The translations under genes were made by a program, and so were the position numbers. Positions 1-64,000 of a stretch of 64,000 bases of DNA are shown one piece after another. The DNA comes from Bacteroidales bacterium (GTDB lineage Bacteria > Bacteroidota > Bacteroidia > Bacteroidales > GWA2-32-17): positions 1-64,000 of the forward strand of contig JABUFC010000007.1 of assembly GCA_013314715.1 (NCBI GenBank). The letters run 5' to 3'. The notes beneath the pieces were generated by a model that worked only from the letters and a program-made list of their open reading frames with translations, searched no databases and was not told the origin of the DNA. Position 1 is the first letter of the stretch; each line of letters starts with the position of its first letter.

Positions 1-120
1 TATATTTGACGGAATACCATAGAGCTTATTCGTTTTTTTATCACGTAAAATACTTAGTTGTACACTTAACAACGATTGACGTATAACTTGTGGTGAGACA
101 GCCTTTCCTAACACTCGCAT
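1..120 (-). CDS. Partial ORF running off the left edge; possible remnant of a DNA cytosine methyltransferase C-terminus
   Basis: An open frame on the minus strand starts at ATG (118-120) and is still open at position 1, giving 40 residues. Upstream it stays open to a TAA at 148-150, which lies inside the inverted repeat that begins at 127. The stretch RMRVLGKAVSPQVI resembles motif X (LGNAVxPxV) near the C-terminus of C5-cytosine methyltransferases, but the usual Asn is Lys and the frame continues longer than a typical tail. No methyltransferase body lies upstream, so this would be a truncated gene. The identification is weak and could be chance similarity. Confidence 0.28.
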   Translation of the reverse strand, partial: MRVLGKAVSPQVIRQSLLSVQLSILRDKKTNKLYGIPSNI

Positions 121-126
121 ACGATA

Positions 127-255
127 TAAGATCTTTGCAAAACGCCTTTATGTCAACAAATCCTTCATGTCATTGAGAATGAAGAGTTGGTATTGTGTTG
201 TGATGCCGAGAAATCGGGATCGCTATGACGAAAAAGGAGTTTTGCAAAGGTCTTA
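127..255. repeat. Short terminal-inverted-repeat element, copy 1 (MITE-like)
   Basis: TAAGATCTTTGCAAAAC at 127-143 faces its inverted copy at 239-255, with 16 of 17 bases matching. Inside is a TCATTG...ATGACG inverted pair and a CCGA-GAAA-TCGG hairpin. The interior from about 169 is clearly related to the element at 33811-34143. No convincing gene lies inside; the open frames here are incidental. Positions 256-403 hold nothing else that I can recognise. Confidence 0.65.
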
Positions 256-403
256 TTTCCCTGATTTTGATTTTCAACCTTTGGCATCATTTTTAAAATT
301 GGAAGTTTTTTTGAATCTAAAGTACAAAATCTTGCATATATTTTACCCCAAAAACTCGTTATGTTATTAACATTCTATTGTTTAAGCCGTTAATAGAGAG
401 CGA

Positions 404-793
404 CTATTTAGCTTTAAAATGATGGTCAACTTTGTCTTTTCTAAGCCATAATTCTTTATTCGACAAGCGTGTAATTTCCCATATTGTAGTTTGAATAGAG
501 TCGCCTTGTCTAGATTTTGTAATTTCTAATTCTATATCACCCTTAAATTTCCATGTGCCTGTATATCCTGTATTTTCGCTATAAGTTCCATCTTTGCTAA
601 AAGTCATTACAACAGATGGTAAATTGGTAGTAACACTAATACCGGTTTCGGTGTAAATAATGGCCGCATATTCCCACGAGTGTGCAATACGTTTGTTTTT
701 TGATCGAAACGTAAAAATTGGGCCATCTTCGTATTTAGTACACGAAAACATTAATGCAACCACCAAAAAGCTAACGAGAATATTTTTCATCAT
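404..793 (-). CDS. Small lipoprotein of unknown function
   Basis: The product has 129 residues. The chosen start is the ATG-ATG pair at 788-793, because it gives a clean signal peptide (hydrophobic run FLVVALMF) followed by the lipobox cysteine in FSCTKYEDG. A longer in-frame extension would run into holA and lacks signal-peptide character. After the lipobox the chain is a compact beta-rich domain with alternating T/W/F residues (TYSENTGYTGTWKFKG), like the lipocalin-like small lipoproteins common in Bacteroidota. The function is unknown. It lies just downstream of holA, and a TATATTTG box sits four bases before the ATG, so it may have its own, possibly leaderless, transcript. Confidence 0.8.
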   Translation of the reverse strand: MMKNILVSFLVVALMFSCTKYEDGPIFTFRSKNKRIAHSWEYAAIIYTETGISVTTNLPSVVMTFSKDGTYSENTGYTGTWKFKGDIELEITKSRQGDSIQTTIWEITRLSNKELWLRKDKVDHHFKAK

Positions 794-797
794 ATTG

Positions 798-828
798 CAA
801 ATATAAGTATTTTTAAATTCCGTACATA
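798..828 (-). promoter_or_regulatory. Bacteroidota-type promoter inside the 3' end of holA
   Basis: On the minus strand TATG (825-828), 19 bases, then TATATTTG (798-805). The second box matches the TAnnTTTG consensus; the first is one base off TTTG. Only CAAT separates the box from the ATG at 793. Confidence 0.5.
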
Positions 829-1850
829 ATTTTATAGACCATTTCTTTGAGCAATTCGTGTCCATCGGCAAGCGAATCAACTCCTTTTGACTTCATATCG
901 TATTCGCGAATAAGATGTATATTTTGAATTAATTGATTGCGGGTATAATTTTTTGCAGTAAGTTTATATTCATCGAGAAAGTAAGGTGGTATTCCTAACT
1001 TTGAGGCTATTTCATTATCTGATAAGCCTTGAAAATCTTTTAGTAAAATTACTTTTGAAAAATATTCAAACAGCCATACAATGGTTTGTTGAACCGGGTG
1101 CTGACGTGGATCAGATTGAAAATACAATAAAATACGATTAGCTTGTGTAATATTTTTTGTACCAATAGCCTTTAAAAGTTCAGTATTATTAAAATCTTTG
1201 CTAACTCCTATAAGTTTTTCGACATGAGATACTTTTATTTCATTTTCGTTTTCGAGGAAAAGAAGCATTTTATTTATTTCGTTGATAATAGACGAAAGAT
1301 TATTGCCTATAAAATCGGTCATTAAATGAGCAGCTTTGGGTTCAATTTGTTTCCCTCTTAGTTTAAACTGACTGGTAATCCATGCTGGAAGCTTGGTTTC
1401 GTATATTTTTTTTGAATCGAAAATTATACCTGTTTTTTCGATGGCTTTATAAATTTTTCTGTTTTTTTCGAGTTTTTTGCCTTTATAGCAAATAACGAGA
1501 ATGGTAGATGGTAATGGTTCTTGCAAATAACTAAGCAAGGGATTAATTTTTTTGCCAATTTCGCTGGCATCGAGGTTTTTAATGTTTTGAGCTTCTTTAA
1601 TAATAACAACTTGATAATTTGCCATCATTGGATATCGTTTGGCTAATGAAACTACCGATGCCAGATCAATATCCTTACCATAAGCGACTGTTAAATTAAA
1701 CGACTTTTCAGCCTCATTTAAAACATTTTCCTCGATATAATCGGAGATAGCATCAATAAAATAAGGCTCTTCGCCCATTAAAAAATATATAGGCTTATAT
1801 ATTTGTTTTTTTAATTCGTCTGTTATCTGTTCGTAAGTTAATGCAGCCAT
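813..1850 (-). CDS. holA: DNA polymerase III subunit delta
   Basis: Delta subunit of the clamp loader, which opens the beta sliding clamp. The 345-residue length is normal for the family. The N-terminus carries the family signature YFLMGEEPYFIDAISDYI; an AAA-like domain without a functional Walker A follows, then a helical lid and the C-terminal clamp-loader domain with QQTIVWLFEYF and GIPPYFLDEY. The ATG at 1850 lies three bases after the AMP nucleosidase stop codon, so the two genes are probably co-transcribed in the order amn-holA. Confidence 0.93.
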   Translation of the reverse strand: MAALTYEQITDELKKQIYKPIYFLMGEEPYFIDAISDYIEENVLNEAEKSFNLTVAYGKDIDLASVVSLAKRYPMMANYQVVIIKEAQNIKNLDASEIGKKINPLLSYLQEPLPSTILVICYKGKKLEKNRKIYKAIEKTGIIFDSKKIYETKLPAWITSQFKLRGKQIEPKAAHLMTDFIGNNLSSIINEINKMLLFLENENEIKVSHVEKLIGVSKDFNNTELLKAIGTKNITQANRILLYFQSDPRQHPVQQTIVWLFEYFSKVILLKDFQGLSDNEIASKLGIPPYFLDEYKLTAKNYTRNQLIQNIHLIREYDMKSKGVDSLADGHELLKEMVYKIMYGI

Positions 1851-1853
1851 ATT

Positions 1854-2630
1854 TTAATCGTCAAAACGCAGATGTTTTACAGATTTTCCTTCATCTTTTA
1901 ATTCAATTAATGCATCTATTCCTATTCGCAAATGATCTTGAACAAATTGTTCGGTAACATATTTATCAGAAGCTTCCGTTTTTATTCCGGTCGAAATCAT
2001 TGGTTGGTCAGATACAAGCAATAAGGCACCACTTGGAATACCGTTTGCAAAGCCTACTACAAAAATAGTGGCTGTTTCCATATCGATAGCCATGGCACGA
2101 GTTTTTTCGAGGTAAAGTTTAAAGCGGTCGTCGTATTCCCAAACTCGTTTATTGGTTGTAAAAACGACACCGGTCCAGTAATCTTTGCCGTGGTCGCGTA
2201 TAGTAGATGAAACTGCTCGTTGTAATGAGAATGCAGGTAAAGCTGGAATTTCAGGAGGTAAATAATCGTTCGATGTACCTTCGCTACGAATGGCAGCAAT
2301 AGGAAGAATTAAATCGCCCAAACGATTTTTAGCTTTTAGTCCACCACATTTGCCTAAAAATAAAACGGCTTTTGGACTAATAGCGCTTAACAAATCCATA
2401 ATCGTTGCAGCATTGGGACTACCCATACCAAAATTTATAATGGTTATTCCATTGGCACTCGCATTGGGCATATTTCTATTTTGCCCTAAAATAGGAACTT
2501 GATACCACTCTGCAAACAATTCAACATAATGGTTAAAGTTAGTTAAGAGTATATAGGGAGTAAATTCATTTAATGGTCTTCCGGTATATCGTGGAAGCCA
2601 GTTTTCTACTATTTCTTGTTTCGTCTTCAT
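1854..2630 (-). CDS. amn: AMP nucleosidase
   Basis: Hydrolyses AMP to adenine and ribose-5-phosphate. The 258-residue product belongs to the nucleoside phosphorylase fold: FGMGSPNAATIMDLL, LFLGKCGGLK (phosphate/ribose region), MAIDMETATIF (ribose-binding Met-Glu) and LLLVSDQPM. It is the short catalytic form typical of Bacteroidota and lacks the long N-terminal domain of the E. coli enzyme. The ATG at 2630 is chosen over an upstream TTG at 2648. A TACATTTG box lies about 15 bases before the ATG. It sits directly upstream of holA. Confidence 0.9.
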   Translation of the reverse strand: MKTKQEIVENWLPRYTGRPLNEFTPYILLTNFNHYVELFAEWYQVPILGQNRNMPNASANGITIINFGMGSPNAATIMDLLSAISPKAVLFLGKCGGLKAKNRLGDLILPIAAIRSEGTSNDYLPPEIPALPAFSLQRAVSSTIRDHGKDYWTGVVFTTNKRVWEYDDRFKLYLEKTRAMAIDMETATIFVVGFANGIPSGALLLVSDQPMISTGIKTEASDKYVTEQFVQDHLRIGIDALIELKDEGKSVKHLRFDD

Positions 2631-2664
2631 ATTGTCCAATTTTTGCAAATGTACGAGAAAAAAA

Positions 2665-4083
2665 TTAATCTTTTATTATCTGCATTAAATAAGGAATTAT
2701 TCGATCGTCGGGCGATGGAGCATTATTATTTACGACTTTCCCGTCTGAACTCCAAATCATAAACTGAGGAAGTGCTTTAATTTTAAAATATTTTTTAAAT
2801 TGCTTTTCATCGTTTTTACAAAATAAATATTCACCAATTAAATCATGAGATTTTATCATGTGTTTTAGCTTTTCTTTTTGCGGATATAAAACAATATTAA
2901 TCACGTGCATTTTATCTAAAAATCTTGTTAAGCTTGCCTTTTCTTGTTTTAAAAAGGGCAAAAATTCATACGATCTAAAATCGGCAATCATCAAGTATAC
3001 ATACTTCCCTTTAAAATTTCTTAAATATAATTCGTTTCCATCTATGTCGATAAAGGGGAATTCTTCAAAGGCATAAATAATTTCGTCGTTTTTAATTTTT
3101 TGTCGAATATTAGTGGCCATTTGTTTTAGTGAATTTGTTTTGGCAACAAAAATCATCGAATCGAGTATGGTTTTAATACCTATAGGCGAAAAACGCACTT
3201 TATTGGGCAAATCGTTGCTGTAATAAGCATCGTGCAACCCTTTTAATATTACCAAATCGACCAACGTATCGTTAGTAAATGCAGGATTGCGTTTAATAGC
3301 TTTTCTTAATGCGATGGGACTTCGCAATTTTGTAATAGCATCGCTTACATCTTCGCCCCAGTGTGTTGTTGCATAATAGGACAAATAATCGTTAAATATT
3401 TGATTAAATAATTCAGTATATGCCGCATTATTTAATAACACAGGTTTATCGTTAAAATAATATTTAATGATAAAATTTTGATCGCGTTCGTACGACAAAT
3501 ATTTCATTAAAATAATCTTATAAAATAAATATTGTTTAAAATATTTCGATGAAACATGATCATATTTTACTGATAACAGGTTTAATAAAGAATCGACCGT
3601 ACGTCGCTTTATTTTAAAGTGTAAAACCTTAAAATATTTTTGAACTAGCGTATCGATAGAATATTCGAGCCTACTGATGGATTCGTGAGTACAAGTGGAA
3701 TCCATATTTAAAATGGTGGTATAAAATATGAAGGGTTCGAAATATGTATTTAATGAATCTTCTATAGTTAAAGGTTGTTTTAAGGGAACCTTTATTTTAT
3801 ATAAATTATTGGGTTCTACGCAAACTACTATTTCGTTTTTATAAAGAGGAATATGAACTATTTGAGTACTATGAATGTTTAGTTTTACTATCCACTCTCC
3901 ATTATTATTTACTTTTGCCCAAGCTATTGTATCCCATATTTTAGTTATAAAATCTTTTTCTTTTAAAACATACAAAGTATCGTTGCTATAACTTTTATTT
4001 ATAAACGAAATAGTTGTATTTTGCGAAATAGCAGAGGTAAAAATAAAAAGCAATAACAGAAAATAACTCCAATGTTTATTCAT
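2665..4083 (-). CDS. Exported thioredoxin-fold protein lacking the CxxC motif
   Basis: The 472-residue product starts at MNKHWSYFLLLLFIF, a signal peptide; a longer frame would lie inside coaD. The first ~340 residues are beta-rich then helical, as in the N-terminal region of Bacteroidota TlpA/DUF4369-type proteins. The last ~130 residues look like a TlpA-type thioredoxin domain (FPFIDIDGNELYLRNFKGKY, then a cis-Pro region KALPQFMIWSSDGKV). Where CxxC is expected the chain reads ADFRSYEFLPF, with no cysteine. A redox role is therefore unlikely; a binding or scaffold role is inferred. Its start overlaps the coaD stop by eight bases, so translation is probably coupled. Confidence 0.82.
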   Translation of the reverse strand: MNKHWSYFLLLLFIFTSAISQNTTISFINKSYSNDTLYVLKEKDFITKIWDTIAWAKVNNNGEWIVKLNIHSTQIVHIPLYKNEIVVCVEPNNLYKIKVPLKQPLTIEDSLNTYFEPFIFYTTILNMDSTCTHESISRLEYSIDTLVQKYFKVLHFKIKRRTVDSLLNLLSVKYDHVSSKYFKQYLFYKIILMKYLSYERDQNFIIKYYFNDKPVLLNNAAYTELFNQIFNDYLSYYATTHWGEDVSDAITKLRSPIALRKAIKRNPAFTNDTLVDLVILKGLHDAYYSNDLPNKVRFSPIGIKTILDSMIFVAKTNSLKQMATNIRQKIKNDEIIYAFEEFPFIDIDGNELYLRNFKGKYVYLMIADFRSYEFLPFLKQEKASLTRFLDKMHVINIVLYPQKEKLKHMIKSHDLIGEYLFCKNDEKQFKKYFKIKALPQFMIWSSDGKVVNNNAPSPDDRIIPYLMQIIKD

Positions 4084-4543
4084 ATAAATTAATTCCTTCG
4101 GGTACAAATCGACTCGCATCGCCTCCATATTTTAAAACCTCGCGCACAATTGTACTATTAATAGGGGTATATTCCGGAACTGTAAGCATAAAAACAGTTT
4201 CGATACCATTATTCAAAAACCGATTGGTTTGAGCAATAGCTCGTTCGTATTCAAAATCGGCACTTGTTCGCAAACCACGCAAAATAAATGAAGCTCCGAT
4301 GCTTTTACAAAAATCGACCGTTAATCCTTGATAAGTAACAACTTCTATTTTAGAATTGTTTGCAAAAACTTGCTTTATCCATTTTAATCTTTTTTCAATC
4401 GGGAAAAACGATTCTTTTTTATCGGCATTAATCCCTATGGCAATATATAACTTATCGAATAAAGGTAAAGCTCTTCGAATAACCGATTCGTGTCCTTTTG
4501 TAATCGGGTCAAATGAACCTGGAAATACAGCAATTTTTTCCAT
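4076..4543 (-). CDS. coaD: Phosphopantetheine adenylyltransferase
   Basis: Fourth step of coenzyme A synthesis: 4'-phosphopantetheine plus ATP gives dephospho-CoA. At 155 residues the length is standard. The nucleotidyltransferase signature FPGSFDPITKGH is at residues 8-19, with the HxGH-equivalent T/H pair; RGLRTSADFEYE and INSTIVRE form the rest of the active site. It is in the cytoplasm. The start ATG at 4543 gives the canonical MEKIAVFPGSF N-terminus. It overlaps the following thioredoxin-fold gene by eight bases. Confidence 0.95.
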   Translation of the reverse strand: MEKIAVFPGSFDPITKGHESVIRRALPLFDKLYIAIGINADKKESFFPIEKRLKWIKQVFANNSKIEVVTYQGLTVDFCKSIGASFILRGLRTSADFEYERAIAQTNRFLNNGIETVFMLTVPEYTPINSTIVREVLKYGGDASRFVPEGINLYE

Positions 4544-4584
4544 TTTTATTATTTTAAAACAATAACTAAAATTTACAAATTTTA

Positions 4585-5481
4585 TTACAACGAATCTAAC
4601 AAAGCTGTCATAGCAGCATCGCTAATAGGTGATAACGATATATTTAAATGGTTATTAACTGTACTTACAGTTGTTTTTAGATAATAATAATAGAGCTGCT
4701 GTTGATTATTAATGCCCATCATTACAATTTTAACTGTATCATCAACTGGGGCAATGCCCGATGTTTGATTGTAAACCTGCATTAAACTTTTTAAGTTTGG
4801 AAAATACATAAAAGTTGCTACATTTTGTAGGTTATCGGTAGCAGAACTAAATGTATAATTAGTAAAATTTGTTCCTGTTGTTACTGCCTGTTTTCCACAG
4901 CCAATCCATCCTAGTCGAGATATTAAACCTAAATAACCGTACGAAGTAACTGTAAAATCTTCGTTGGGGTTTTGTACCCAATTAACAATGCCCGAACTTT
5001 CGACACCATAATGAATTTTCATTCCGTTTAACGGTGTTGTACTAGGCATTTCAACTGCCCAAGTTTTATTTGGACGCAACATTAGCTCCTGTCCGTTTTT
5101 AAACGCTCTAATTCGAATTTCTCCTCCTGTAGTAAGTAAAATGCCACTTGCAACGGTTGGCATCTGATAATAAATCATATCTTTGGGCGTATATAGTTCC
5201 ACTAACTTAACTGTGAAAGGGAAATAAACACTATCGCCATTGGGATACATTAAATTCGATTTAATAGCCCAAATCTTAGTTCCTTGATTTCCAATAATAG
5301 GTCCTTGTCCGTTAGTATCAATTACAAACTCTTGTTCTTGTTGTTTTTTGTCATCAAAATAGTTGTTTATAGGTTCATAATCATTTATTTGTTGTTTTTC
5401 TTCAATACGTTCTTTTGAGCATTGTAAAAAAAACAAAGAACTTAAAGAAAGAGTTAATAAAATCTGAATTTTTGTTTTCAT
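4585..5481 (-). CDS. Lipoprotein of unknown function with a ZU5-like beta domain
   Basis: The 298-residue product has a signal peptide (ILLTLSLSSLFF) and a lipobox cysteine in FLQCSKERIEE, which is followed by a charged linker rich in Gln, Glu and Asp. The body begins with GTKIWAIKSNLMYPNGDSV and contains VKLVELYTPKDMIYYQMPT and GGEIRIRAFKNGQELMLRP, a pattern I associate with ZU5/Ig-like modules in Bacteroidota surface lipoproteins. No enzyme motif is visible. An alternative ATG lies at 5490. It follows the beta-barrel gene at 5513-6067 by about 30 bases and is probably in the same operon, so the two may act together at the outer membrane. Confidence 0.8.
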   Translation of the reverse strand: MKTKIQILLTLSLSSLFFLQCSKERIEEKQQINDYEPINNYFDDKKQQEQEFVIDTNGQGPIIGNQGTKIWAIKSNLMYPNGDSVYFPFTVKLVELYTPKDMIYYQMPTVASGILLTTGGEIRIRAFKNGQELMLRPNKTWAVEMPSTTPLNGMKIHYGVESSGIVNWVQNPNEDFTVTSYGYLGLISRLGWIGCGKQAVTTGTNFTNYTFSSATDNLQNVATFMYFPNLKSLMQVYNQTSGIAPVDDTVKIVMMGINNQQQLYYYYLKTTVSTVNNHLNISLSPISDAAMTALLDSL

Positions 5482-5512
5482 AAACAACATGTTTTTTATA
5501 TAAGACTACAAT

Positions 5513-6067
5513 TTAATCGTATGCGTTGCATGAACCCGATCGGGTTCTTCTGCCTCCGCCTCCAAAATGGCGTTTATTGTTTTTGCAATTAAAAAAATAC
5601 ATAAATCCTAATTGCAAATTAGTTTCTTTCCATTTTAAGTTGTATCGATATTCTAAAAATGGACGAAAACAACGATTGGTTTTAACTCCTAAACCACCTT
5701 CAAAATCCCAATTGGAGTATTTTGCATTCTCCATGTGCGAAATGGTATAATTTATCCAGCCATTATAACCTCCATGTAATAACAAATAAAATGTCCATGA
5801 GCGAATATGAAAAAGATTTTGATGTAAAGAAAGTCCAAGATAATATTCGTTTATTTTATTAAATGCTGGATAATATGCTACTTGAGGGGCAATGCTAAAG
5901 TTACCCATTGGAAATTCTACTCTTAAACCACCTCCAAAGCTCTCAGTCTGTAGGTTATAAATAGCTGATGCACCTATACCCCATGTTTGTGCTTGTATTT
6001 TATCAAATTGATTTAAAATTGTAGTAACTAACAATAATTTGAGTATAATTCTAATGTAAAACTTCAT
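5513..6067 (-). CDS. Small outer-membrane beta-barrel protein
   Basis: The 184-residue product has a signal peptide ending near IQAQTWG. The body has alternating hydrophobic/aromatic strands (GGGLRVEFPMGNFSIAPQVAYYP, YYLGLSLHQNLF, WTFYLLLHGGYNGWI, FRPFLEYRYNLKWKETNLQLGFMYFF), as expected for an eight-stranded OmpW/OmpX-like barrel. It ends in an unusual Gly/Arg-rich tail, FGGGGRRTRSGSC, instead of the usual terminal aromatic. A TAGGTTTG box at 6088-6095 lies 20 bases upstream of the ATG. Specific function is unknown; it appears to be the first gene of a pair with the lipoprotein at 4585-5481. Confidence 0.8.
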   Translation of the reverse strand: MKFYIRIILKLLLVTTILNQFDKIQAQTWGIGASAIYNLQTESFGGGLRVEFPMGNFSIAPQVAYYPAFNKINEYYLGLSLHQNLFHIRSWTFYLLLHGGYNGWINYTISHMENAKYSNWDFEGGLGVKTNRCFRPFLEYRYNLKWKETNLQLGFMYFFNCKNNKRHFGGGGRRTRSGSCNAYD

Positions 6068-6150
6068 TATATATGGTTTATTTGCTACAAACCTACTTTT
6101 TTTATTTGTAAATAAAAATATGCATTTTGATATTTTATTAACAAAAATAT

Positions 6151-6180
6151 AAAAAGGCTAACATTTCTGTCAGCCTTTTT
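6151..6180 (-). terminator. Rho-independent terminator of the rpoBC operon
   Basis: A 13-bp stem (6151-6163 with 6168-6180, one wobble pair) and a four-base loop. On the minus strand it ends in a T-rich stretch. It lies just past the DUF3467 stop codon. Confidence 0.8.
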
Positions 6181-6187
6181 ATATTTT

Positions 6188-6514
6188 TTATGCTTCGCCC
6201 TTTGGTCCACCAAAGTTTAGTGGCAAAGGTGGTGCATCAACCGCTTTTATCGGTCCAAATTGTGATTCAAATTTTTGAATATTATCTTTTAAAGCTAATA
6301 AAAGTCGTTTAGCATGTTCGGGTGTAAGTATAATTCGCGATTGAACTTTAGCTTTAGGCATTCCAGGCATTAACCTCACAAAATCTACTACAAATTCAGA
6401 GTTCGAATGTGAGATAATAGCCAGATTGGAATATATTCCTTGGCCAACTTGTTCGTCTAATTCGATATTAATTTCACCTTTGGGCATTTCTTTTTCGTTC
6501 ATAGTATTATTCAT
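6188..6514 (-). CDS. DUF3467 family protein
   Basis: The 108-residue soluble protein contains [32 protein letters not shown] and [19 protein letters not shown], which are characteristic of DUF3467. Family members are widely found next to rpoC in Bacteroidota; no biochemical role is established that I know of. The ATG at 6514 overlaps the end of rpoC by eight bases, implying translational coupling and a possible link to RNA polymerase. A terminator follows at 6151-6180, so this is the last gene of the ribosomal-protein/RNA-polymerase operon. Confidence 0.9.
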
Positions 6515-9500
6515 TTACTTCTACATTCTTTTTACGAATGTTAGAAAGGTTTTCTAAATCTTGTTTTGAGCCGACTATCATACGTTGATACTCTCTTAAT
6601 CCAGTACCCGCAGGAATTAAATGTCCTACTATAACATTTTCTTTTAATCCTTCGAGTGTATCGACTTTTCCACGAACAGCAGCTTCGTTCAAAACTTTTG
6701 TTGTTTCCTGGAAGGATGCAGCCGAAATAAAGCTATGAGTTTGTAATGCTGCTCGAGTAATACCTTGCAATACTTGACTTGCAGTAGCAGGAACAGCATC
6801 GCGTGCACTTACGAGTTTCTTGTCGTTACGTTTGAGCATAGAATTTTCGTCGCGTAACTGACGCACCGAGACAATCATACCAGGTTTAAAGTTTTCGCTA
6901 TCGCCGGCATCGATAACAACTTTTTTACCGTAAATATTATCGTTTTCTTCCAAGAATTCTATTTTATCGACTAACATTTTTTCGAGGAATCGGGTATCGC
7001 CTGGGTCTTCTATTTGAACTTTACGCATCATTTGGCGTACAACAATTTCAAAATGTTTGTCGTTAATTTTCACACCTTGTAAACGATATACTTCCTGAAT
7101 TTCGTTAACGATATATTCTTGAACAACAGTAGGTCCTTTAATAGCAAGTATATCGTTGGGTGTAATTGCTCCATCGGATAAGGGCGTACCTGCTCTTACA
7201 TAATCGCTTTCTTGAACCAACATCTGTTTCGATAATGGTATCATATATTTCTTTTCTTCACCTGTTTTGGAGCGTATAATTATTTCGCGGTTACCACGTT
7301 TTATTTTGCCATAAAATACTTCACCATCTATTTCGGCTACCACAGCAGGGTTCGATGGATTACGAGCTTCGAATAACTCAGTAACACGAGGTAAACCTCC
7401 TGTAATATCGCCCGATTTACCAACGGCACGTGGAATTTTAACTAAAATAGAACCCGTTTTTATCTTATCGCCAACATTAAGAGAAACGTGAGCTCCTACA
7501 GGGATATTGTAAGATTTTATTTCTAAACCATCTTTACCTACAATCTTAATAACAGGATTTTTTGTCTTATCGCGTGTTTCAATAATTACCTTTTCTTTGA
7601 AGCCTGTTTGTTCGTCGGATTCTTCACGATAAGTAACATTTTCAATCATGTATTCAAAATCAACAGTACCTGTTGCTTCTGAAATAATTACGGCATTATA
7701 TGGATCCCATTCGCATAATAAATCGCCTTTTTTAACTTCAGCACCATGTTCTACATATAATTTTGAACCATAGGGTATATTATGGGTCATTAATATAATA
7801 CCGGTGTTCTTATCAATTAAACGTAATTCTGTTAAACGACTTACTACTATACGTGTTTTCGATTTGGGTTCTTCCTCATACGGCACGGTTCTTAGTTCTT
7901 CGAGTTCGATAATACCGTCGTATTTGGCAGTAACGTTAGATTCAGTTGTTATATTTGATGCAGTACCCCCAACGTGGAATGTTCGTAGTGTAAGCTGTGT
8001 ACCAGGCTCACCAATAGACTGTGCTGCAATAACTCCAACAGCTTCACCAATTTTAACCATTCTACCGGTTGCTAAATTACGTCCATAGCATTTTGCACAT
8101 ACACCTTTTTTCGATTCGCAAGTTAGCACCGAACGTATTTCAACCGATTCGATAGGCGAATTTTCGATTGTTTCTGCAATTTCTTCAGTAATTTCTTCGC
8201 CGGCAGAAACAATTAATTCTCCTGTTTGTGGATGATATACATCGTGAACAGATACACGTCCCAAAATACGATCGTAAAGTGATTCGACTACTTCTTCGCC
8301 TTTTTTAACAGCACTTGCCACTAAACCACGCAATGTGCCACAATCTTCTTGATTTATAATAACATCTTGCGTTACATCGACTAAACGACGTGTTAAATAA
8401 CCTGCATCAGCTGTTTTTAAAGCAGTATCGGCCAAACCTTTACGAGCACCGTGTGTAGAAATAAAATATTCAAGAACCGACAAACCTTCTTTAAAGTTTG
8501 CCAAAATGGGGTTTTCAATAATTTCATTACCTGTAGAGCCCGATTTTTGAGGTTTTGCCATAAGACCACGCATACCGCATAACTGACGAATCTGTTCTTT
8601 TGAACCACGAGCACCCGAGTCGAGCATCATATATACAGGGTTAAAACCATCGCGATGTTCTGAAATTTGTTTAAGCACTAAATTGGTCAATTTAGCATTG
8701 GTATGTGTCCAAATATCAATTATTTGGTTATAGCGCTCATTATTAGTAATGAAACCCATGTTGTAGTTTTGCATTACCTCTTCTACCTGTGCATATCCTT
8801 CTTCGATTAATTTTTCTTTTTCGGGTGGCACAATAACATCTTCAAGATTGAATGACAATCCACCTTTAAATGCCATGTGGTAACCCATATTCTTTATATC
8901 GTCGAGGAACTTAGCTGTTCTTGCAATACCTACAACTTTTAATACTTTAGAAATAATATCGCGAAGCGATTTTTTCGTTAATAATTCATTTATAAAGCCT
9001 ACTTCTTTGGGGACAAGTTCGTTGAATAAAACTCTTCCAACTGTAGTATCTACAATATGTTTAACTTGTTTGCCATCAACTACATCGTCAACTCTAACCT
9101 TTATTTGTGCATGCATATCTACTTTCCCTTCGTTGTATGCAATGATAACTTCTTCGGGAGAATAAAAGATAGCACCTTCGCCTTTAACTTTAAAAGTAGG
9201 AGTTGATTTTGCAGGTTTGGTAATATAATAAAGTCCCAATACCATGTCTTGCGATGGAACTGTAATAGGTGCACCATTACTTGGGTTTAGAATGTTATGC
9301 GAAGCTAACATTAAAAGTTGTGCTTCTAATATAGCTGCATTACCTAGAGGTAGATGCACGGCCATTTGGTCACCGTCGAAGTCAGCATTGAATGCTGTAC
9401 AAACCAATGGGTGTAACTGTATAGCTTTACCTTCGATGAGTTTAGGTTGGAATGCCTGAATACCAAGTCGGTGAAGTGTAGGAGCACGGTTTAGTAATAC

Positions 9501-10796
9501 AGGATGATTTTTCAAAACATTTTCGAGAATGTCCCAAACAACAGGGTCGCGACGATCAACAATTTTCTTAGCAGATTTTACCGTTTTAACAATTCCACGT
9601 TCAATAAGCTTGCGTATGATAAATGGTTTATAAAGTTCGGCCGCCATATCTTTTGGGAGTCCGCACTCATGTATTTGCAATTCGGGTCCTACAACGATAA
9701 CCGAACGAGCGGAATAATCGACACGTTTACCTAATAAGTTTTGACGGAAACGACCTTGCTTACCTTTTAAGCTATCGCTTAGTGATTTTAATGGACGATT
9801 ACCTTCGGTTTTTACCGCTTGCGATTTTCTGGAATTGTCGAGTAAGCTATCAACAGCTTCCTGAAGCATACGTTTTTCATTACGTAAAATAACTTCGGGA
9901 GCTTTTATGTCCATTAATCTTTTTAAACGATTATTACGAATAATAACTCGACGATATAAATCGTTTAAATCGCTGGTAGCAAAACGACCACCATCGAGTG
10001 GCACTAAAGGACGTAATTCGGGTGGAATAACGGGTAAAATCTTTAGTATCATCCATTCGGGACGATTAATATTCTTCGATTCACGGAATGCTTCAACTAC
10101 TTGTAATCGTTTAAGGGCTTCGAGTTTACGTTGTTGAGAAGATTCTTTTGAAGCAATATCGCGTAATTCGTATGATAAATCATCTAAATTGATTTTTTGA
10201 AGCAATTCATAAATTGCTTCAGCTCCCATTTTAGCAATAAATTTTTGAGGGTCGTCGTCGTGTAGGAGTTGATTTTCTTTTGGTAAATTTTTAATTATTT
10301 CGGTATATTCATCGTCGGTGAGTAAAGTATATTTTTGAATTTCTTCCGATTCAAGGATACCAGGGTTAATTACGATATAACGTTCGTAATAAATAATAGA
10401 TTCAATTTTTTTGGAATTTAAGCCTAATAAGGCACCGATTTTATTGGGTTGTGAACGAATATACCAAATATGCGCAACCGGAACAACAAGTTGGATATGT
10501 CCCATACGTTCGCGACGTACTTTTTTTTCGGTTACTTCCACTCCGCAACGGTCGCAAACAATGCCTTTGTAACGAATACGTTTATATTTACCGCAATGGC
10601 ATTCGTAATCTTTAACAGGTCCGAAAATACGTTCGCAAAATAAACCATCACGTTCAGGTTTATAGGTTCTGTAGTTGATGGTTTCGGGTTTTAATACTTC
10701 ACCCCACGAATGGTCGAGAATTTCTTCAGGTGAAGCTAAACCAATAGTTACTTTGCTAAAATTGGGTTTTATTTTATTTTCTTTTCTAAAAGCCAT
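6507..10796 (-). CDS. rpoC: DNA-directed RNA polymerase subunit beta-prime
   Basis: Largest catalytic subunit of RNA polymerase, 1429 residues. Near the N-terminus are the zinc-binding cysteines of the CHCGKYKR...CDRCG region. The Mg2+-binding catalytic loop is [12 protein letters not shown]. The second zinc site ([13 protein letters not shown]) and the trigger-loop and C-terminal regions ([23 protein letters not shown]) are all present and intact. It begins 32 bases after rpoB and overlaps DUF3467 at its end. Confidence 0.97.
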
Positions 10797-10828
10797 AATT
10801 TAATTTTTTTAGGTTGCGGAATAATGAA

Positions 10829-13800
10829 TTAATCCATATTAATACTTAATCCTAAACCACGCAATTCGTGAATAAGTACATTAAACGATTCCGGAGTTCC
10901 GGGTTGTGGTAAGGGTTCACCTTTAACAATAGCTTCGTATGCTTTTGCTCTACCCACAACATCGTCTGATTTGATGGTTAATATTTCTTGTAAAATGTTG
11001 GATGCGCCAAAAGCTTCGAGGGCCCAAACTTCCATTTCTCCAAAACGTTGACCACCAAATTGTGCTTTACCACCAAGAGGTTGTTGAGTAATCAAAGAAT
11101 AAGGACCGATAGAGCGTGCGTGCATTTTATCGTCAACCATATGGCTAAGTTTAAGCATATAAATATAGCCAACAGTTGCTGGTTGGTCGAAACGTTCGCC
11201 TGTTCCACCGTCGTACAAATAGGTTCTACCATAACGTGGAACTCCAGCTTTATCAGTATATTCATTTATTTGGTCTAATGTAGCACCGTCGAATACGGGT
11301 GTAGAAAACTTAACACCTAATTTTTCGCCAGCCCAACCCAATACTGTTTCATATATTTGCCCTAAGTTCATACGCGAAGGAACGCCCAATGGATTTAATA
11401 CAATATCAACAGGGGTACCATCGTCCATAAATGGCATATCTTCTTGACGCACAATTTTTGAAACAATACCTTTGTTACCGTGACGCCCTGCCATTTTATC
11501 GCCCACTTTAATAGGACGTTTTTGTGCAACATAAACTTTTGCAAGTTTTACAATACCTTGAGGCAATTCATCTCCTACCGATAAGCTAAATTTTTTACGT
11601 TTTACTTCTGATTCAATTTCTTTGTATTTTAATATATAATTATGAATGAGTTGTGAAATAATTTCATTTTTAGCTTTATCGGTGGTCCACTTATTAGGAT
11701 TAATATTTAGATAATCTATTGATTGTAATTGTTTTAGAGTAAATTTACTTCCTTTGGCAATTTGTTCTTTATTGGCAAAATCTTTTACTCCTTGCGAAGT
11801 CTTTCCTGTAACAATTTCGAATAATTTATCTATTAACTTTTGTTTAAGTTCAGCATATTTTTTATTTGCTTCTTCGTCAATTTTATCCATCAAGTTCTTT
11901 TCGGCAGTTTTAACCTTACGTTCTTTTATCTGTCGAGAGAATAATTTTTTATCAATTACCACACCATACATAGAAGGTGGAACTTTTAAAGAAGCATCTT
12001 TTACATCACCGGCTTTGTCGCCAAAAATAGCACGAAGAAGTTTTTCTTCGGGCGTTGGATCAGATTCACCTTTGGGAGTAATTTTACCAATTAAAATATC
12101 GCCGGGTTTAACATATGCACCTATTCTTATTAAACCATTTTCGTCGAGATTTTTGGTAGCTTCTTCGCTTACATTAGGAATATCGGATGTAAGTTCTTCT
12201 ACACCTCGTTTAGTATCACGAACTTCAAGTACAAACTCATCAACATGAACCGATGTGAAGTAATCTTCACGAACTAATTTTTCGTTCAATACAATAGCGT
12301 CCTCAAAATTATAGCCTTTCCATGGCATAAAGGCAACTTTTAAATTTCTTCCAAGAGCTAATTCACCATTTTGGGTTGAATAACCTTCGGTAAGAGGTTC
12401 ACCTTTTTTTACCTTTTGGCCTTTTTTAACTAAAGGACGTAAAGTAATGGTAGTACTTTGGTTAGTACGTTTAAATTTGGGTAATTTATAAACGACTTTA
12501 TCGTCTTCGAAACTTAAAAATCGTTCTTCGTTTGTTCTGTTATATCGAATTACGATTTCATTAGCATCTACATACTCAACAACACCGTCATTTTCGGCGA
12601 CAATAACGGCTCTTGAGTCGATAGCCACTTTTGCTTCTAAACCTGTTCCAACAATGGGTGCTTCAGGTTTTAGCAATGGAACTGCTTGACGCATCATATT
12701 CGACCCCATAAGCGCACGGTTAGCGTCGTCGTGTTCGAGGAACGGAATTAAGCTAGCAGCGACTGAGGCAATTTGGTTTGGAGCCACGTCAATCAATTGA
12801 ATTTGTTCTGGCTCAAGTACTGGGAAGTCGCCTTTATAACGAGCTTTTACTTTAGGAACAATAAAGGTTCCGTCATCATTAATTAGCGCTGTTGCTTGTC
12901 CAATAATATTTTCTTCTTCTTCTTCGGCCGATAAATAAACAACTTCGTTATTATCTAGTTTTACCTTTCCGTTTTCAACTTTTCTGTAAGGAGTTTCAAT
13001 AAATCCGAGGTTATTAATTTTAGCATATATGGTGAGTGATGAAATAAGACCAATATTAGGACCTTCGGGAGTTTCAATTGGGCATAAACGTCCATAATGT
13101 GTGTAGTGAACGTCGCGTACTTCAAACCCTGCTCTTTCGCGAGTTAAACCACCTGGTCCTAAAGCAGAGATACGACGTTTATGGGTCATTTCAGCTAATG
13201 GATTGGTTTGATCCATAAACTGCGATAACGGATTAGTCCCAAAAAATGTATTTAGTACCGATGATAAGCTTTTAGAGTTAACTAAATCTGCAGGAGTAAA
13301 TACCTCATTATCTCGCACGTTCATTTTTTCACGAATGGTACGTGCCATACGTGCTAACCCTACTCCAAATTGACCCATAAGCTGCTCACCAACTGTTCTA
13401 ACCCTACGATTGCTCAAATGGTCAATATCGTCAACATCGGCTTTTGAGTTTATTAATTGAATTAAATATTGAATTATAGAAATTATATCTTCTTTTGTAA
13501 GGGTTCTAACGTCTATAGGGGTTTCGAGATTTAATTTTTTATTTATTCTGTATCGACCTACTTCACCTAAATCGTAACGTTTAATAGAGAAAAATAAATT
13601 TTCGATAGTTGAGCGTGCGGTTTCTTCATCGGGTGGTTCTGCACTCCTTAATTGACGGTATATATAATAAATAGCTTCTTTTTCTGAATTGGTAGCGTCT
13701 TTTTGTAAAGTATTATAAATTATTGCGTAATCATTTAAATTTTGATCTTCGCGATGCAGGATAATAGTTTTTGCTCCTGAATCGACAATCATATCGATAT

Positions 13801-14638
13801 GGTCTTTTTCGATTATCGTTTCGCGTTCAATTATTACTTCGTTACGTTCTATCGACGACACTTCGCCGGTATCTTCATCAACAAAATCTTCGATCCATGT
13901 TTTTAAAACGCGAGCAGCTAAACGACGACCTATATATTTTTTTAAACCAGTTTTAGATACTTTGACTTCTTCGGCAAGATTAAATATTTCGAGAATATCT
14001 TTATCGGTTTGGAATCCAATTGCTCTTAATAAGGTTGTAACCGGTAATTTCTTTTTACGATCGATGTATGCATACATAACGTTATTAATGTCGGTAGCAA
14101 ACTCTATCCATGACCCTTTAAAAGGGATAATGCGAGCAGAGTAGAGTTTTGTACCATTAGCATGCATGCTTTGACCAAAGAAGACACCTGGCGAACGATG
14201 CAATTGAGAAACAATAATACGTTCTGCCCCATTAATAACAAATGTTCCTTTGGGTGTCATATACGGAACAGTACCCAAAAAAACATCTTCTACTTTAGTA
14301 TCAAAATCTTCGTGTTCGGGGTCGGTACAATATAATTTTAATTTTGCTTTTAGCGATACACTATATGTTAAACCTCTTTCTATACATTCATCAACGGTAT
14401 ATTTTGGAGGATCGACATAATAATCTATGAACTCCAATACAAAATTATTTCTAGTATCGGAAATAGGAAAGTTTTCTTGAAAAACTTTAAATAATCCTTC
14501 GTTTTTTCTTTTTTCAGGAGTAGAATTAAATTGAAAAAACTCCTCGAAAGATTTTAATTGTACTTCTAAAAAATCCGGATACGGATATTCAATTTTTTGA
14601 GTACTAAAACTAATTCTTTTATTTTTATTAGCAGACAT
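10829..14638 (-). CDS. rpoB: DNA-directed RNA polymerase subunit beta
   Basis: Beta subunit, 1269 residues, the usual Bacteroidota length. The rifampicin-region core is intact: [34 protein letters not shown], here with the standard Ser, Gln, Asp, His and Arg positions, so no obvious rifampicin-resistance change is seen. [11 protein letters not shown] and [19 protein letters not shown] near the end are also canonical. A strong hairpin with a T-tract lies in the 100-base gap after rplL and may attenuate its transcription relative to the ribosomal proteins. Confidence 0.97.
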
Positions 14639-14680
14639 TGCAAATTATTTTAATGAACCTTAAATTAAGTAAAACAACAA

Positions 14681-14717
14681 AAAGGCTTAAGACCTATAAA
14701 ATAGGTCTTAAACCTTT
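14681..14717 (-). terminator. Attenuator-like terminator between rplL and rpoB
   Basis: A 17-bp stem (14681-14697 with 14701-14717, one wobble when read as RNA from the minus strand) closes a three-base loop. Its core is TTAAGACCTAT and its complement. In the minus direction it is followed by TTTTTG-TTG-TTTT, so it has the full form of an intrinsic terminator, yet rpoB starts 42 bases further on. Confidence 0.75.
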
Positions 14718-14738
14718 AATAAAAAGACGTTTGCTTTT

Positions 14739-15113
14739 TTATTTAAGTTCAACTTCTGCGCCTGCTTCTTCTAATTTTGCTTTTAATGATTCAGCTTCTT
14801 CTTTGCTAACACCTTCTTTTATTGCTTTAGGAGCTGCATCAACTAAATCTTTAGCTTCTTTTAAACCTAAATTTGTTAATTCTTTAACGAGTTTTACTAC
14901 TTGTAATTTAGCACCACCTGCCGATTTTAAAATAACATCGAATTGTGTTTTTTCAGCAGGACCAGATTCGCCACCAGCAGGAGCTGCTGCAACAGCTACA
15001 GGAGCTGCAGCGGGTTCGATACCATACTCATCTTTAAGTATTTGTGCTAATTCGTTAACTTCTTTTACGGTTAGATTTACTAACTGTTCAGCTAAAACTT
15101 TTAAATCTGCCAT
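14739..15113 (-). CDS. rplL: 50S ribosomal protein L7/L12
   Basis: Stalk protein that recruits translation GTPases. The 124-residue chain shows the N-terminal dimerisation helix ([25 protein letters not shown]), an Ala/Gly/Pro-rich hinge, and the C-terminal factor-binding domain ([26 protein letters not shown]...[27 protein letters not shown]). It follows rplJ by about 33 bases and is separated from rpoB by the attenuator-like hairpin. Confidence 0.96.
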
Positions 15114-15146
15114 TGTTGTAAAGTTTTAAATTTATACTACATTAAT

Positions 15147-15662
15147 TTATTTTTCTGAAAGGGTTTTCACCACACCGGCAATAATATGTTTACCGGATTC
15201 GAGTGAAGAAATAACGTTACGCATTGGTGATTGTAACAATAGAATGATGTCTCCAATGAGTTCTTCTTTGCTCTTGATTGAGGCAAGTGTTTCTAATTGA
15301 TTATCACCAACATAAACGGATTCTTCAACATAAGCTGCTTTAATTAAGGGTTTTGGTTGTTTTTTACGTAACTCCTTAATTAATTTTGCAGGTTCGCTAC
15401 TGGAGTTAGAAAACATTATAGAAGAGCCACCTTTTAAAGTATCGAAAATAGGTGTGTACTTATCTTCGAATTTTTCGAGTGCTTTTCTAAATAATGTATT
15501 TTTTACTGTTATCAGTTTAATGTTTTTCTCGTAACATTTACGACGCAACAAGCTAGTATCCGAAGCATTCATATCAGCAATATCAGTTACATAAAAGTGA
15601 CTGTATTGCTTAATTTGTTCGGTAAGTTGGTCGATTATTTGATTTTTTTCTTCTCTTGTCAT
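15147..15662 (-). CDS. rplJ: 50S ribosomal protein L10
   Basis: Base of the ribosomal stalk, binding 23S rRNA and L12 dimers. The 171 residues include the typical MTREEKNQIIDQLTEQI start and KLITVKNTLFRKAL. The gap to rplA is only 18 bases, so the long L10-binding leader known from enterobacteria has no room here; any autoregulation must act elsewhere. Confidence 0.95.
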   Translation of the reverse strand: MTREEKNQIIDQLTEQIKQYSHFYVTDIADMNASDTSLLRRKCYEKNIKLITVKNTLFRKALEKFEDKYTPIFDTLKGGSSIMFSNSSSEPAKLIKELRKKQPKPLIKAAYVEESVYVGDNQLETLASIKSKEELIGDIILLLQSPMRNVISSLESGKHIIAGVVKTLSEK

Positions 15663-15680
15663 AGTATTACTTCTCCCTCA

Positions 15681-16376
15681 TTAAGCTTCAACAGACTTAG
15701 GATCAACTTTAATACCCGGGCTCATAGTACTTGACATGTATAAGCTCTGGATATAAGTTCCTTTTGCTGAAGTTGGTTTAAGTTTAATAATAGTGCGAAT
15801 AAATTCAAGTGCATTTTCGTAAATTTGGGTTTCGTTAAATGAAACTTTACCAATAGAAGAGTGTACAATGCCGTTTTTATCAACTTTAAAATCTATTTTT
15901 CCCATCTTTACTTCTTTTACGGCTTTACCAATTTCCATGGTAACGGTACCACTTTTAGGATTTGGCATTAAACCACGGGGTCCTAAAACTTTACCCAATG
16001 CACCTATTTTACCCATTACCGAGGGCATAGTAATAATAACATCTACATCTGTCCAACCACCCTTTATCTTTTCGATATACTCATCTAAACCAACATAATC
16101 GGCACCAGCTTCTTTAGCTTCTGTTTCTTTATCGGGTGTACACAATACCAACACGCGAGTTTGTTTACCTGTTCCGTGAGGTAGTGTAACTACACCACGA
16201 ACCATTTGATTCGATTTACGTGGGTCAATACCTAAACGTACATCTAAATCAACAGAAGCATCAAACTTTGTAAAAGTAATTTCTTTTACTAGCTTGGCTG
16301 CTTCTTGCAAAGTATAAGCTTGTTGCTTATTGAGCTTTGCAAGCACTGATTTTCTATTTTTTGTTAACTTATTCAT
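15681..16376 (-). CDS. rplA: 50S ribosomal protein L1
   Basis: L1-stalk protein, 231 residues. The family signature is seen in the [12 protein letters not shown] and [27 protein letters not shown] regions. It is placed 15 bases after rplK, as in the conserved rplK-rplA pair. Confidence 0.96.
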
Positions 16377-16391
16377 TGTAAATTATTATTA

Positions 16392-16832
16392 CTAGTTAAA
16401 AGGAGGTGTACCAACAACTGTTATTCCCATGCTTCTGGCTGTACCAGCAATCATTTTCATTGCCGACTCAAGCGTAAAACAGTTTAAATCAACCATTTTA
16501 TCTTGAGCAATAGCTTTAACCTGATCCCAGGTAACTTGCCCTACTTTGTTACGGTTGGGTTCAGATGAACCTTTTTGCAATTTTGCAGCTTCGAGCAATT
16601 GAACTGCAGCAGGAGGAGTTTTTACAACAAAATCAAACGATTTATCGTTGTAAACGGTAATTACAACGGGTAAAATCTTACCTGCCTTGTCTTGTGTTCG
16701 GGCATTAAATTGTTTGCAAAATTCCATGATATTAACACCTTTTGAACCTAATGCAGGTCCTACGGGTGGTGATGGATTTGCAGCACCGCCTTTAATTTGT
16801 AACTTAATGTAAGTTTCAATTTGCTTTGCCAT
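16392..16832 (-). CDS. rplK: 50S ribosomal protein L11
   Basis: GTPase-centre protein, 146 residues. [36 protein letters not shown] is the standard N-terminal domain; the C-terminal rRNA-binding domain ends with [19 protein letters not shown]. It starts six bases after nusG. Confidence 0.96.
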
Positions 16833-16838
16833 AGGCTT

Positions 16839-17387
16839 TTAATTTTCTTTTTCTACTTGCATAAAACTTAACTCAAGGGGGGTTTTACGTCCAAAAATTT
16901 TTACCATCACCTTGAGTTTCTTTTTTTCTTCGTTCACTTCTTCGATGATACCAGTAAAGCCATTGAAAGGCCCGTCAATAACTTTAACCGATTCATTAAC
17001 GAAGAATGGTGTAACGTTTTCTTCACCACTTTCAGCTAACTCGTCCACTTTTCCTAATATACGATTAATTTCGTTTGGTTTTAGTGGAATAGGTTCGCCT
17101 TCGGGAGTTGTTAAAAATCCGAGTACACCATTTACATGACGTATTATATGGGCTATCTCGCCCACTAATGTGCCATATATTAAGATGTAACCGGGGAAAT
17201 AATTACGTTCTTTACTAATCTTTTTACCTTTTCGTAATTGATAAACTTTTTCGGTAGGAACTAATACCTGCGAAACATAATCTTGTAAATTGAGACGATT
17301 AATTTCGGCCTCAATATACTCTTTTATCTTCTTTTCTTTGCCACTAATGGCTTTTACTACATACCACTGTTTCGAGTTATCGTCCAT
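16839..17387 (-). CDS. nusG: Transcription termination/antitermination factor NusG
   Basis: Elongation factor that binds RNA polymerase and couples it to the ribosome or Rho. The 182-residue chain has the NGN domain ([33 protein letters not shown]) and a C-terminal KOW motif ([40 protein letters not shown]). It lies 12 bases after secE in the standard secE-nusG order. Confidence 0.95.
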
Positions 17388-17399
17388 ACCTAAAGAAGA

Positions 17400-17594
17400 T
17401 TAGTAAAACAACCTGTAAATCCCATGCATTACATTGCTGAAAGCTAAGTCCATCAATGAAACGATGAGTGCTATAATAAAGGAAGCAACCATTACAACGA
17501 TAGCACTTGACTGAAGCTCTTTCCATGTAGGCCAAGTAACTTTCTCTTTAAGCTCTACATAAGCTTCGTGCAAGTATGTTCTAATTTTTTTCAT
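17400..17594 (-). CDS. secE: Preprotein translocase subunit SecE
   Basis: Small essential membrane subunit of the SecYEG channel. The start is the ATG at 17594, giving 64 residues beginning MKKIRTYLHEAY; a longer frame would run through the tRNA-Trp gene. It has the amphipathic helix with KEKVTWPTWKEL and one transmembrane helix (SAIVVMVASFIIALIVSLMDLAF), the single-helix form of the family. It lies 14 bases from tRNA-Trp. Confidence 0.93.
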   Translation of the reverse strand: MKKIRTYLHEAYVELKEKVTWPTWKELQSSAIVVMVASFIIALIVSLMDLAFSNVMHGIYRLFY

Positions 17595-17608
17595 AATTAC
17601 TTTTTGTC

Positions 17609-17684
17609 TGGCACGGGTGGAGAGACTCGAACTCCCAGCCAATGGTTTTGGAGACCACTACTCTACCAATTGAGCTACACCCGT
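17609..17684 (-). tRNA. trpT: tRNA-Trp (CCA)
   Basis: The 76-base cloverleaf has an acceptor stem ACGGGTG/CACCCGT, a D arm AGCTCAATTGGTAGAGT, an anticodon loop CT-CCA-AA and a T arm GGGAG-TTCGAGT-CTCCC. The 3' CCA appears to be encoded (17609-17611), unlike in the other four tRNAs here. It lies between tuf and secE. Confidence 0.97.
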
Positions 17685-17689
17685 ATAAA

Positions 17690-17715
17690 AGTAAAACAGC
17701 TAATGCTGTTTTACT
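17690..17715 (-). terminator. Hairpin downstream of tuf (possible partial or bidirectional terminator)
   Basis: A perfect 11-bp stem AGTAAAACAGC with its complement closes a four-base loop. On the minus strand only a short TTTATAC tail follows before tRNA-Trp, so termination of tuf transcripts may be partial; on the plus strand a longer T-tract follows but no plus-strand gene reads into it. Confidence 0.6.
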
Positions 17716-17725
17716 TTATTTTTTT

Positions 17726-18913
17726 TTATTCAATAATTTCGGTTACCTGACCTGCTCCAACGGTTCTACCACCTTCGCGAATAGCAAAGCGTAAACCCTT
17801 ATTGATAGCAACAGGATAAATCAATTTTACTTCGATAGATAAGTTATCGCCTGGCATAACCATTTCTACACCTTCGGGAAGAATAACTTCACCAGTAATA
17901 TCTAAGGTACGTAAGTAGAATTGTGGACGATAGTGATTTCTGAATGCAGTATGACGTCCACCTTCTTCTTTCTTTAAGATATAAACTTCGGCTTTAAAAT
18001 GGGTATGAGGGGTTATGGTTCCAGGTTTTGCAATAACCATACCTCTTTGAATTTCTTTTTTATCAATACCACGAAGTAATAAACCTACGTTATCACCAGC
18101 TTCACCACGGTCTAATATTTTGCGGAACATTTCAACACCTGTGATAACCGTTTTTTTCTTTTCATGTCCTAAACCAACAATTTCCATTTCGTCGCCGGTA
18201 TTTACAACTCCGGTTTCGATTCTACCGGTAGCAACAGTACCACGACCTGTAATAGAGAATACGTCTTCAACAGGCATTAAGAATGGCTTATCGATATCGC
18301 GAGTAGGCAGAGGAATATACTCATCAACTGCGTTCATGAGTTCCATAATTTTTGCTACCCATTTGGGATCGCCATTTAAACCGCCTAATGCAGAACCGCG
18401 GATAACAGGAGCATTATCGCCATCGAATTGATAGAAGCTTAATAATTCGCGAACTTCCATTTCTACGAGGTCGAGCATTTCTTCGTCTTCTACCATGTCC
18501 ACTTTGTTGATGAAAACAACAATTTTAGGAACATTTACCTGACGAGCTAAAAGAATATGTTCGCGGGTTTGTGGCATAGGACCATCGGTAGCAGCAACCA
18601 CTAAAATAGCACCATCCATTTGTGCAGCACCGGTAACCATGTTTTTAATATAGTCGGCATGTCCGGGGCAGTCGATATGAGCATAATGTCTTTTTTCAGT
18701 TTGATATTCAACATGAGCAGTGTTAATTGTAATACCACGTTCTTTTTCTTCCGGTGCATTATCAATAGAATCAAATGAACGGAATTCTGATAATCCTTTT
18801 TCTGCCAAAACTTTAGTAATTGCAGCCGTTAAAGTGGTCTTACCATGGTCTATGTGTCCAATGGTACCAATATTAACGTGAGGTTTCGTTCTTTCAAATT
18901 TTTCTTTTGCCAT
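17726..18913 (-). CDS. tuf: Translation elongation factor Tu
   Basis: GTPase that delivers aminoacyl-tRNA to the ribosome, 395 residues. G1 is GHIDHGKT (Ile in place of the more usual Val), the effector region contains [13 protein letters not shown]3 is DCPGHADY and G4 is [10 protein letters not shown]. Domains 2 and 3 are complete to [11 protein letters not shown]. It has no clear promoter of its own and is probably transcribed with the four upstream tRNA genes. Confidence 0.97.
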
Positions 18914-18960
18914 AATTTAGAATTTTATAAAATTAATACTCGTTTTTAAAATAAAGTTAG

Positions 18961-19032
<72 letters not shown>

Positions 19033-19038
19033 AAAAAG

Positions 19039-19111
19039 AGCGGGAAACGGGACTCGGACCCGCGACCCTCAGCGTGGAAGGCTGATGCTCTACCAACTGA
19101 GCTATTCCCGC
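19039..19111 (-). tRNA. glyT: tRNA-Gly (UCC)
   Basis: Acceptor GCGGGAA/TTCCCGC, anticodon stem TCAGC/GCTGA with loop CT-TCC-AC, and T arm with GGTCCGAGT. CCA is not encoded. It is seven bases upstream of tRNA-Thr(GGU). Confidence 0.96.
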
Positions 19112-19126
19112 AACTATATTGGTAAG

Positions 19127-19209
19127 TGGGGAGAGCAGGATTCGAACCTACGAAGGCATACGCCAGCAGATTTACAGTCTGCCCCAGTTGGCCGCTTTGG
19201 TATCTCCCC
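19127..19209 (-). tRNA. tyrU: tRNA-Tyr (GUA)
   Basis: An 83-base tRNA with acceptor GGGGAGA/TCTCCCC, anticodon stem CAGAC.../...TCTG with GTA, and the long class II variable arm expected for tRNA-Tyr. CCA is not encoded. Confidence 0.96.
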
Positions 19210-19221
19210 AACTTAATTTTG

Positions 19222-19295
19222 AGCCGATGGAGGGATTCGAACCCCCGACCCGCTGATTACAAATCAGCTGCTCTGGCCAACTGAGCTACATCGGC
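19222..19295 (-). tRNA. thrU: tRNA-Thr (UGU)
   Basis: Acceptor GCCGATG/CATCGGC, anticodon stem GCTGA/TCAGC with loop TT-TGT-AA, and T arm GGGGG-TTCGAAT-CCCTC. CCA is not encoded. It is the first gene of the tRNA-tuf transcript, starting about 28 bases after the promoter's TAnnTTTG box. Confidence 0.96.
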
Positions 19296-19323
19296 AATCA
19301 AAGAACCTTAAAATTTTAGACCG

Positions 19324-19354
19324 CAAAGATATACCAAATAAATGATATTTCAAA
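19324..19354 (-). promoter_or_regulatory. Promoter of the tRNA-tuf operon
   Basis: On the minus strand TTTG (19351-19354), 19 bases, then TATCTTTG (19324-19331): a full match to the Bacteroidota primary-sigma consensus TTTG-N19-TAnnTTTG. It lies between the hpf terminator and the first tRNA. Confidence 0.88.
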
Positions 19355-19371
19355 ATATATTTAAAAAAAAA

Positions 19372-19405
19372 TTAAAGGGTTGTACTATTTTTTACAACCC
19401 TTTAA
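19372..19405 (-). terminator. Rho-independent terminator after hpf
   Basis: A perfect 13-bp stem (19372-19384 with 19393-19405) closes an eight-base loop. In the minus direction it is followed by a run of nine T. It ends the rpsU-xerC-hpf group and isolates the tRNA-tuf promoter. Confidence 0.9.
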
Positions 19406-19427
19406 TTATCAATTCATTAAAACAATA

Positions 19428-19718
19428 TTAGTGTTTATCTTTTAACTTTTCAAGTTGACGATGTAAAACTTCAACGGCTGAATCGGCTGCTTCTTCAAAG
19501 GTTCTGGATTGTTTTTTAACAAATAAATGATTGCCCGGAACTTCGAGTTTTATTTCAGCGATTTTATTTTCCTGAGACTCCGATTTATCAAGACGCAAAA
19601 CCACATCGGCATGAATTACCTTTTTATATCTATTCATAAGTTTGTCAACGCGTTCATGAATAAATTCTTCTAAGCGACTATCGGCGTCAAAATGGACTGT
19701 TTGAATTTTTACTTTCAT
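19428..19718 (-). CDS. hpf: Ribosome hibernation-promoting factor (short HPF/RaiA type)
   Basis: Binds the 30S subunit in slow growth and inactivates ribosomes. The 96-residue product has the S30AE fold: KIQTVHFDADSRLEEFIHERVDKLMNRYKK then beta strands ADVVLRLDKSESQENKIAEIKLEVPGNHLFVKKQSRTFEEAADSAVEVLHRQL. It has no C-terminal dimerisation domain, so it is the short form. The ATG at 19718 is chosen because GGAGGAA lies eight bases upstream, an unusually good Shine-Dalgarno sequence for this phylum; an earlier ATG overlaps that site. Confidence 0.9.
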   Translation of the reverse strand: MKVKIQTVHFDADSRLEEFIHERVDKLMNRYKKVIHADVVLRLDKSESQENKIAEIKLEVPGNHLFVKKQSRTFEEAADSAVEVLHRQLEKLKDKH

Positions 19719-19755
19719 AATATATTCCTCCATTATTTAAAGTTTGTAAATTATT

Positions 19756-20631
19756 TTAAGCTCTTGGATGAGCTTTATTGTATATCTTTTTTAATTGTTC
19801 GAACGAATTATGAGTATATACCTGAGTGGCTGCTAAGTTGGCATGCCCTAACAACTCTTTTATAGCATTTAAATCGGCTCCATTATTTAATAGGTGTGTA
19901 GCGAATGTATGACGAAGTACATGAGGACTTTTTTTATCAACATTAGAGGCTATAGTTAAATATGAGTGTACTATTCGATAAATTAACTTTGCATATGCCG
20001 GTTCATTTTTTTCAGTTATTATTAAATAGGGCGAATTTAATTCTTTTTCATTACGTAAATATAAATAAGTTTTTAAATCATGCTCTAAAATGGCTCCAAA
20101 AGGAATTATTCTTTCTTTTCTTCTTTTTCCTAGTACTTTTATTGTTTTTTGAGAAAAATCGATATCGTTAATCTTAAGGCTAATCAGTTCACTTAATCGA
20201 ATACCGGTTGCATAAAGCAACGAGAGTACTAATTTATCGCGTTTACCAGAAAAATTGTCATCGAAGGTTAAGTGAGAAAAAAGTTCGAGCATATTTTTTT
20301 CTTCGATAAAAACAGGCAAACGTTTTTTGGTTTTGGGAAGTATTAATTTTCGGGTTGGATTTTTTGAAACTAATTTTTCGCGTTGCAAAAAATGATAAAA
20401 AGTTTTGAGTGAAGATATTTTTCTATGAATGGACGAAGCTGAAACATGATCTTCAAGTAGATTTATAACCCATGCTCTCAAATCGGATGTTTCGGCAGAA
20501 AATAAGTCTTTGTTTTGCAAAACGATAAAAGCATTACATTGTTGAAGATCGCTAATGTATGCTTTTATTGTATGACTTGAATAATTTTTTTCGAACTTTA
20601 AATAACTAGCAAAAGCATCAAAAATATTCAT
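19756..20631 (-). CDS. xerC: Tyrosine recombinase XerC
   Basis: The 291-residue site-specific recombinase probably acts at dif in chromosome dimer resolution. It has the N-terminal SAM-like core-binding domain (residues 1-90) and the catalytic domain with R145 (ATGIRLSEL), K169, H237-x-x-R240 (HVLRHTFATHLL), H263 (LLGHANLAATQ) and nucleophile Y272 (VYTH). All are present. The rpsU-xerC-hpf-tRNA-tuf context is the normal chromosomal setting in Bacteroidota, so it is not an integron or phage integrase. Confidence 0.93.
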   Translation of the reverse strand: MNIFDAFASYLKFEKNYSSHTIKAYISDLQQCNAFIVLQNKDLFSAETSDLRAWVINLLEDHVSASSIHRKISSLKTFYHFLQREKLVSKNPTRKLILPKTKKRLPVFIEEKNMLELFSHLTFDDNFSGKRDKLVLSLLYATGIRLSELISLKINDIDFSQKTIKVLGKRRKERIIPFGAILEHDLKTYLYLRNEKELNSPYLIITEKNEPAYAKLIYRIVHSYLTIASNVDKKSPHVLRHTFATHLLNNGADLNAIKELLGHANLAATQVYTHNSFEQLKKIYNKAHPRA

Positions 20632-20730
20632 CTGAACAAGGGTCTTATCTGTATTCTTAAACGCAAGAATTTTTGTTTTGTTTCAACGTTAAGATTTTTT
20701 TTGATATAACCTTAACGAACAAAATTTCAA

Positions 20731-20928
20731 TTACTTGGTTATTAACCCTTGTTGTAATTTTTGAATATAAATGGCTCTAATTATTTGCTCGCGTCGACGT
20801 ACAGATGGTTTTTTATATGCTTTACGTTCGCGTAATTCTTTCATTACGCCAGTTTTTTCAAATTTGCGTTTGTATTTTTTCAACGCTTTATCAACGCTTT
20901 CGCCTTCTTTTACGGGTACAATAATCAT
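20731..20928 (-). CDS. rpsU: 30S ribosomal protein S21
   Basis: The 65-residue basic protein MIIVPVKEGESVDKALKKYKRKFEKTGVMKELRERKAYKKPS matches bS21. It has a full consensus promoter at 20954-20984 and leads the rpsU-xerC-hpf group. In Bacteroidota S21 is one of the proteins associated with sequestration of the anti-Shine-Dalgarno (general knowledge, not seen here). Confidence 0.95.
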   Translation of the reverse strand: MIIVPVKEGESVDKALKKYKRKFEKTGVMKELRERKAYKKPSVRRREQIIRAIYIQKLQQGLITK

Positions 20929-20953
20929 ATATAACTATATTTTAATTGGGATG

Positions 20954-20984
20954 CAAAAGTACAACTTATTTATTAATTTTCAAA
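20954..20984 (-). promoter_or_regulatory. Promoter of rpsU
   Basis: On the minus strand TTTG (20981-20984), 19 bases, then TACTTTTG (20954-20961), an exact fit to TTTG-N19-TAnnTTTG, ending 26 bases before the rpsU ATG. Confidence 0.87.
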
Positions 20985-21000
20985 TTCTTTTAAAATTTTT

Positions 21001-22170
21001 TTATTCTGTTTTAAAAAACTCTTTTATAGAGTATATCACATAATCTTGTTGTTCGTTGGTTAATGTTGGAAACATGGGTAAACTTAAACATTGTTCGTAA
21101 TAATTTTCGGCTACAGGGAAATCGCCTTTTTTCCATCCTTTGCGATTATAATAAGGGAAAGTATGTATCGGGATATAATGTACCTGAGTAAAAATATTTT
21201 TAGATTTTAAAAACTCGTAAAGTTCTTTTCTTCTTTGGGTTTTTATAATAAATAAATGGTAAGCATGTTGAACATTTTCAGCAACATATGGCAATACTAT
21301 ATCACCAACTTTGCAAAGTTGCTTATTATAAATATTTGCTATTTCTCTACGTTTATTTAAGCCTTGCGAAGCTCTAGATAATTGACTTATACCCAAAGCA
21401 GCCTGAATATCGGTTAATCGATAGTTATAACCTAATTCTAGCATTTCGTAATACCATCCACCATGATTTTCGTGCATCAAATTGCTTTGTTTTGTAATTC
21501 CATGAGTACGCAATAGTAGCAGTTTTTCGTAAATATCTTTACGATTGGTTGTAATCATTCCGCCTTCGCCAGTAGCAATATGTTTAACTGGATGAAATGA
21601 AAAAATGGCCGCATCTGCATAATTTGTATTTCCACATAATTGGAGTTTTTGTTGACTATCAATAAAACCGCCTCCGGGTGCATGGCAAGCATCTTCTAAA
21701 ATCCATAGTCCATATTGATCGGCTAATTTTCTTAATCGTTCTATATCTACAGCATAACCAGCTAAATCTACAGGAATAATGCCTCGATAGGTTCCAATAG
21801 GTTTTGAAGCTAATAGTTTTTCTACTTTATTAATATCAATGGTATATGTTTTTTCGTCTATGTCGCAAAACTCAACTTCAGCTCCGGCATATAATATGCA
21901 ATTAGCGCTAGCTGCAAATGTAATAGGAGAAGTAATTACCTTATCGCCGTTGTTAACACCTAAAGCTAAAACAGCTAAATGCAATGCTGCTGTTCCATTT
22001 GCAACAGCAACGGCATATTTACTTCCTATATAATTAGCAAATGCTTTTTCGAACTCTTCTATCAATGGTCCCTGGGTTAAATAATCGCTTTTTAAAACCT
22101 TTACAACAGCTGCAATGTCTTCGTCGGTTATATGTTGCCGTCCATAAGGTATAGGCTCTTGTTTTATCAT
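21001..22170 (-). CDS. pseC: PLP-dependent aminotransferase of the DegT/DnrJ/EryC1 family, PseC-like
   Basis: Probably the UDP-4-amino-4,6-dideoxy-N-acetyl-altrosamine transaminase, second step of pseudaminic acid synthesis. The 389-residue chain has the family N-terminus PIPYGRQHITDEDIAAV, the PLP-binding GTAALHLAVLAL and DACHAPGG, and the catalytic Lys in FSFHPVKHIATGEGG, where HPVKHIATGEGG is typical of PseC. It lies 84 bases after pseB. The later enzymes PseH, PseG, PseI and PseF are not in this window, so another 4-amino sugar product cannot be excluded. Confidence 0.88.
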   Translation of the reverse strand: MIKQEPIPYGRQHITDEDIAAVVKVLKSDYLTQGPLIEEFEKAFANYIGSKYAVAVANGTAALHLAVLALGVNNGDKVITSPITFAASANCILYAGAEVEFCDIDEKTYTIDINKVEKLLASKPIGTYRGIIPVDLAGYAVDIERLRKLADQYGLWILEDACHAPGGGFIDSQQKLQLCGNTNYADAAIFSFHPVKHIATGEGGMITTNRKDIYEKLLLLRTHGITKQSNLMHENHGGWYYEMLELGYNYRLTDIQAALGISQLSRASQGLNKRREIANIYNKQLCKVGDIVLPYVAENVQHAYHLFIIKTQRRKELYEFLKSKNIFTQVHYIPIHTFPYYNRKGWKKGDFPVAENYYEQCLSLPMFPTLTNEQQDYVIYSIKEFFKTE

Positions 22171-22254
22171 AATAAATTCATTATTTCAAGGGGATGATGA
22201 TATTTAAAAAGTTTTTTAATTTATTTTTTGTTGATAAACTTGGAGATTTCACAT

Positions 22255-23286
22255 TTAAAATGAAAAATTAGGATCTACATGTTGTTTTATTAATTGTCTA
22301 ATTTGTTCTACCGAAAGCCAATCTTTATTAGTGCCACTATTATATTTGAATCCTTTAGGCACTCTTACCGCTTTATGTTTTTCTAAATATATTTGTAATT
22401 CGTGCTCTGGTAGAACCGGAAGTATAATATAATATTGACCTGCATCAATGGTACTATAACTGTCGTGTTCAGTAATCATTTCTTCGTGAATTTTTTCTCC
22501 GGGACGAATACCTACTATACGTTTTTCGATACCAGGTGCTATCGCTTCAGCAACATCTAAAATACGATAAGAAGGAATTTTGGGTACAAATATTTCGCCT
22601 CCAATAGCTCTTTCTAATGCTATTAAAACCAGATTAACCCCTTCTTCGAGTGTTATGTTAAAACGAGTCATTTCGGGATGGGTTATGGGCAAATATCCGT
22701 TTTTCTTAAAGTCGATAAAAAATGGTATTACCGATCCTCTACTACCCATAACATTTCCATAGCGAACTACTGAAAAACGAATATCGCGTTTGCCTTTTAT
22801 ATTATTAGCAGAAATAAATAGTTTATCGCTACATAATTTAGTTGCTCCATATAAATTGATTGGCGACGCTGCTTTATCGGTTGAAAGTGCTACTATATGT
22901 TTAACACCGCTATCGAGTGCTGCATTAACAACATTCTCTGCCCCCATGATGTTGGTTTTAATAAATTCCATAGGGTTATATTCTGCGGCTGGTACTTGTT
23001 TTAATGCTGCAGCGTGTACAATAATTTCGATACCTTCGCAAGCTCGTTTAAATCGTTCAGGATCACGAATATCGCCTATAAAATACCTGATACCATTGTA
23101 TTTTGATTTTGGAAATTGTTGCGACATTTCAAATTGCTTAAGTTCATCGCGTGAAAAAACCACTAATCGTTTAATGTCTGGCCAACGTTCTAAAACTGTT
23201 TGGACAAATTTTTTACCAAAAGATCCGGTTCCTCCAGTTACTAATATGGTTTTACCGTTTAAATCGAGCGAAGTTGGTTGTATCAT
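22255..23286 (-). CDS. pseB: UDP-N-acetylglucosamine 4,6-dehydratase (inverting), PseB-like
   Basis: First step of pseudaminic acid synthesis, with C5 inversion. The 343-residue SDR enzyme has the NAD-binding motif TGGTGSFGKKF near residue 17 and the catalytic set in STDKAASPINLYGATK, where Asp-Lys is followed eight residues later by Tyr, the spacing of D132/K133/Y141 in characterised PseB. FSVVRYGNVMGSRGSVIPFF and ITHPEMTRFNITLEEGV are also characteristic. Its start overlaps the end of the upstream transferase gene by four bases. Confidence 0.9.
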   Translation of the reverse strand: MIQPTSLDLNGKTILVTGGTGSFGKKFVQTVLERWPDIKRLVVFSRDELKQFEMSQQFPKSKYNGIRYFIGDIRDPERFKRACEGIEIIVHAAALKQVPAAEYNPMEFIKTNIMGAENVVNAALDSGVKHIVALSTDKAASPINLYGATKLCSDKLFISANNIKGKRDIRFSVVRYGNVMGSRGSVIPFFIDFKKNGYLPITHPEMTRFNITLEEGVNLVLIALERAIGGEIFVPKIPSYRILDVAEAIAPGIEKRIVGIRPGEKIHEEMITEHDSYSTIDAGQYYIILPVLPEHELQIYLEKHKAVRVPKGFKYNSGTNKDWLSVEQIRQLIKQHVDPNFSF

Positions 23287-24155
23287 AATGATTCTATTTT
23301 ATAACGTTTAAAAGCATCTATATATGAGTTTGGTGTTGCATTATATATAGATACATTTTTTGATTGAGCATATTTTTCAATATCAAAATATCCTTTAAAA
23401 GCATGGACAAATTTAATTAAAACTTCGTGTAATTTGCGCGTACCTCTAAATTTGTTCATTGGTAAAGGTTTGGAAGTATCTTCATCATAAAAATGTTTTT
23501 GATTAACTAAAACCTGATTTTGATCATCAACCGATATTTCTTTTAACCATGAATGGTCGGCACCCCAGATATAAATATTTTTATATCCCTTTTTAATGGC
23601 TAACATAAGCGATGGTATAAGTACATTATGAGGTCGAGGCATACCCCATTGCCAATCGAAAACTTTTTTGCAAAACCAAAAATAACCATCAATGGGTGTA
23701 GGATTGTAATAAGTAATTTGAATGTTTTGATTATTTTTTAATGGTTCTTGCCATTGTTTATATTTTCGAGCTTCAAAAGGAATAAATAAGGTTAATTGCC
23801 AATCGGTTTTTTGTGCAATGTTCTTGAAAAGCTCTTTGCTCAACTTTAAATAATTGGGCATGGCATCGCTCCTCCAAAGTTCGGGTGCAGATATAACATG
23901 ATACGAAGGTTTGAATGTTTGATAATAATTTGTATTAGGAAAAAAATTGACACATACCAATGCTTTATTTTTTATAAATGATGGGTATTTTTCTATTAAA
24001 AAATTTAAAGAAGGCCCATTGGCTAAAATAAGACAATCTTGATGATCGTTTTGTTTTTGTATTTTAACACGATAATGGGTCAAAAAAAGCAAACGAATAA
24101 TTGAAATAAATGTTTGTATTATTTTTTCAATATGATAGCTTATTTTTTCAAGCAT
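23283..24155 (-). CDS. Putative glycosyltransferase-like protein of the DUF115/GT42-like type
   Basis: The 290-residue protein contains LILANGPSLNFLI near residue 43, KGYKNIYIWGADHSWL near the middle and KNVSIYNATPNSYIDAF near the end. These resemble, in order, the NGPSL, GYKEIYLxGxDF and C-terminal CPNS segments of GT42 sialyltransferases and the DUF115/MptE-like proteins. An amphipathic N-terminal helix (IIQTFISIIRLLFLTHY) could contact the membrane. It overlaps glyS by eight bases and pseB by four, so all are probably translated together. A role in transferring a nonulosonic or related sugar is inferred from this context and is not proved. Confidence 0.65.
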   Translation of the reverse strand: MLEKISYHIEKIIQTFISIIRLLFLTHYRVKIQKQNDHQDCLILANGPSLNFLIEKYPSFIKNKALVCVNFFPNTNYYQTFKPSYHVISAPELWRSDAMPNYLKLSKELFKNIAQKTDWQLTLFIPFEARKYKQWQEPLKNNQNIQITYYNPTPIDGYFWFCKKVFDWQWGMPRPHNVLIPSLMLAIKKGYKNIYIWGADHSWLKEISVDDQNQVLVNQKHFYDEDTSKPLPMNKFRGTRKLHEVLIKFVHAFKGYFDIEKYAQSKNVSIYNATPNSYIDAFKRYKIESL

Positions 24156-25698
24156 TTTGAATCAACTTATTCAATACGGGTTGTATAGTAATGTAATCTT
24201 GTAAATATGTTAAAAGTTTATCGATCGATACTTCATCTTGTTTCATACTATCGCGATGTCGTACTGTTACAACATTATTGCTAACAGTATTTTGATCGAT
24301 GGTAACACAAAGTGGAGTACCAATAGCATCTTGGCGACGATAGCGACGTCCGATGGTATCTTTTTCGTCGTATTGACAATAAAAATGGGGTTGAAGCATA
24401 CGCAATATTTCGCGTGCTTTTTCGGGCATTCCATCACGCTTTACTAATGGCAAAACAGCAATCTTAATAGGAGCAAGTATATAAGGTATTCGTAAAACTA
24501 AACGTTCGGTGCCATCTTCGAGTTTTTCGGGTTTGTATGCATAGCTCAAAATAGCTAAAAACATGCGGTCTAAACCAATTGATGTTTCAATTACATAAGG
24601 AACATAACTTTCGTTTGTTTCAGGGTCGAAATATTGCAATTTTTTACCGCTATATTTTTGGTGAGCGCCTAAATCGAAATCGGTACGTGAATGAATACCT
24701 TCAAGTTCTTTAAAACCAAAAGGAAATTTAAATTCAATATCGGTAGCGGCATTGGCATAGTGAGCTAATTTCTCGTGATCGTGATAACGATAATTATCTT
24801 CTTCAATACCAAGAGCCAAATGCCAATTTAAGCGTTGTTTTTTCCAATATTTAAACCATTCGAGTTCCTCACCGGGCTTAACAAAAAATTGCATTTCCAT
24901 TTGCTCGAACTCACGCATGCGGAAAATAAATTGCCTTGCAACAATTTCATTCCTAAATGCCTTACCTGTTTGAGCAATACCAAAAGGTATTTTCATGCGA
25001 CCCGTTTTGTATACATTTAAAAAATTAACAAAAATACCTTGAGCCGTCTCGGGACGCAAATAAATAACATCAGCATCAGTACTAACCGATCCCATTTGTG
25101 TTGAAAACATCAGATTGAACTGACGCACTTCGGTCCAATTGCATGTACCCGAAATTGGGCATACTATTTTTTCTTCTTCAATGATCGCTTTTATGTCGGC
25201 TAAATTGCTGTCATTTAATGCCTTATTGAAACGTTGATAAATGGTATCGTATTTATTTTTATATTCAATTACGCGTGGATTGGTTTGTATAAATAAATCC
25301 TTATTAAAACTTTCGCCAAAACGTTTAGCTGCTTTTTCAACCTCTTTATCAATTTTATCTTGAATTTTTTGTAAATAATCTTCGATAAGTTGGTCGGCAC
25401 GGTATCGTTTTTTTGAATCTTTATTATCAATAAGTGGATCGTTAAATGCGTCGACGTGTCCGGAAGCCTTCCATACGGTAGGATGCATAAAAATAGCAGA
25501 ATCGATACCCACAATATTTTCGTGTAGCTGTACCATACTGCGCCACCAATAATCGCGAATATTGTTTTTTAGTAATGCTCCTAATTGTCCATAATCGTAA
25601 ACAGCGGCTAATCCGTCGTAAATTTCACTTGACGGAAAAATAAACCCGTATTCTTTAGCGTGACTAATAAGATTTTTAAATAATTCTTCCTGATTCAT
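24148..25698 (-). CDS. glyS: Glycyl-tRNA synthetase (alpha2, single-chain type)
   Basis: Charges tRNA-Gly. The 516-residue class II enzyme is the dimeric eukaryote/archaeal-like form, not the alpha2-beta2 form. Motifs visible: SGHVDAFNDPLIDNKDSKKRYRAD, LRPETAQGIFVNFLNV, GIAQTGKAFRNEI (motif 2 region), GIHSRTDFDLGAHQ, ETSIGLDRMFLAIL (motif 3), and the anticodon-binding domain from LAPIKIAVLPLVK onward. It starts seven bases after pheS. Confidence 0.95.
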   Translation of the reverse strand: MNQEELFKNLISHAKEYGFIFPSSEIYDGLAAVYDYGQLGALLKNNIRDYWWRSMVQLHENIVGIDSAIFMHPTVWKASGHVDAFNDPLIDNKDSKKRYRADQLIEDYLQKIQDKIDKEVEKAAKRFGESFNKDLFIQTNPRVIEYKNKYDTIYQRFNKALNDSNLADIKAIIEEEKIVCPISGTCNWTEVRQFNLMFSTQMGSVSTDADVIYLRPETAQGIFVNFLNVYKTGRMKIPFGIAQTGKAFRNEIVARQFIFRMREFEQMEMQFFVKPGEELEWFKYWKKQRLNWHLALGIEEDNYRYHDHEKLAHYANAATDIEFKFPFGFKELEGIHSRTDFDLGAHQKYSGKKLQYFDPETNESYVPYVIETSIGLDRMFLAILSYAYKPEKLEDGTERLVLRIPYILAPIKIAVLPLVKRDGMPEKAREILRMLQPHFYCQYDEKDTIGRRYRRQDAIGTPLCVTIDQNTVSNNVVTVRHRDSMKQDEVSIDKLLTYLQDYITIQPVLNKLIQNA

Positions 25699-25705
25699 AA
25701 TGGTT

Positions 25706-26725
25706 TTAAATTGCTGACGTAAATTGATTCAAAAAACGCATATCGTTTTCAGAAAACATGCGTAAATCTTTAACTCTATATTTAAGATTGGTGATACGTT
25801 CAATTCCCATTCCAAATGCAAAGCCACTGTATTCTTTACTTGAAATGCCACAATTTTCGAGTACATTGGGATCGACCATACCACAGCCTAATATTTCGAC
25901 CCAGCCTGTATATTTACAAAAAGCACATCCTTTTCCTCCGCACAAATTGCAAGAAATGTCCATCTCGGCCGAAGGTTCTGTAAATGGGAAGTAAGACGGA
26001 CGTAAACGTATTTTTGTTTCAGCTCCAAACATTTCGCGTGCAAAATATAAGAGAGTTTGTTTTAAATCGGCAAACGACACTTTTTTATCAATATATAACC
26101 CTTCGACCTGATGAAAAAAGCAATGAGCACGTGCAGAGATTGCCTCATTGCGATACACCCTTCCTGGCATAATAATACGTATAGGTGGTTGTTGCTTTTC
26201 CATGACTCGAATTTGCACCGACGACGTATGAGTGCGCAATAATATATCGGGATTTTTGCGAATAAAAAAAGTATCTTGCATATCGCGAGCAGGATGTTCG
26301 TGTGGAAAATTCAATGCTGTAAATACATGCCAGTCATCTTCTATTTCAGGACCTTCGGAGACAATAAACCCCATTCGTTCGAAAATGTTTATAATTTCGT
26401 TGCGAACTATGCTAATGGGATGACGACTACCCAAATGTATGGGGTCAGGTGGACAGGTTAAATCAATTTGATATGGATTGTCGGTTGTTGAAATAAATTG
26501 AGCTTTTAGGCTTTCGAATTTTTGATTCACTTCTTGCTTGAGTATGTTTAATATTTGTCCAACTTCTTTTTTTTCTTCTTTGGGTAGTTCTTTAAAACGA
26601 TCGAACAATACATTTAAGTGTCCTTTTTTAGACAAAAATTCTGAACGAAATTGTTCTAATTCTTCGGCCGATTGTATATTCAAGTTGCGTACCTTGGTTA
26701 ATAAGTCTTCAATAAAATGTTTCAT
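25706..26725 (-). CDS. pheS: Phenylalanyl-tRNA synthetase alpha subunit
   Basis: Catalytic alpha subunit of the (alpha-beta)2 enzyme. The 339 residues comprise the N-terminal coiled coil (to about residue 85), the [19 protein letters not shown] motif 1 region, [35 protein letters not shown] (motif 2) and [11 protein letters not shown] (motif 3). The zinc-like cysteines [12 protein letters not shown] are present, as in many bacterial PheS. pheT is not adjacent, so the two subunits are encoded apart. Confidence 0.95.
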
Positions 26726-26806
26726 GTGTAATTATTTTTTAATTTTTACAATCAAGGTTTCGACAATATGGCGAGATACATTTGTTCTCATAGCTAATAA
26801 ATAACT

Positions 26807-27631
26807 TTATTTTTCTTCTAAATAAATAAACATGCGAATATCTTTCAAAGGACGATCGTTTTTATCTCGACTTACAGAAGCGATACTATCGACTACATTC
26901 ATACCTTCGATAACTTCGCCGAATACAGTATAAGATCCATCTAAATGAGGAGCCCCTCCAATAGTAGTATATATTTTTCGTTGTTCGGGAGAGAATTTAA
27001 ATCGTCCTACTTTATCCAATTCTTTTTCGGCTAGTGCATTGGTTTCTTTTAAAAAATCTTGAACCGCATTTTTGTTTCCCGATTTTACCATTGAATCGAG
27101 TTTTGTTTTTAACCAAGCGTATTCGGGGGTATTCATCATTTGTCCAAGTAGTTGATTTTTTTTGTTTTGATTGATACGTTGCTCTAACATATTAAGCTCA
27201 TCGTTAGAAAATACCTTACCTTGAACAATATAAAACTGCGAACCCGATGAGGCTTTGGTAGGGTTAACCTGATCGCTCTCGCGTGCAGCAGCTAATGCAC
27301 CACGTTTATGATATAAAGTAGAAACAAACTCTGCAGGAATAGTATATGAAGGTCCACCATTACCCAGTATCTGTCCTGGTTGTGCATTTTTTGAATCGGG
27401 GTCTCCGCCTTGAATCATAAATTGGTTTATTACGCGATGAAAAAGAAGACTATCGTAGTAATGCTCTTTTATTAATTTTAAAAAATTATCGCGATGCTTA
27501 GGCGTTTCGTTATATAATTTAATTTTAATATTTCCATACGAAGTCTTAATTATTACAATAGGCTCCTTAGGAATACTGGTAAAACCCATTGAAACCCATA
27601 TTGCTAATAAAAAAAGAATATTTTTATACAT
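26807..27631 (-). CDS. Exported cyclophilin-type peptidyl-prolyl isomerase
   Basis: Catalyses cis-trans isomerisation of proline bonds, probably in the periplasm. The start at 27631 gives 274 residues with a signal peptide (ILFLLAIWVSMGFTS). Core motifs are FHRVINQFMIQGGDP, SGSQFYIVQG and DGSYTVFGEVIEGMNVVDSIA. An insertion of about 80 residues (VFSNDELNMLEQRINQ... to SPEQRKIY) splits the domain after the QFYIVQG strand; such an insertion is known in Bacteroidota homologues. A TAATTTTG box is at 27644-27651. Confidence 0.9.
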   Translation of the reverse strand: MYKNILFLLAIWVSMGFTSIPKEPIVIIKTSYGNIKIKLYNETPKHRDNFLKLIKEHYYDSLLFHRVINQFMIQGGDPDSKNAQPGQILGNGGPSYTIPAEFVSTLYHKRGALAAARESDQVNPTKASSGSQFYIVQGKVFSNDELNMLEQRINQNKKNQLLGQMMNTPEYAWLKTKLDSMVKSGNKNAVQDFLKETNALAEKELDKVGRFKFSPEQRKIYTTIGGAPHLDGSYTVFGEVIEGMNVVDSIASVSRDKNDRPLKDIRMFIYLEEK

Positions 27632-27704
27632 ATTTTTTTTTGGCAAAATTACACGTTTATTTTCAACTTTAAAAATGGTATATTTGATTATCTCTTTAAA
27701 TAAA

Positions 27705-28766
27705 CTAAAATGTAAGCTTACAAAAAGATATACTGTCGAATAAAATGGTGCCTTGCTTATCTTTAAAAGTCAATTGTTCAAGTCGAGCGAAGCAGGTATG
27801 ATCTACAATATAAATACTTAATAAACCATTTAAAGCTGGGAATACTTGATCGCAATCGTCTAAAAGGGTTACTATTTCGTCGAGCGATTCAATATTTATT
27901 TTATGATTGATTAAATACACATCGCTTTTAGAAGCCAAATTGGTTGCATAAAATTGTTCTTTTTTAGAGTCTGCCAAATAATGTTTTATATATACATATT
28001 GTTTTATTCCAACCTGTTTTAAAAGATAAAGGGTATCGTTTTGAAAGAATACTTTTTCATTTGTTACAAATACTTGTTGATTGCATTGTTCTATTAAAGA
28101 CAATGCTTTTTGCTCGATAAGCAATTCGTGAATGCTTTTTTGAGGTTGTTTTATTAACGTATCATTTTTTATACTGGTTTCTGTGTATTTATAAGATTTA
28201 CGCTTCATTTTTTTTCGAAATTTAATAGCCGAATGCAATGCATATAGATTTATTCCAAGCCCCATATTGGGTGATATGTTCCATTGTGTTTCATATTCGG
28301 GATGATGTTTTTTGTCCAAAATAAAGATACCCGGATCGAGCGTTAAACCAATATCTACGTTTAATATTTCTTCACGAATTTCAACCCCAATCATACCACA
28401 AAAGCCATAAACAATAGGGTTATATTTTGACTCGCCTATACTTGGTAAATAATAGTTATTTAACCAACCAAAATAAATTCCGGTGTATGCTTGCCAATTA
28501 CCGCTTTTGCGATAATAATAATAACGACTATATATGCCATAATTGAAAGAAGGCTGTATAGTATGTTCGTAAATATATTGTTCGCTCTGATAGCCTGCAT
28601 TTAACGAAAAGCCTAAATGCTTAATGCGATATTCTAAAGCGATACCCCTACCACCCCACAAAACACCCTGACCAATTTTAGCATTAACATATTTTTTATC
28701 GGTTAGCTGGGCTTGTAGCTGAATAAATACAAATATTAATGTTGCAACTAACCAGCATTTTATCAT
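27705..28766 (-). CDS. Outer-membrane barrel-like protein with a soluble C-terminal part
   Basis: Not assigned to a known family. The 353-residue product has a signal peptide ending at LQAQ. Residues ~20-185 alternate hydrophobic and aromatic residues (GVLWGGRGIALEYRIKHLGFSLNAGYQ, YGIYSRYYYYRKSGNWQAYTGIYFGWL), as in a small beta-barrel. The rest is a soluble beta-rich domain with repeated phrases such as VFFQNDTLYLLKQ. The ATG overlaps the end of the sensor-kinase C-terminal ORF by four bases, suggesting that it is made together with that kinase. Confidence 0.75.
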   Translation of the reverse strand: MIKCWLVATLIFVFIQLQAQLTDKKYVNAKIGQGVLWGGRGIALEYRIKHLGFSLNAGYQSEQYIYEHTIQPSFNYGIYSRYYYYRKSGNWQAYTGIYFGWLNNYYLPSIGESKYNPIVYGFCGMIGVEIREEILNVDIGLTLDPGIFILDKKHHPEYETQWNISPNMGLGINLYALHSAIKFRKKMKRKSYKYTETSIKNDTLIKQPQKSIHELLIEQKALSLIEQCNQQVFVTNEKVFFQNDTLYLLKQVGIKQYVYIKHYLADSKKEQFYATNLASKSDVYLINHKINIESLDEIVTLLDDCDQVFPALNGLLSIYIVDHTCFARLEQLTFKDKQGTILFDSISFCKLTF

Positions 28767-29281
28767 TGTATGGGTATTTCAATTTTAAACATACATCCTT
28801 TTTCTAAATGTTGAAAGTCAATGATTCCACCCAGCATTTTTATGCGGTTGTAAATCAAATGTAATCCTTGACCTTTAGAATTATTCGATAAAATATGGTT
28901 ATAGTAATCGAAGCCTATGCCATCGTCTTGATATGTAATAAAAATTGCTTTTTCGACTTGAAAAATTTTTAATTCAATGTTTTGGGCTTGGCTATGCTTG
29001 TATCCATTATGTATCAATTCGGTAACAGTTCTATAAATAATATCTTCTATAACCGACTCAAATCGTGGCTGTTGAGTTTGAAAAGAAAAATTTAATTTTA
29101 TTTCTTCTATTTTTGAAAGCTTTTGCAAATAAAGCATAATGGCTTTTTCGAGTCCAAAATTACTTAACACCTGACTCATAAGTTCAGATGACACATGGCG
29201 CAACATCTGAATTCCATCATCGAGCATTTGCATGGCTTCGTTGTAAAGATTTTTCCGTTCTTCTACTTTTTTTTGATTCAT
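28763..29281 (-). CDS. Histidine kinase C-terminal part (HATPase), separated from its N-terminal part by a frameshift
   Basis: The 172 residues begin MNQKKVEERKNLYNEAM, which continues the HisKA_3 helix of the ORF at 29217-30194 in another frame. The rest is a HATPase_c domain: an N-box HNGYKHSQAQNIELKIF, DDGIGFDYYNH, and the G-box GQGLHLIYNRIKMLGG. The two frames meet in a run of eight A (minus strand, 29267-29274); losing one A would restore a single kinase. Alone this fragment has no phosphoacceptor His and no input domain. Confidence 0.8.
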   Translation of the reverse strand: MNQKKVEERKNLYNEAMQMLDDGIQMLRHVSSELMSQVLSNFGLEKAIMLYLQKLSKIEEIKLNFSFQTQQPRFESVIEDIIYRTVTELIHNGYKHSQAQNIELKIFQVEKAIFITYQDDGIGFDYYNHILSNNSKGQGLHLIYNRIKMLGGIIDFQHLEKGCMFKIEIPIQ

Positions 29282-30194
29282 CGAAAGCACGAGTAAAATA
29301 CATCTTTGATGTAGCAAAAACAGGTGCTATATTGTCATGAATATTTTCTGAAATTTGTCGTCGTTCTTTTTCTTCAGTTTCAGCAACTATATTTAACAAC
29401 TGTTTTTGTAATTGCCTTAGTTCGGTAATATCTCTTAAACTAATGACAGCACATTTTATTCCATCTATTTCTACTAATTTGGCATTTACCTGACAAATTG
29501 CCTGTTTATTTTTGGGGCGATTGATAAGTGTTATTTCATGATTTAATAAAACTTTTTCTTCTATAAGCTTTTTTACTCCTTCCTTCCATTGTTTTCGGTT
29601 ATTTAAAATATAATATACCGGCTGATTGATAAGCATTTCGGAAGGAATATCTAAAACGTTTTCGATAGAAGGGCTAATTTCTTTTATATGAAAGCGATTA
29701 TCGAGTACAAAATAAACATCTTGTATGTTTTCAAAAATCATGCGGTAACGTTTTTCGTTATTCGCAATAACTTTTTGTTGTTCTTGTAATTTGTATTTAT
29801 AAGTAATCGTTTTAAGTGTTCGGACAATTGAACTTTCAATTTTATTTATAAAACCCAAATCTTTAATAACATAATCTTCCGCTCCTAAACGAAGAAATTC
29901 GCTGGCAATTTCTTCGTTACCGGCTCCAGTTATGGCAATAAATGGATGTTGAACACCTAATGTTCTAAGTTTCTCAATTAAAACATCGCCTGTAATGTCG
30001 TTTAGCTCATAATCGACAATCATGAGCAATGGTGTATTGTGGGTTTCAAAATATTCAATAGCTTCGCTACCCGAAAGGGCATGTATCAGCGATATACCTA
30101 ATAACTCGAGACGATATTTTAAAAGCGTACCTAAAGCATGGTCGTCTTCAATTAAGAGAACGGTTTTAATATAAAAGTCATCTGTTTTATTCAT
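29217..30194 (-). CDS. Hybrid response-regulator/PAS/HisKA_3 kinase, N-terminal part (frameshifted)
   Basis: Receiver domain at residues 1-125 with acidic ED near 16, phosphoacceptor D61 (MIVDYELND), and a conserved Lys in YVIKD. A PAS domain follows (NEKRYRMIFENIQDVYFVLDNRF), then the HisKA_3 dimerisation helix with H286 in RRQISENIHDNIAP. The reading frame then changes to SKKSRRTEKSLQRSHANAR and stops, where a kinase should continue into its ATPase domain. The ATPase domain lies in the overlapping ORF to the left. It is a NarL/DegS-like sensor with its receiver at the N-terminus; no partner DNA-binding regulator is next to it. Confidence 0.8.
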   Translation of the reverse strand: MNKTDDFYIKTVLLIEDDHALGTLLKYRLELLGISLIHALSGSEAIEYFETHNTPLLMIVDYELNDITGDVLIEKLRTLGVQHPFIAITGAGNEEIASEFLRLGAEDYVIKDLGFINKIESSIVRTLKTITYKYKLQEQQKVIANNEKRYRMIFENIQDVYFVLDNRFHIKEISPSIENVLDIPSEMLINQPVYYILNNRKQWKEGVKKLIEEKVLLNHEITLINRPKNKQAICQVNAKLVEIDGIKCAVISLRDITELRQLQKQLLNIVAETEEKERRQISENIHDNIAPVFATSKMYFTRAFDESKKSRRTEKSLQRSHANAR

Positions 30195-30249
30195 TTCTAA
30201 AAAAACTGTGCATATTTACGCAAAAAACAACAAATGGTTTCGACATTTT

Positions 30250-31473
30250 TTATAAGTAATCGGCTTGCTGTCCTTTAACAAAAGGTGCAATAGCTCTATT
30301 ATAAACGCCTTGCACGTATGCAATGGTCATTCCATAGTTAGTTACTGGTATGCCCGCATCGATAGCAGGTTTTAACCTATTAAAAAGTTGCTTTCGTGTA
30401 ATCATGCAACCGCCACATTGTATTACCAATGCATAATCGGTAATAGGACGTTGGAGTGAGCTTAAACCGGCAACGACATCGAAGTGCAAATTTTTTCCTG
30501 TAAACTGGCTAATCCAACGAGGAATTTTTACTCGCCCGATATCGTCGCACGATACATGATGCGTGCATGATTCTAATAACAAAATACGATCTCCGTCTTT
30601 TAGCTCACTAATTTTAGGAGTGCCTTTTAAATATTCCTGAAAATGACCTTTATAATGAGCCAATAAAACACTAAAACCTGTTAAAGGAATATTTTCGGGA
30701 ATCATAGCTGCAGCCTTTAAAAACAATTGACTATCAGTAATTGCTAATGCTGGTTGAATCTGAGTATTTCGCAAAAAAGCATCGACTTCTCGTTCTTTAA
30801 GAATAATACAAATGGCATCGTTATCGAGCACATCGCGAATTACTTGTACTTGTGGCAAAATAAGGCGGCCTTCCGGTGCTTCTACGTCGATAGGAGTAAT
30901 TAGCAATACAATATCGCCTTGTTTTATTAAATCGCCCACTAAAGTAGGCGTAGAATATGCCGACTCAGGAATAGCTTGTTTAATAGCCGGTATAATGTAA
31001 TTAAGTCGTTGAGGTTCATGAACACTAAATAAAATAATCGATTGTTTAATATATGCTTCAACTTCGTTAATAAAATCTTTTGATGGAGGATAAATATCAA
31101 TTTTACTGTATATAACAAGGTAAGGTATATCGTACTTTTGAAATTCGTGAATTAAATTTTTCTCAAAATCGTCGAATGTATTTTGAGTAATAATAAGAAT
31201 AGCCAAATCGATAATAGAAAGTGTTTCGAGTGTTTTTTTTATTCGCTTTTGACCAATTTCTCCTTCGTCATCTAATCCAGCAGTATCTATTAAAACAACA
31301 GGTCCGAAGCCTGTAATTTCATACGATTTTTTAACAGGGTCGGTCGTTGTTCCTGCAACATCAGAAACAATAGCAATGTCTTGTCCTGTTATACTATTAA
31401 TAAAACTACTTTTTCCGTAGTTTCTCCTGCCATATATACCAATATGCGGTTTTTGTTCTTTACCTTTTTGCAT
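30250..31473 (-). CDS. hydF: [FeFe]-hydrogenase maturation GTPase HydF
   Basis: Scaffold that assembles the 2Fe subcluster and passes it to HydA. The 407-residue protein has an N-terminal GTPase domain (P-loop GRRNYGKSS at ~15-23, VAGTTTDP, DTAG) and a C-terminal FeS domain with C303-x-H305 and C353-x-x-C356. The residue before C353 is Gln, where many homologues have His. It ends a tight operon after a methyltransferase, a glycosyltransferase and a lipoprotein. hydE, hydG and the hydrogenase itself are not in the window. Confidence 0.93.
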   Translation of the reverse strand: MQKGKEQKPHIGIYGRRNYGKSSFINSITGQDIAIVSDVAGTTTDPVKKSYEITGFGPVVLIDTAGLDDEGEIGQKRIKKTLETLSIIDLAILIITQNTFDDFEKNLIHEFQKYDIPYLVIYSKIDIYPPSKDFINEVEAYIKQSIILFSVHEPQRLNYIIPAIKQAIPESAYSTPTLVGDLIKQGDIVLLITPIDVEAPEGRLILPQVQVIRDVLDNDAICIILKEREVDAFLRNTQIQPALAITDSQLFLKAAAMIPENIPLTGFSVLLAHYKGHFQEYLKGTPKISELKDGDRILLLESCTHHVSCDDIGRVKIPRWISQFTGKNLHFDVVAGLSSLQRPITDYALVIQCGGCMITRKQLFNRLKPAIDAGIPVTNYGMTIAYVQGVYNRAIAPFVKGQQADYL

Positions 31474-31476
31474 ATT

Positions 31477-32436
31477 TTATTTTTTTTTAAAAACAAATAA
31501 AACGGTTCCTGATTTTTTTTGCCATGCTTCAAACATATCTACCAGAAAATAATATGGCATAGCAATAAAAAAATAAAAACGCTGATACCATAATATCTTT
31601 TTTGATACATCACTCAAATAATCTTTATTGCCCTTAAACGATTCGAACAATATTTCGCGCTTAGGTGCTTTTTTATTCATTTGACTTTGAACATAACCAA
31701 AAGGATTTTGTTCTGGCGAAAAATAACAAATATTGTATAATTCGAAGCCATATTGCTGCATAAATGCTACAAAATCGTCAGGTTGAATAAAATTCAAATG
31801 ACGTGGTGGATCTAAATGTAACCAATAACCTTTATATTTTTGAGCTTGATGCGATGCGATATTAGGAAATGATACGATAAAAACACCTTGGCTCCTAAGC
31901 CAACTCTGAACCTTTTCTATAATTTGTATAGGGTTTTTAGTATGCTCTAAAACATGAAACATTGTAATAGCATCAAAACTGTCATGATCATACATTGCAT
32001 CTTCAATTTTACCAATATGAATATGAAGATGTTCGTATTTTTTAGCTCTATCGGCACTATTACCAGGGAGTTCAATACCATATAATTGCTTAAATCCTAA
32101 ACCATGCAAATAATTTAAAAAACGACCATTTCCACAACCGATGTCTAATATTTTACTCTGTTTTTTATGGTTTAGTATTTTTTTTAACATTCGAGCTCTA
32201 CTGCTTCGAAAATAATCGAGAACTTTTTCAACAAAGGGGAAATTAAATTTGTTTTTGCCGGCGCCATAATAATCGGTAGCATATGCTCTTGCCAGTTGCT
32301 CATCGGTAGGAAAAGGATGTAAAAAATAAAAACGACACGATTGGCAACGATACAAATCCCATTTATTTTGATAAATATCTATTGTATGCCATTGATATTG
32401 ATTTTTAGAAGAATGACAAAAGGGACAAGTTACCAT
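31477..32436 (-). CDS. Class I SAM-dependent methyltransferase with N-terminal zinc-ribbon-like cysteines
   Basis: The 319-residue protein begins with CPFCHSSKNQYQW and CQSCRFYFLHPFP, two CxxC pairs. The methyltransferase fold follows: ILDIGCGNGRFLNYL (motif I, near residue 95), ITMFHVLEHTKNP and PPRHLNFIQPDDF. A C-terminal hydrophobic stretch (FYFFIAMPYYFLVDMF) may touch the membrane. This type commonly sits in surface polysaccharide loci. It overlaps the GT2 gene by one base and precedes hydF by three. The substrate is unknown. Confidence 0.88.
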   Translation of the reverse strand: MVTCPFCHSSKNQYQWHTIDIYQNKWDLYRCQSCRFYFLHPFPTDEQLARAYATDYYGAGKNKFNFPFVEKVLDYFRSSRARMLKKILNHKKQSKILDIGCGNGRFLNYLHGLGFKQLYGIELPGNSADRAKKYEHLHIHIGKIEDAMYDHDSFDAITMFHVLEHTKNPIQIIEKVQSWLRSQGVFIVSFPNIASHQAQKYKGYWLHLDPPRHLNFIQPDDFVAFMQQYGFELYNICYFSPEQNPFGYVQSQMNKKAPKREILFESFKGNKDYLSDVSKKILWYQRFYFFIAMPYYFLVDMFEAWQKKSGTVLFVFKKK

Positions 32437-33197
32437 TATGAATTTTGTTTTTCAATTTTTTCAAAAATGGCATAATGCCTCCAACCCCATTTTTGCATTC
32501 GATATTGCAGTGAGGTTTTAATAACTCCCAGTCCATATTTTACACTACGAGAAAAATTTATAGACGATGCATCTTCGAAATATTTGGTTGGGCAAGAAAT
32601 CTCTGCAATAGAAAAACCAGCATAAAAAATCTGAGCCAACATTTGATTATCGAACACAAAATCGTTTGAGTTGGCATTATAGTTAATGGTTTGTAAAACT
32701 TTTCGATTAAAAGCTCTATAACCTGTATGATATTCAGAAAGCTTTTGTGCAATAACAAAGTTCTGAAATAATGTTAACAATCTATTAAAAAAGTACTTAT
32801 ATTTTGGCATTCCTCCTTTTAAAGCTCCTTTACCCAAAATTCTAGACCCTAAAACAACATCGTATAAACCCTGAGCTAATATATATGCCATAGATGGTAT
32901 TAGCTTTGGAGTATATTGATAATCGGGGTGAAGCATAACAATTATATCTGCCTCAAGCTCCAATGCTTTTTGATAACAAGTTTTTTGATTTCCGCCGTAT
33001 CCAAGATTTTTTTGATGCCGAATAATATGTTTAATACCAAGGCTTTGTGCTACATGTATAGTATTATCGCTACTGGCATCGTCAACAACAATCACGTCGT
33101 CAACAATATCAAAAGGAATTTCGGCATAGGTAGCTCGCAATGTTTTTTCGGCATTATATGCCGGCATAACAACAACTACCTTTTTGCCAGCAAGCAT
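32436..33197 (-). CDS. Family 2 glycosyltransferase (dolichol-phosphate-mannose-synthase-like)
   Basis: Probably adds a sugar from a nucleotide donor to a lipid carrier or glycan. The 253-residue GT-A protein has VVVVMPAYNAEKTL, DDVIVVDDASSDNT and ADIIVMLHPDYQY, where HPD replaces the common DxD-like aspartates (DAD). No C-terminal transmembrane helix is seen, so it would be a cytoplasmic or peripheral enzyme. It starts three bases after the upstream lipoprotein gene. Confidence 0.88.
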   Translation of the reverse strand: MLAGKKVVVVMPAYNAEKTLRATYAEIPFDIVDDVIVVDDASSDNTIHVAQSLGIKHIIRHQKNLGYGGNQKTCYQKALELEADIIVMLHPDYQYTPKLIPSMAYILAQGLYDVVLGSRILGKGALKGGMPKYKYFFNRLLTLFQNFVIAQKLSEYHTGYRAFNRKVLQTINYNANSNDFVFDNQMLAQIFYAGFSIAEISCPTKYFEDASSINFSRSVKYGLGVIKTSLQYRMQKWGWRHYAIFEKIEKQNS

Positions 33198-33200
33198 AAA

Positions 33201-33719
33201 TTATTCGAATTTTACCATAAGATGATCGAATAATGCTACTTCATGCGAAGGCGACCAAACATAAACAAGAATTTCCGATGACGGATTTACTTCTTTAGGT
33301 AAATCTACACTAAAACTAACATTACTCCAAATAGATGTTTCTTTTATCTGTTGGTCAAAAGCTTGCGATTGCCAAAAAACATTTTGTCCATTATTTTTTA
33401 TATCAATAACTAATTGTACTTTAGAAGGAATTTGATACAAATAACCCTCGCACGAAACCGTCATTTTTTTAGCATTTTTCACTTTAATATCTTTATATAA
33501 TGCTTTAAAACCATAACTAAATTCGTGGGTTGTATCAACAAAGAACACATAAGGATGCTTATCCATTTTTGCTTCTTTCGTAAAATCTTTGTTAATCCAA
33601 GGCAATAAGTCAATAGCATCTGCAATATATGCATTTTTTTCGTTCGAATTTGAATCGGAATTACAAGAATAAAACCAGAATAGAATTCCTGCTAAGGTTA
33701 AAAAAATAAATTTGTTCAT
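33201..33719 (-). CDS. Lipoprotein of unknown function
   Basis: The 172-residue product has the signal peptide FIFLTLAGILFWF and a lipobox cysteine in YSCNSDSNSNEK. The mature part is beta-sandwich-like (AKKMTVSCEGYLYQIPSKVQLVIDIKNNGQNVFWQSQAF), resembling a carbohydrate-binding-type or jelly-roll domain; no enzyme motif is visible. It is the first gene of the operon running to hydF. A TATATTTG box lies 17 bases before the ATG. Confidence 0.8.
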   Translation of the reverse strand: MNKFIFLTLAGILFWFYSCNSDSNSNEKNAYIADAIDLLPWINKDFTKEAKMDKHPYVFFVDTTHEFSYGFKALYKDIKVKNAKKMTVSCEGYLYQIPSKVQLVIDIKNNGQNVFWQSQAFDQQIKETSIWSNVSFSVDLPKEVNPSSEILVYVWSPSHEVALFDHLMVKFE

Positions 33720-33810
33720 ATTTTCTATTTTTTTTGCAAATATATATTAAGTTTTTGTATTATTAAATTCATTTTTACTTGCTTCTACAATAATGATGTT
33801 TATTTATGTA

Positions 33811-34143
33811 TGAGACCTTTGCAAAACTCTTTTTGGTCATTGCGAATGAAGGGTTGGCATGGTGTTTTGGTCCCGAGAAATCGGGAGAAGCAATCTTCCC
33901 GATGCTCGTTAAAAATGTGTTGTGTGTGGGGTGGAGATTGCTTCTTCTTCTCTTTTTTAAGAGAAGAATTGCAATGACGGTAAGGGGATGCGTTCGCTTG
34001 CCATGATGTGAGAGTTATATATTGCTTTTTTTTCATTTAGATTGTTCTAATGTAATAGATAAAAAGCAATACAAATAATTAAAATAAGTTTGAAATTTTT
34101 ATCACAATAAACGAGTACGTTTTTTAGTTTTGCAAAGGGCTCA
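33811..34143. repeat. Terminal-inverted-repeat element, copy 2 (333 bp, non-coding)
   Basis: TGAGACCTTTGCAAAACT at 33811 and its inverted copy TGAGCCCTTTGCAAAACT ending at 34143 match at 17 of 18 bases. Inside lies a second pair of facing sequences: TCATTGCGAAT near 33838 and ATTGCAATGAC near 33970, and a CCGA-GAAA-TCGG hairpin near 33875. The stretch from 33838 to ~33890 is closely related to copy 1 at the left edge. Open frames on both strands here are symmetric by-products of the repeat and show no homology. The whole non-coding gap is 33720-34275. Confidence 0.7.
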
Positions 34144-34194
34144 AATTATCTAATTATTCAATTAGTTTGTAACTTATGTTTATAAAAAAATAGA

Positions 34195-34219
34195 TTAAGG
34201 TGGCATATTGCCACCTTAA
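34195..34219 (-). terminator. Terminator downstream of the tetR gene
   Basis: A perfect 11-bp stem TTAAGGTGGCA and its complement, with a three-base loop. In the minus direction TCTATTTTTTT follows. Confidence 0.75.
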
Positions 34220-34275
34220 CCAAACCAAATCGAAAAACCATGAAAAAACAGCTACTACTTTTGGGGTAAATAGCT

Positions 34276-34860
34276 TTATCGTTTAATTAGACCATAACAG
34301 ATTATATGTATTAAATGGTCGATGTACATAGACATATTATTTACTTTGTTTTCAACAAATAGTGGTATTTCAAGCCCTTTAAGAGCCGTCACTAATGTAA
34401 TAGTGGCCATTTCAATATCTTTAACTTCAAAATATCCTTTTCTAATGCCTTCATCTAAAATATCTTTTACAAGGGCTATTTCTTTAGCATCTACTTCAGT
34501 GCGAATTTTATTTATAAACGGTAAATGGTCTAAAACTTCATTTTTCATTGCATCGTAAAAGTTTGATAAATTGAGCATTGTACGCATACGAGCATAAAAG
34601 TATGATTTTAATTTTTCTTCGGGAGTGTTTTTATCAGAAATAGCGTTAAAAAGTGCTTTTTCTAATTCAGTTGCTTCACATTCTACAACTGCTTTAAAAA
34701 CATCTTCCTTGTTTTTAAAATAATAGTATATGGCGGTCTTGCCTTTACCGGCAGCCATTCCTATTTCGTCCATAGTTGTTTTTTTATACCCAAAACGACC
34801 AAAAACAACTGCTGCTGCATTGATGATTTGTTCTCGCACTAAATCTTTATCTTCTATCAT
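34276..34860 (-). CDS. TetR/AcrR family transcriptional regulator
   Basis: The 194-residue protein has the TetR helix-turn-helix at residues 9-55 (REQIINAAAVVFGRFGYKKTTMDEIGMAAGKGKTAIYYYFKNKEDVF), followed by an all-helical ligand-binding domain without recognised signature. Its own promoter lies at 34889-34919 and its transcript ends at the 34195 hairpin. The gene beside it encodes the secreted esterase, in the same direction and upstream; regulation of that gene is possible but nothing in the sequence (for example a shared palindrome) shows it. Confidence 0.92.
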   Translation of the reverse strand: MIEDKDLVREQIINAAAVVFGRFGYKKTTMDEIGMAAGKGKTAIYYYFKNKEDVFKAVVECEATELEKALFNAISDKNTPEEKLKSYFYARMRTMLNLSNFYDAMKNEVLDHLPFINKIRTEVDAKEIALVKDILDEGIRKGYFEVKDIEMATITLVTALKGLEIPLFVENKVNNMSMYIDHLIHIICYGLIKR

Positions 34861-34888
34861 AAAAATTGAATAATTAATATTTTGGGTA

Positions 34889-34919
34889 TAAAATTAAGTT
34901 GTTTTTTTTTAAATTCAAA
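34889..34919 (-). promoter_or_regulatory. Promoter of the tetR-family gene
   Basis: On the minus strand TTTG (34916-34919), 19 bases, then TAATTTTA (34889-34896), one base off TAnnTTTG. It starts right at the end of the esterase gene. Confidence 0.65.
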
Positions 34920-34920
34920 A

Positions 34921-36069
34921 TTATTTTTTTACAATTTTAAAATTTATATCTCCTGTTAGGTTTCTCAAATTTAGAAAATACATGCCATTGTGTATGTTTT
35001 CTGGAAATTTAATTGTGGTATGTTCATGATTTATTTTTTTATTTAAAATTATTCTACCGGTAATATCGGTCAATGTTAGTTCAATAATTTCTTTATTGTT
35101 GGGAATAAGAATATTAATCTCATCTGATGTTGGATTTGGGTAAACAAGTGTTTTCATTAGTTCTGTATCGTTAAAATTTGTATTGCATGTTCTTTGGTAA
35201 GTAATGTTAGAGTTGTTAGTTAAACGGCTCATAAATAAAGCACCATCCGAAGCGTTACCTTTAAGCATATAGTTAAGATATGGTTTAAGCAAATAGAGAA
35301 CTCTTGATTGTTGTTCTTCTCGAGTAATGGTAGGTTGTGGACTTGTGGTACTTTCGCCAAAACTGCAATTAAAATTGTAGTTGCCAAAATAGCAATGACC
35401 ACCTCCTTTTATGGTAATTCTTGTTTTGCATGAGCTTGCACATGAATCGTACATGGGTATTTGGTGTGTAGCTGGAGGGGCAACTCCATCGTTTTCTCCT
35501 ATAAACATTAACAAGGGTACAGTTACGCTAGAAGCTGCTGTAATGCTTGAAGGATTGGTGGTAGCAGCAGCAAAATTTATAAGTGTGGTAAAATTTGTGT
35601 AGTTTTCGGCAGCTAGGAAGCTTGAACCGCCACCCATCGAATGTCCCATTATGGCACTTGTATTGGCAATGTGTTGGTAAAAGAAAGATGAAGCGGTTGT
35701 ATTTTCTGTTTTAAATTTTTCGTTTAAGAATCGTAAGTCTAAACCAAAATTGCTATGGCTTGGTGTTATACTTCCTTCGGTTCTGGGGAAGGCCATTATA
35801 TAACCCATTGGCACAATGCTATCCCACAACCATTGGTATGCGTCCCAACCCATTACAAAACCATGACCGAATATTAAAACTGGAAATTGTCCGTTAGCAA
35901 TAGCTACGTTATCGCCAGCTGTATTGGCTGGGTAATATATTTCAGTTTGAATACTCCGATTATTTCTTGCAGGATCTGTATAAGTAACTTGTTTATGTCC
36001 AACTAAATAAGTTTGTCCAAAAAATAAAAACGGCAATATTACTAAACTAATGAATATAAATTTTTTCAT
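34921..36069 (-). CDS. Secreted cutinase/PET-hydrolase-like esterase with a T9SS sorting domain
   Basis: An alpha/beta-hydrolase of 382 residues. The signal peptide ends near FGQT. The catalytic triad can be placed at S144 (GHSMGGGSS), D194 (FIGENDGVAPP) and H225 (KGGGHCYFG). GHSMGGG and the GENDxxAP segment resemble cutinase-like polyesterases, including PET hydrolases, in the dienelactone-hydrolase-related group. Residues ~305-382 form a type A T9SS sorting domain (VYPNPTSDEINI, LTDITGRII, NGMYFLNL, FKIVKK). It should therefore be exported to the cell surface or medium. A strong promoter lies upstream. The actual substrate (polyester, lipid, other ester) is unknown. Confidence 0.85.
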   Translation of the reverse strand: MKKFIFISLVILPFLFFGQTYLVGHKQVTYTDPARNNRSIQTEIYYPANTAGDNVAIANGQFPVLIFGHGFVMGWDAYQWLWDSIVPMGYIMAFPRTEGSITPSHSNFGLDLRFLNEKFKTENTTASSFFYQHIANTSAIMGHSMGGGSSFLAAENYTNFTTLINFAAATTNPSSITAASSVTVPLLMFIGENDGVAPPATHQIPMYDSCASSCKTRITIKGGGHCYFGNYNFNCSFGESTTSPQPTITREEQQSRVLYLLKPYLNYMLKGNASDGALFMSRLTNNSNITYQRTCNTNFNDTELMKTLVYPNPTSDEINILIPNNKEIIELTLTDITGRIILNKKINHEHTTIKFPENIHNGMYFLNLRNLTGDINFKIVKK

Positions 36070-36095
36070 AAATTTTAATATTTGATTATTGCGTT

Positions 36096-36127
36096 CAAAT
36101 ATAAAACATTTTTTTTAATTAAACAAA
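36096..36127 (-). promoter_or_regulatory. Promoter of the secreted esterase
   Basis: On the minus strand TTTG (36124-36127), 20 bases, then TATATTTG (36096-36103). It matches the Bacteroidota consensus and lies 26 bases before the ATG. Confidence 0.82.
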
Positions 36128-36294
36128 TGAATATTTCATTTTTTGAATAAAAAAATTATTTTTTAAAACTTGAATTTTATCTTATATAATGAAGCTTAAA
36201 TTAAAAATGTAATTAACTTTTCAACGTAATATTGTTAAAAAAATACAGTTGACTAAATAAACAAAGCCATTTTAATTATTGTATTTTTGAAGAT

Positions 36295-39264
36295 ATGACA
36301 AGATATGGACTGACTATACTAATATTGATTTTTGCTTTGGTTAATAGCTCTTATATTATAGACACTAAAAACGAAGAGCTTCTTACATCAGCTAAAAAAG
36401 AAAATGCATGCATCCTAAAAAATTACAAAGCTGAACTTTGGGCAGATTCGGTACTTAAAACGTTAAGTTTAGAAGAAAAAATAGGTCAGCTTATTATGGT
36501 TGATGCTCATCCGCAAAAGGATAGAAAGCATTGGGAGCAAGTGGGCGAATACGTAAGTAAATATAAAGTAGGAGGTGTTATTTTTTTTAAATCAGGTCCG
36601 ATGCAATTAGCATTGATGAACAATTATTTACAAGCAAAGGCACGTATTCCTCTTATAATGAGCATAGATGGGGAGTGGGGGTTAGCTATGCGAATGGATA
36701 GCGTACTTTCGTTTCCGGTTCAAATGGCTTTAGGTGCGATAAAAGATAATCAATTAATTTACGAAATGGGAAGAACTATTGCTCGTCATTTAAAACGGAT
36801 TGGAATTCATATCAATTTTGCGCCTGTTCTCGATGTAAATAATAATCCCTTAAATCCTGTTATTAATATTCGTTCTTTTAGTGATGACAAAAAAGTAGTT
36901 GTAGAGAAAGCTACATTTTATATGCAAGGGCTTCAAGACGAGCATATATTAGCTGTGGGTAAACATTTCCCTGGACATGGTGATACGCAGACCGACTCGC
37001 ATCATGATTTACCATATTTAGGTTTTAGTCGTAAAAGACTCGATAGTCTTGAGCTTTATCCATTTAGAGAACTTATAAAGAAAGGAATAGGCGGTATTAT
37101 GATTGCCCATCTTGATGTTCCTGCGCTAGATCCTGTTAATAAACGTCCTGCAACATTGTCGCACGAAGTAGTTACAGAACTTCTTAGAGATGAAATAGGT
37201 TTTGAAGGTATAATTTTTACCGATGCTCTAAATATGAGAGGAGCAACCAAATATTTTAAGCCTGGTGAAGCAGCACTTAAAGCATTGCTCGCAGGTAACG
37301 ATATTTTGCTTTATCCCGAAGAAATTCCATGGGCGATTCAATTTATTAAAGAAGCTATATACGATAGCATTATTTGTCCTGAAGAACTTGATGAACACGT
37401 GAGAAAAGTGCTTAAATTAAAATATTGGGTAGGTTTAAATCATTGCCAATATGTGGATACTAATAATTTATATTTTGACTTAAACCATCCTAAAGATTTA
37501 CTGCTAATTCGCAAACTTACAGAACAATCATTAACTATAATTAAAAACAATAATAAAATCTTACCACTTCAAAGATTAGATACCCTTAAAATGGCTTTTT
37601 TAAATTTTCAGCCAAAGAATGCTAAAGTTTTTTATGATTATTTGGCGTTATATGCACCCATCGATACCATTCATTTCCCCGATAAACCTACAATTCAACA
37701 AATAAACCGATTACTTGACACGTTAAAAAATTACAATCTTATTATTACTTCTCTTCATCAAACCAATCGTTATTCGTTTAGAACTTTTAATATTAGCAAT
37801 GAAAGTTTACAATTTTTAAAAGAACTCGATAAACTTAATAAAAAGGTAATACTTGCCTTGTTTGCGAGTCCATATAGCCTTCGCATTATTCCCGAAATAA
37901 AATCTTTTCAATCCATTATAATGAGTTATGAATCTAATCCTATTACTCAAGAGCTTACAGCTCAGCTAATTTTTGGAGGAATAGGTGCTTTTGGCAAACT
38001 TCCTGTTTCTGTATTTCCTTATTATCCTATTTATACAGGATATGATATTATTAAACCTATACGACTTAAATATACTATTCCAGAAGAGGTTGGAATTGAT
38101 ACAAGAAAACTGATTAAAGCTGATTCTATTATAAAAAGGGCTATTGCCTTAGAGGCATTCCCGGGGTGTCAGGTTCTAGTTGCTAAAGATGGAAAAGTTT
38201 TCTATCATAAGGCTTTTGGCAAGCTCTTTTACGATAGTTTACCAAATTCAATTAGCACCTTATACGATATTGCTTCGATAACAAAAATAGCTGCTACCAC
38301 CTTAGCAACGATGGCACTTTATGACCAAGACAAAATAGACATTCATAAGGAAGTTGGCGATTATCTCGAAATAGCACAAAATTCAGATAAAGAACATTTA
38401 TCGATAGGTGATATTTTATCGCATCAGGCAAGACTTACAGCATGGATACCTTTTTATAAAACAATGATTACTGATTCTATAAAAAAGAAAAATTACTTCT
38501 CGAATCAATATTCGAGTGAGTATCCTTATAAAGTAGCCGAAGACCTTTATGCACAAAAAGGGATGAAAGATACGATATATCAACGTATTTTCAATTCTAA
38601 ATTATTGGCAGCAAAAAAATACGTTTATAGTGATCTTGGTTTTTTTATTATGAAAGAGATTGTCGAAAATCAAAGCCAGCAAAATATTTCCGATTTTTGT
38701 CAACAAAAGTTTTATCAGCCTCTAGGATGTGTAACAACTATGTTTACACCTCTAATTAAGTTTAAAAAAAAGCAAATTGCTCCTACTGAATACGACACTG
38801 AATTCAGAAAACAGCTTATTTGGGGCTATGTTCATGATCCAGGTGCTTCATTAATGGGCGGAATACAAGGGCATGCAGGAGTATTTTCGAATGCAAACGA
38901 TTTGGCTAAAATTGCACAAATGCTTTTATGGAATGGTAAATATGGTAATGAAACATATATTAAGGCATCAACCATAAAATTATTTACTTCGTGTTATAAT
39001 TGTCCGCAAAATCGCAGAGGCTTAGGATTTGATAAGCCAGAGCCCGATCCTGAAAAAGATTCTCCTGTTACACGAAACGCATCTTTACTTACATACGGAC
39101 ATCAAGGATTTACAGGCACATGTATTTGGATTGATCCGAAAGAACAACTTATATATATCTTTTTATCAAACCGAGTTTATCCTAATGCCGAAAACAAAAA
39201 AATAAACACGTTAGGTATTAGAAATAAAGTTTTTGATGTCTTTTATGAAGCGTTAAAACAATAG
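36295..39264 (+). CDS. GH3 beta-N-acetylhexosaminidase fused to a class C beta-lactamase-like serine hydrolase
   Basis: A 989-residue exported fusion. Residues ~45-390 are a NagZ-like GH3 domain with LSLEEKIGQLIMVDAH and the NagZ loop KHFPGHGDTQTDSHHDLP near 223-240, whose His-Asp dyad is the acid/base feature of the NagZ subgroup. A GH3 C-terminal-type domain follows (~400-590). Residues ~600-985 are a beta-lactamase/DD-peptidase-like domain with S661-I-T-K664, YSDLGFF (Tyr of the YxN-like motif, Asp in place of Asn) and HQGFTGT. A role in trimming exported cell-wall fragments is inferred. A TATTTTTG box lies just five bases before the ATG. It converges on porU with one base between the genes. 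Confidence 0.92.
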   Translation: MTRYGLTILILIFALVNSSYIIDTKNEELLTSAKKENACILKNYKAELWADSVLKTLSLEEKIGQLIMVDAHPQKDRKHWEQVGEYVSKYKVGGVIFFKSGPMQLALMNNYLQAKARIPLIMSIDGEWGLAMRMDSVLSFPVQMALGAIKDNQLIYEMGRTIARHLKRIGIHINFAPVLDVNNNPLNPVINIRSFSDDKKVVVEKATFYMQGLQDEHILAVGKHFPGHGDTQTDSHHDLPYLGFSRKRLDSLELYPFRELIKKGIGGIMIAHLDVPALDPVNKRPATLSHEVVTELLRDEIGFEGIIFTDALNMRGATKYFKPGEAALKALLAGNDILLYPEEIPWAIQFIKEAIYDSIICPEELDEHVRKVLKLKYWVGLNHCQYVDTNNLYFDLNHPKDLLLIRKLTEQSLTIIKNNNKILPLQRLDTLKMAFLNFQPKNAKVFYDYLALYAPIDTIHFPDKPTIQQINRLLDTLKNYNLIITSLHQTNRYSFRTFNISNESLQFLKELDKLNKKVILALFASPYSLRIIPEIKSFQSIIMSYESNPITQELTAQLIFGGIGAFGKLPVSVFPYYPIYTGYDIIKPIRLKYTIPEEVGIDTRKLIKADSIIKRAIALEAFPGCQVLVAKDGKVFYHKAFGKLFYDSLPNSISTLYDIASITKIAATTLATMALYDQDKIDIHKEVGDYLEIAQNSDKEHLSIGDILSHQARLTAWIPFYKTMITDSIKKKNYFSNQYSSEYPYKVAEDLYAQKGMKDTIYQRIFNSKLLAAKKYVYSDLGFFIMKEIVENQSQQNISDFCQQKFYQPLGCVTTMFTPLIKFKKKQIAPTEYDTEFRKQLIWGYVHDPGASLMGGIQGHAGVFSNANDLAKIAQMLLWNGKYGNETYIKASTIKLFTSCYNCPQNRRGLGFDKPEPDPEKDSPVTRNASLLTYGHQGFTGTCIWIDPKEQLIYIFLSNRVYPNAENKKINTLGIRNKVFDVFYEALKQ

Positions 39265-39265
39265 G

Positions 39266-42200
39266 TTATAAAATAACCAGTTTTTCATATTTTTCAGCAG
39301 TGCCAGTTGAGCTTTTTACCATTAATTTGTAGAAATATACACCACGACTAAGTTTATCGCCAAAATCGTCGCGTCCATCCCATTCAATGGGGTCACTTCT
39401 AAAACCATTTGAATAAAACGAATTTGAAATAGTTTTAACAACTTTGCCGGTAATAGTATAAACTTGAATTATAACTTGAATATGCCCATCAGCCTGATTA
39501 TGTTCAAAATAAAATGAAGTTTTTGTGCTAAAAGGATTTGGATAATTTAATACTTTGTCGAGGCTGAGTTTTTCTGACGAAACGACCGTGAAATTTAAAC
39601 TCGATTCGGATGAATTATTGGCCACATCCCATGCTTTTACGGTGATTTTATGTTCTCCAGGTGTGAGATTGGAGAGCCCATAAATAATTTTACCCTTTTT
39701 ATAATTATCTTTTTCGCTAATATAATTATCGCTTAAAACTATTTTTTTTGAATAATTTCCATCTATATAGGCACATATGTCGTGACCAATACTACTGCTT
39801 ACAGAATTGATACCATTTTCATCATATAAGTGAACAATTAAATTGGGCGATTCATTAGTAGTACCTCCATTAACAAAGTTTTCATTGTTCATATACAGTG
39901 AAATGATTGGTCCTTGATTGTCTGATAAACTATCGGCTTCACCTCCAATAGAGAGTTCATTAAAAAAACCTGTGGCATCTTCAATTCCTGAATTAGGCAT
40001 AGCATAGTAGCTTATTTTTCCGAAACCTGATGTATATTGAATATCTTTAGGCATAATAAATTCTAATGAAAAATAACCGTTATTCACTGTAGCTTGTCCT
40101 TTAAACAAAACATTATTTTGAATAGTAAATGGAAACGGAGTGCCACCATCGTTGGCTAGCGTATTTAAGCTTATGGGCTTATCAAATACGGTTACTAAAA
40201 TGGTTCCAGAATAATTGCTTAGCAGTTGATGATGGATGTTTTCAACATGACCTTTTATTTTTATACGTTGTAAGGGTTTAATTGTATCAGTAAAATTAGA
40301 CAATGGTTTACCATTAATGCTATCGGTAATAATTATATGTTTTGGGTAAGCCAAACGGAGAGCTGGATCGCCAAGTAGTGAGAAATTACGCTTATTTATA
40401 TCACCTAAACCACCTGTTTGGTTTTTTGCCAAACGATATATATCGCCAATACACATATATTCACCACTCGAAGTCCGCTTATATAAGTAATCGAAAAAAC
40501 TTTTGTTTAATGCAAAATTAGATGTGCTATAAACTAATCGAGTAGTCGAAAACATTGCAATTGAGCCACCCTGAGGATTTAAAAGTACAAGTTCACCCGC
40601 CGATGTGCGATTATAATCGTCCCAATGGCTAAACTCACATGTTGCTGTTATAAATAAGGGCAAAGTATTAAAATTTGTCCATTGAGTAATATCAGTATTA
40701 ATTATAACATGTTCATGGGTAAGGGCATATTCGTTGCCGTGTCCGGTATAATTAAAAACGAGTGTCCCTTTTTTCATTCGTTTTTCTATTGCATCGTGAG
40801 CATCGGGGTAACGATCGCCCGTAGGTGTCGATTCTTGTTGAAAGGCATCAAGATAGATTTTGTCGAGATTGTATTGTGGATAAAGTGTATCAACCATCGT
40901 AGCTAAAGCATTGCTTTGACCTATGTGTTCGTTCGAATCTTCATCATCAGCAACAAAGGTTAATGTATTTCGCCAATCGCCTAATGAATTGGAACTTACA
41001 TAATTTTTTATTTTTTTTACTACGGTATTTGCTTCGGAGATAGATTTTACGGGTAAGCGTCCTACGCTAATATCTAATTTTCCAATATATTCATATTCGT
41101 TACTATCAAGCATTCCAAAATAATCGTCGGTAGTAAAAGAACTTACAGGGGCATTTGAATAGACAGATTGGTAGGTTAATATATAATTTGTATTACCACT
41201 GAAGTAATGACGATTATCGTAAGAGCCATCTCCCATTAACAAAAGATATTTTGGCATGGAGGCAGAATCGTTGCCAGCTCTATCGTATAACATTTTCATT
41301 AAATATTTAATGGCCGAAACGTCAGGCATACCCGAAGAAAATTCATTGTAAATCATTTCGGGGGTTACAACTTCAACTATTAAATTATCCATTTGCCTAT
41401 GTAAGTCTGCTAACTCATTTGCAGCAGATAAAAAATCGGGGTGGCTTACAATAATCATATCAACGTGTCCTAAGCCATGTAAATTTTGGTTAGCAACATC
41501 TCCAACAACAGTGGGTGTATAAAAATTGGTCCCATCAAAAGCAATAAACTCTCTTAAATTACTCGTTGATGCATTAAATGTTAATGTATTGCCATTTATG
41601 TTAGACTGCACGATGGCTGGGTTTAATGGATTTGTAACATCCCATATTATAGTCTGGGGATTGTTGGTAGTTAATTGAAATTGAGCAACATTCCCAGTGC
41701 CAACCGATAAAGCATCTCTAAAAAACATTTGCCCGCCGCTAAAAATTAAATTTCTTCGTACATTTATTTCAAAATAATCTAACCAGCCTTCTCCGCCTTG
41801 TGCAGGTTTATTATATGTAATAGAAAAATTTAAGCTATTTGAGGCATTGAGTGTAATTGTTTTTTTAAAAGTTTCTCCGTTGGCATAGTTCCCTGTTCCG
41901 CTATAATTTAGTGCTGATATGAATTGACTACCTAATGCTTGTCCGTTTAAGCTAAAATTAAATGAATTGGTAACATTTGATCGGCCATAAACTACTGCTT
42001 TTATTGTAGCATTGCTACCCGATACAATGTTGGGCATAGTAAAAGTAAAACTTTGTGTTAAATTATTCGAAAATGATTCTCCCACCCATGTTCTTCCAGA
42101 TTTAATAAAATTAACCGACTCTAATTCGTGATAAACATAATCGTTAAATGTGTTGACCGTTTGAGTATAAGTTAAGCCATTCTCGTCGATAACCGACATG

Positions 42201-43051
42201 GTTGTGGCAGGTACTCCATCGTCTGTTAAAAAATAATACGATTCATCAGTATAATGATGAATAGCATGAACAAATGTTTGCTCACTTGCATTATAAGTCC
42301 AGTAAACAGGAGCTTTGGCATAAAAAAGAATATAATCGCCATCATTAAAAATATTGTCATTACCTTTATATATATAAATAGGTATTTGTTGAACGTCGTC
42401 CACTATAGGAACATTATTATAATAAGGTAATTGAGCTCCACCATTTCCATATATTTTTATATTCTGTGGATTTGTAAAGCCCAATGATACTATTTGAGCA
42501 TAAGTTAATTTATAAATTCCCGATTGAGTAATTTTTATTTTTTTCCATCGTCCATTGCTAAATACTGAATTTGAAGCATATTGGGGTGTATAAGCTTTTA
42601 CTTCATTTGCGTTTTTTTTGTTCACTAAAACAACTTCAAATGAGCGAATTCGTTCATAATTTCCTGTATAGGTATTTTTTCTTACAGGGATAAGTTCCAT
42701 GTTTAGAAAAGGTACTTTTCGTTGAAAATAAACATTGCTTTTTAATTCAAAATCGGTTTTTATATTACTTAAATCAATATTATTTAAATCAGTTTGAGCA
42801 ATAACTTCGGTAATAACATTTTTTAATTCAACAGAAAAATTTGAAGAATTAATTTTAAATTCATGAACAAAACAAGGAATGGGATTGCCTGGGAATGAAT
42901 AGTTTGCACCCTCAAAATATAAATATGTTATTTTATTGTTTCCTAGCTTTTCAATCTTATTGGGTGTCCAGTTTAAAGTAAAGGTAAAAGTTTGGGCATG
43001 AGATATTAACCCGATAAAGCCAAAAACAACGAAAATCAAAAAAAATCTCAT
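39266..43051 (-). CDS. porU: Type IX secretion system sortase PorU (C25 gingipain-like peptidase)
   Basis: Surface protease-like sortase that removes the C-terminal signal of T9SS cargo and attaches it to A-LPS. The 1261-residue product has a signal peptide (FLIFVVFGFIGLISHAQ), a PorU N-terminal domain (WKKIKITQSGIYKLTYAQIVSLGF), a C25 domain with the dyad H771 (NYTGHGNEYAL) and C805 (TATCEFSHWDD), Ig-like domains, and its own T9SS sorting domain from LNYPNPFSTKTSFYF with GVYFYKLMV. All catalytic positions are present. It is transcribed opposite to the PorP-gldJ pair across a 137-base gap (43052-43188). Confidence 0.94.
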   Translation of the reverse strand: MRFFLIFVVFGFIGLISHAQTFTFTLNWTPNKIEKLGNNKITYLYFEGANYSFPGNPIPCFVHEFKINSSNFSVELKNVITEVIAQTDLNNIDLSNIKTDFELKSNVYFQRKVPFLNMELIPVRKNTYTGNYERIRSFEVVLVNKKNANEVKAYTPQYASNSVFSNGRWKKIKITQSGIYKLTYAQIVSLGFTNPQNIKIYGNGGAQLPYYNNVPIVDDVQQIPIYIYKGNDNIFNDGDYILFYAKAPVYWTYNASEQTFVHAIHHYTDESYYFLTDDGVPATTMSVIDENGLTYTQTVNTFNDYVYHELESVNFIKSGRTWVGESFSNNLTQSFTFTMPNIVSGSNATIKAVVYGRSNVTNSFNFSLNGQALGSQFISALNYSGTGNYANGETFKKTITLNASNSLNFSITYNKPAQGGEGWLDYFEINVRRNLIFSGGQMFFRDALSVGTGNVAQFQLTTNNPQTIIWDVTNPLNPAIVQSNINGNTLTFNASTSNLREFIAFDGTNFYTPTVVGDVANQNLHGLGHVDMIIVSHPDFLSAANELADLHRQMDNLIVEVVTPEMIYNEFSSGMPDVSAIKYLMKMLYDRAGNDSASMPKYLLLMGDGSYDNRHYFSGNTNYILTYQSVYSNAPVSSFTTDDYFGMLDSNEYEYIGKLDISVGRLPVKSISEANTVVKKIKNYVSSNSLGDWRNTLTFVADDEDSNEHIGQSNALATMVDTLYPQYNLDKIYLDAFQQESTPTGDRYPDAHDAIEKRMKKGTLVFNYTGHGNEYALTHEHVIINTDITQWTNFNTLPLFITATCEFSHWDDYNRTSAGELVLLNPQGGSIAMFSTTRLVYSTSNFALNKSFFDYLYKRTSSGEYMCIGDIYRLAKNQTGGLGDINKRNFSLLGDPALRLAYPKHIIITDSINGKPLSNFTDTIKPLQRIKIKGHVENIHHQLLSNYSGTILVTVFDKPISLNTLANDGGTPFPFTIQNNVLFKGQATVNNGYFSLEFIMPKDIQYTSGFGKISYYAMPNSGIEDATGFFNELSIGGEADSLSDNQGPIISLYMNNENFVNGGTTNESPNLIVHLYDENGINSVSSSIGHDICAYIDGNYSKKIVLSDNYISEKDNYKKGKIIYGLSNLTPGEHKITVKAWDVANNSSESSLNFTVVSSEKLSLDKVLNYPNPFSTKTSFYFEHNQADGHIQVIIQVYTITGKVVKTISNSFYSNGFRSDPIEWDGRDDFGDKLSRGVYFYKLMVKSSTGTAEKYEKLVIL

Positions 43052-43188
43052 AAAAAAATTTTTTAAAACTTAAAAAACGAAAAATTATGTTTAATATTGT
43101 ATCGTCAAAAAATTAAAATTTTTGCAAACGTTAATGTTTTTTAAAAAATTATTTGTATAATTGCAGATTGAAGAAATATACCTTTACA

Positions 43189-44175
43189 ATGAATAAAAGG
43201 AAACTATTTGTTTGGTTATTCCTGTTAACTATAGGATGGCAAGTAAGCAAAGCACAGGACCCGCAATTTTCTCAATTTTATGCGAGTCCGCTTTACTTAA
43301 ACCCAGCCCTTACAGGATCTATAAAGTGTCCCCGTGTGACATTAAATTATAGAAATCAGTGGCCCGCCTTAGGTTCAACCTATGTAACCTATATAGCTTC
43401 TTATGATCAAGGAGTAAAAGCACTCGAAGGATCGCTTGGAGGTTATATTTATCAAGATATTCAAGGAGATGGTGCAATTACAAGTACAAATATAAGCGGT
43501 ATTTACGATTATACATTTAGCCTTGATCGCCGTTCAAATTTAAATATTGCTTTTCAAGCTACATATATACAAAAAAAGCTTAATTGGAATTATATTTTTC
43601 CTGATATGATTCATCCTTTATATGGACCTATTTATCCTACCGCCGAAACCAATGTACCTACTGTTGAATCAAAAGGACATTTTGATTTTTCAACGGGTAT
43701 TGTTTACTCACGTCAAAGTTTCTTTGGTGGTGTTGCTGTACATCACCTTACTCAACCTACGGAATCATTCCGCAGCAATGACGACGCCGTATTGCCACGA
43801 AAATATACTGTTCATGCTGGTTTTAATATCCCACTAAGTGGTAGAGGAATTAAAAAAGGGGAATTGTTATTATCGCCCAATCTATTATTTCAACAACAAC
43901 GCGATTTTCAACAAATGAATTGGGGATTATATCTTAGTCGTAAAGGTATTGTGGGAGGTATTTGGTTTAGACAAAATTTAACTTTTCACTACGATTCCTT
44001 TATTATGTTACTCGGATACTTAAAAGAAAAATACAAATTTGCTTACAGCTACGATCTTACCATTTCTGAACTTAAAAATCAAACACTCGGTGCTCATGAA
44101 GTCTCATTTTCAATGATTTTCCCATGTAAGCAGAAAAAACAAAAGTTTAGAACAATAAGTTGTCCATCATTTTAG
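43189..44175 (+). CDS. PorP/SprF family type IX secretion membrane protein
   Basis: The 328-residue outer-membrane protein starts at 43189 (MNKRKLFVWLFLLTIGW, cleaved near SKAQ); the longer frame lacks signal-peptide character. The mature start DPQFSQFYASPLYLNPALTGS is the family hallmark, followed by alternating beta-barrel strands and EVSFSMIFPC at the end. PorP/SprF proteins are T9SS-linked, either core PorP or SprF-like partners of particular cargo. As it precedes gldJ by 27 bases and faces porU, a general T9SS role is likely. Whether it is the core PorP cannot be settled here. Confidence 0.88.
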   Translation: MNKRKLFVWLFLLTIGWQVSKAQDPQFSQFYASPLYLNPALTGSIKCPRVTLNYRNQWPALGSTYVTYIASYDQGVKALEGSLGGYIYQDIQGDGAITSTNISGIYDYTFSLDRRSNLNIAFQATYIQKKLNWNYIFPDMIHPLYGPIYPTAETNVPTVESKGHFDFSTGIVYSRQSFFGGVAVHHLTQPTESFRSNDDAVLPRKYTVHAGFNIPLSGRGIKKGELLLSPNLLFQQQRDFQQMNWGLYLSRKGIVGGIWFRQNLTFHYDSFIMLLGYLKEKYKFAYSYDLTISELKNQTLGAHEVSFSMIFPCKQKKQKFRTISCPSF

Positions 44176-44202
44176 TTATATACATGTAAATTAAGGTGCC
44201 TT

Positions 44203-45744
44203 ATGAATACAAAACTTTTTAAATTAGTATTAACGCTATTAGCTTTTGTACTAATATTTTCGTCTTGTGATCGTAAACGTTCTGCCACTACAGGTTGGAA
44301 CTATAACGACGAAAAAAATGGCGGTTTTGAATACGTATTTTACGAAGAACAAGAAACCGGACCAGGACTCGTTCTTATCGAAGGTGGTACTTTTTCGATG
44401 GGACGTGTAGAACAAGATGTTTTATACGAATGGCATGCTTTTCCAAGAAGAGTTACGGTTTCATCATTTTATATGGACGAAACAGAAGTTCGTAATGTTG
44501 ATTATCGCGAATATCTTTATTGGCTTCGCAGGGTATTTGTTGACTATCCCGAAGTATATAAAATGGCTTTGCCCGATACATTAGTATGGCGTAAAAAATT
44601 AGCTTACAACGAACCTTATGTAGAACTTTATTTCCGCCATCCAGCATATCAAGAATATCCTGTTGTAGGAGTAAACTGGCGACAAGCAAACGATTATTGT
44701 GCATGGCGTACCGATCGCGTTAACGAACTCATAATGGTACGCGAAGGATTGCTCAATATGGACCCAACAGGACAAACCGGTGAAAATAACTTTAATACTG
44801 AAGCATATCTTGCAGGACAATACGAAGGCGCCGTTCGTGATCAATTACCTGATTTAGATCCCAATAACGATTTTAGAAAAGTTCGTATGGAAGATGGTAT
44901 ATTGCTCCCCAAGTATCGCCTTCCAACCGAAGCTGAATGGGAATTTGCTGCATTAGGTTTAATTGGTAACATGTTGGCTCAAGAACGAATTTTTAACGAA
45001 AGAATTTATCCATGGAACGGTCACTATATCAGAATCGACGACCGTTCAGGATTTAAGACAACCGATGTAGGTCAAATACGTGCCAATACTATGAGAGGTA
45101 GAGGCGATTATATGGGTATGGCAGGAGCACTCAATGACCATAACGATATTCCAGGACCCGTTACTTCCTATTGGCCTAACGATTACGGACTATACTGTAT
45201 GTCTGGCAACGTTAACGAATGGGTGATGGATGTTTATCGTCCATTAACCTATGAAGACGCCGAAGATTTCCGCCCATTCCGTGGTAACGTATATCAAACA
45301 CAAGTACGCGACGAAGAAGGAAATATTGCTGAAAAAGATAGCTTAGGACGTATTCGATACAGAAATGTTACCGACGATGAAGCATTTAACCGTAGAAATT
45401 ACAATACGGCCGATAATATCAATTATTTAGATGGTGATTATGAATCGAGTATTGATTACGATAACGAAGAAGCCAATAAAGATAATACCAACTCCAAACG
45501 TATGTACAATACCGGTAAACCTATGATTGGCGAAAATGGAAAACCCACTATGCGTGGTGGCGACAAAATGACTTCAATGATTGATAACCGTCAACGCGTA
45601 TTTAAAGGTGGTGGTTGGAGAGACCGCGCATATTGGATGTCGCCTGGCACTCGTCGTTTCCTTGATGAAGAACAATCTCGCGACGACTTAGGCTTCCGTT
45701 GTGCTATGCACAGAGTTGGGTCTGCAAGAGGTGGAATAGAATAA
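44203..45744 (+). CDS. gldJ: GldJ-like T9SS lipoprotein (FGE/SUMF1 fold)
   Basis: The 513-residue lipoprotein has a lipobox (FSSCDRKRS) and a formylglycine-generating-enzyme-like fold: GLVLIEGGTFSMGR, YPVVGVNWRQANDYCAW, YRLPTEAEWEFAA, SGNVNEWVMDVYRPL, FKGGGWRDRAYW and DLGFRCAM. The long insert after the VNEWVMDVYRPL segment (GNVYQTQVRDEEGNIAEKDS, AFNRRNYNTADNINYLDGD) and the adjacency to murF fit GldJ rather than its paralogue GldK/PorK, which normally leads gldL-M-N. GldJ stabilises the GldK ring; it is not an active sulfatase modifier. A terminator follows. Confidence 0.85.
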   Translation: MNTKLFKLVLTLLAFVLIFSSCDRKRSATTGWNYNDEKNGGFEYVFYEEQETGPGLVLIEGGTFSMGRVEQDVLYEWHAFPRRVTVSSFYMDETEVRNVDYREYLYWLRRVFVDYPEVYKMALPDTLVWRKKLAYNEPYVELYFRHPAYQEYPVVGVNWRQANDYCAWRTDRVNELIMVREGLLNMDPTGQTGENNFNTEAYLAGQYEGAVRDQLPDLDPNNDFRKVRMEDGILLPKYRLPTEAEWEFAALGLIGNMLAQERIFNERIYPWNGHYIRIDDRSGFKTTDVGQIRANTMRGRGDYMGMAGALNDHNDIPGPVTSYWPNDYGLYCMSGNVNEWVMDVYRPLTYEDAEDFRPFRGNVYQTQVRDEEGNIAEKDSLGRIRYRNVTDDEAFNRRNYNTADNINYLDGDYESSIDYDNEEANKDNTNSKRMYNTGKPMIGENGKPTMRGGDKMTSMIDNRQRVFKGGGWRDRAYWMSPGTRRFLDEEQSRDDLGFRCAMHRVGSARGGIE

Positions 45745-45766
45745 AAAAATAGATTGAATAAATATG

Positions 45767-45798
45767 AAAAAGCTGCCCCAAAAAGGCAGCTTTTTTTT
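45767..45798 (+). terminator. Terminator of the PorP-gldJ operon
   Basis: An 11-bp stem AAAAAGCTGCC (45767-45777) with GGCAGCTTTTT (45785-45795), loop of seven, and a T run to 45798. The last T also begins the TACCTTTG box that serves murF. Confidence 0.9.
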
Positions 45799-45805
45799 AC
45801 CTTTG
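45798..45805 (+). promoter_or_regulatory. TAnnTTTG box four bases before the murF start
   Basis: TACCTTTG, separated from the murF ATG by TGCT only. No clear TTTG element is found 19-20 bases upstream, where the terminator stem lies. If used, the transcript would start at or near the ATG. Confidence 0.45.
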
Positions 45806-45809
45806 TGCT

Positions 45810-47117
45810 ATGAATATAGAGAATATTTACAGTATTTTTGAACAGTGCAACTTTACAGTATGCACCGATACACGTAAAATAATAAAAGACTCCTTGTTTA
45901 TCGCTTTAAAAGGAGAGCTTTTTAATGCCAATCAATTTGTAGAAGAAGCCATCAGACAAGGTTGCCGATATGCCATTGCTGATGAATATCAAGGACAAAA
46001 TGAACAAGTTGTTGTTGTTGATAATGTACTAAAAACACTACAAGAACTGGCGCACTATCATCGAAAACAAATGAAAGCCAAAATTCTTGGTATTACAGGA
46101 ACCAATGGAAAAACAACTACTAAGGAATTGATAGCTGCCGTTTTAAAAGAAAAATACAATATTATATATACCCAAGGCAATTTTAACAATCATATCGGTG
46201 TGCCACTTACCTTGCTTACCATAAGACCTGAAACCGAAATTGCCATTGTTGAAATGGGAGCCAATCATCCCGGTGAAATAGATTTTCTTTGCTCTATTGC
46301 CGAACCAGACTATGGTATTATTACTAACGTGGGTAAGGCTCATTTAGAAGGTTTTGGAAGTTTTGAGGGTGTAGTAAAAACAAAAACAGAACTATATCGA
46401 TACATTAAAACAAAAAATGGACTTGTTTTTGTTAATTACGACAACAAGATTTTGTTGGAGCACGCTATGCATTTGCCTAACTTTTCATACGGAACCAATA
46501 ATTTGGCTAATATTGTTGCCACTCATTTCGAAGCTAAACCTACATTGTTATTAAATTGGAAAATGCAAAATAGTTCTATTGTTTATACTGTAAATACTCA
46601 TCTTATTGGTAAGTATAATTGGGAAAATGTATTAGCATCGATTGCTATTGGTTCTTATTTTGGATTAGACCCAAAAGCAATAATTCAAGGAATAGAAAAT
46701 TATATTCCTACTAATCATCGCTCGCAATGGTTAACTATTGGCACCAATCATATTTTAATGGATGCATACAATGCTAATCCAACAAGCATGCAACTTGCAT
46801 TGAATAATTTTGTTGCACTTCCATTCGAAAACAAATGCTTAATTCTCGGTGATATGAGAGAATTGGGAGCTTACGAAGAAAATGAACACCAAACAATACT
46901 TAACCTTTTGGAGCAACATTCATATAAGCAAGTATTTTTGGTAGGACCTGTATTTACAAAATTAAATAAAAACAAAGAATTTTTAACCTTCAATTCCGTA
47001 GAACATCTCATGGAATATCTAAAAGAAAACAAACTTGCTAATTCTACTATATTAATTAAAGGTTCGCATGGTATACATTTAGAAAAACTAATGAATTTTT
47101 TTAATGAACAAGTATAA
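45810..47117 (+). CDS. murF: UDP-N-acetylmuramoyl-tripeptide--D-alanyl-D-alanine ligase
   Basis: Last cytoplasmic ligase in murein pentapeptide synthesis, 435 residues. It has the N-terminal UDP-binding domain (FTVCTDTRKIIKDSLFIALKGE), the ATP-binding GITGTNGKTTTKELIAAVL near residue 95, IVEMGANHPGEIDFL and the C-terminal domain with LMDAYNANPTSMQLAL. It is not in the dcw cluster at 58-64 kb but next to gldJ, as is common in Bacteroidota. It overlaps queE by 14 bases. Confidence 0.95.
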   Translation: MNIENIYSIFEQCNFTVCTDTRKIIKDSLFIALKGELFNANQFVEEAIRQGCRYAIADEYQGQNEQVVVVDNVLKTLQELAHYHRKQMKAKILGITGTNGKTTTKELIAAVLKEKYNIIYTQGNFNNHIGVPLTLLTIRPETEIAIVEMGANHPGEIDFLCSIAEPDYGIITNVGKAHLEGFGSFEGVVKTKTELYRYIKTKNGLVFVNYDNKILLEHAMHLPNFSYGTNNLANIVATHFEAKPTLLLNWKMQNSSIVYTVNTHLIGKYNWENVLASIAIGSYFGLDPKAIIQGIENYIPTNHRSQWLTIGTNHILMDAYNANPTSMQLALNNFVALPFENKCLILGDMRELGAYEENEHQTILNLLEQHSYKQVFLVGPVFTKLNKNKEFLTFNSVEHLMEYLKENKLANSTILIKGSHGIHLEKLMNFFNEQV

Positions 47118-47718
47118 AACTAATGCTTTACCAGTTGTAGAAGAATTTTATTCACTTCAAGGCGAGGGTTATTATGCCGGTACAGCAGCTTATTTTGTGC
47201 GATTAGCTGGATGCGATGTGGGATGTCATTGGTGCGATTCAAAACCATCGTGGGAGACCTTTCCTCATCAATGGATAGCTACAACCGAATTAGCTCAACG
47301 AATTATTTATAATCCTTCCAAACATTTGGTGCTAACAGGTGGCGAACCTTTTTTGCACGATTTAACGCTATTGTCAAGCCTAATTAAAAAATCGGGTGTA
47401 ATAACTCACGTCGAAACCAGTGGTACTTCTGTTTATTCAGGTGAATGGGATTGGATTTGTTTATCGCCCAAACCTTGGCAGCCTCCTATAAAAGAATTTT
47501 ATGAGAAAGCGCATGAACTGAAAGTTATCATTCAAAATCCCGACGATTTTAAGTGGGCAGAAGCTTGTGCATTAAAAACCAACCCCCAATGCCATTTATT
47601 TTTGCAACCAGAGTGGTCCGTATTTAATAAAATACTACCTTTTATCGTTGAATACATAAAAGAAAATCCTCATTGGAGAATTTCCATTCAAAGTCATAAA
47701 TTTATGAAAATACCATAA
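47104..47718 (+). CDS. queE: 7-carboxy-7-deazaguanine synthase (radical SAM)
   Basis: Converts 6-carboxytetrahydropterin to 7-carboxy-7-deazaguanine in queuosine synthesis. The 204-residue protein has substrate-binding EEFYSLQGEGYYAGTAAYFVRLAGC, the cluster motif CDVGCHWC (C-x3-C-x2-C as in canonical radical SAM), and LTGGEPFLH. The reduced fold length is typical of QueE. The other queuosine genes are not in the window. It sits between murF and a PorE-like gene, with overlaps or gaps of a few bases, and no preQ1 riboswitch is possible because its 5' end lies inside murF. Confidence 0.93.
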   Translation: MNKYKTNALPVVEEFYSLQGEGYYAGTAAYFVRLAGCDVGCHWCDSKPSWETFPHQWIATTELAQRIIYNPSKHLVLTGGEPFLHDLTLLSSLIKKSGVITHVETSGTSVYSGEWDWICLSPKPWQPPIKEFYEKAHELKVIIQNPDDFKWAEACALKTNPQCHLFLQPEWSVFNKILPFIVEYIKENPHWRISIQSHKFMKIP

Positions 47719-47722
47719 TACC

Positions 47723-49654
47723 ATGAAGTGGATACTTATCATATCAATTATTACTTTAACATTTAATTTATTGCAATCCCAAGAATATTCTACTAACGAC
47801 CGCAAGGCAATAGAATTATTCGAAAAAGCATTGGCTTATTATAACCAAGGACAACTTCAAACAGCATTAGCGGTCGTTGAAAAAGTGCACGAACGCGACA
47901 AGAATTTTGTTGAACCTTACTTACTCAAAGCCGATATTTATCATGAACAAAAAAAATATAACGATGAAATAATTACACTAAAAAAAGTTTTAAGCATCAA
48001 TCCAAATTTTAATGAAAAAATATTTTTCATGTTGGGGCAAGTAGAATACAAAATGGGATATTACGAAGATGCGGTCGAACATTTAAATCATTTTGTTGAA
48101 ATAGGAAAAGTTCATCAAGATATAGTTGAAGCTCAAAAGTGGCTTAAGAAAGCTGAATTTGCATCGTATGCAATGGCTCATCCTGTTCCTTTTGAGCCGA
48201 TACCATTGTCAACAAATATCAATTCACCGTACAAAGATTATTGGCCATCGTTGACAATCGACGAACAAGAATTATACTATACTGTACAACTTCCTACCAA
48301 TCAACGTTCACCCTATGGAGAGCAAATTTATCAGGAAGATTTATTTGTAAGTAAAAAAGGTGCAGATGGTAAATGGAAGGTTTCCCAAAATATTGGTTTA
48401 CCTATTAACACCGACGACAACGAAGGTTCTCAGAGTATCTCGGCAAATGGACAATTTTTGTTTTATGTGGCTTGCAATCGTAAGGTTGATTTTGGTTCTT
48501 GCGACATCTATTATTCTGAAAAGCAAGGTGATGGATGGACACCCCCAAAAAATATTGGTAAACCCATAAATTCTGAATATTGGGAGAGTACTCCGGCTGC
48601 TTCTGCCGATGGGCGTATGTTGTTTTTTTCGTCAGGAGTACGTCCAGACTCTAAAGGAGGTAAAGATATTTATGTAAGCTATAAACGAGATGATGGTTCA
48701 TGGACAACTCCCATAAATTTAGGCGATAGCATTAACAGTGCCGGTGATGAATTTGCTCCTTTTATTCATCCCGATGGCCGAACGCTTTATTTCTCATCGA
48801 ATGGTTGGCAAGGATTAGGAGGGCAAGATTTGTTTTATTCAAGGCTGAAAGATGATAGTACCTGGACTGCACCACAAAATTTAGGGTACCCTATTAATAC
48901 ATCATACGACGATTTTGGCTTAATTGTTAACGCTAGCGGTCAATATGCTTTTTTTTCATCGAATAGAAAAGGATCGCAAGATTGGGATTTATATACGTTT
49001 GAACTTTATCAAGAGGCTCGTCCTAATCCGGTAACTTATGTTAAAGGTAAAGTTTATGACATTAAAACCAAAGAATCGCTTTTAGCCAATGTTGAAATTA
49101 TCGATTTAGAAAGTGGTAATATTATTTTTTCATCAAAAACAATAATGCCACAAGGAACATATACAGCTTGTATTCCATTGAAAAAGAATTATGCGATGAA
49201 TGTAAACGCACCCAATTATTTATTTTATAGCGAAAATTTTACATTAGAAAAAACGATCAAAGTAGATCAGTCGTATGTAATCGATGTTCCCTTGCAACCT
49301 ATTGAAATAGGTTCTAAGGTTGTGCTTAAAAATATATTTTATGAAACAGACCAATATGTGTTGAAAAAAGAATCGGAGATTGAATTAAATAAACTTATTA
49401 AATTATTAAATCAATATCCTCGTTTGCATATCGAAATTAGTGGTCATACTGATAATGTTGGGGGACTCGAGCACAATAAAATTCTTTCAACTAATAGAGC
49501 CAAAACGGTGTATGAATATTTAGTTAATCATGGTATAAAAGCGGAACGATTAAAATACGCCGGCTATGGATATAGTAAACCCATAGCCGACAATAATACT
49601 TCACAAGGGAGAGCACTTAATCGAAGAACAGAGTTTAAAGTGCTGTCGAATTAG
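47723..49654 (+). CDS. PorE-like OmpA-family protein with TPR and PD40 repeats
   Basis: The 643-residue exported protein has domains in this order: signal peptide (LLQSQ), TPR repeats (~25-140: AIELFEKALAYYNQGQL, VLSINPNFNEK), PD40/WD40-like propeller (~155-430, with repeated phrases such as DGRTLYFSSNGWQGLGGQDLFY and ADGRMLFFSSG), a carboxypeptidase-regulatory-like domain (~437-520) and an OmpA C-terminal peptidoglycan-binding domain (ISGHTDNVGGLEHNKILSTNRAKTV). This is the architecture of PorE, which anchors the T9SS to the cell wall. Other Bacteroidota OmpA proteins share this layout, so the T9SS role is inferred, helped by the nearby porU and gldJ. There is no lipobox. Confidence 0.85.
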   Translation: MKWILIISIITLTFNLLQSQEYSTNDRKAIELFEKALAYYNQGQLQTALAVVEKVHERDKNFVEPYLLKADIYHEQKKYNDEIITLKKVLSINPNFNEKIFFMLGQVEYKMGYYEDAVEHLNHFVEIGKVHQDIVEAQKWLKKAEFASYAMAHPVPFEPIPLSTNINSPYKDYWPSLTIDEQELYYTVQLPTNQRSPYGEQIYQEDLFVSKKGADGKWKVSQNIGLPINTDDNEGSQSISANGQFLFYVACNRKVDFGSCDIYYSEKQGDGWTPPKNIGKPINSEYWESTPAASADGRMLFFSSGVRPDSKGGKDIYVSYKRDDGSWTTPINLGDSINSAGDEFAPFIHPDGRTLYFSSNGWQGLGGQDLFYSRLKDDSTWTAPQNLGYPINTSYDDFGLIVNASGQYAFFSSNRKGSQDWDLYTFELYQEARPNPVTYVKGKVYDIKTKESLLANVEIIDLESGNIIFSSKTIMPQGTYTACIPLKKNYAMNVNAPNYLFYSENFTLEKTIKVDQSYVIDVPLQPIEIGSKVVLKNIFYETDQYVLKKESEIELNKLIKLLNQYPRLHIEISGHTDNVGGLEHNKILSTNRAKTVYEYLVNHGIKAERLKYAGYGYSKPIADNNTSQGRALNRRTEFKVLSN

Positions 49655-49658
49655 TTTT

Positions 49659-49874
49659 TTATTCTTCTTTTTTTGTTTTTGTAGATTTCTTTTTTGTTTC
49701 TTTATTTTCTGTTGTAGAGGTTCCGACTTCTAAATGATTTGTAAAAGCATCTTTAACTTTTTCTTCTTCTGCTTTAGCTGTTGCGGAAACCTTACTTTTT
49801 TTTCTTGGACGACGTACGCCATAAGTGCCAAGAACAATTTTACCACGACGCGATTTTTTATCTCCTTTTCCCAT
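49659..49874 (-). CDS. 30S ribosomal protein THX family (bTHX)
   Basis: The 71-residue product starts MGKGDKKSRRGKIVLGTYGVRRPRK, which matches the short basic Thx peptide bound in the 30S head. The family's founding members are only ~26 residues; here a Lys/Glu/Thr-rich, probably disordered tail of about 45 residues follows. It ends four bases from the convergent PorE-like gene. Confidence 0.88.
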   Translation of the reverse strand: MGKGDKKSRRGKIVLGTYGVRRPRKKSKVSATAKAEEEKVKDAFTNHLEVGTSTTENKETKKKSTKTKKEE

Positions 49875-49891
49875 AGTTATTAGTTTTAGGT

Positions 49892-50320
49892 TTATTTATA
49901 TGTTTGTTCTAATTTGTTGGTTTCAATTTTCTGATTATCTACAAACACTTCTTTAATTTTGAGAGCTTCGCCTAAAACAACATTAACATTGTTAAGGGTG
50001 TAACCTGGATGACATTTGGCAGTAACTTGCCTTAGTTGGTTTGGTAAAGGATCTGAAATTTGAATATCGATAATTCCTTTATATAATTTTAATGTAGATA
50101 TAAACAATGATGCTTCGTTGTTGTCTTTTAATCCTTTTACCTGAAAAGTTAGGTTTTTGGTACCATCATTATTTACTAATAATAAGCTATTATCATCGTT
50201 TGTATAAAAAAATATTTGAAGGTTATTAAAGCGGCTGTTCTCTTGTGAATATAATGAGTTAATACTAAAAAACAACAACCATGCTCCCGTAATTAGGGAG
50301 CATTTAAATGCACATTTCAT
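49892..50320 (-). CDS. Exported protein of unknown function
   Basis: The 142-residue product has a signal peptide (LITGAWLLFFSINSLYSQ) and a beta-rich mature part: NSRFNNLQIFFYTNDDNSLLLVNNDG and QVTAKCHPGYTLNNVNVVLGEALKIKEVF. No family is recognised. It follows the 50335-50805 gene by 14 bases and is probably in its operon. Confidence 0.72.
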   Translation of the reverse strand: MKCAFKCSLITGAWLLFFSINSLYSQENSRFNNLQIFFYTNDDNSLLLVNNDGTKNLTFQVKGLKDNNEASLFISTLKLYKGIIDIQISDPLPNQLRQVTAKCHPGYTLNNVNVVLGEALKIKEVFVDNQKIETNKLEQTYK

Positions 50321-50334
50321 ATGATTAACGATGA

Positions 50335-50805
50335 TTATTCGTTAGGATCAGAAACCCTTTTTTTGGAAGGAATAGCATCACGTTCAGCTTTTTTCTTAGC
50401 TTTAAGCTCACGAACGTAAGTTTTAATTTCTTCAATTTGATTTACTGAAAAAGTTTTATCGTTAATAATAATATTATTAACATTGATAGATTTAAAAAAG
50501 TTTACAATTGTTTTTTCGTCATTACCTTTAAAACTTAAAAGTGCTTTGCGGGCACCATCAGGTTCTGCATTATCTAAGTATTGAAATTTTGCTACATATG
50601 GATCGGCTAAAATACTTTTTTCTAAATTTTTAAATTCTGCATCGGTTTTTAATCCAAGTATTTTAATAGTGGGCATGGTGTAAATATCAGCATCTTGTTT
50701 AAATAAATTACCATTGTCGGTTTTTATAGATAAATCAATACTTTTTTGAGCACTGGTAATACCAAATGCTACGATTGCTAACATAATTAATACGAATGTT
50801 TTCAT
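50335..50805 (-). CDS. Exported HMA-like small protein of unknown function
   Basis: The 156-residue product has a signal peptide ending at TSAQ, then PTIKILGLKTDAEFKNLEKSILADPYVAKFQYLDNAEPDGARKALLSFKGNDEKTIVNFF, which has the beta-alpha-beta-beta-alpha rhythm of a heavy-metal-associated-like (ferredoxin-like) domain but no CxxC. It ends in a charged tail (RELKAKKKAERDAIPSKKR). A full consensus promoter lies at 50829-50859. Function is unknown. Confidence 0.75.
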   Translation of the reverse strand: MKTFVLIMLAIVAFGITSAQKSIDLSIKTDNGNLFKQDADIYTMPTIKILGLKTDAEFKNLEKSILADPYVAKFQYLDNAEPDGARKALLSFKGNDEKTIVNFFKSINVNNIIINDKTFSVNQIEEIKTYVRELKAKKKAERDAIPSKKRVSDPNE

Positions 50806-50828
50806 ATGGCGTAAATTTTAATTTTGTT

Positions 50829-50859
50829 CAAATTTATTACTGTTTTTTGAAAAATCAAA
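50829..50859 (-). promoter_or_regulatory. Promoter of the small exported protein gene
   Basis: On the minus strand TTTG (50856-50859), 19 bases, then TAAATTTG (50829-50836). It matches the consensus and its first box overlaps the stop region of the nucleotidyltransferase gene. Confidence 0.82.
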
Positions 50860-51445
50860 ATTTTTTAAATTTTTTTTTGAAAGCTTCGATGTCCGAAGGA
50901 CAATTCAAATTTAATAAAATTTCTTGAAATTCGCAAGCATATCTTATTTTTTGATACTGACTTAAAAATACTCTGAAATTATTTGTTTCGGTTTGGTTGC
51001 TTATAAGACTGCTAGTTATTTCTGCACTAAGTAAAACAGGATGTCCACCTTGATTTTGATATACGGGTACGACAAATGCCGACGGTTTTAAAAGATGCGA
51101 CATTTCAAATATGAGTTTTTTATTGATAAATGGATTATCAACATTTTGTATAAAAACGGATGATGAGCCAATTTTGCTTAATCCCATTTTTAATGAGTAA
51201 AGCCGACCTTTTTCTGGAAGTTGGTTAATAACTATATTTATTTCGTAGTTTAAATAAGAATAAAGTGAATCAATTATTTTTTTGCCTTCGTTATTTAATA
51301 CTACCGTAATTTGCGATACGTTGCAATTTTTTAATCCTGATACTAAGTATTCTAATAATGTAAGTTGACTATTGATTTTAACAAATGGTTTTGGTTGTCC
51401 CATTCGAGATGAATTGCCAGCCGCAAGAATAATAAAAGGATACAT
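50855..51445 (-). CDS. MobA-like nucleotidyltransferase (MocA/NTP_transf_3 family)
   Basis: The 196-residue protein has the nucleotide-binding N-terminus IILAAGNSSRMGQPKPFVKI, the metal-binding QNVDNPFI (D-x-P equivalent) and VPVYQNQGGHPVLLSA. These are the MocA/MobA-like features of cytidylyl- or guanylyltransferases for molybdenum cofactor, but family members with other roles are common. No molybdenum gene is nearby, so the substrate is not assigned. A TAATTTTG box is at 51461-51468. Confidence 0.8.
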   Translation of the reverse strand: MYPFIILAAGNSSRMGQPKPFVKINSQLTLLEYLVSGLKNCNVSQITVVLNNEGKKIIDSLYSYLNYEINIVINQLPEKGRLYSLKMGLSKIGSSSVFIQNVDNPFINKKLIFEMSHLLKPSAFVVPVYQNQGGHPVLLSAEITSSLISNQTETNNFRVFLSQYQKIRYACEFQEILLNLNCPSDIEAFKKKFKKF

Positions 51446-51545
51446 AATTTAAAATATTTACAAAATTATATATTTAATCTATGTTTATTTACATGGCATC
51501 TTTATGGATGAATCTATTCTATTATTAAAAATTATGGCAGTATTT

Positions 51546-51983
51546 TTAAAAAAGTTGTGTAAAAAAAATTAGTATAAAATAACGTGCGGCTTTTCCTAGA
51601 AACATAAACAAACATACTTTAAAGGGGGGTGCTTTAAATAATCCCAAAACTAATGCTATGGCATCTCCAATTGCTGGCATCCATGTAAATAATGCGGTAA
51701 GCGTGGTATATTTATGTACATAATGTTCGGCTTTTTTGATTTTATTATCAGAAATTCGAAGGTATTTATGAATCCATTCGGTTTTACCTGCTCTGCCAAT
51801 ATAATAGTTGGTCATTCCTCCCAATGTATTGCCTATGCTTGCAATAACAAATACCCATGCGGCGTCGTATTTTAGAGCAATCATTCCAATGACAATGATA
51901 TCAGAACTAAAAGGAATAATGGTTGCCGAAAGAAAAGATACAAGAAATAATCCCCCGTAACCAAGACTAAACCAAAACGACAT
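51546..51983 (-). CDS. YqaA family (DedA/VTT-type) inner-membrane protein
   Basis: The 145-residue product has four hydrophobic segments: GYGGLFLVSFLSATIIPF, IIVIGMIALKYDAAWVFVIASIGNTLGGMTNYYIGRAG, LTALFTWMPAIGDAIALVLGLF and VCLFMFLGKAARYFILIFFTQLF. The GNTLGG, YxIGR and W-x-P-x-IGD motifs are those of YqaA, a SNARE-associated/VTT-domain membrane protein. Transport or membrane-lipid role is not established. It lies eight bases after cvpA. Confidence 0.88.
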   Translation of the reverse strand: MSFWFSLGYGGLFLVSFLSATIIPFSSDIIVIGMIALKYDAAWVFVIASIGNTLGGMTNYYIGRAGKTEWIHKYLRISDNKIKKAEHYVHKYTTLTALFTWMPAIGDAIALVLGLFKAPPFKVCLFMFLGKAARYFILIFFTQLF

Positions 51984-51991
51984 TATTAGGT

Positions 51992-52495
51992 TTAATTTTT
52001 AATATTTAATGCGATTAATTGATGTAATGACGGATATACAGTAGTTACAAAATTCGAGAGTGGTGTATATAGCAACGATTGGTTTTTGGTATCTTTTTCA
52101 ATTAAAACATTGTTTTTATCGAAGCTATTCAATAAATAAATAATAATTCCAACAATAAAGGCACCTTTTAGAAGCCCCAAAGCTAATCCACCAATTTTGT
52201 TTAGCCATCCAATACCAATTTTTGATAAAAAGCGGTCGGTAAACCATATCCCTAATTTCATAGCTAAAAGTGCTAATATGAAAGTAAGAGCAAAACATAT
52301 AAGTTTAAAATATGGTGTTTGGGTATTTATCCATTGAGCGAGCTTGTTACCGACATAAGTCGAAAAATGAATGGCTAAATATAATCCAATTAATAATGCA
52401 AGTGTAGAAAATATTTCTTTTAAAAGCCCGTTAGTTAAGCCTTTAAAGCCAAACCATAAAAAAGGTACGAATAAAATGATATCAAGTATTTGCAT
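51992..52495 (-). CDS. CvpA family membrane protein
   Basis: The 167-residue product (start at MQILDIILFVPFLWFGFKGLTNG) has four hydrophobic helices and the family GLLKEIFSTLALLIGLYLAI and GLALGLLKGAFIVGIIIYLL features. CvpA proteins are named for colicin V production; in Bacteroidota the role is unknown. It is divergent from the GH3-family acyl-adenylase gene with only 32 bases between the starts. The longer frame beginning at 52546 would overlap that gene, so it is rejected. Confidence 0.87.
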   Translation of the reverse strand: MQILDIILFVPFLWFGFKGLTNGLLKEIFSTLALLIGLYLAIHFSTYVGNKLAQWINTQTPYFKLICFALTFILALLAMKLGIWFTDRFLSKIGIGWLNKIGGLALGLLKGAFIVGIIIYLLNSFDKNNVLIEKDTKNQSLLYTPLSNFVTTVYPSLHQLIALNIKN

Positions 52496-52501
52496 ATTTT
52501 T

Positions 52502-52509
52502 TAATTTTG
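52502..52509 (+). promoter_or_regulatory. TAATTTTG box of the GH3-family acyl-adenylase gene
   Basis: The box lies 18 bases before the ATG at 52528, within the 32-base gap to the divergent cvpA. The matching upstream element would lie inside the cvpA coding start. On the other strand TATTTTTA is a near match that could serve cvpA. Confidence 0.45.
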
Positions 52510-52527
52510 TGTAAAAATACGAAAAAA

Positions 52528-54060
52528 ATGCCGTTAATAAATTCACTCATTCATTGGGTAAATATAAAACGAATTAATCAGATTGATTTATTCAAAAGAT
52601 ATCCGCAAGATGTACAAAATGAGGTATTAGCAAATTTGCTTGTAAAAGCCAAAAATACTGAAATAGGACAAAAATATAAATTTGACATTATTGAATCGGC
52701 TCATCAATTTGCTGAAACTGTTCCTGTTGTAGATTACGATGGGTTTAAACACTATGTAGAACGTATAATGCAAGGGCAACAAAATATTATTTGGCCAACA
52801 GAAATAAAATGGTTTGCAAAATCGTCGGGAACGACTTCCGATAAAAGCAAATTTATACCTGTTAGTCGTGAGTCGCTAGAAGAATGCCATTATAAAGGAG
52901 GACGCGATGTGGTGGCATTATATTTAAAACAATATCCCGATAGCGAAATATTTCTTGGTAAAACACTTGCCTTAGGTGGTAGCCATAAGATTTCGGAGTT
53001 TAATAGCGATTTATATTATGGCGATCTATCGGCCGTGTTGATGCAAAATCTTCCTTTTTGGGCTGAATTTTTAAGAACCCCAACCCTTGATATAGCGTTA
53101 ATGGACGAATGGGAAAGTAAAATTGAAAAAATTGCCAACGAAACCATAAAACATCGGGTATCGGTTTTAGCTGGTGTTCCCTCTTGGATGATGGTGTTAA
53201 TAAAACGTATTTTAGAAATTACAGGAAAAACATACTTAGATGAGGTTTGGCCTCAATTAGAATTGTTTATTCATGGTGGTGTGAGCTTTGAACCTTATCG
53301 CGATTATTATCGAAGCTTTTTTAATAACAAGCCAATGCGATATATGGAAACCTATAATGCTTCGGAAGGCTTTTTTGCCATTCAAGATAATTTGTTTGAG
53401 TCCGATATGTTGCTTATGCTCGATTTAGGTGTTTATTACGAATTTATTCCGATGGAATATTGGGATAGCGAATCGCCTAAAACGCTTACTATTGGAGAGG
53501 TTGAATTAAATAAACCATATGCACTTGTAATATCTACTAATTCTGGTTTGTGGCGATATAAAATTGGTGATACCATTAAATTTACTTCATTATATCCACA
53601 TAAAATTAAAATTACCGGACGTACCAAACATTTTATCAATGCTTTTGGCGAAGAACTTATGGTAGAAAATGCCGAATATGCTGTTAGGTGGGCGTCTGAA
53701 AAAACGGGTGCTGTAGTTTGTGAATATACTGCAGCGCCTATATTTATGAATGAGAGAAACACTGGCTCGCATGAGTGGATATTTGAATTTGAAAAAGAAC
53801 CCAGCAATATGCAAACATTTATGGAAGAACTAGACTGGGCATTAAAAACTGTTAACTCCGATTATGAAGCTAAACGATATAAAAATATTACCCTTTCGTT
53901 TCCAAAATGGGTAGTTGTTAAAAGTGGCACTTTTTATCAATGGCTTAAAAGCAAAAACAAACTGGGAGGGCAGCACAAAGTCCCACGCTTAGCTAATCAT
54001 CGCGAATATGTTGAAGAATTAAAAGAAATTCATTATAATAATTGTTATTATGCTAATTAA
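52528..54060 (+). CDS. GH3 auxin-responsive-promoter family acyl-adenylating enzyme
   Basis: A 510-residue member of the ANL superfamily branch known from plant GH3 proteins, which couple an acid to an amino acid through an acyl-adenylate. WFAKSSGTTSDKSKFIPVS is the ATP/phosphate-binding loop (residues ~95-115); YNASEGFFAIQD, GLWRYKIGDTI, KITGRTKHFINAFGEELMVENAE and LGGQHKVPRL are the other adenylate motifs. Bacterial homologues are common in Bacteroidota, but their substrates are mostly unknown. It overlaps the following gene by 11 bases. Confidence 0.9.
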   Translation: MPLINSLIHWVNIKRINQIDLFKRYPQDVQNEVLANLLVKAKNTEIGQKYKFDIIESAHQFAETVPVVDYDGFKHYVERIMQGQQNIIWPTEIKWFAKSSGTTSDKSKFIPVSRESLEECHYKGGRDVVALYLKQYPDSEIFLGKTLALGGSHKISEFNSDLYYGDLSAVLMQNLPFWAEFLRTPTLDIALMDEWESKIEKIANETIKHRVSVLAGVPSWMMVLIKRILEITGKTYLDEVWPQLELFIHGGVSFEPYRDYYRSFFNNKPMRYMETYNASEGFFAIQDNLFESDMLLMLDLGVYYEFIPMEYWDSESPKTLTIGEVELNKPYALVISTNSGLWRYKIGDTIKFTSLYPHKIKITGRTKHFINAFGEELMVENAEYAVRWASEKTGAVVCEYTAAPIFMNERNTGSHEWIFEFEKEPSNMQTFMEELDWALKTVNSDYEAKRYKNITLSFPKWVVVKSGTFYQWLKSKNKLGGQHKVPRLANHREYVEELKEIHYNNCYYAN

Positions 54061-54817
54061 AACCGTTATAGCTTTTTTTTCGTCATTAATTCTTATTAAG
54101 CAAATCCCTTTTAAATCGACAAGAATTGAAAGCAATGTATTAGAACAGTTTTATTTAATAAATGGCTCAAATTTATATATGTTTAGTAATGATGGAGTTG
54201 TTGTTCATAGCTATTCCAACAAAAATATTGGAGAAATTACTCAAGTCGATGTCTCAAATCCTATGCGTATTTTATTGTATTATGCAGATTTTAATCAATT
54301 ACATTTTTTAAATAATAAGCTGAGTCCTATTGCTTCACCCATTTTATTAGATGAATTAGGATATACTAGTGTGGGTGGTGTTTGTAATTCTTTTCAAAAT
54401 GGTTTTTGGATATACGATTCACAAAAAGAGCAACCTATTTTGTTCTCCTCTACTTTAGAATTAAAGTATAAAGGAACAACAATAACATTGCCCGATAGTG
54501 TAACATCTATTCCTCTTCTTATGTGCGAAGAAGGGAAACGTTTGTATTTAGCTTTTGCTGGTTATGGGCTTTATATTTTTGAACAAACAGGTAATTTATT
54601 GCGTTTTATTCCAATTGATGAGTTAAAATACATTCAAATAAAAGGAAATTATGCTTATTACTTAGCTAATCAAATTTTTTATCGTTTAGATTTAAATTCT
54701 TATCAAACTCAAATGATAGAAAAAAAGATTCAAAACTTTTATGGTTTTACGGTTTTAAGCGATAAAATAATTTTTGCAACCCACGATAGTTTATCGTTTT
54801 ATTCTATTCGTCAATAA
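54050..54817 (+). CDS. Exported beta-propeller-like protein of unknown function
   Basis: The 255-residue product has an N-terminal hydrophobic segment (TVIAFFSSLILIKQI) and repeated beta strands: FYLINGSNLYMFSNDGVVVHSYS, FHFLNN-like LHFLNNKLSPIASPI, KRLYLAFAGYGLYIFEQTGNLLRFI, KIIFATHDSLSFYSI. Such blocks suggest a small propeller. No catalytic motif is visible. Its start overlaps the acyl-adenylase stop by 11 bases, so the pair may be co-translated. After it, 54818-54987 holds only the lptB promoter region. Confidence 0.75.
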   Translation: MLIKTVIAFFSSLILIKQIPFKSTRIESNVLEQFYLINGSNLYMFSNDGVVVHSYSNKNIGEITQVDVSNPMRILLYYADFNQLHFLNNKLSPIASPILLDELGYTSVGGVCNSFQNGFWIYDSQKEQPILFSSTLELKYKGTTITLPDSVTSIPLLMCEEGKRLYLAFAGYGLYIFEQTGNLLRFIPIDELKYIQIKGNYAYYLANQIFYRLDLNSYQTQMIEKKIQNFYGFTVLSDKIIFATHDSLSFYSIRQ

Positions 54818-54975
54818 TAATCTAGTTATGTAAAAAAATATATTTTTTATTTTTAATATTCTAACAAATATTTATCAGTTTATATTATAAAGAAAGAAGA
54901 AGCATAAAGTTGTTTCTAAAATCTTTTAATAAAATAGGTAGAATGACACCAATTTTCATTTTTAATTTTTATCAT

Positions 54976-54983
54976 TAACTTTG
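54976..54983 (+). promoter_or_regulatory. TAACTTTG box four bases before the lptB start
   Basis: TAACTTTG, then CATC, then ATG. TTTT lies 19 bases upstream (54953-54956) in place of TTTG. It would give a transcript beginning at or near the start codon. Confidence 0.5.
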
Positions 54984-54987
54984 CATC

Positions 54988-55761
54988 ATGAATCATTCAT
55001 CAAAATTAAAGACAGAAGGATTAGTCAAAAAATACAAAGCGCGTACGGTTGTAAATGGTGTAAGTGTCGAAGTTAATCAAGGTGAGATAGTGGGTTTATT
55101 GGGGCCGAACGGTGCAGGTAAAACAACTACTTTTTATATGATAGTTGGTTTAATAAAACCCAATAGCGGTAGAATTTATTTCGATGATAAGGATATAACC
55201 GATTATGCTGTGTATAAAAGGGCTCAAATAGGTATAGGTTATTTAGCTCAAGAAGCTTCTGTTTTTAGAAAAATGACCGTAGAGGACAACATCCGTTCGG
55301 TATTAGAAATGTCGAATTTTACAAAAGAATATCAAAAAGAACGTTTAGAAACCTTATTGGAAGAGTTTGGTTTAAACCGTATTCGCAAGAGCTTAGGCAT
55401 TCAATTGTCGGGTGGGGAGCGACGTAGAACTGAAATAGCAAGAGCATTGGCACTCAATCCAAAATTTATTTTGCTCGATGAGCCTTTTGCCGGAGTTGAT
55501 CCCATTGCTGTAGAAGACATTCAAGAAATTGTTAGCCGTTTGCGCGAAAAAAATATTGGCATTATCATTACAGATCATAATGTTCACGAAACATTAAGCA
55601 TTACTAATAGAGCCTATCTACTTATCGAAGGCACCATTTTTAAATCGGGCACAGCCGAAGAACTTAGCGAAGACGAACAAGTACGCCGTTTATATTTGGG
55701 TAAAAATTTTGAATTACGAAAAACGGTTAAAACTCCGACTGAAAAAAATCTGAAGGAATAG
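54988..55761 (+). CDS. lptB: LPS export ABC transporter ATP-binding protein
   Basis: ATPase that powers lipopolysaccharide extraction from the inner membrane with LptFGC. The 257-residue chain has Walker [10 protein letters not shown], the Q-loop [21 protein letters not shown], signature LSGGERRR, Walker [13 protein letters not shown] and the switch ITDHNVHE. The Q-loop-to-signature region matches LptB. Its final 35 bases overlap the convergent cyanophycin-synthetase-like gene. Confidence 0.93.
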
Positions 55762-57967
55762 ACAAAATTGCCCTGCGAATATCTAATTCGTTTAAACCAT
55801 TTACGAATAGGCATAAACAAAGAGCTACCAATGCTTCTTTTTGGTATTTATTGTTTTGTGGTATATAGGTTAATTCATCAAGGTATAATGGCACTAAACG
55901 CTCTCGATCGGCATAAATAATAATTCTATCGCTGTCGTATAAGGCTACTGTTTTTCGTTTATCAAGTAAATCGCGAACGTTTTTGCTTTCGGGGTGTAGT
56001 GAAAAATATGCTGTACTAACATCGATACGTTCTTGAGCATCCATTATTAAAGGTTCATCGGCATTGAGAATAGCGGTACCATCTAATTCTATTTCCTCTA
56101 AAACAACCGATTTTGCATAAGCTACATCTTCAATATCACGTATATGGTCGTAGGTATAATATTCTTCTTGTTCCTCAATATTTAAAAAAATACCAATGGA
56201 GGCATAGCGATAACCTAATCCATATTCTAGAATACTTTCTACGGGTGTTTCGGTAATGGCAAAAGTAACGGTGGGATCTTTAAAAATAATAGCAGCATTA
56301 TTGCTATCAATGCTATTAATAGGGCGGAGTTTTTGGCCATTTATATAGATACCTGTGCTATTAATACATCCAACCACTTCGCCTTGATACAAATAAATAT
56401 GTTCGAGCATTTTAGCTAAAAATGTTTTACCCTTTGAACCTGTAATAGAAATATGAGGTATTTTAGACGGTACTTGATTGGGGAAAAGCATATCGACAAA
56501 AAGCTTTTGAACAGGTTGAGGATTACCAACTGTAGGATTGATATGCATTCTGAAGTCGGGAGCAGCATTTATCTCAATAACACGACCTTGATTTTCGTGC
56601 AACGAAAGTGAAATATCTTCAGAGATAATATCAACCCCTGTAACATCTAGATTTAGCAATTTACTAATTCGTTCGCAAACAAAACGATTATAGGGGTGGA
56701 CTTTATCGGTAACGTCGATAGAACTTCCGCCTAAACGCATATTCCCTGTGTTTTTTAAGAACAAACGCTTGCCTTTATCTAATATCGTGTTAAGGTTATA
56801 GCCTTTAATATCAAGAATTTTAAGAGTATCGTCGTCGATTTCTACTTTCGATAATTTTCCTTTATCGCCAAATTCCCGTAATGGATTAGCATTGAGTTCA
56901 TCGATGAGGTCTTTTATTGTTTTTTGTCCATCGCCAATTACATAAGGAGCTATAAGTTGAACAGCAGCTGCAAATTTTCCGTTGATGACTAATAAACGAT
57001 AAGTGTTTCCTGGTACAAATTCTTGTACAATAACTTCTTCATCGTATGTTTGAGCCCAGAAAAAGGCTTTTATTATTTTTTCTTCGGTGTCGAGATGAAC
57101 ATTTACGCGTTTGCCTCTATAACCTTTAGATGGTTTAATAACAACTGGCTTTTGTATGTTCTTAAAAAAGGCTAAGGCTTCGTTAACGGTGCTAGTAAGA
57201 ATACGAATAGGAACAGGAATGCCCATCTCTTCTAGCATTTTATAAGTTAGGTATTTATCATCGGTGTTCTCAACAGCGAGGTAACTTGTTTGTTGAGTAA
57301 GTGTTGCTCTAATGACTTTACGATAGCAACCTGTTCCAAGTTGTACAAAATTAAATTTATCTAAACGTTGTGTGGGTATTCTTCGTTGTTCGGCTTCGTT
57401 AACGATTTGTTGCGTCGAAAATCCTAGCATTCGCTTTTCACGAATAAAAATTAAATTTTCGATGATGGGATCCGTCGAAATAGGTTGTTTTGTAAGTATG
57501 CTATTGATGATATGAATAGCCATTTTACCTGCATATATACCAGCAAATTCATCAAAAAAACGAATAACCACATTATAAACACCTTTTTCTTTTGTTTCAC
57601 GTGTTTTGCCAAAACCCACGTTCATCCCAGCTAAATTTTGCAATTCAATTGCAAGATGCTCCATGACGTGCCCGAGCAGAGTGCCTTCGTCCAATCGCAT
57701 AAAAAAACCTCCTCGAACACCCATTGAACAATGGTGCTCGATTAAACTTGGTATTGTTGCTTTTAATGCCTCATTGAACCCTTCAATTTGATTTGTAAAT
57801 ACTTCGTCGAACTCATTAAGCCGTAACCTGAATCGTACTACTTGTGCACCACTGAAATAATTTGCCCCGATTAAGGTTTTATATGACTCTATAACTAAAG
57901 GACTGTTTAAAAAAGGCTGTTCTAATAGTTTAGAAATGTTCAATTTATCATTGTTTTCGTTCCACAT
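55727..57967 (-). CDS. Cyanophycin synthetase-like protein, short form
   Basis: The 746-residue protein has the order of CphA1: N-terminal domain ([44 protein letters not shown], ~60-180), ATP-grasp domain (~220-480, [14 protein letters not shown] and [15 protein letters not shown]), and a Mur-ligase-like domain with P-loop [14 protein letters not shown] near 520. Classical CphA1 has ~870 residues, so the C-terminal ligase lobe is cut short and ends at [14 protein letters not shown]. No cyanophycinase or second cphA is nearby. It may make a different amino-acid polymer or conjugate. Its end overlaps lptB by 35 bases. Confidence 0.85.
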
Positions 57968-58131
57968 ATATTGGGCATAAATTATTGCTTAAAGATAAGA
58001 AAAACTTTCTCATGGTTTGTAAATTTTTTATATAAAATCCATTAATCGCCTAATAGTCAATTAGATAACAAATAATTTTTATGTTGAATTAAGCTCAAGA
58101 TTATCAACAAATTAAAAAAGTTATTAACAAT

Positions 58132-58166
58132 GTGGGAAAAAGTGTAAAAAAATGTAATAATGTGGG
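58132..58166 (+). promoter_or_regulatory. Array of MraZ-type operator boxes
   Basis: Four pentamers start every 10 bases: GTGGG at 58132, GTGTA at 58142, ATGTA at 58152 and GTGGG at 58162. The outer two match the known MraZ box (TGGG core, repeats spaced by five bases) exactly; the inner two are degenerate. They lie just upstream of the TATTTTTG box, where MraZ would block RNA polymerase. Confidence 0.78.
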
Positions 58167-58177
58167 AAAATTTTGTT

Positions 58178-58185
58178 TATTTTTG
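58178..58185 (+). promoter_or_regulatory. Promoter box of the dcw operon
   Basis: TATTTTTG fits TAnnTTTG and lies 16 bases before the mraZ ATG. The upstream TTTG element is not obvious, as the MraZ boxes occupy that position. Confidence 0.6.
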
Positions 58186-58201
58186 AAAGTCAATTTTAAG
58201 T

Positions 58202-58666
58202 ATGATTACATTTATCGGCGATTATCCATGTAAGGTAGATTCTAAGGGAAGAATCTTGATGCCTGCTGCATTTAAAAAGCAGATGGGCGACAAGGTTATT
58301 GACCGTTTTGTAGTAAAAAAATCTATTTTCGAGAAGTCGCTGATGCTTTATCCTTACGATGAGTGGGAACGTCAAATTACTATTTTGCGATCTAAAATAA
58401 ACCCATATAATCGCGCACACTCCGAATTTCTTAGAGAGTTCTTTAAAGGAACGGCCGAAATTACGCTCGATAACAATAGTCGCCTTTTAATTCCTAAGCG
58501 TTTACTCGATTGGGCGAATATTACAACTGATGTTATTCTTGCTGGACAAGACGATAAGATTATGATTTGGGATAAACATAGCTACGAATCGCAAACACTT
58601 ACCGACGAAGAATTTGCTTCGCTCGCAGAAAAAATTTTAGGCAATAACGAATTAAACGATAAATAA
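58202..58666 (+). CDS. mraZ: Transcriptional regulator MraZ
   Basis: The 154-residue protein consists of two AbrB-like MraZ domains: FIGDYPCKVDSKGRILMPAAFKKQM (first) and GTAEITLDNNSRLLIPKRLLDW (second). MraZ oligomers bind direct repeats in their own promoter and repress the dcw cluster. The 10-bp-spaced boxes immediately upstream provide the target. Its stop codon is directly followed by the rsmH ATG. Confidence 0.95.
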   Translation: MITFIGDYPCKVDSKGRILMPAAFKKQMGDKVIDRFVVKKSIFEKSLMLYPYDEWERQITILRSKINPYNRAHSEFLREFFKGTAEITLDNNSRLLIPKRLLDWANITTDVILAGQDDKIMIWDKHSYESQTLTDEEFASLAEKILGNNELNDK

Positions 58667-59572
58667 ATGGGGTTCTATCATAATCCCATATTATTACATC
58701 AAGCAGTTGATGGATTAAATATCCATGAAAATGGGGTTTATCTCGACCTTACATTTGGTGGAGGTGGATATACTTCTGAGATTTTAAAAAGAGCTCAAAA
58801 TATAAAAGTACTTGCATTCGATATAGATAGCGATGCACTTAAAAACGAACTGGACGATAATCGTGTTACGCTTATTCATGCTAATTACCGATTTTTCGAC
58901 CATTTTCTGAAATATTTAGCTGTCGATAAAGTAGATGGAATCGTAGCCGATTTGGGTGTCTCGTCGCACCAATTTGATACAGCTGAGCGAGGTTTCTCGT
59001 TCCGCTTTGATCATAGCCCTCTTGATCTTAGAATGAACCAAGAAATGAAATTGACGGCAGCTCAGATAGTGCAAACATACGAACAAAATAAATTAAGTTA
59101 TATTTTTTATCATTATGGAGAGGTAGAAAATGCCTCAAAACTTTCTAATATTATTGTAGAAAGACGTGAGTCGAAAAAAATTGAAACCGTTAGTGATTTT
59201 TTAGAGGTTATTCAACCTCTAATTCCAAAAGGTAAAGAGCATAAATACTTAGCTAAAGTTTTTCAGGCATTGAGAATTGAAGTCAATGACGAAATAAATG
59301 CCTTAAAAGAAATGCTCAACAAAACTATACATTACATAATAACTGGAGGCTATTTAAGCATTGTAAGTTATCACTCACTAGAAGATACACTAGTAAAAAA
59401 TTTTTTTAAAAGTGGAAATTTTGAAGGCGTAATACCTAAAGATTTTAAAGGAATGCCCCTCAAAACTCCCTTTGTACAAACTCACAAAAAAGCTATACAA
59501 CCATCCGAAAATGAAATAGCAATTAACAATAGAGCAAGAAGTGCAAAACTTAGAATTGGAAAACGCCAATGA
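58667..59572 (+). CDS. rsmH: 16S rRNA m4C1402 methyltransferase
   Basis: Methylates N4 of C1402 in the ribosomal decoding centre. The 301-residue protein has FYHNPILLHQAVDGLNI, the SAM-binding YLDLTFGGGGYTSEIL, GIVADLGVSSHQFDTAERGFSFRFDHSPLDLRMN (family signature) and YLSIVSYHSLEDTLVKNFF. It begins at the base after mraZ and overlaps the ftsL-like gene by four bases (ATGA). Confidence 0.95.
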   Translation: MGFYHNPILLHQAVDGLNIHENGVYLDLTFGGGGYTSEILKRAQNIKVLAFDIDSDALKNELDDNRVTLIHANYRFFDHFLKYLAVDKVDGIVADLGVSSHQFDTAERGFSFRFDHSPLDLRMNQEMKLTAAQIVQTYEQNKLSYIFYHYGEVENASKLSNIIVERRESKKIETVSDFLEVIQPLIPKGKEHKYLAKVFQALRIEVNDEINALKEMLNKTIHYIITGGYLSIVSYHSLEDTLVKNFFKSGNFEGVIPKDFKGMPLKTPFVQTHKKAIQPSENEIAINNRARSAKLRIGKRQ

Positions 59573-59946
59573 CCGACCAGCAAAAACATATTGACCCTAA
59601 AGCATCAAAAAAGGAATTGTTTCGTTCCATTTTAGATGGTTCGTTGCTCACGCGTGAGCTTATATTAAAAAATTTGCGATTTATTCTTTACTTAGTTTTT
59701 CTAGGATTGCTTTACATTGCTAATCGAAATCATGCTGAACACCTTTTACGCGAAACCATTAAATTAAAAAAAGAAATAGAAGAACTTAAAGCCGAACAAT
59801 TATCGGTATCGTCTAAGCTAATGCAGATGTCTCAACAAAGCGAAGTTGAAAAACTTATGCAGCAGCAACAATTAGAATTGAGTAACTCTGATAAACCACC
59901 ATATAAAATTACACTAACATGTCGGAAGCAAAAAAAGACATATTGA
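59569..59946 (+). CDS. FtsL-like cell division protein
   Basis: The 125-residue protein has a cytoplasmic N-terminus, one transmembrane helix (FILYLVFLGLLYIANR, ~50-65) and a periplasmic coiled coil (ETIKLKKEIEELKAEQLSVSSKLMQMS). This is the form of the FtsL_2 family, and the position between rsmH and ftsI is the normal ftsL slot. Sequence similarity to classical FtsL is low, as is usual. It overlaps ftsI by 28 bases. Confidence 0.85.
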   Translation: MTDQQKHIDPKASKKELFRSILDGSLLTRELILKNLRFILYLVFLGLLYIANRNHAEHLLRETIKLKKEIEELKAEQLSVSSKLMQMSQQSEVEKLMQQQQLELSNSDKPPYKITLTCRKQKKTY

Positions 59947-62036
59947 TTCGTATAGGATTGTTATATATTGGAATGGTGGTTTTTTCAATCATCATTTTAG
60001 GACGTGTTTTATATTTACAGATTATTGAAGGTTCTTACTGGAAATCGAAAGCTTATCAGATAAGTCAGAAAAATATTATTATTCCACCTATGCGTGGCAA
60101 TATTCTATCGAGTGATGGAAAAATATTAGCAACTTCGGTACCTTATTACGAAATCAGACTCGATTTTAGAGCCGAAGGTTTAAAAAAAGATACTTTCTAT
60201 AAGCATATCGATTCGTTATCGTTTTATTTAGCTCAATTATTTGCCGATAAAACGGCTTCAGAATATAAAAAGGAATTAACACATGCATTCAAAAAAGGTT
60301 ATCGTTACTATTTATTAAAGCGTAAAGTCGATTATCCGCAACTAAAAAAATTAAAAACGTTTCCACTATTCAGAATGGGACCCAATAAGGGTGGATTTAT
60401 TGCTGTGCAATTATATTATCGGGCAAAACCATTTGGTCAATTAGCTTCACGTACTTTGGGCTATGCAAGTGCCGATAGGGTTGTGGTTGGCATAGAGGGA
60501 GCTTTTGATAGCTATTTGAGAGGAAAAGAAGGAGTGCAAATGATGCAACGCTTAGCAGGAAATATTTGGATGCCGATTAATAACGGCAATACCATTGAAC
60601 CTAAAGATGGATTAGATGTAGTTACTACAATAGATGTTAATTTACAAGATGTCGCTCATCATTCGCTTTTAACCCATTTAAAACAACATGGGGCTAAATA
60701 TGGATGTGCTATTGTAATGGAAACACAGACAGGACATATTAAAGCTATTGCAAACCTCGAATACGACACCGCTAAACAAGATTATATCGAAAAATTCAAT
60801 TATGCCATTGGCGAAAGTGTTGAACCTGGTTCTACTTTTAAATTGGTTACCATGCTAGCAGCACTCGAAGAAGGTTGCATTAAAATAACCGATACTATTA
60901 ATACAGGTAATGGCGTTGTTACTTATTATGGTGCAAAAATGAAAGATGCACACGAAGGAGGTTTGGGAAAAATTTCAGTAGCCGATGTCTTTGCTTATTC
61001 TTCAAATGTTGGTACTTCAAAAATCGCTACATCGTGTTTTGCTCGAGATCCAAAAGTTTTTGTTCAACGCATTTACAGCTTGCACCTAAACGAAAAGCTT
61101 GGATTACAAATAAAAGGTGAAGGAACTCCGATTATTAAAGACCCTTCTGATACTTCATGGTCCGGACTTACACTTCCTTGGATGTCTATTGGTTATGAGG
61201 TAAAAGTTACACCTATGCAAATTCTTACTTTATATAATGCGGTTGCTAATAATGGAAAAATGGTAAAACCATTGCTTATAAAGGAACTTCGATATAGAGG
61301 AAGTGTTACCAAAGAGTTTGAGCCAGTTGTTATCAGCCCTGCTATTTGTTCAGAACAAACTTTAAAATCACTCAAAATAATGCTCGAAAGAGTGGTCGAA
61401 AAAGGAACAGCAAAAAACTTAAACCATTCGCCTTACAAAATTGCAGGTAAAACAGGTACGGCTCAAATAGCAAGGGGCAAACATGGATATAAAGACGAAA
61501 ATGCGGTTAAAACCTATCGTGCGTCGTTTGTAGGTTATTTCCCTGCCGATAATCCTAAATATAGTATTATAGTGGTAGTCAATTCACCTTCAAACAGTGT
61601 TTATTATGGCAATTTAGTAGCAGGACCGATTTTTAAAGAAATTGCAGATAAAATTTATGCCACTCATGTAGATATCCAAAAAGATTACGTTGCTGCTGAT
61701 AGTTTACAAAACAAACTTCCTGTTATTAAAAAAGGATATGCCAAAGATATTATGGCATTAAAAAAATATTTTCGTTTACAAAATGTTATTGAAAATCCAT
61801 CACTTAGATGGGCGGTTGCTCATGCCAATGACAAAAAAATAATTTTAAAATCATTTAATTATTCGAAAAAGTATGTGCCCGATGTTGTAGGAATGGGGTT
61901 ACGCGATGCTATGCATATTTTAGGAAATGCTGGTATGGAGGTAAGAATCGTAGGAAGAGGCAAAGTTGTTAAACAGTCATTGCCGGCAGGAACTCAAATA
62001 GAAAAAGGTGCCATTATTTATTTGGAATTAAGCTAA
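59919..62036 (+). CDS. ftsI: Septal peptidoglycan transpeptidase FtsI (PBP3) with a PASTA domain
   Basis: Class B penicillin-binding protein of the divisome, 705 residues. It has one N-terminal membrane helix (LLYIGMVVFSIIILGRVLYLQII), the pedestal domain (PPMRGNILSSDGKILATSVPYYEI), and the transpeptidase motifs S305-T-F-K308, SSN (YSSNVGTSKIA) and K511-T-G-T514. A C-terminal PASTA domain (YVPDVVGMGLRDAMHILGNAGMEVRIVGRG) follows, as in SpoVD-like and Bacteroidota FtsI. It overlaps ftsL and lies two bases before murE. Confidence 0.94.
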   Translation: MSEAKKDILIRIGLLYIGMVVFSIIILGRVLYLQIIEGSYWKSKAYQISQKNIIIPPMRGNILSSDGKILATSVPYYEIRLDFRAEGLKKDTFYKHIDSLSFYLAQLFADKTASEYKKELTHAFKKGYRYYLLKRKVDYPQLKKLKTFPLFRMGPNKGGFIAVQLYYRAKPFGQLASRTLGYASADRVVVGIEGAFDSYLRGKEGVQMMQRLAGNIWMPINNGNTIEPKDGLDVVTTIDVNLQDVAHHSLLTHLKQHGAKYGCAIVMETQTGHIKAIANLEYDTAKQDYIEKFNYAIGESVEPGSTFKLVTMLAALEEGCIKITDTINTGNGVVTYYGAKMKDAHEGGLGKISVADVFAYSSNVGTSKIATSCFARDPKVFVQRIYSLHLNEKLGLQIKGEGTPIIKDPSDTSWSGLTLPWMSIGYEVKVTPMQILTLYNAVANNGKMVKPLLIKELRYRGSVTKEFEPVVISPAICSEQTLKSLKIMLERVVEKGTAKNLNHSPYKIAGKTGTAQIARGKHGYKDENAVKTYRASFVGYFPADNPKYSIIVVVNSPSNSVYYGNLVAGPIFKEIADKIYATHVDIQKDYVAADSLQNKLPVIKKGYAKDIMALKKYFRLQNVIENPSLRWAVAHANDKKIILKSFNYSKKYVPDVVGMGLRDAMHILGNAGMEVRIVGRGKVVKQSLPAGTQIEKGAIIYLELS

Positions 62037-62038
62037 GT

Positions 62039-63496
62039 ATGAAAACAATAAGCGACATATTAAAATATATCCAACCATTAGAGATCGTTGGTAATGTTAC
62101 CGAAAAGAAAATTAATAAGCTTTACCTCGATTCAAAAATGGTAAAGCCCAATTCTTTGTTTATTGCTATTAAAGGGACTAATGTAGATGGACATCAGTTT
62201 ATAGATGACGCTATTTTAAATGGTGCTTCGTTTATAGTGTGCGAAAAAATACCATTAGATATTAGAAGCGATGTTGTTTACATTAAAGTAGAAGATACAT
62301 TAAAAGTAACAAGTAAAATAGCAGCAGCATATTACGATTTTCCCTCAGAGAAACTAAAGGTAGTTGGTGTAACAGGGACGAACGGAAAAACTACTATTGC
62401 TACACTTTTGTATCGCTTATTCCGCTATATGGGAGAACGTGTAGGATTATTATCGACTGTTATCAATTATGTCGATTCTAAAATGTATCCTGCTACTCAC
62501 ACCACACCAAACCCAATTGAATTGCAACGATTATTACACAAAATGGTTGAAGCTGGTTGTCAATATTGTTTCATGGAGGTAAGTTCACATGCTGTTGTAC
62601 AACATCGTATCGATGAGGTTAAATTTACGGGTGGAATATTTACAAATATTACACACGACCACCTCGACTATCATAAAACTTTTGAAGAATATCTTAAAGC
62701 AAAGAAAACATTTTTTGATCATTTGCCAAACGATGCTTTTGCATTAACGAATATAGACGATAAAAATGGCAAAATTATAGTTCAAAATACAAAAGCAAAA
62801 GTTTATACTTATGCATTAAAGAGCTTAGCCGATTTTCATGCTAAAATATTAGAAAAGCATTTAGATGGTACACTTGTGCAATTCGATAATCAAGAGGTTT
62901 GGATCAACCTTATCGGCGAGTTTAATACATATAATATGTTAGCTATTTATGCTGCAGCAATTTTACTTCAAAAAAATAAAGAGCAAATACTAACTGATAT
63001 AAGCCTATTGAAAGCAGTTGATGGACGTTTTGAATATTTCAATTCGCCTCAAGGATATACAGCCATTGTAGATTATGCTCATACGCCCGATGCATTGATA
63101 AAAGTTCTTACAACGATTAACGATTTAAAAAAAGAAAATGCAAAAGTTATTGTAGTGGTTGGTGCCGGTGGAAATCGTGATAAAACCAAACGTCCTATAA
63201 TGGCAAAAGAAGCAGCTCGTTTATGCGATAAGCTTATTCTCACTTCTGATAATCCACGATACGAAAAGCCAGAAGATATTTTAAATGATATGTTACAAGG
63301 GCTTGAAAGTATCGAACGGCAAAAAACACTCACTATTGTTGATAGAAAAGAAGCCATTCGCACAGCTTTAATGTTAGCTCAAAATAACGATATCGTTTTA
63401 GTTGCTGGTAAAGGACACGAAACATATCAGGAAATTAATGGTGTTAAGCATCATTTCGATGATAGAGAAGTAATTAAACAATATTTAAAAATTTAA
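62039..63496 (+). CDS. murE: UDP-N-acetylmuramoyl-L-alanyl-D-glutamate--2,6-diaminopimelate ligase
   Basis: Adds the third amino acid of the murein stem peptide. The 485-residue enzyme has ATP-binding VGVTGTNGKTTIATLL, ATHTTPNPIELQ, CFMEVSSHAVVQHRID and FTNITHDHLDYHKTF. The substrate-selecting motif is D404-N-P-R407 (TSDNPRYE), the meso-diaminopimelate form, not the lysine form DNPA. This indicates an A1-gamma-type cell wall. It starts two bases after ftsI. Confidence 0.95.
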   Translation: MKTISDILKYIQPLEIVGNVTEKKINKLYLDSKMVKPNSLFIAIKGTNVDGHQFIDDAILNGASFIVCEKIPLDIRSDVVYIKVEDTLKVTSKIAAAYYDFPSEKLKVVGVTGTNGKTTIATLLYRLFRYMGERVGLLSTVINYVDSKMYPATHTTPNPIELQRLLHKMVEAGCQYCFMEVSSHAVVQHRIDEVKFTGGIFTNITHDHLDYHKTFEEYLKAKKTFFDHLPNDAFALTNIDDKNGKIIVQNTKAKVYTYALKSLADFHAKILEKHLDGTLVQFDNQEVWINLIGEFNTYNMLAIYAAAILLQKNKEQILTDISLLKAVDGRFEYFNSPQGYTAIVDYAHTPDALIKVLTTINDLKKENAKVIVVVGAGGNRDKTKRPIMAKEAARLCDKLILTSDNPRYEKPEDILNDMLQGLESIERQKTLTIVDRKEAIRTALMLAQNNDIVLVAGKGHETYQEINGVKHHFDDREVIKQYLKI

Positions 63497-63499
63497 TTT

Positions 63500-64000
63500 A
63501 TGTTGTATTATTTATTTACATACTTAGACCAACAATATGATTTCCCTGGAGCTGGAGTTTTTAACTACATCTCTTTTAGGGCTGGTATGGCCATTATTTT
63601 TTCTTTGCTAATAGCTTTATTTATTGGAAAGAAAATTATTCGTTTTTTACAAAAAAAACAAATTGGCGAAATAGTACGCGATCTTGGACTAGAAGGACAG
63701 TTAAGTAAACAAGGAACCCCAACTATGGGGGGGATTATTATTCTTGCTTCGATAATAGTACCAACATTGCTCTTTGCAAAACTTCATAATATATACATTA
63801 TATTATTATTGATAACAACTATATGGCTTGGTCTTATTGGTTTTATTGACGATTATATAAAAGTTTTTAAACATGACAAAAAAGGGCTTCATGGTAAAGC
63901 TAAAATTTTAGGACAAGTCGTTTTAGGTATCATTGTTGGATTAGCAATATATAATAGTGATGATATAGTAATTCGCGAAAAAGTAAGAAAAGAAATCGTT
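63500..64000 (+). CDS. mraY: Phospho-N-acetylmuramoyl-pentapeptide-transferase, 5' part (cut by the window)
   Basis: Makes lipid I on the inner membrane. The ATG at 63500, three bases after murE, opens a frame that runs to the last base (167 codons). It begins [21 protein letters not shown] and contains [13 protein letters not shown] and the catalytic aspartates in [17 protein letters not shown], with several membrane helices. The C-terminal half is outside the window. It follows the standard dcw order. Confidence 0.95.

Follow-up and report, generated by a model that had tools for sequence, protein, structure and literature searches.

A sensor kinase gene whose coding sequence changes frame at an A8 run in a Bacteroidales genome

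The 64-kb stretch of Bacteroidales DNA analysed here (the window) carries, on its minus strand, two overlapping ORFs that hold between them the parts of a sensor kinase. The locus raises the question of why these parts lie in two frames, and whether the run of eight A at which the frames meet is a device for making two products, a switch, an error in the assembled sequence or the site of a mutation. The two frames are offset by a single base, and the ORFs overlap at this run (A8, positions 29267-29274, minus strand; T8 on the plus strand). The overlap, counted from the ATG of the downstream ORF to the stop of the upstream ORF, is 29217-29281, the interval marked in the first-pass annotation. 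The upstream ORF reads through the run into a short wrong tail and stops at 29219-29217. A mechanical ORF list starts the downstream ORF at a TTG and gives it as 28763-29317 (184 aa). The locus and its neighbours are laid out as follows.

30250-31473, minus strand: next upstream gene, encoding the [FeFe]-hydrogenase maturation GTPase HydF; order shared with two genomes of the genus (G001 and G003)
29217-30194, minus strand: upstream ORF, 325 aa, with the receiver, a PAS-like part, the His286 helix and a non-native tail past the A run
29856-30161, minus strand: receiver domain, residues 12-113, with the D61 codon at 30012-30014
29421-29750, minus strand: PAS-like region, residues about 149-258, below the Pfam cut-off in the window and over it in the orthologues
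29337-29339, minus strand: His286 codon; the intact orthologues match HisKA_3 over this region
29267-29274, minus strand: A8 run, site of the coding-frame change by sequence and by codon-usage change-point
28763-29281, minus strand: downstream ORF, read from the ATG at 29281, with the remaining HisKA_3 hairpin and the HATPase
28769-29047, minus strand: HATPase_c domain, containing ELIHNGYKHS (N box), DDGIGF (G1 box) and GQGL (G2 box)
27705-28766, minus strand: next gene downstream, with no Pfam family over the cut-off; order again shared with G001 and G003

The receiver and ATPase domains of such a sensor kinase were both matched over the Pfam cut-off, Response_reg in the upstream ORF (E = 3.5e-15) and HATPase_c in the downstream ORF (E = 3.9e-7). 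The phosphate-accepting histidine and the ATPase are not on one continuous polypeptide, since they are encoded in different frames. The PAS match in the upstream ORF is weak (E = 0.0013, under the cut-off). Pfam HisKA_3 matches neither fragment; in both intact orthologues from the same genus it covers residues 277-338, which span the position of the break. D61 and H286 are invariant in a four-row alignment of the window with three intact homologues. The first-pass annotation had described a receiver-PAS-HisKA_3 part with these two residues and an HATPase part, in different frames that overlap at the A8. The frames and the residues are borne out, and so are the receiver and HATPase assignments; the PAS part is weakly matched, and HisKA_3 is recognized only in the orthologues.

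The position of the frame change was also located by a homology-free test, a codon-usage score for which 28 further genes of the window served as the training set. The best point is 29275-29276, and positions 29238-29285 fall within 3 nats of it. Since codon usage places the change of frame at the run, and the two fragments match successive stretches of a single protein in the relatives, the pattern is more than chance. Outside this genome the closest matches are G001:C71 (503 aa) and G003:C44 (487 aa), open frames from the same genus with 43-47% identity to the window in each half. Both are HisKA_3 kinases with an N-terminal receiver and PAS domain that resemble the window locus in domain order, neighbours and motif residues, but each is one continuous frame, whereas the window locus occupies two. 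The locus is one receiver-PAS-HisKA_3-HATPase kinase gene spread over two frames. The first-pass annotation had proposed a single kinase gene split by a one-base offset at the A8 and had suggested a comparison of homologous loci; the codon-usage change-point and the continuous orthologues agree with the proposal, and in the closest relatives the halves are not separate genes.

The window, G001 and G003 share one gene order: a gene with no assigned family, a glycosyltransferase, a methyltransferase, HydF, the kinase and the next gene. At the place that corresponds to the A8, neither orthologue has such a run. In the G001 orthologue an A8 occurs roughly five codons later, where it is read in frame, and an off-frame ATG arises from an Asp-Glu codon pair, as does the ATG at 29281 in the window. 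The conserved block around HydF (27705-33719 in the window, with the glycosyltransferase, methyltransferase and kinase) occurs in three genomes of the genus and is missing from the fourth, G002. There, HydF is the sole match to window ORFs among nine ORFs in 12 kb, and no close homologue of the kinase was found in that genome; on these grounds the kinase gene looks dispensable in the genus. G002 also contains a possibly broken regulator (G002:C47:16201-16350), where GerE (LuxR-type) is matched over the cut-off but the frame is 35 aa long and a TAA interrupts the match.

A break of this kind is exceptional among the kinases compared. A search with the ATPase ORF in 10 genomes of the family, one per species, gave 38 places. 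The window place lies in a 187-aa frame, the only one shorter than 270 aa; one other is in a 270-aa frame (G004:C93) and 36 are in frames of at least 396 aa. A contig scan of other genomes covered 80 loci, among them L041 and L042, which we judge to be G001 and G003 again. Matches spanned the junction at 21 of these, none of which contains a stop, and the 59 loci with no spanning match are hence uninformative on the junction. The scan recovered both orthologues from the genus and no copy from the window's own species, records of which it may omit; a search of viral contigs gave no relative of the locus. The window's own genome has 24 HATPase_c places, 23 of them over the cut-off, and the window place is the single exception to frames of at least 359 aa among these 23. 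The 24th, under the cut-off, is in a 138-aa frame. Among the genomes compared, the break is restricted to this lineage and the gene is otherwise intact, as would be the case for a recent frameshift. Judged from sequence comparison, the locus behaves as a singleton frameshift among the relatives examined.

The constraint on the two halves was assessed in an alignment with six intact homologues, in which 38 columns upstream of the break and 23 downstream are invariant. The window retains 36 and 21 of these, in agreement with the earlier statement that the parts are otherwise intact. When the homologues were left out one at a time, the omitted homologue kept 38 of the 39-43 upstream columns, and 23 of the 23-28 downstream columns, on which the remaining five agree; on the same columns the window keeps 36-40 and 21-25. 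The downstream piece restarts two alignment columns past the end of the upstream piece, so only the frame has been disturbed. Because family-invariant residues are kept in both halves about as they are in intact homologues, the break looks young, and decay seems not to have set in. We also calculated a three-taxon distance ratio, that of the window to its genus mates over that of G001 to G003. This ratio is 2.49 for the upstream half and 1.15 for the downstream half, and 2.07, 1.28, 1.30, 1.26 and 1.83 for five neighbouring genes. The upstream half is thus the most diverged of the seven pieces and the downstream half lies below its neighbours, although three taxa and so few genes are too few to date the break. 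The high upstream ratio speaks against constraint that is wholly unchanged, and could reflect a relaxation of constraint older than the frame change.

The run itself does not stand out. There are 33 A/T runs of at least 8 in the window, 24 of them inside genes, as counted over a set of 57 hand-chosen window genes. Sense A-runs of at least 8 in these genes number 19, against a mean of 22.8 (sd 3.1) after synonymous-codon shuffling; with a count so near the shuffle mean, nothing marks the A8 as selected. An A8 inside a gene is ordinary in this window. Only the one at 29267-29274, out of the 24 runs inside genes, splits an obvious gene, as judged from ORF layout. Sense A-runs of at least 9 are rarer in the genes than in the shuffles (3 vs 8.2, sd 1.6). 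Four long A/T runs (27633-27641, 31480-31488, 50870-50878 and 51561-51568) lie 5 nt from an ORF start or 3-15 nt from a stop, where a change in length would affect gene ends only.

We conclude, with moderate confidence, that the locus carries a recent, lineage-restricted frameshift, produced when an unremarkable poly-A run slipped by one base. The kinase gene, from an uncultured bacterium of Bacteroidales type, would have gone out of frame not long ago and, among the genomes compared, in no other lineage. The probable event is slipped-strand replication that changed the length of the run by one base, in which case the change would truly be present in the organism's DNA. Translation would then yield the receiver-PAS-His part followed by a short stretch of wrong residues. 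A histidine-kinase fragment with no ATPase should not autophosphorylate, so the product has presumably lost its activity. Only chance internal starts or rare slippage would produce the ATPase half. Such a slip is ordinary and is no new decoding mechanism. The GeneTack survey (PMC3711429) takes singleton frameshifted genes as likely indel mutations or sequencing errors.

The second of these outcomes is the main rival: the run length in the draft consensus may be wrong and the organism's kinase continuous. This is a serious possibility, if clearly a less probable one than a true mutation. Errors in homopolymer length are frequent in consensus sequences, the genome is a draft in 100 contigs and the two relatives from the genus are metagenome-assembled; both halves also look functional, with their invariant residues kept. 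Such errors would have to be rare in this assembly, in which only 1 of the 24 A/T runs of at least 8 inside genes splits an obvious gene and 22 of the 23 over-cut-off HATPase_c places are in long frames. By these two results the assembly has no general weakness at such runs, and generally poor assembly as an explanation is unsupported. Recent mutation and consensus error, two of the four causes that the first-pass annotation left open, both fit the locus.

Phase variation, the third, would have reversible replication slippage at the run turn the kinase on and off within the population; we regard this as unlikely. In Campylobacter jejuni it is described at A/T tracts within flgR, and flgS is phase-variable too (PMC3930126); there, as in the window, an A/T tract is the place where a two-component gene loses its frame. 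For those genes reversion is described, whereas the window locus is known from one consensus sequence. In Table 2 of the GeneTack survey (PMC3711429), frameshifted HATPase_c/HisKA/Response_reg genes likewise form three large clusters that are labelled phase variation. Like the window locus, these have a frame step in a receiver/kinase gene (+1 in two of the three clusters), often near a poly-A/T stretch of at least 7, but they extend over many genera, while the window locus is a singleton among the relatives examined. The run is conserved in neither orthologue from the genus, and the 19 sense A-runs of at least 8 are what shuffled genes would lead one to expect. Nothing beyond the A8 itself points to phase variation, and A8 runs are common in the genes of the window.

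The last of the four causes was programmed slippage, and it does not fit. Neither the slippery site nor the split is conserved in the relatives: the run is absent at this position in both orthologues from the genus, each of which is a single frame, and the step required is +1. A -1 shift, or the gain of one base in the mRNA, fails as a route to the full kinase, as the third frame runs directly into a TAG at 29265. There is, in addition, a reading in which RNA polymerase or the ribosome slips at the run and yields some full kinase besides the short form, either as two products or as a rescue; this is about as unlikely as phase variation. An A8 permits re-pairing after a one-base slip, and poly-A frameshifts in Blochmannia and Buchnera are reported or proposed to be rescued in this way (PMC3017870). 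Those cases resemble the window in the A-run, the otherwise intact gene and the lack of clear decay, but some of the splits are conserved across species and they occur in reduced genomes, whereas the split in the window is unconserved and lies in a 3.0 Mb genome. Restoring the frame here needs the loss of one mRNA base, but single-base insertions dominate at A/T runs in E. coli and Buchnera transcriptomes (PMC5574713); in that work only a minority of the deletions lay in homopolymers, and no frame was restored. A very unlikely extension of the idea makes the A8 a tunable switch in a free-living Bacteroidales lineage, where slippage would keep full kinase scarce relative to a receiver-PAS-His decoy, and the decoy would take up or drain the phosphate of the pathway. 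A genuine split kinase, with the ATPase half as a separate, translationally coupled product, is hardly credible: there are in-frame ATGs at 29281 and, a few bases before the upstream TGA, at 29233 and 29227, but the nearest relatives have fused proteins, the split falls inside the HisKA_3 region, and the ATG at 29281 overlaps the Asp-Glu codon pair that gives the same off-frame ATG in G001.

The result matters mostly for annotation, in which a single frameshifted kinase gene should be entered here instead of two genes. If sequencing reads showed mixed run lengths, it would represent phase variation of a signalling gene at an A-run in Bacteroidales.
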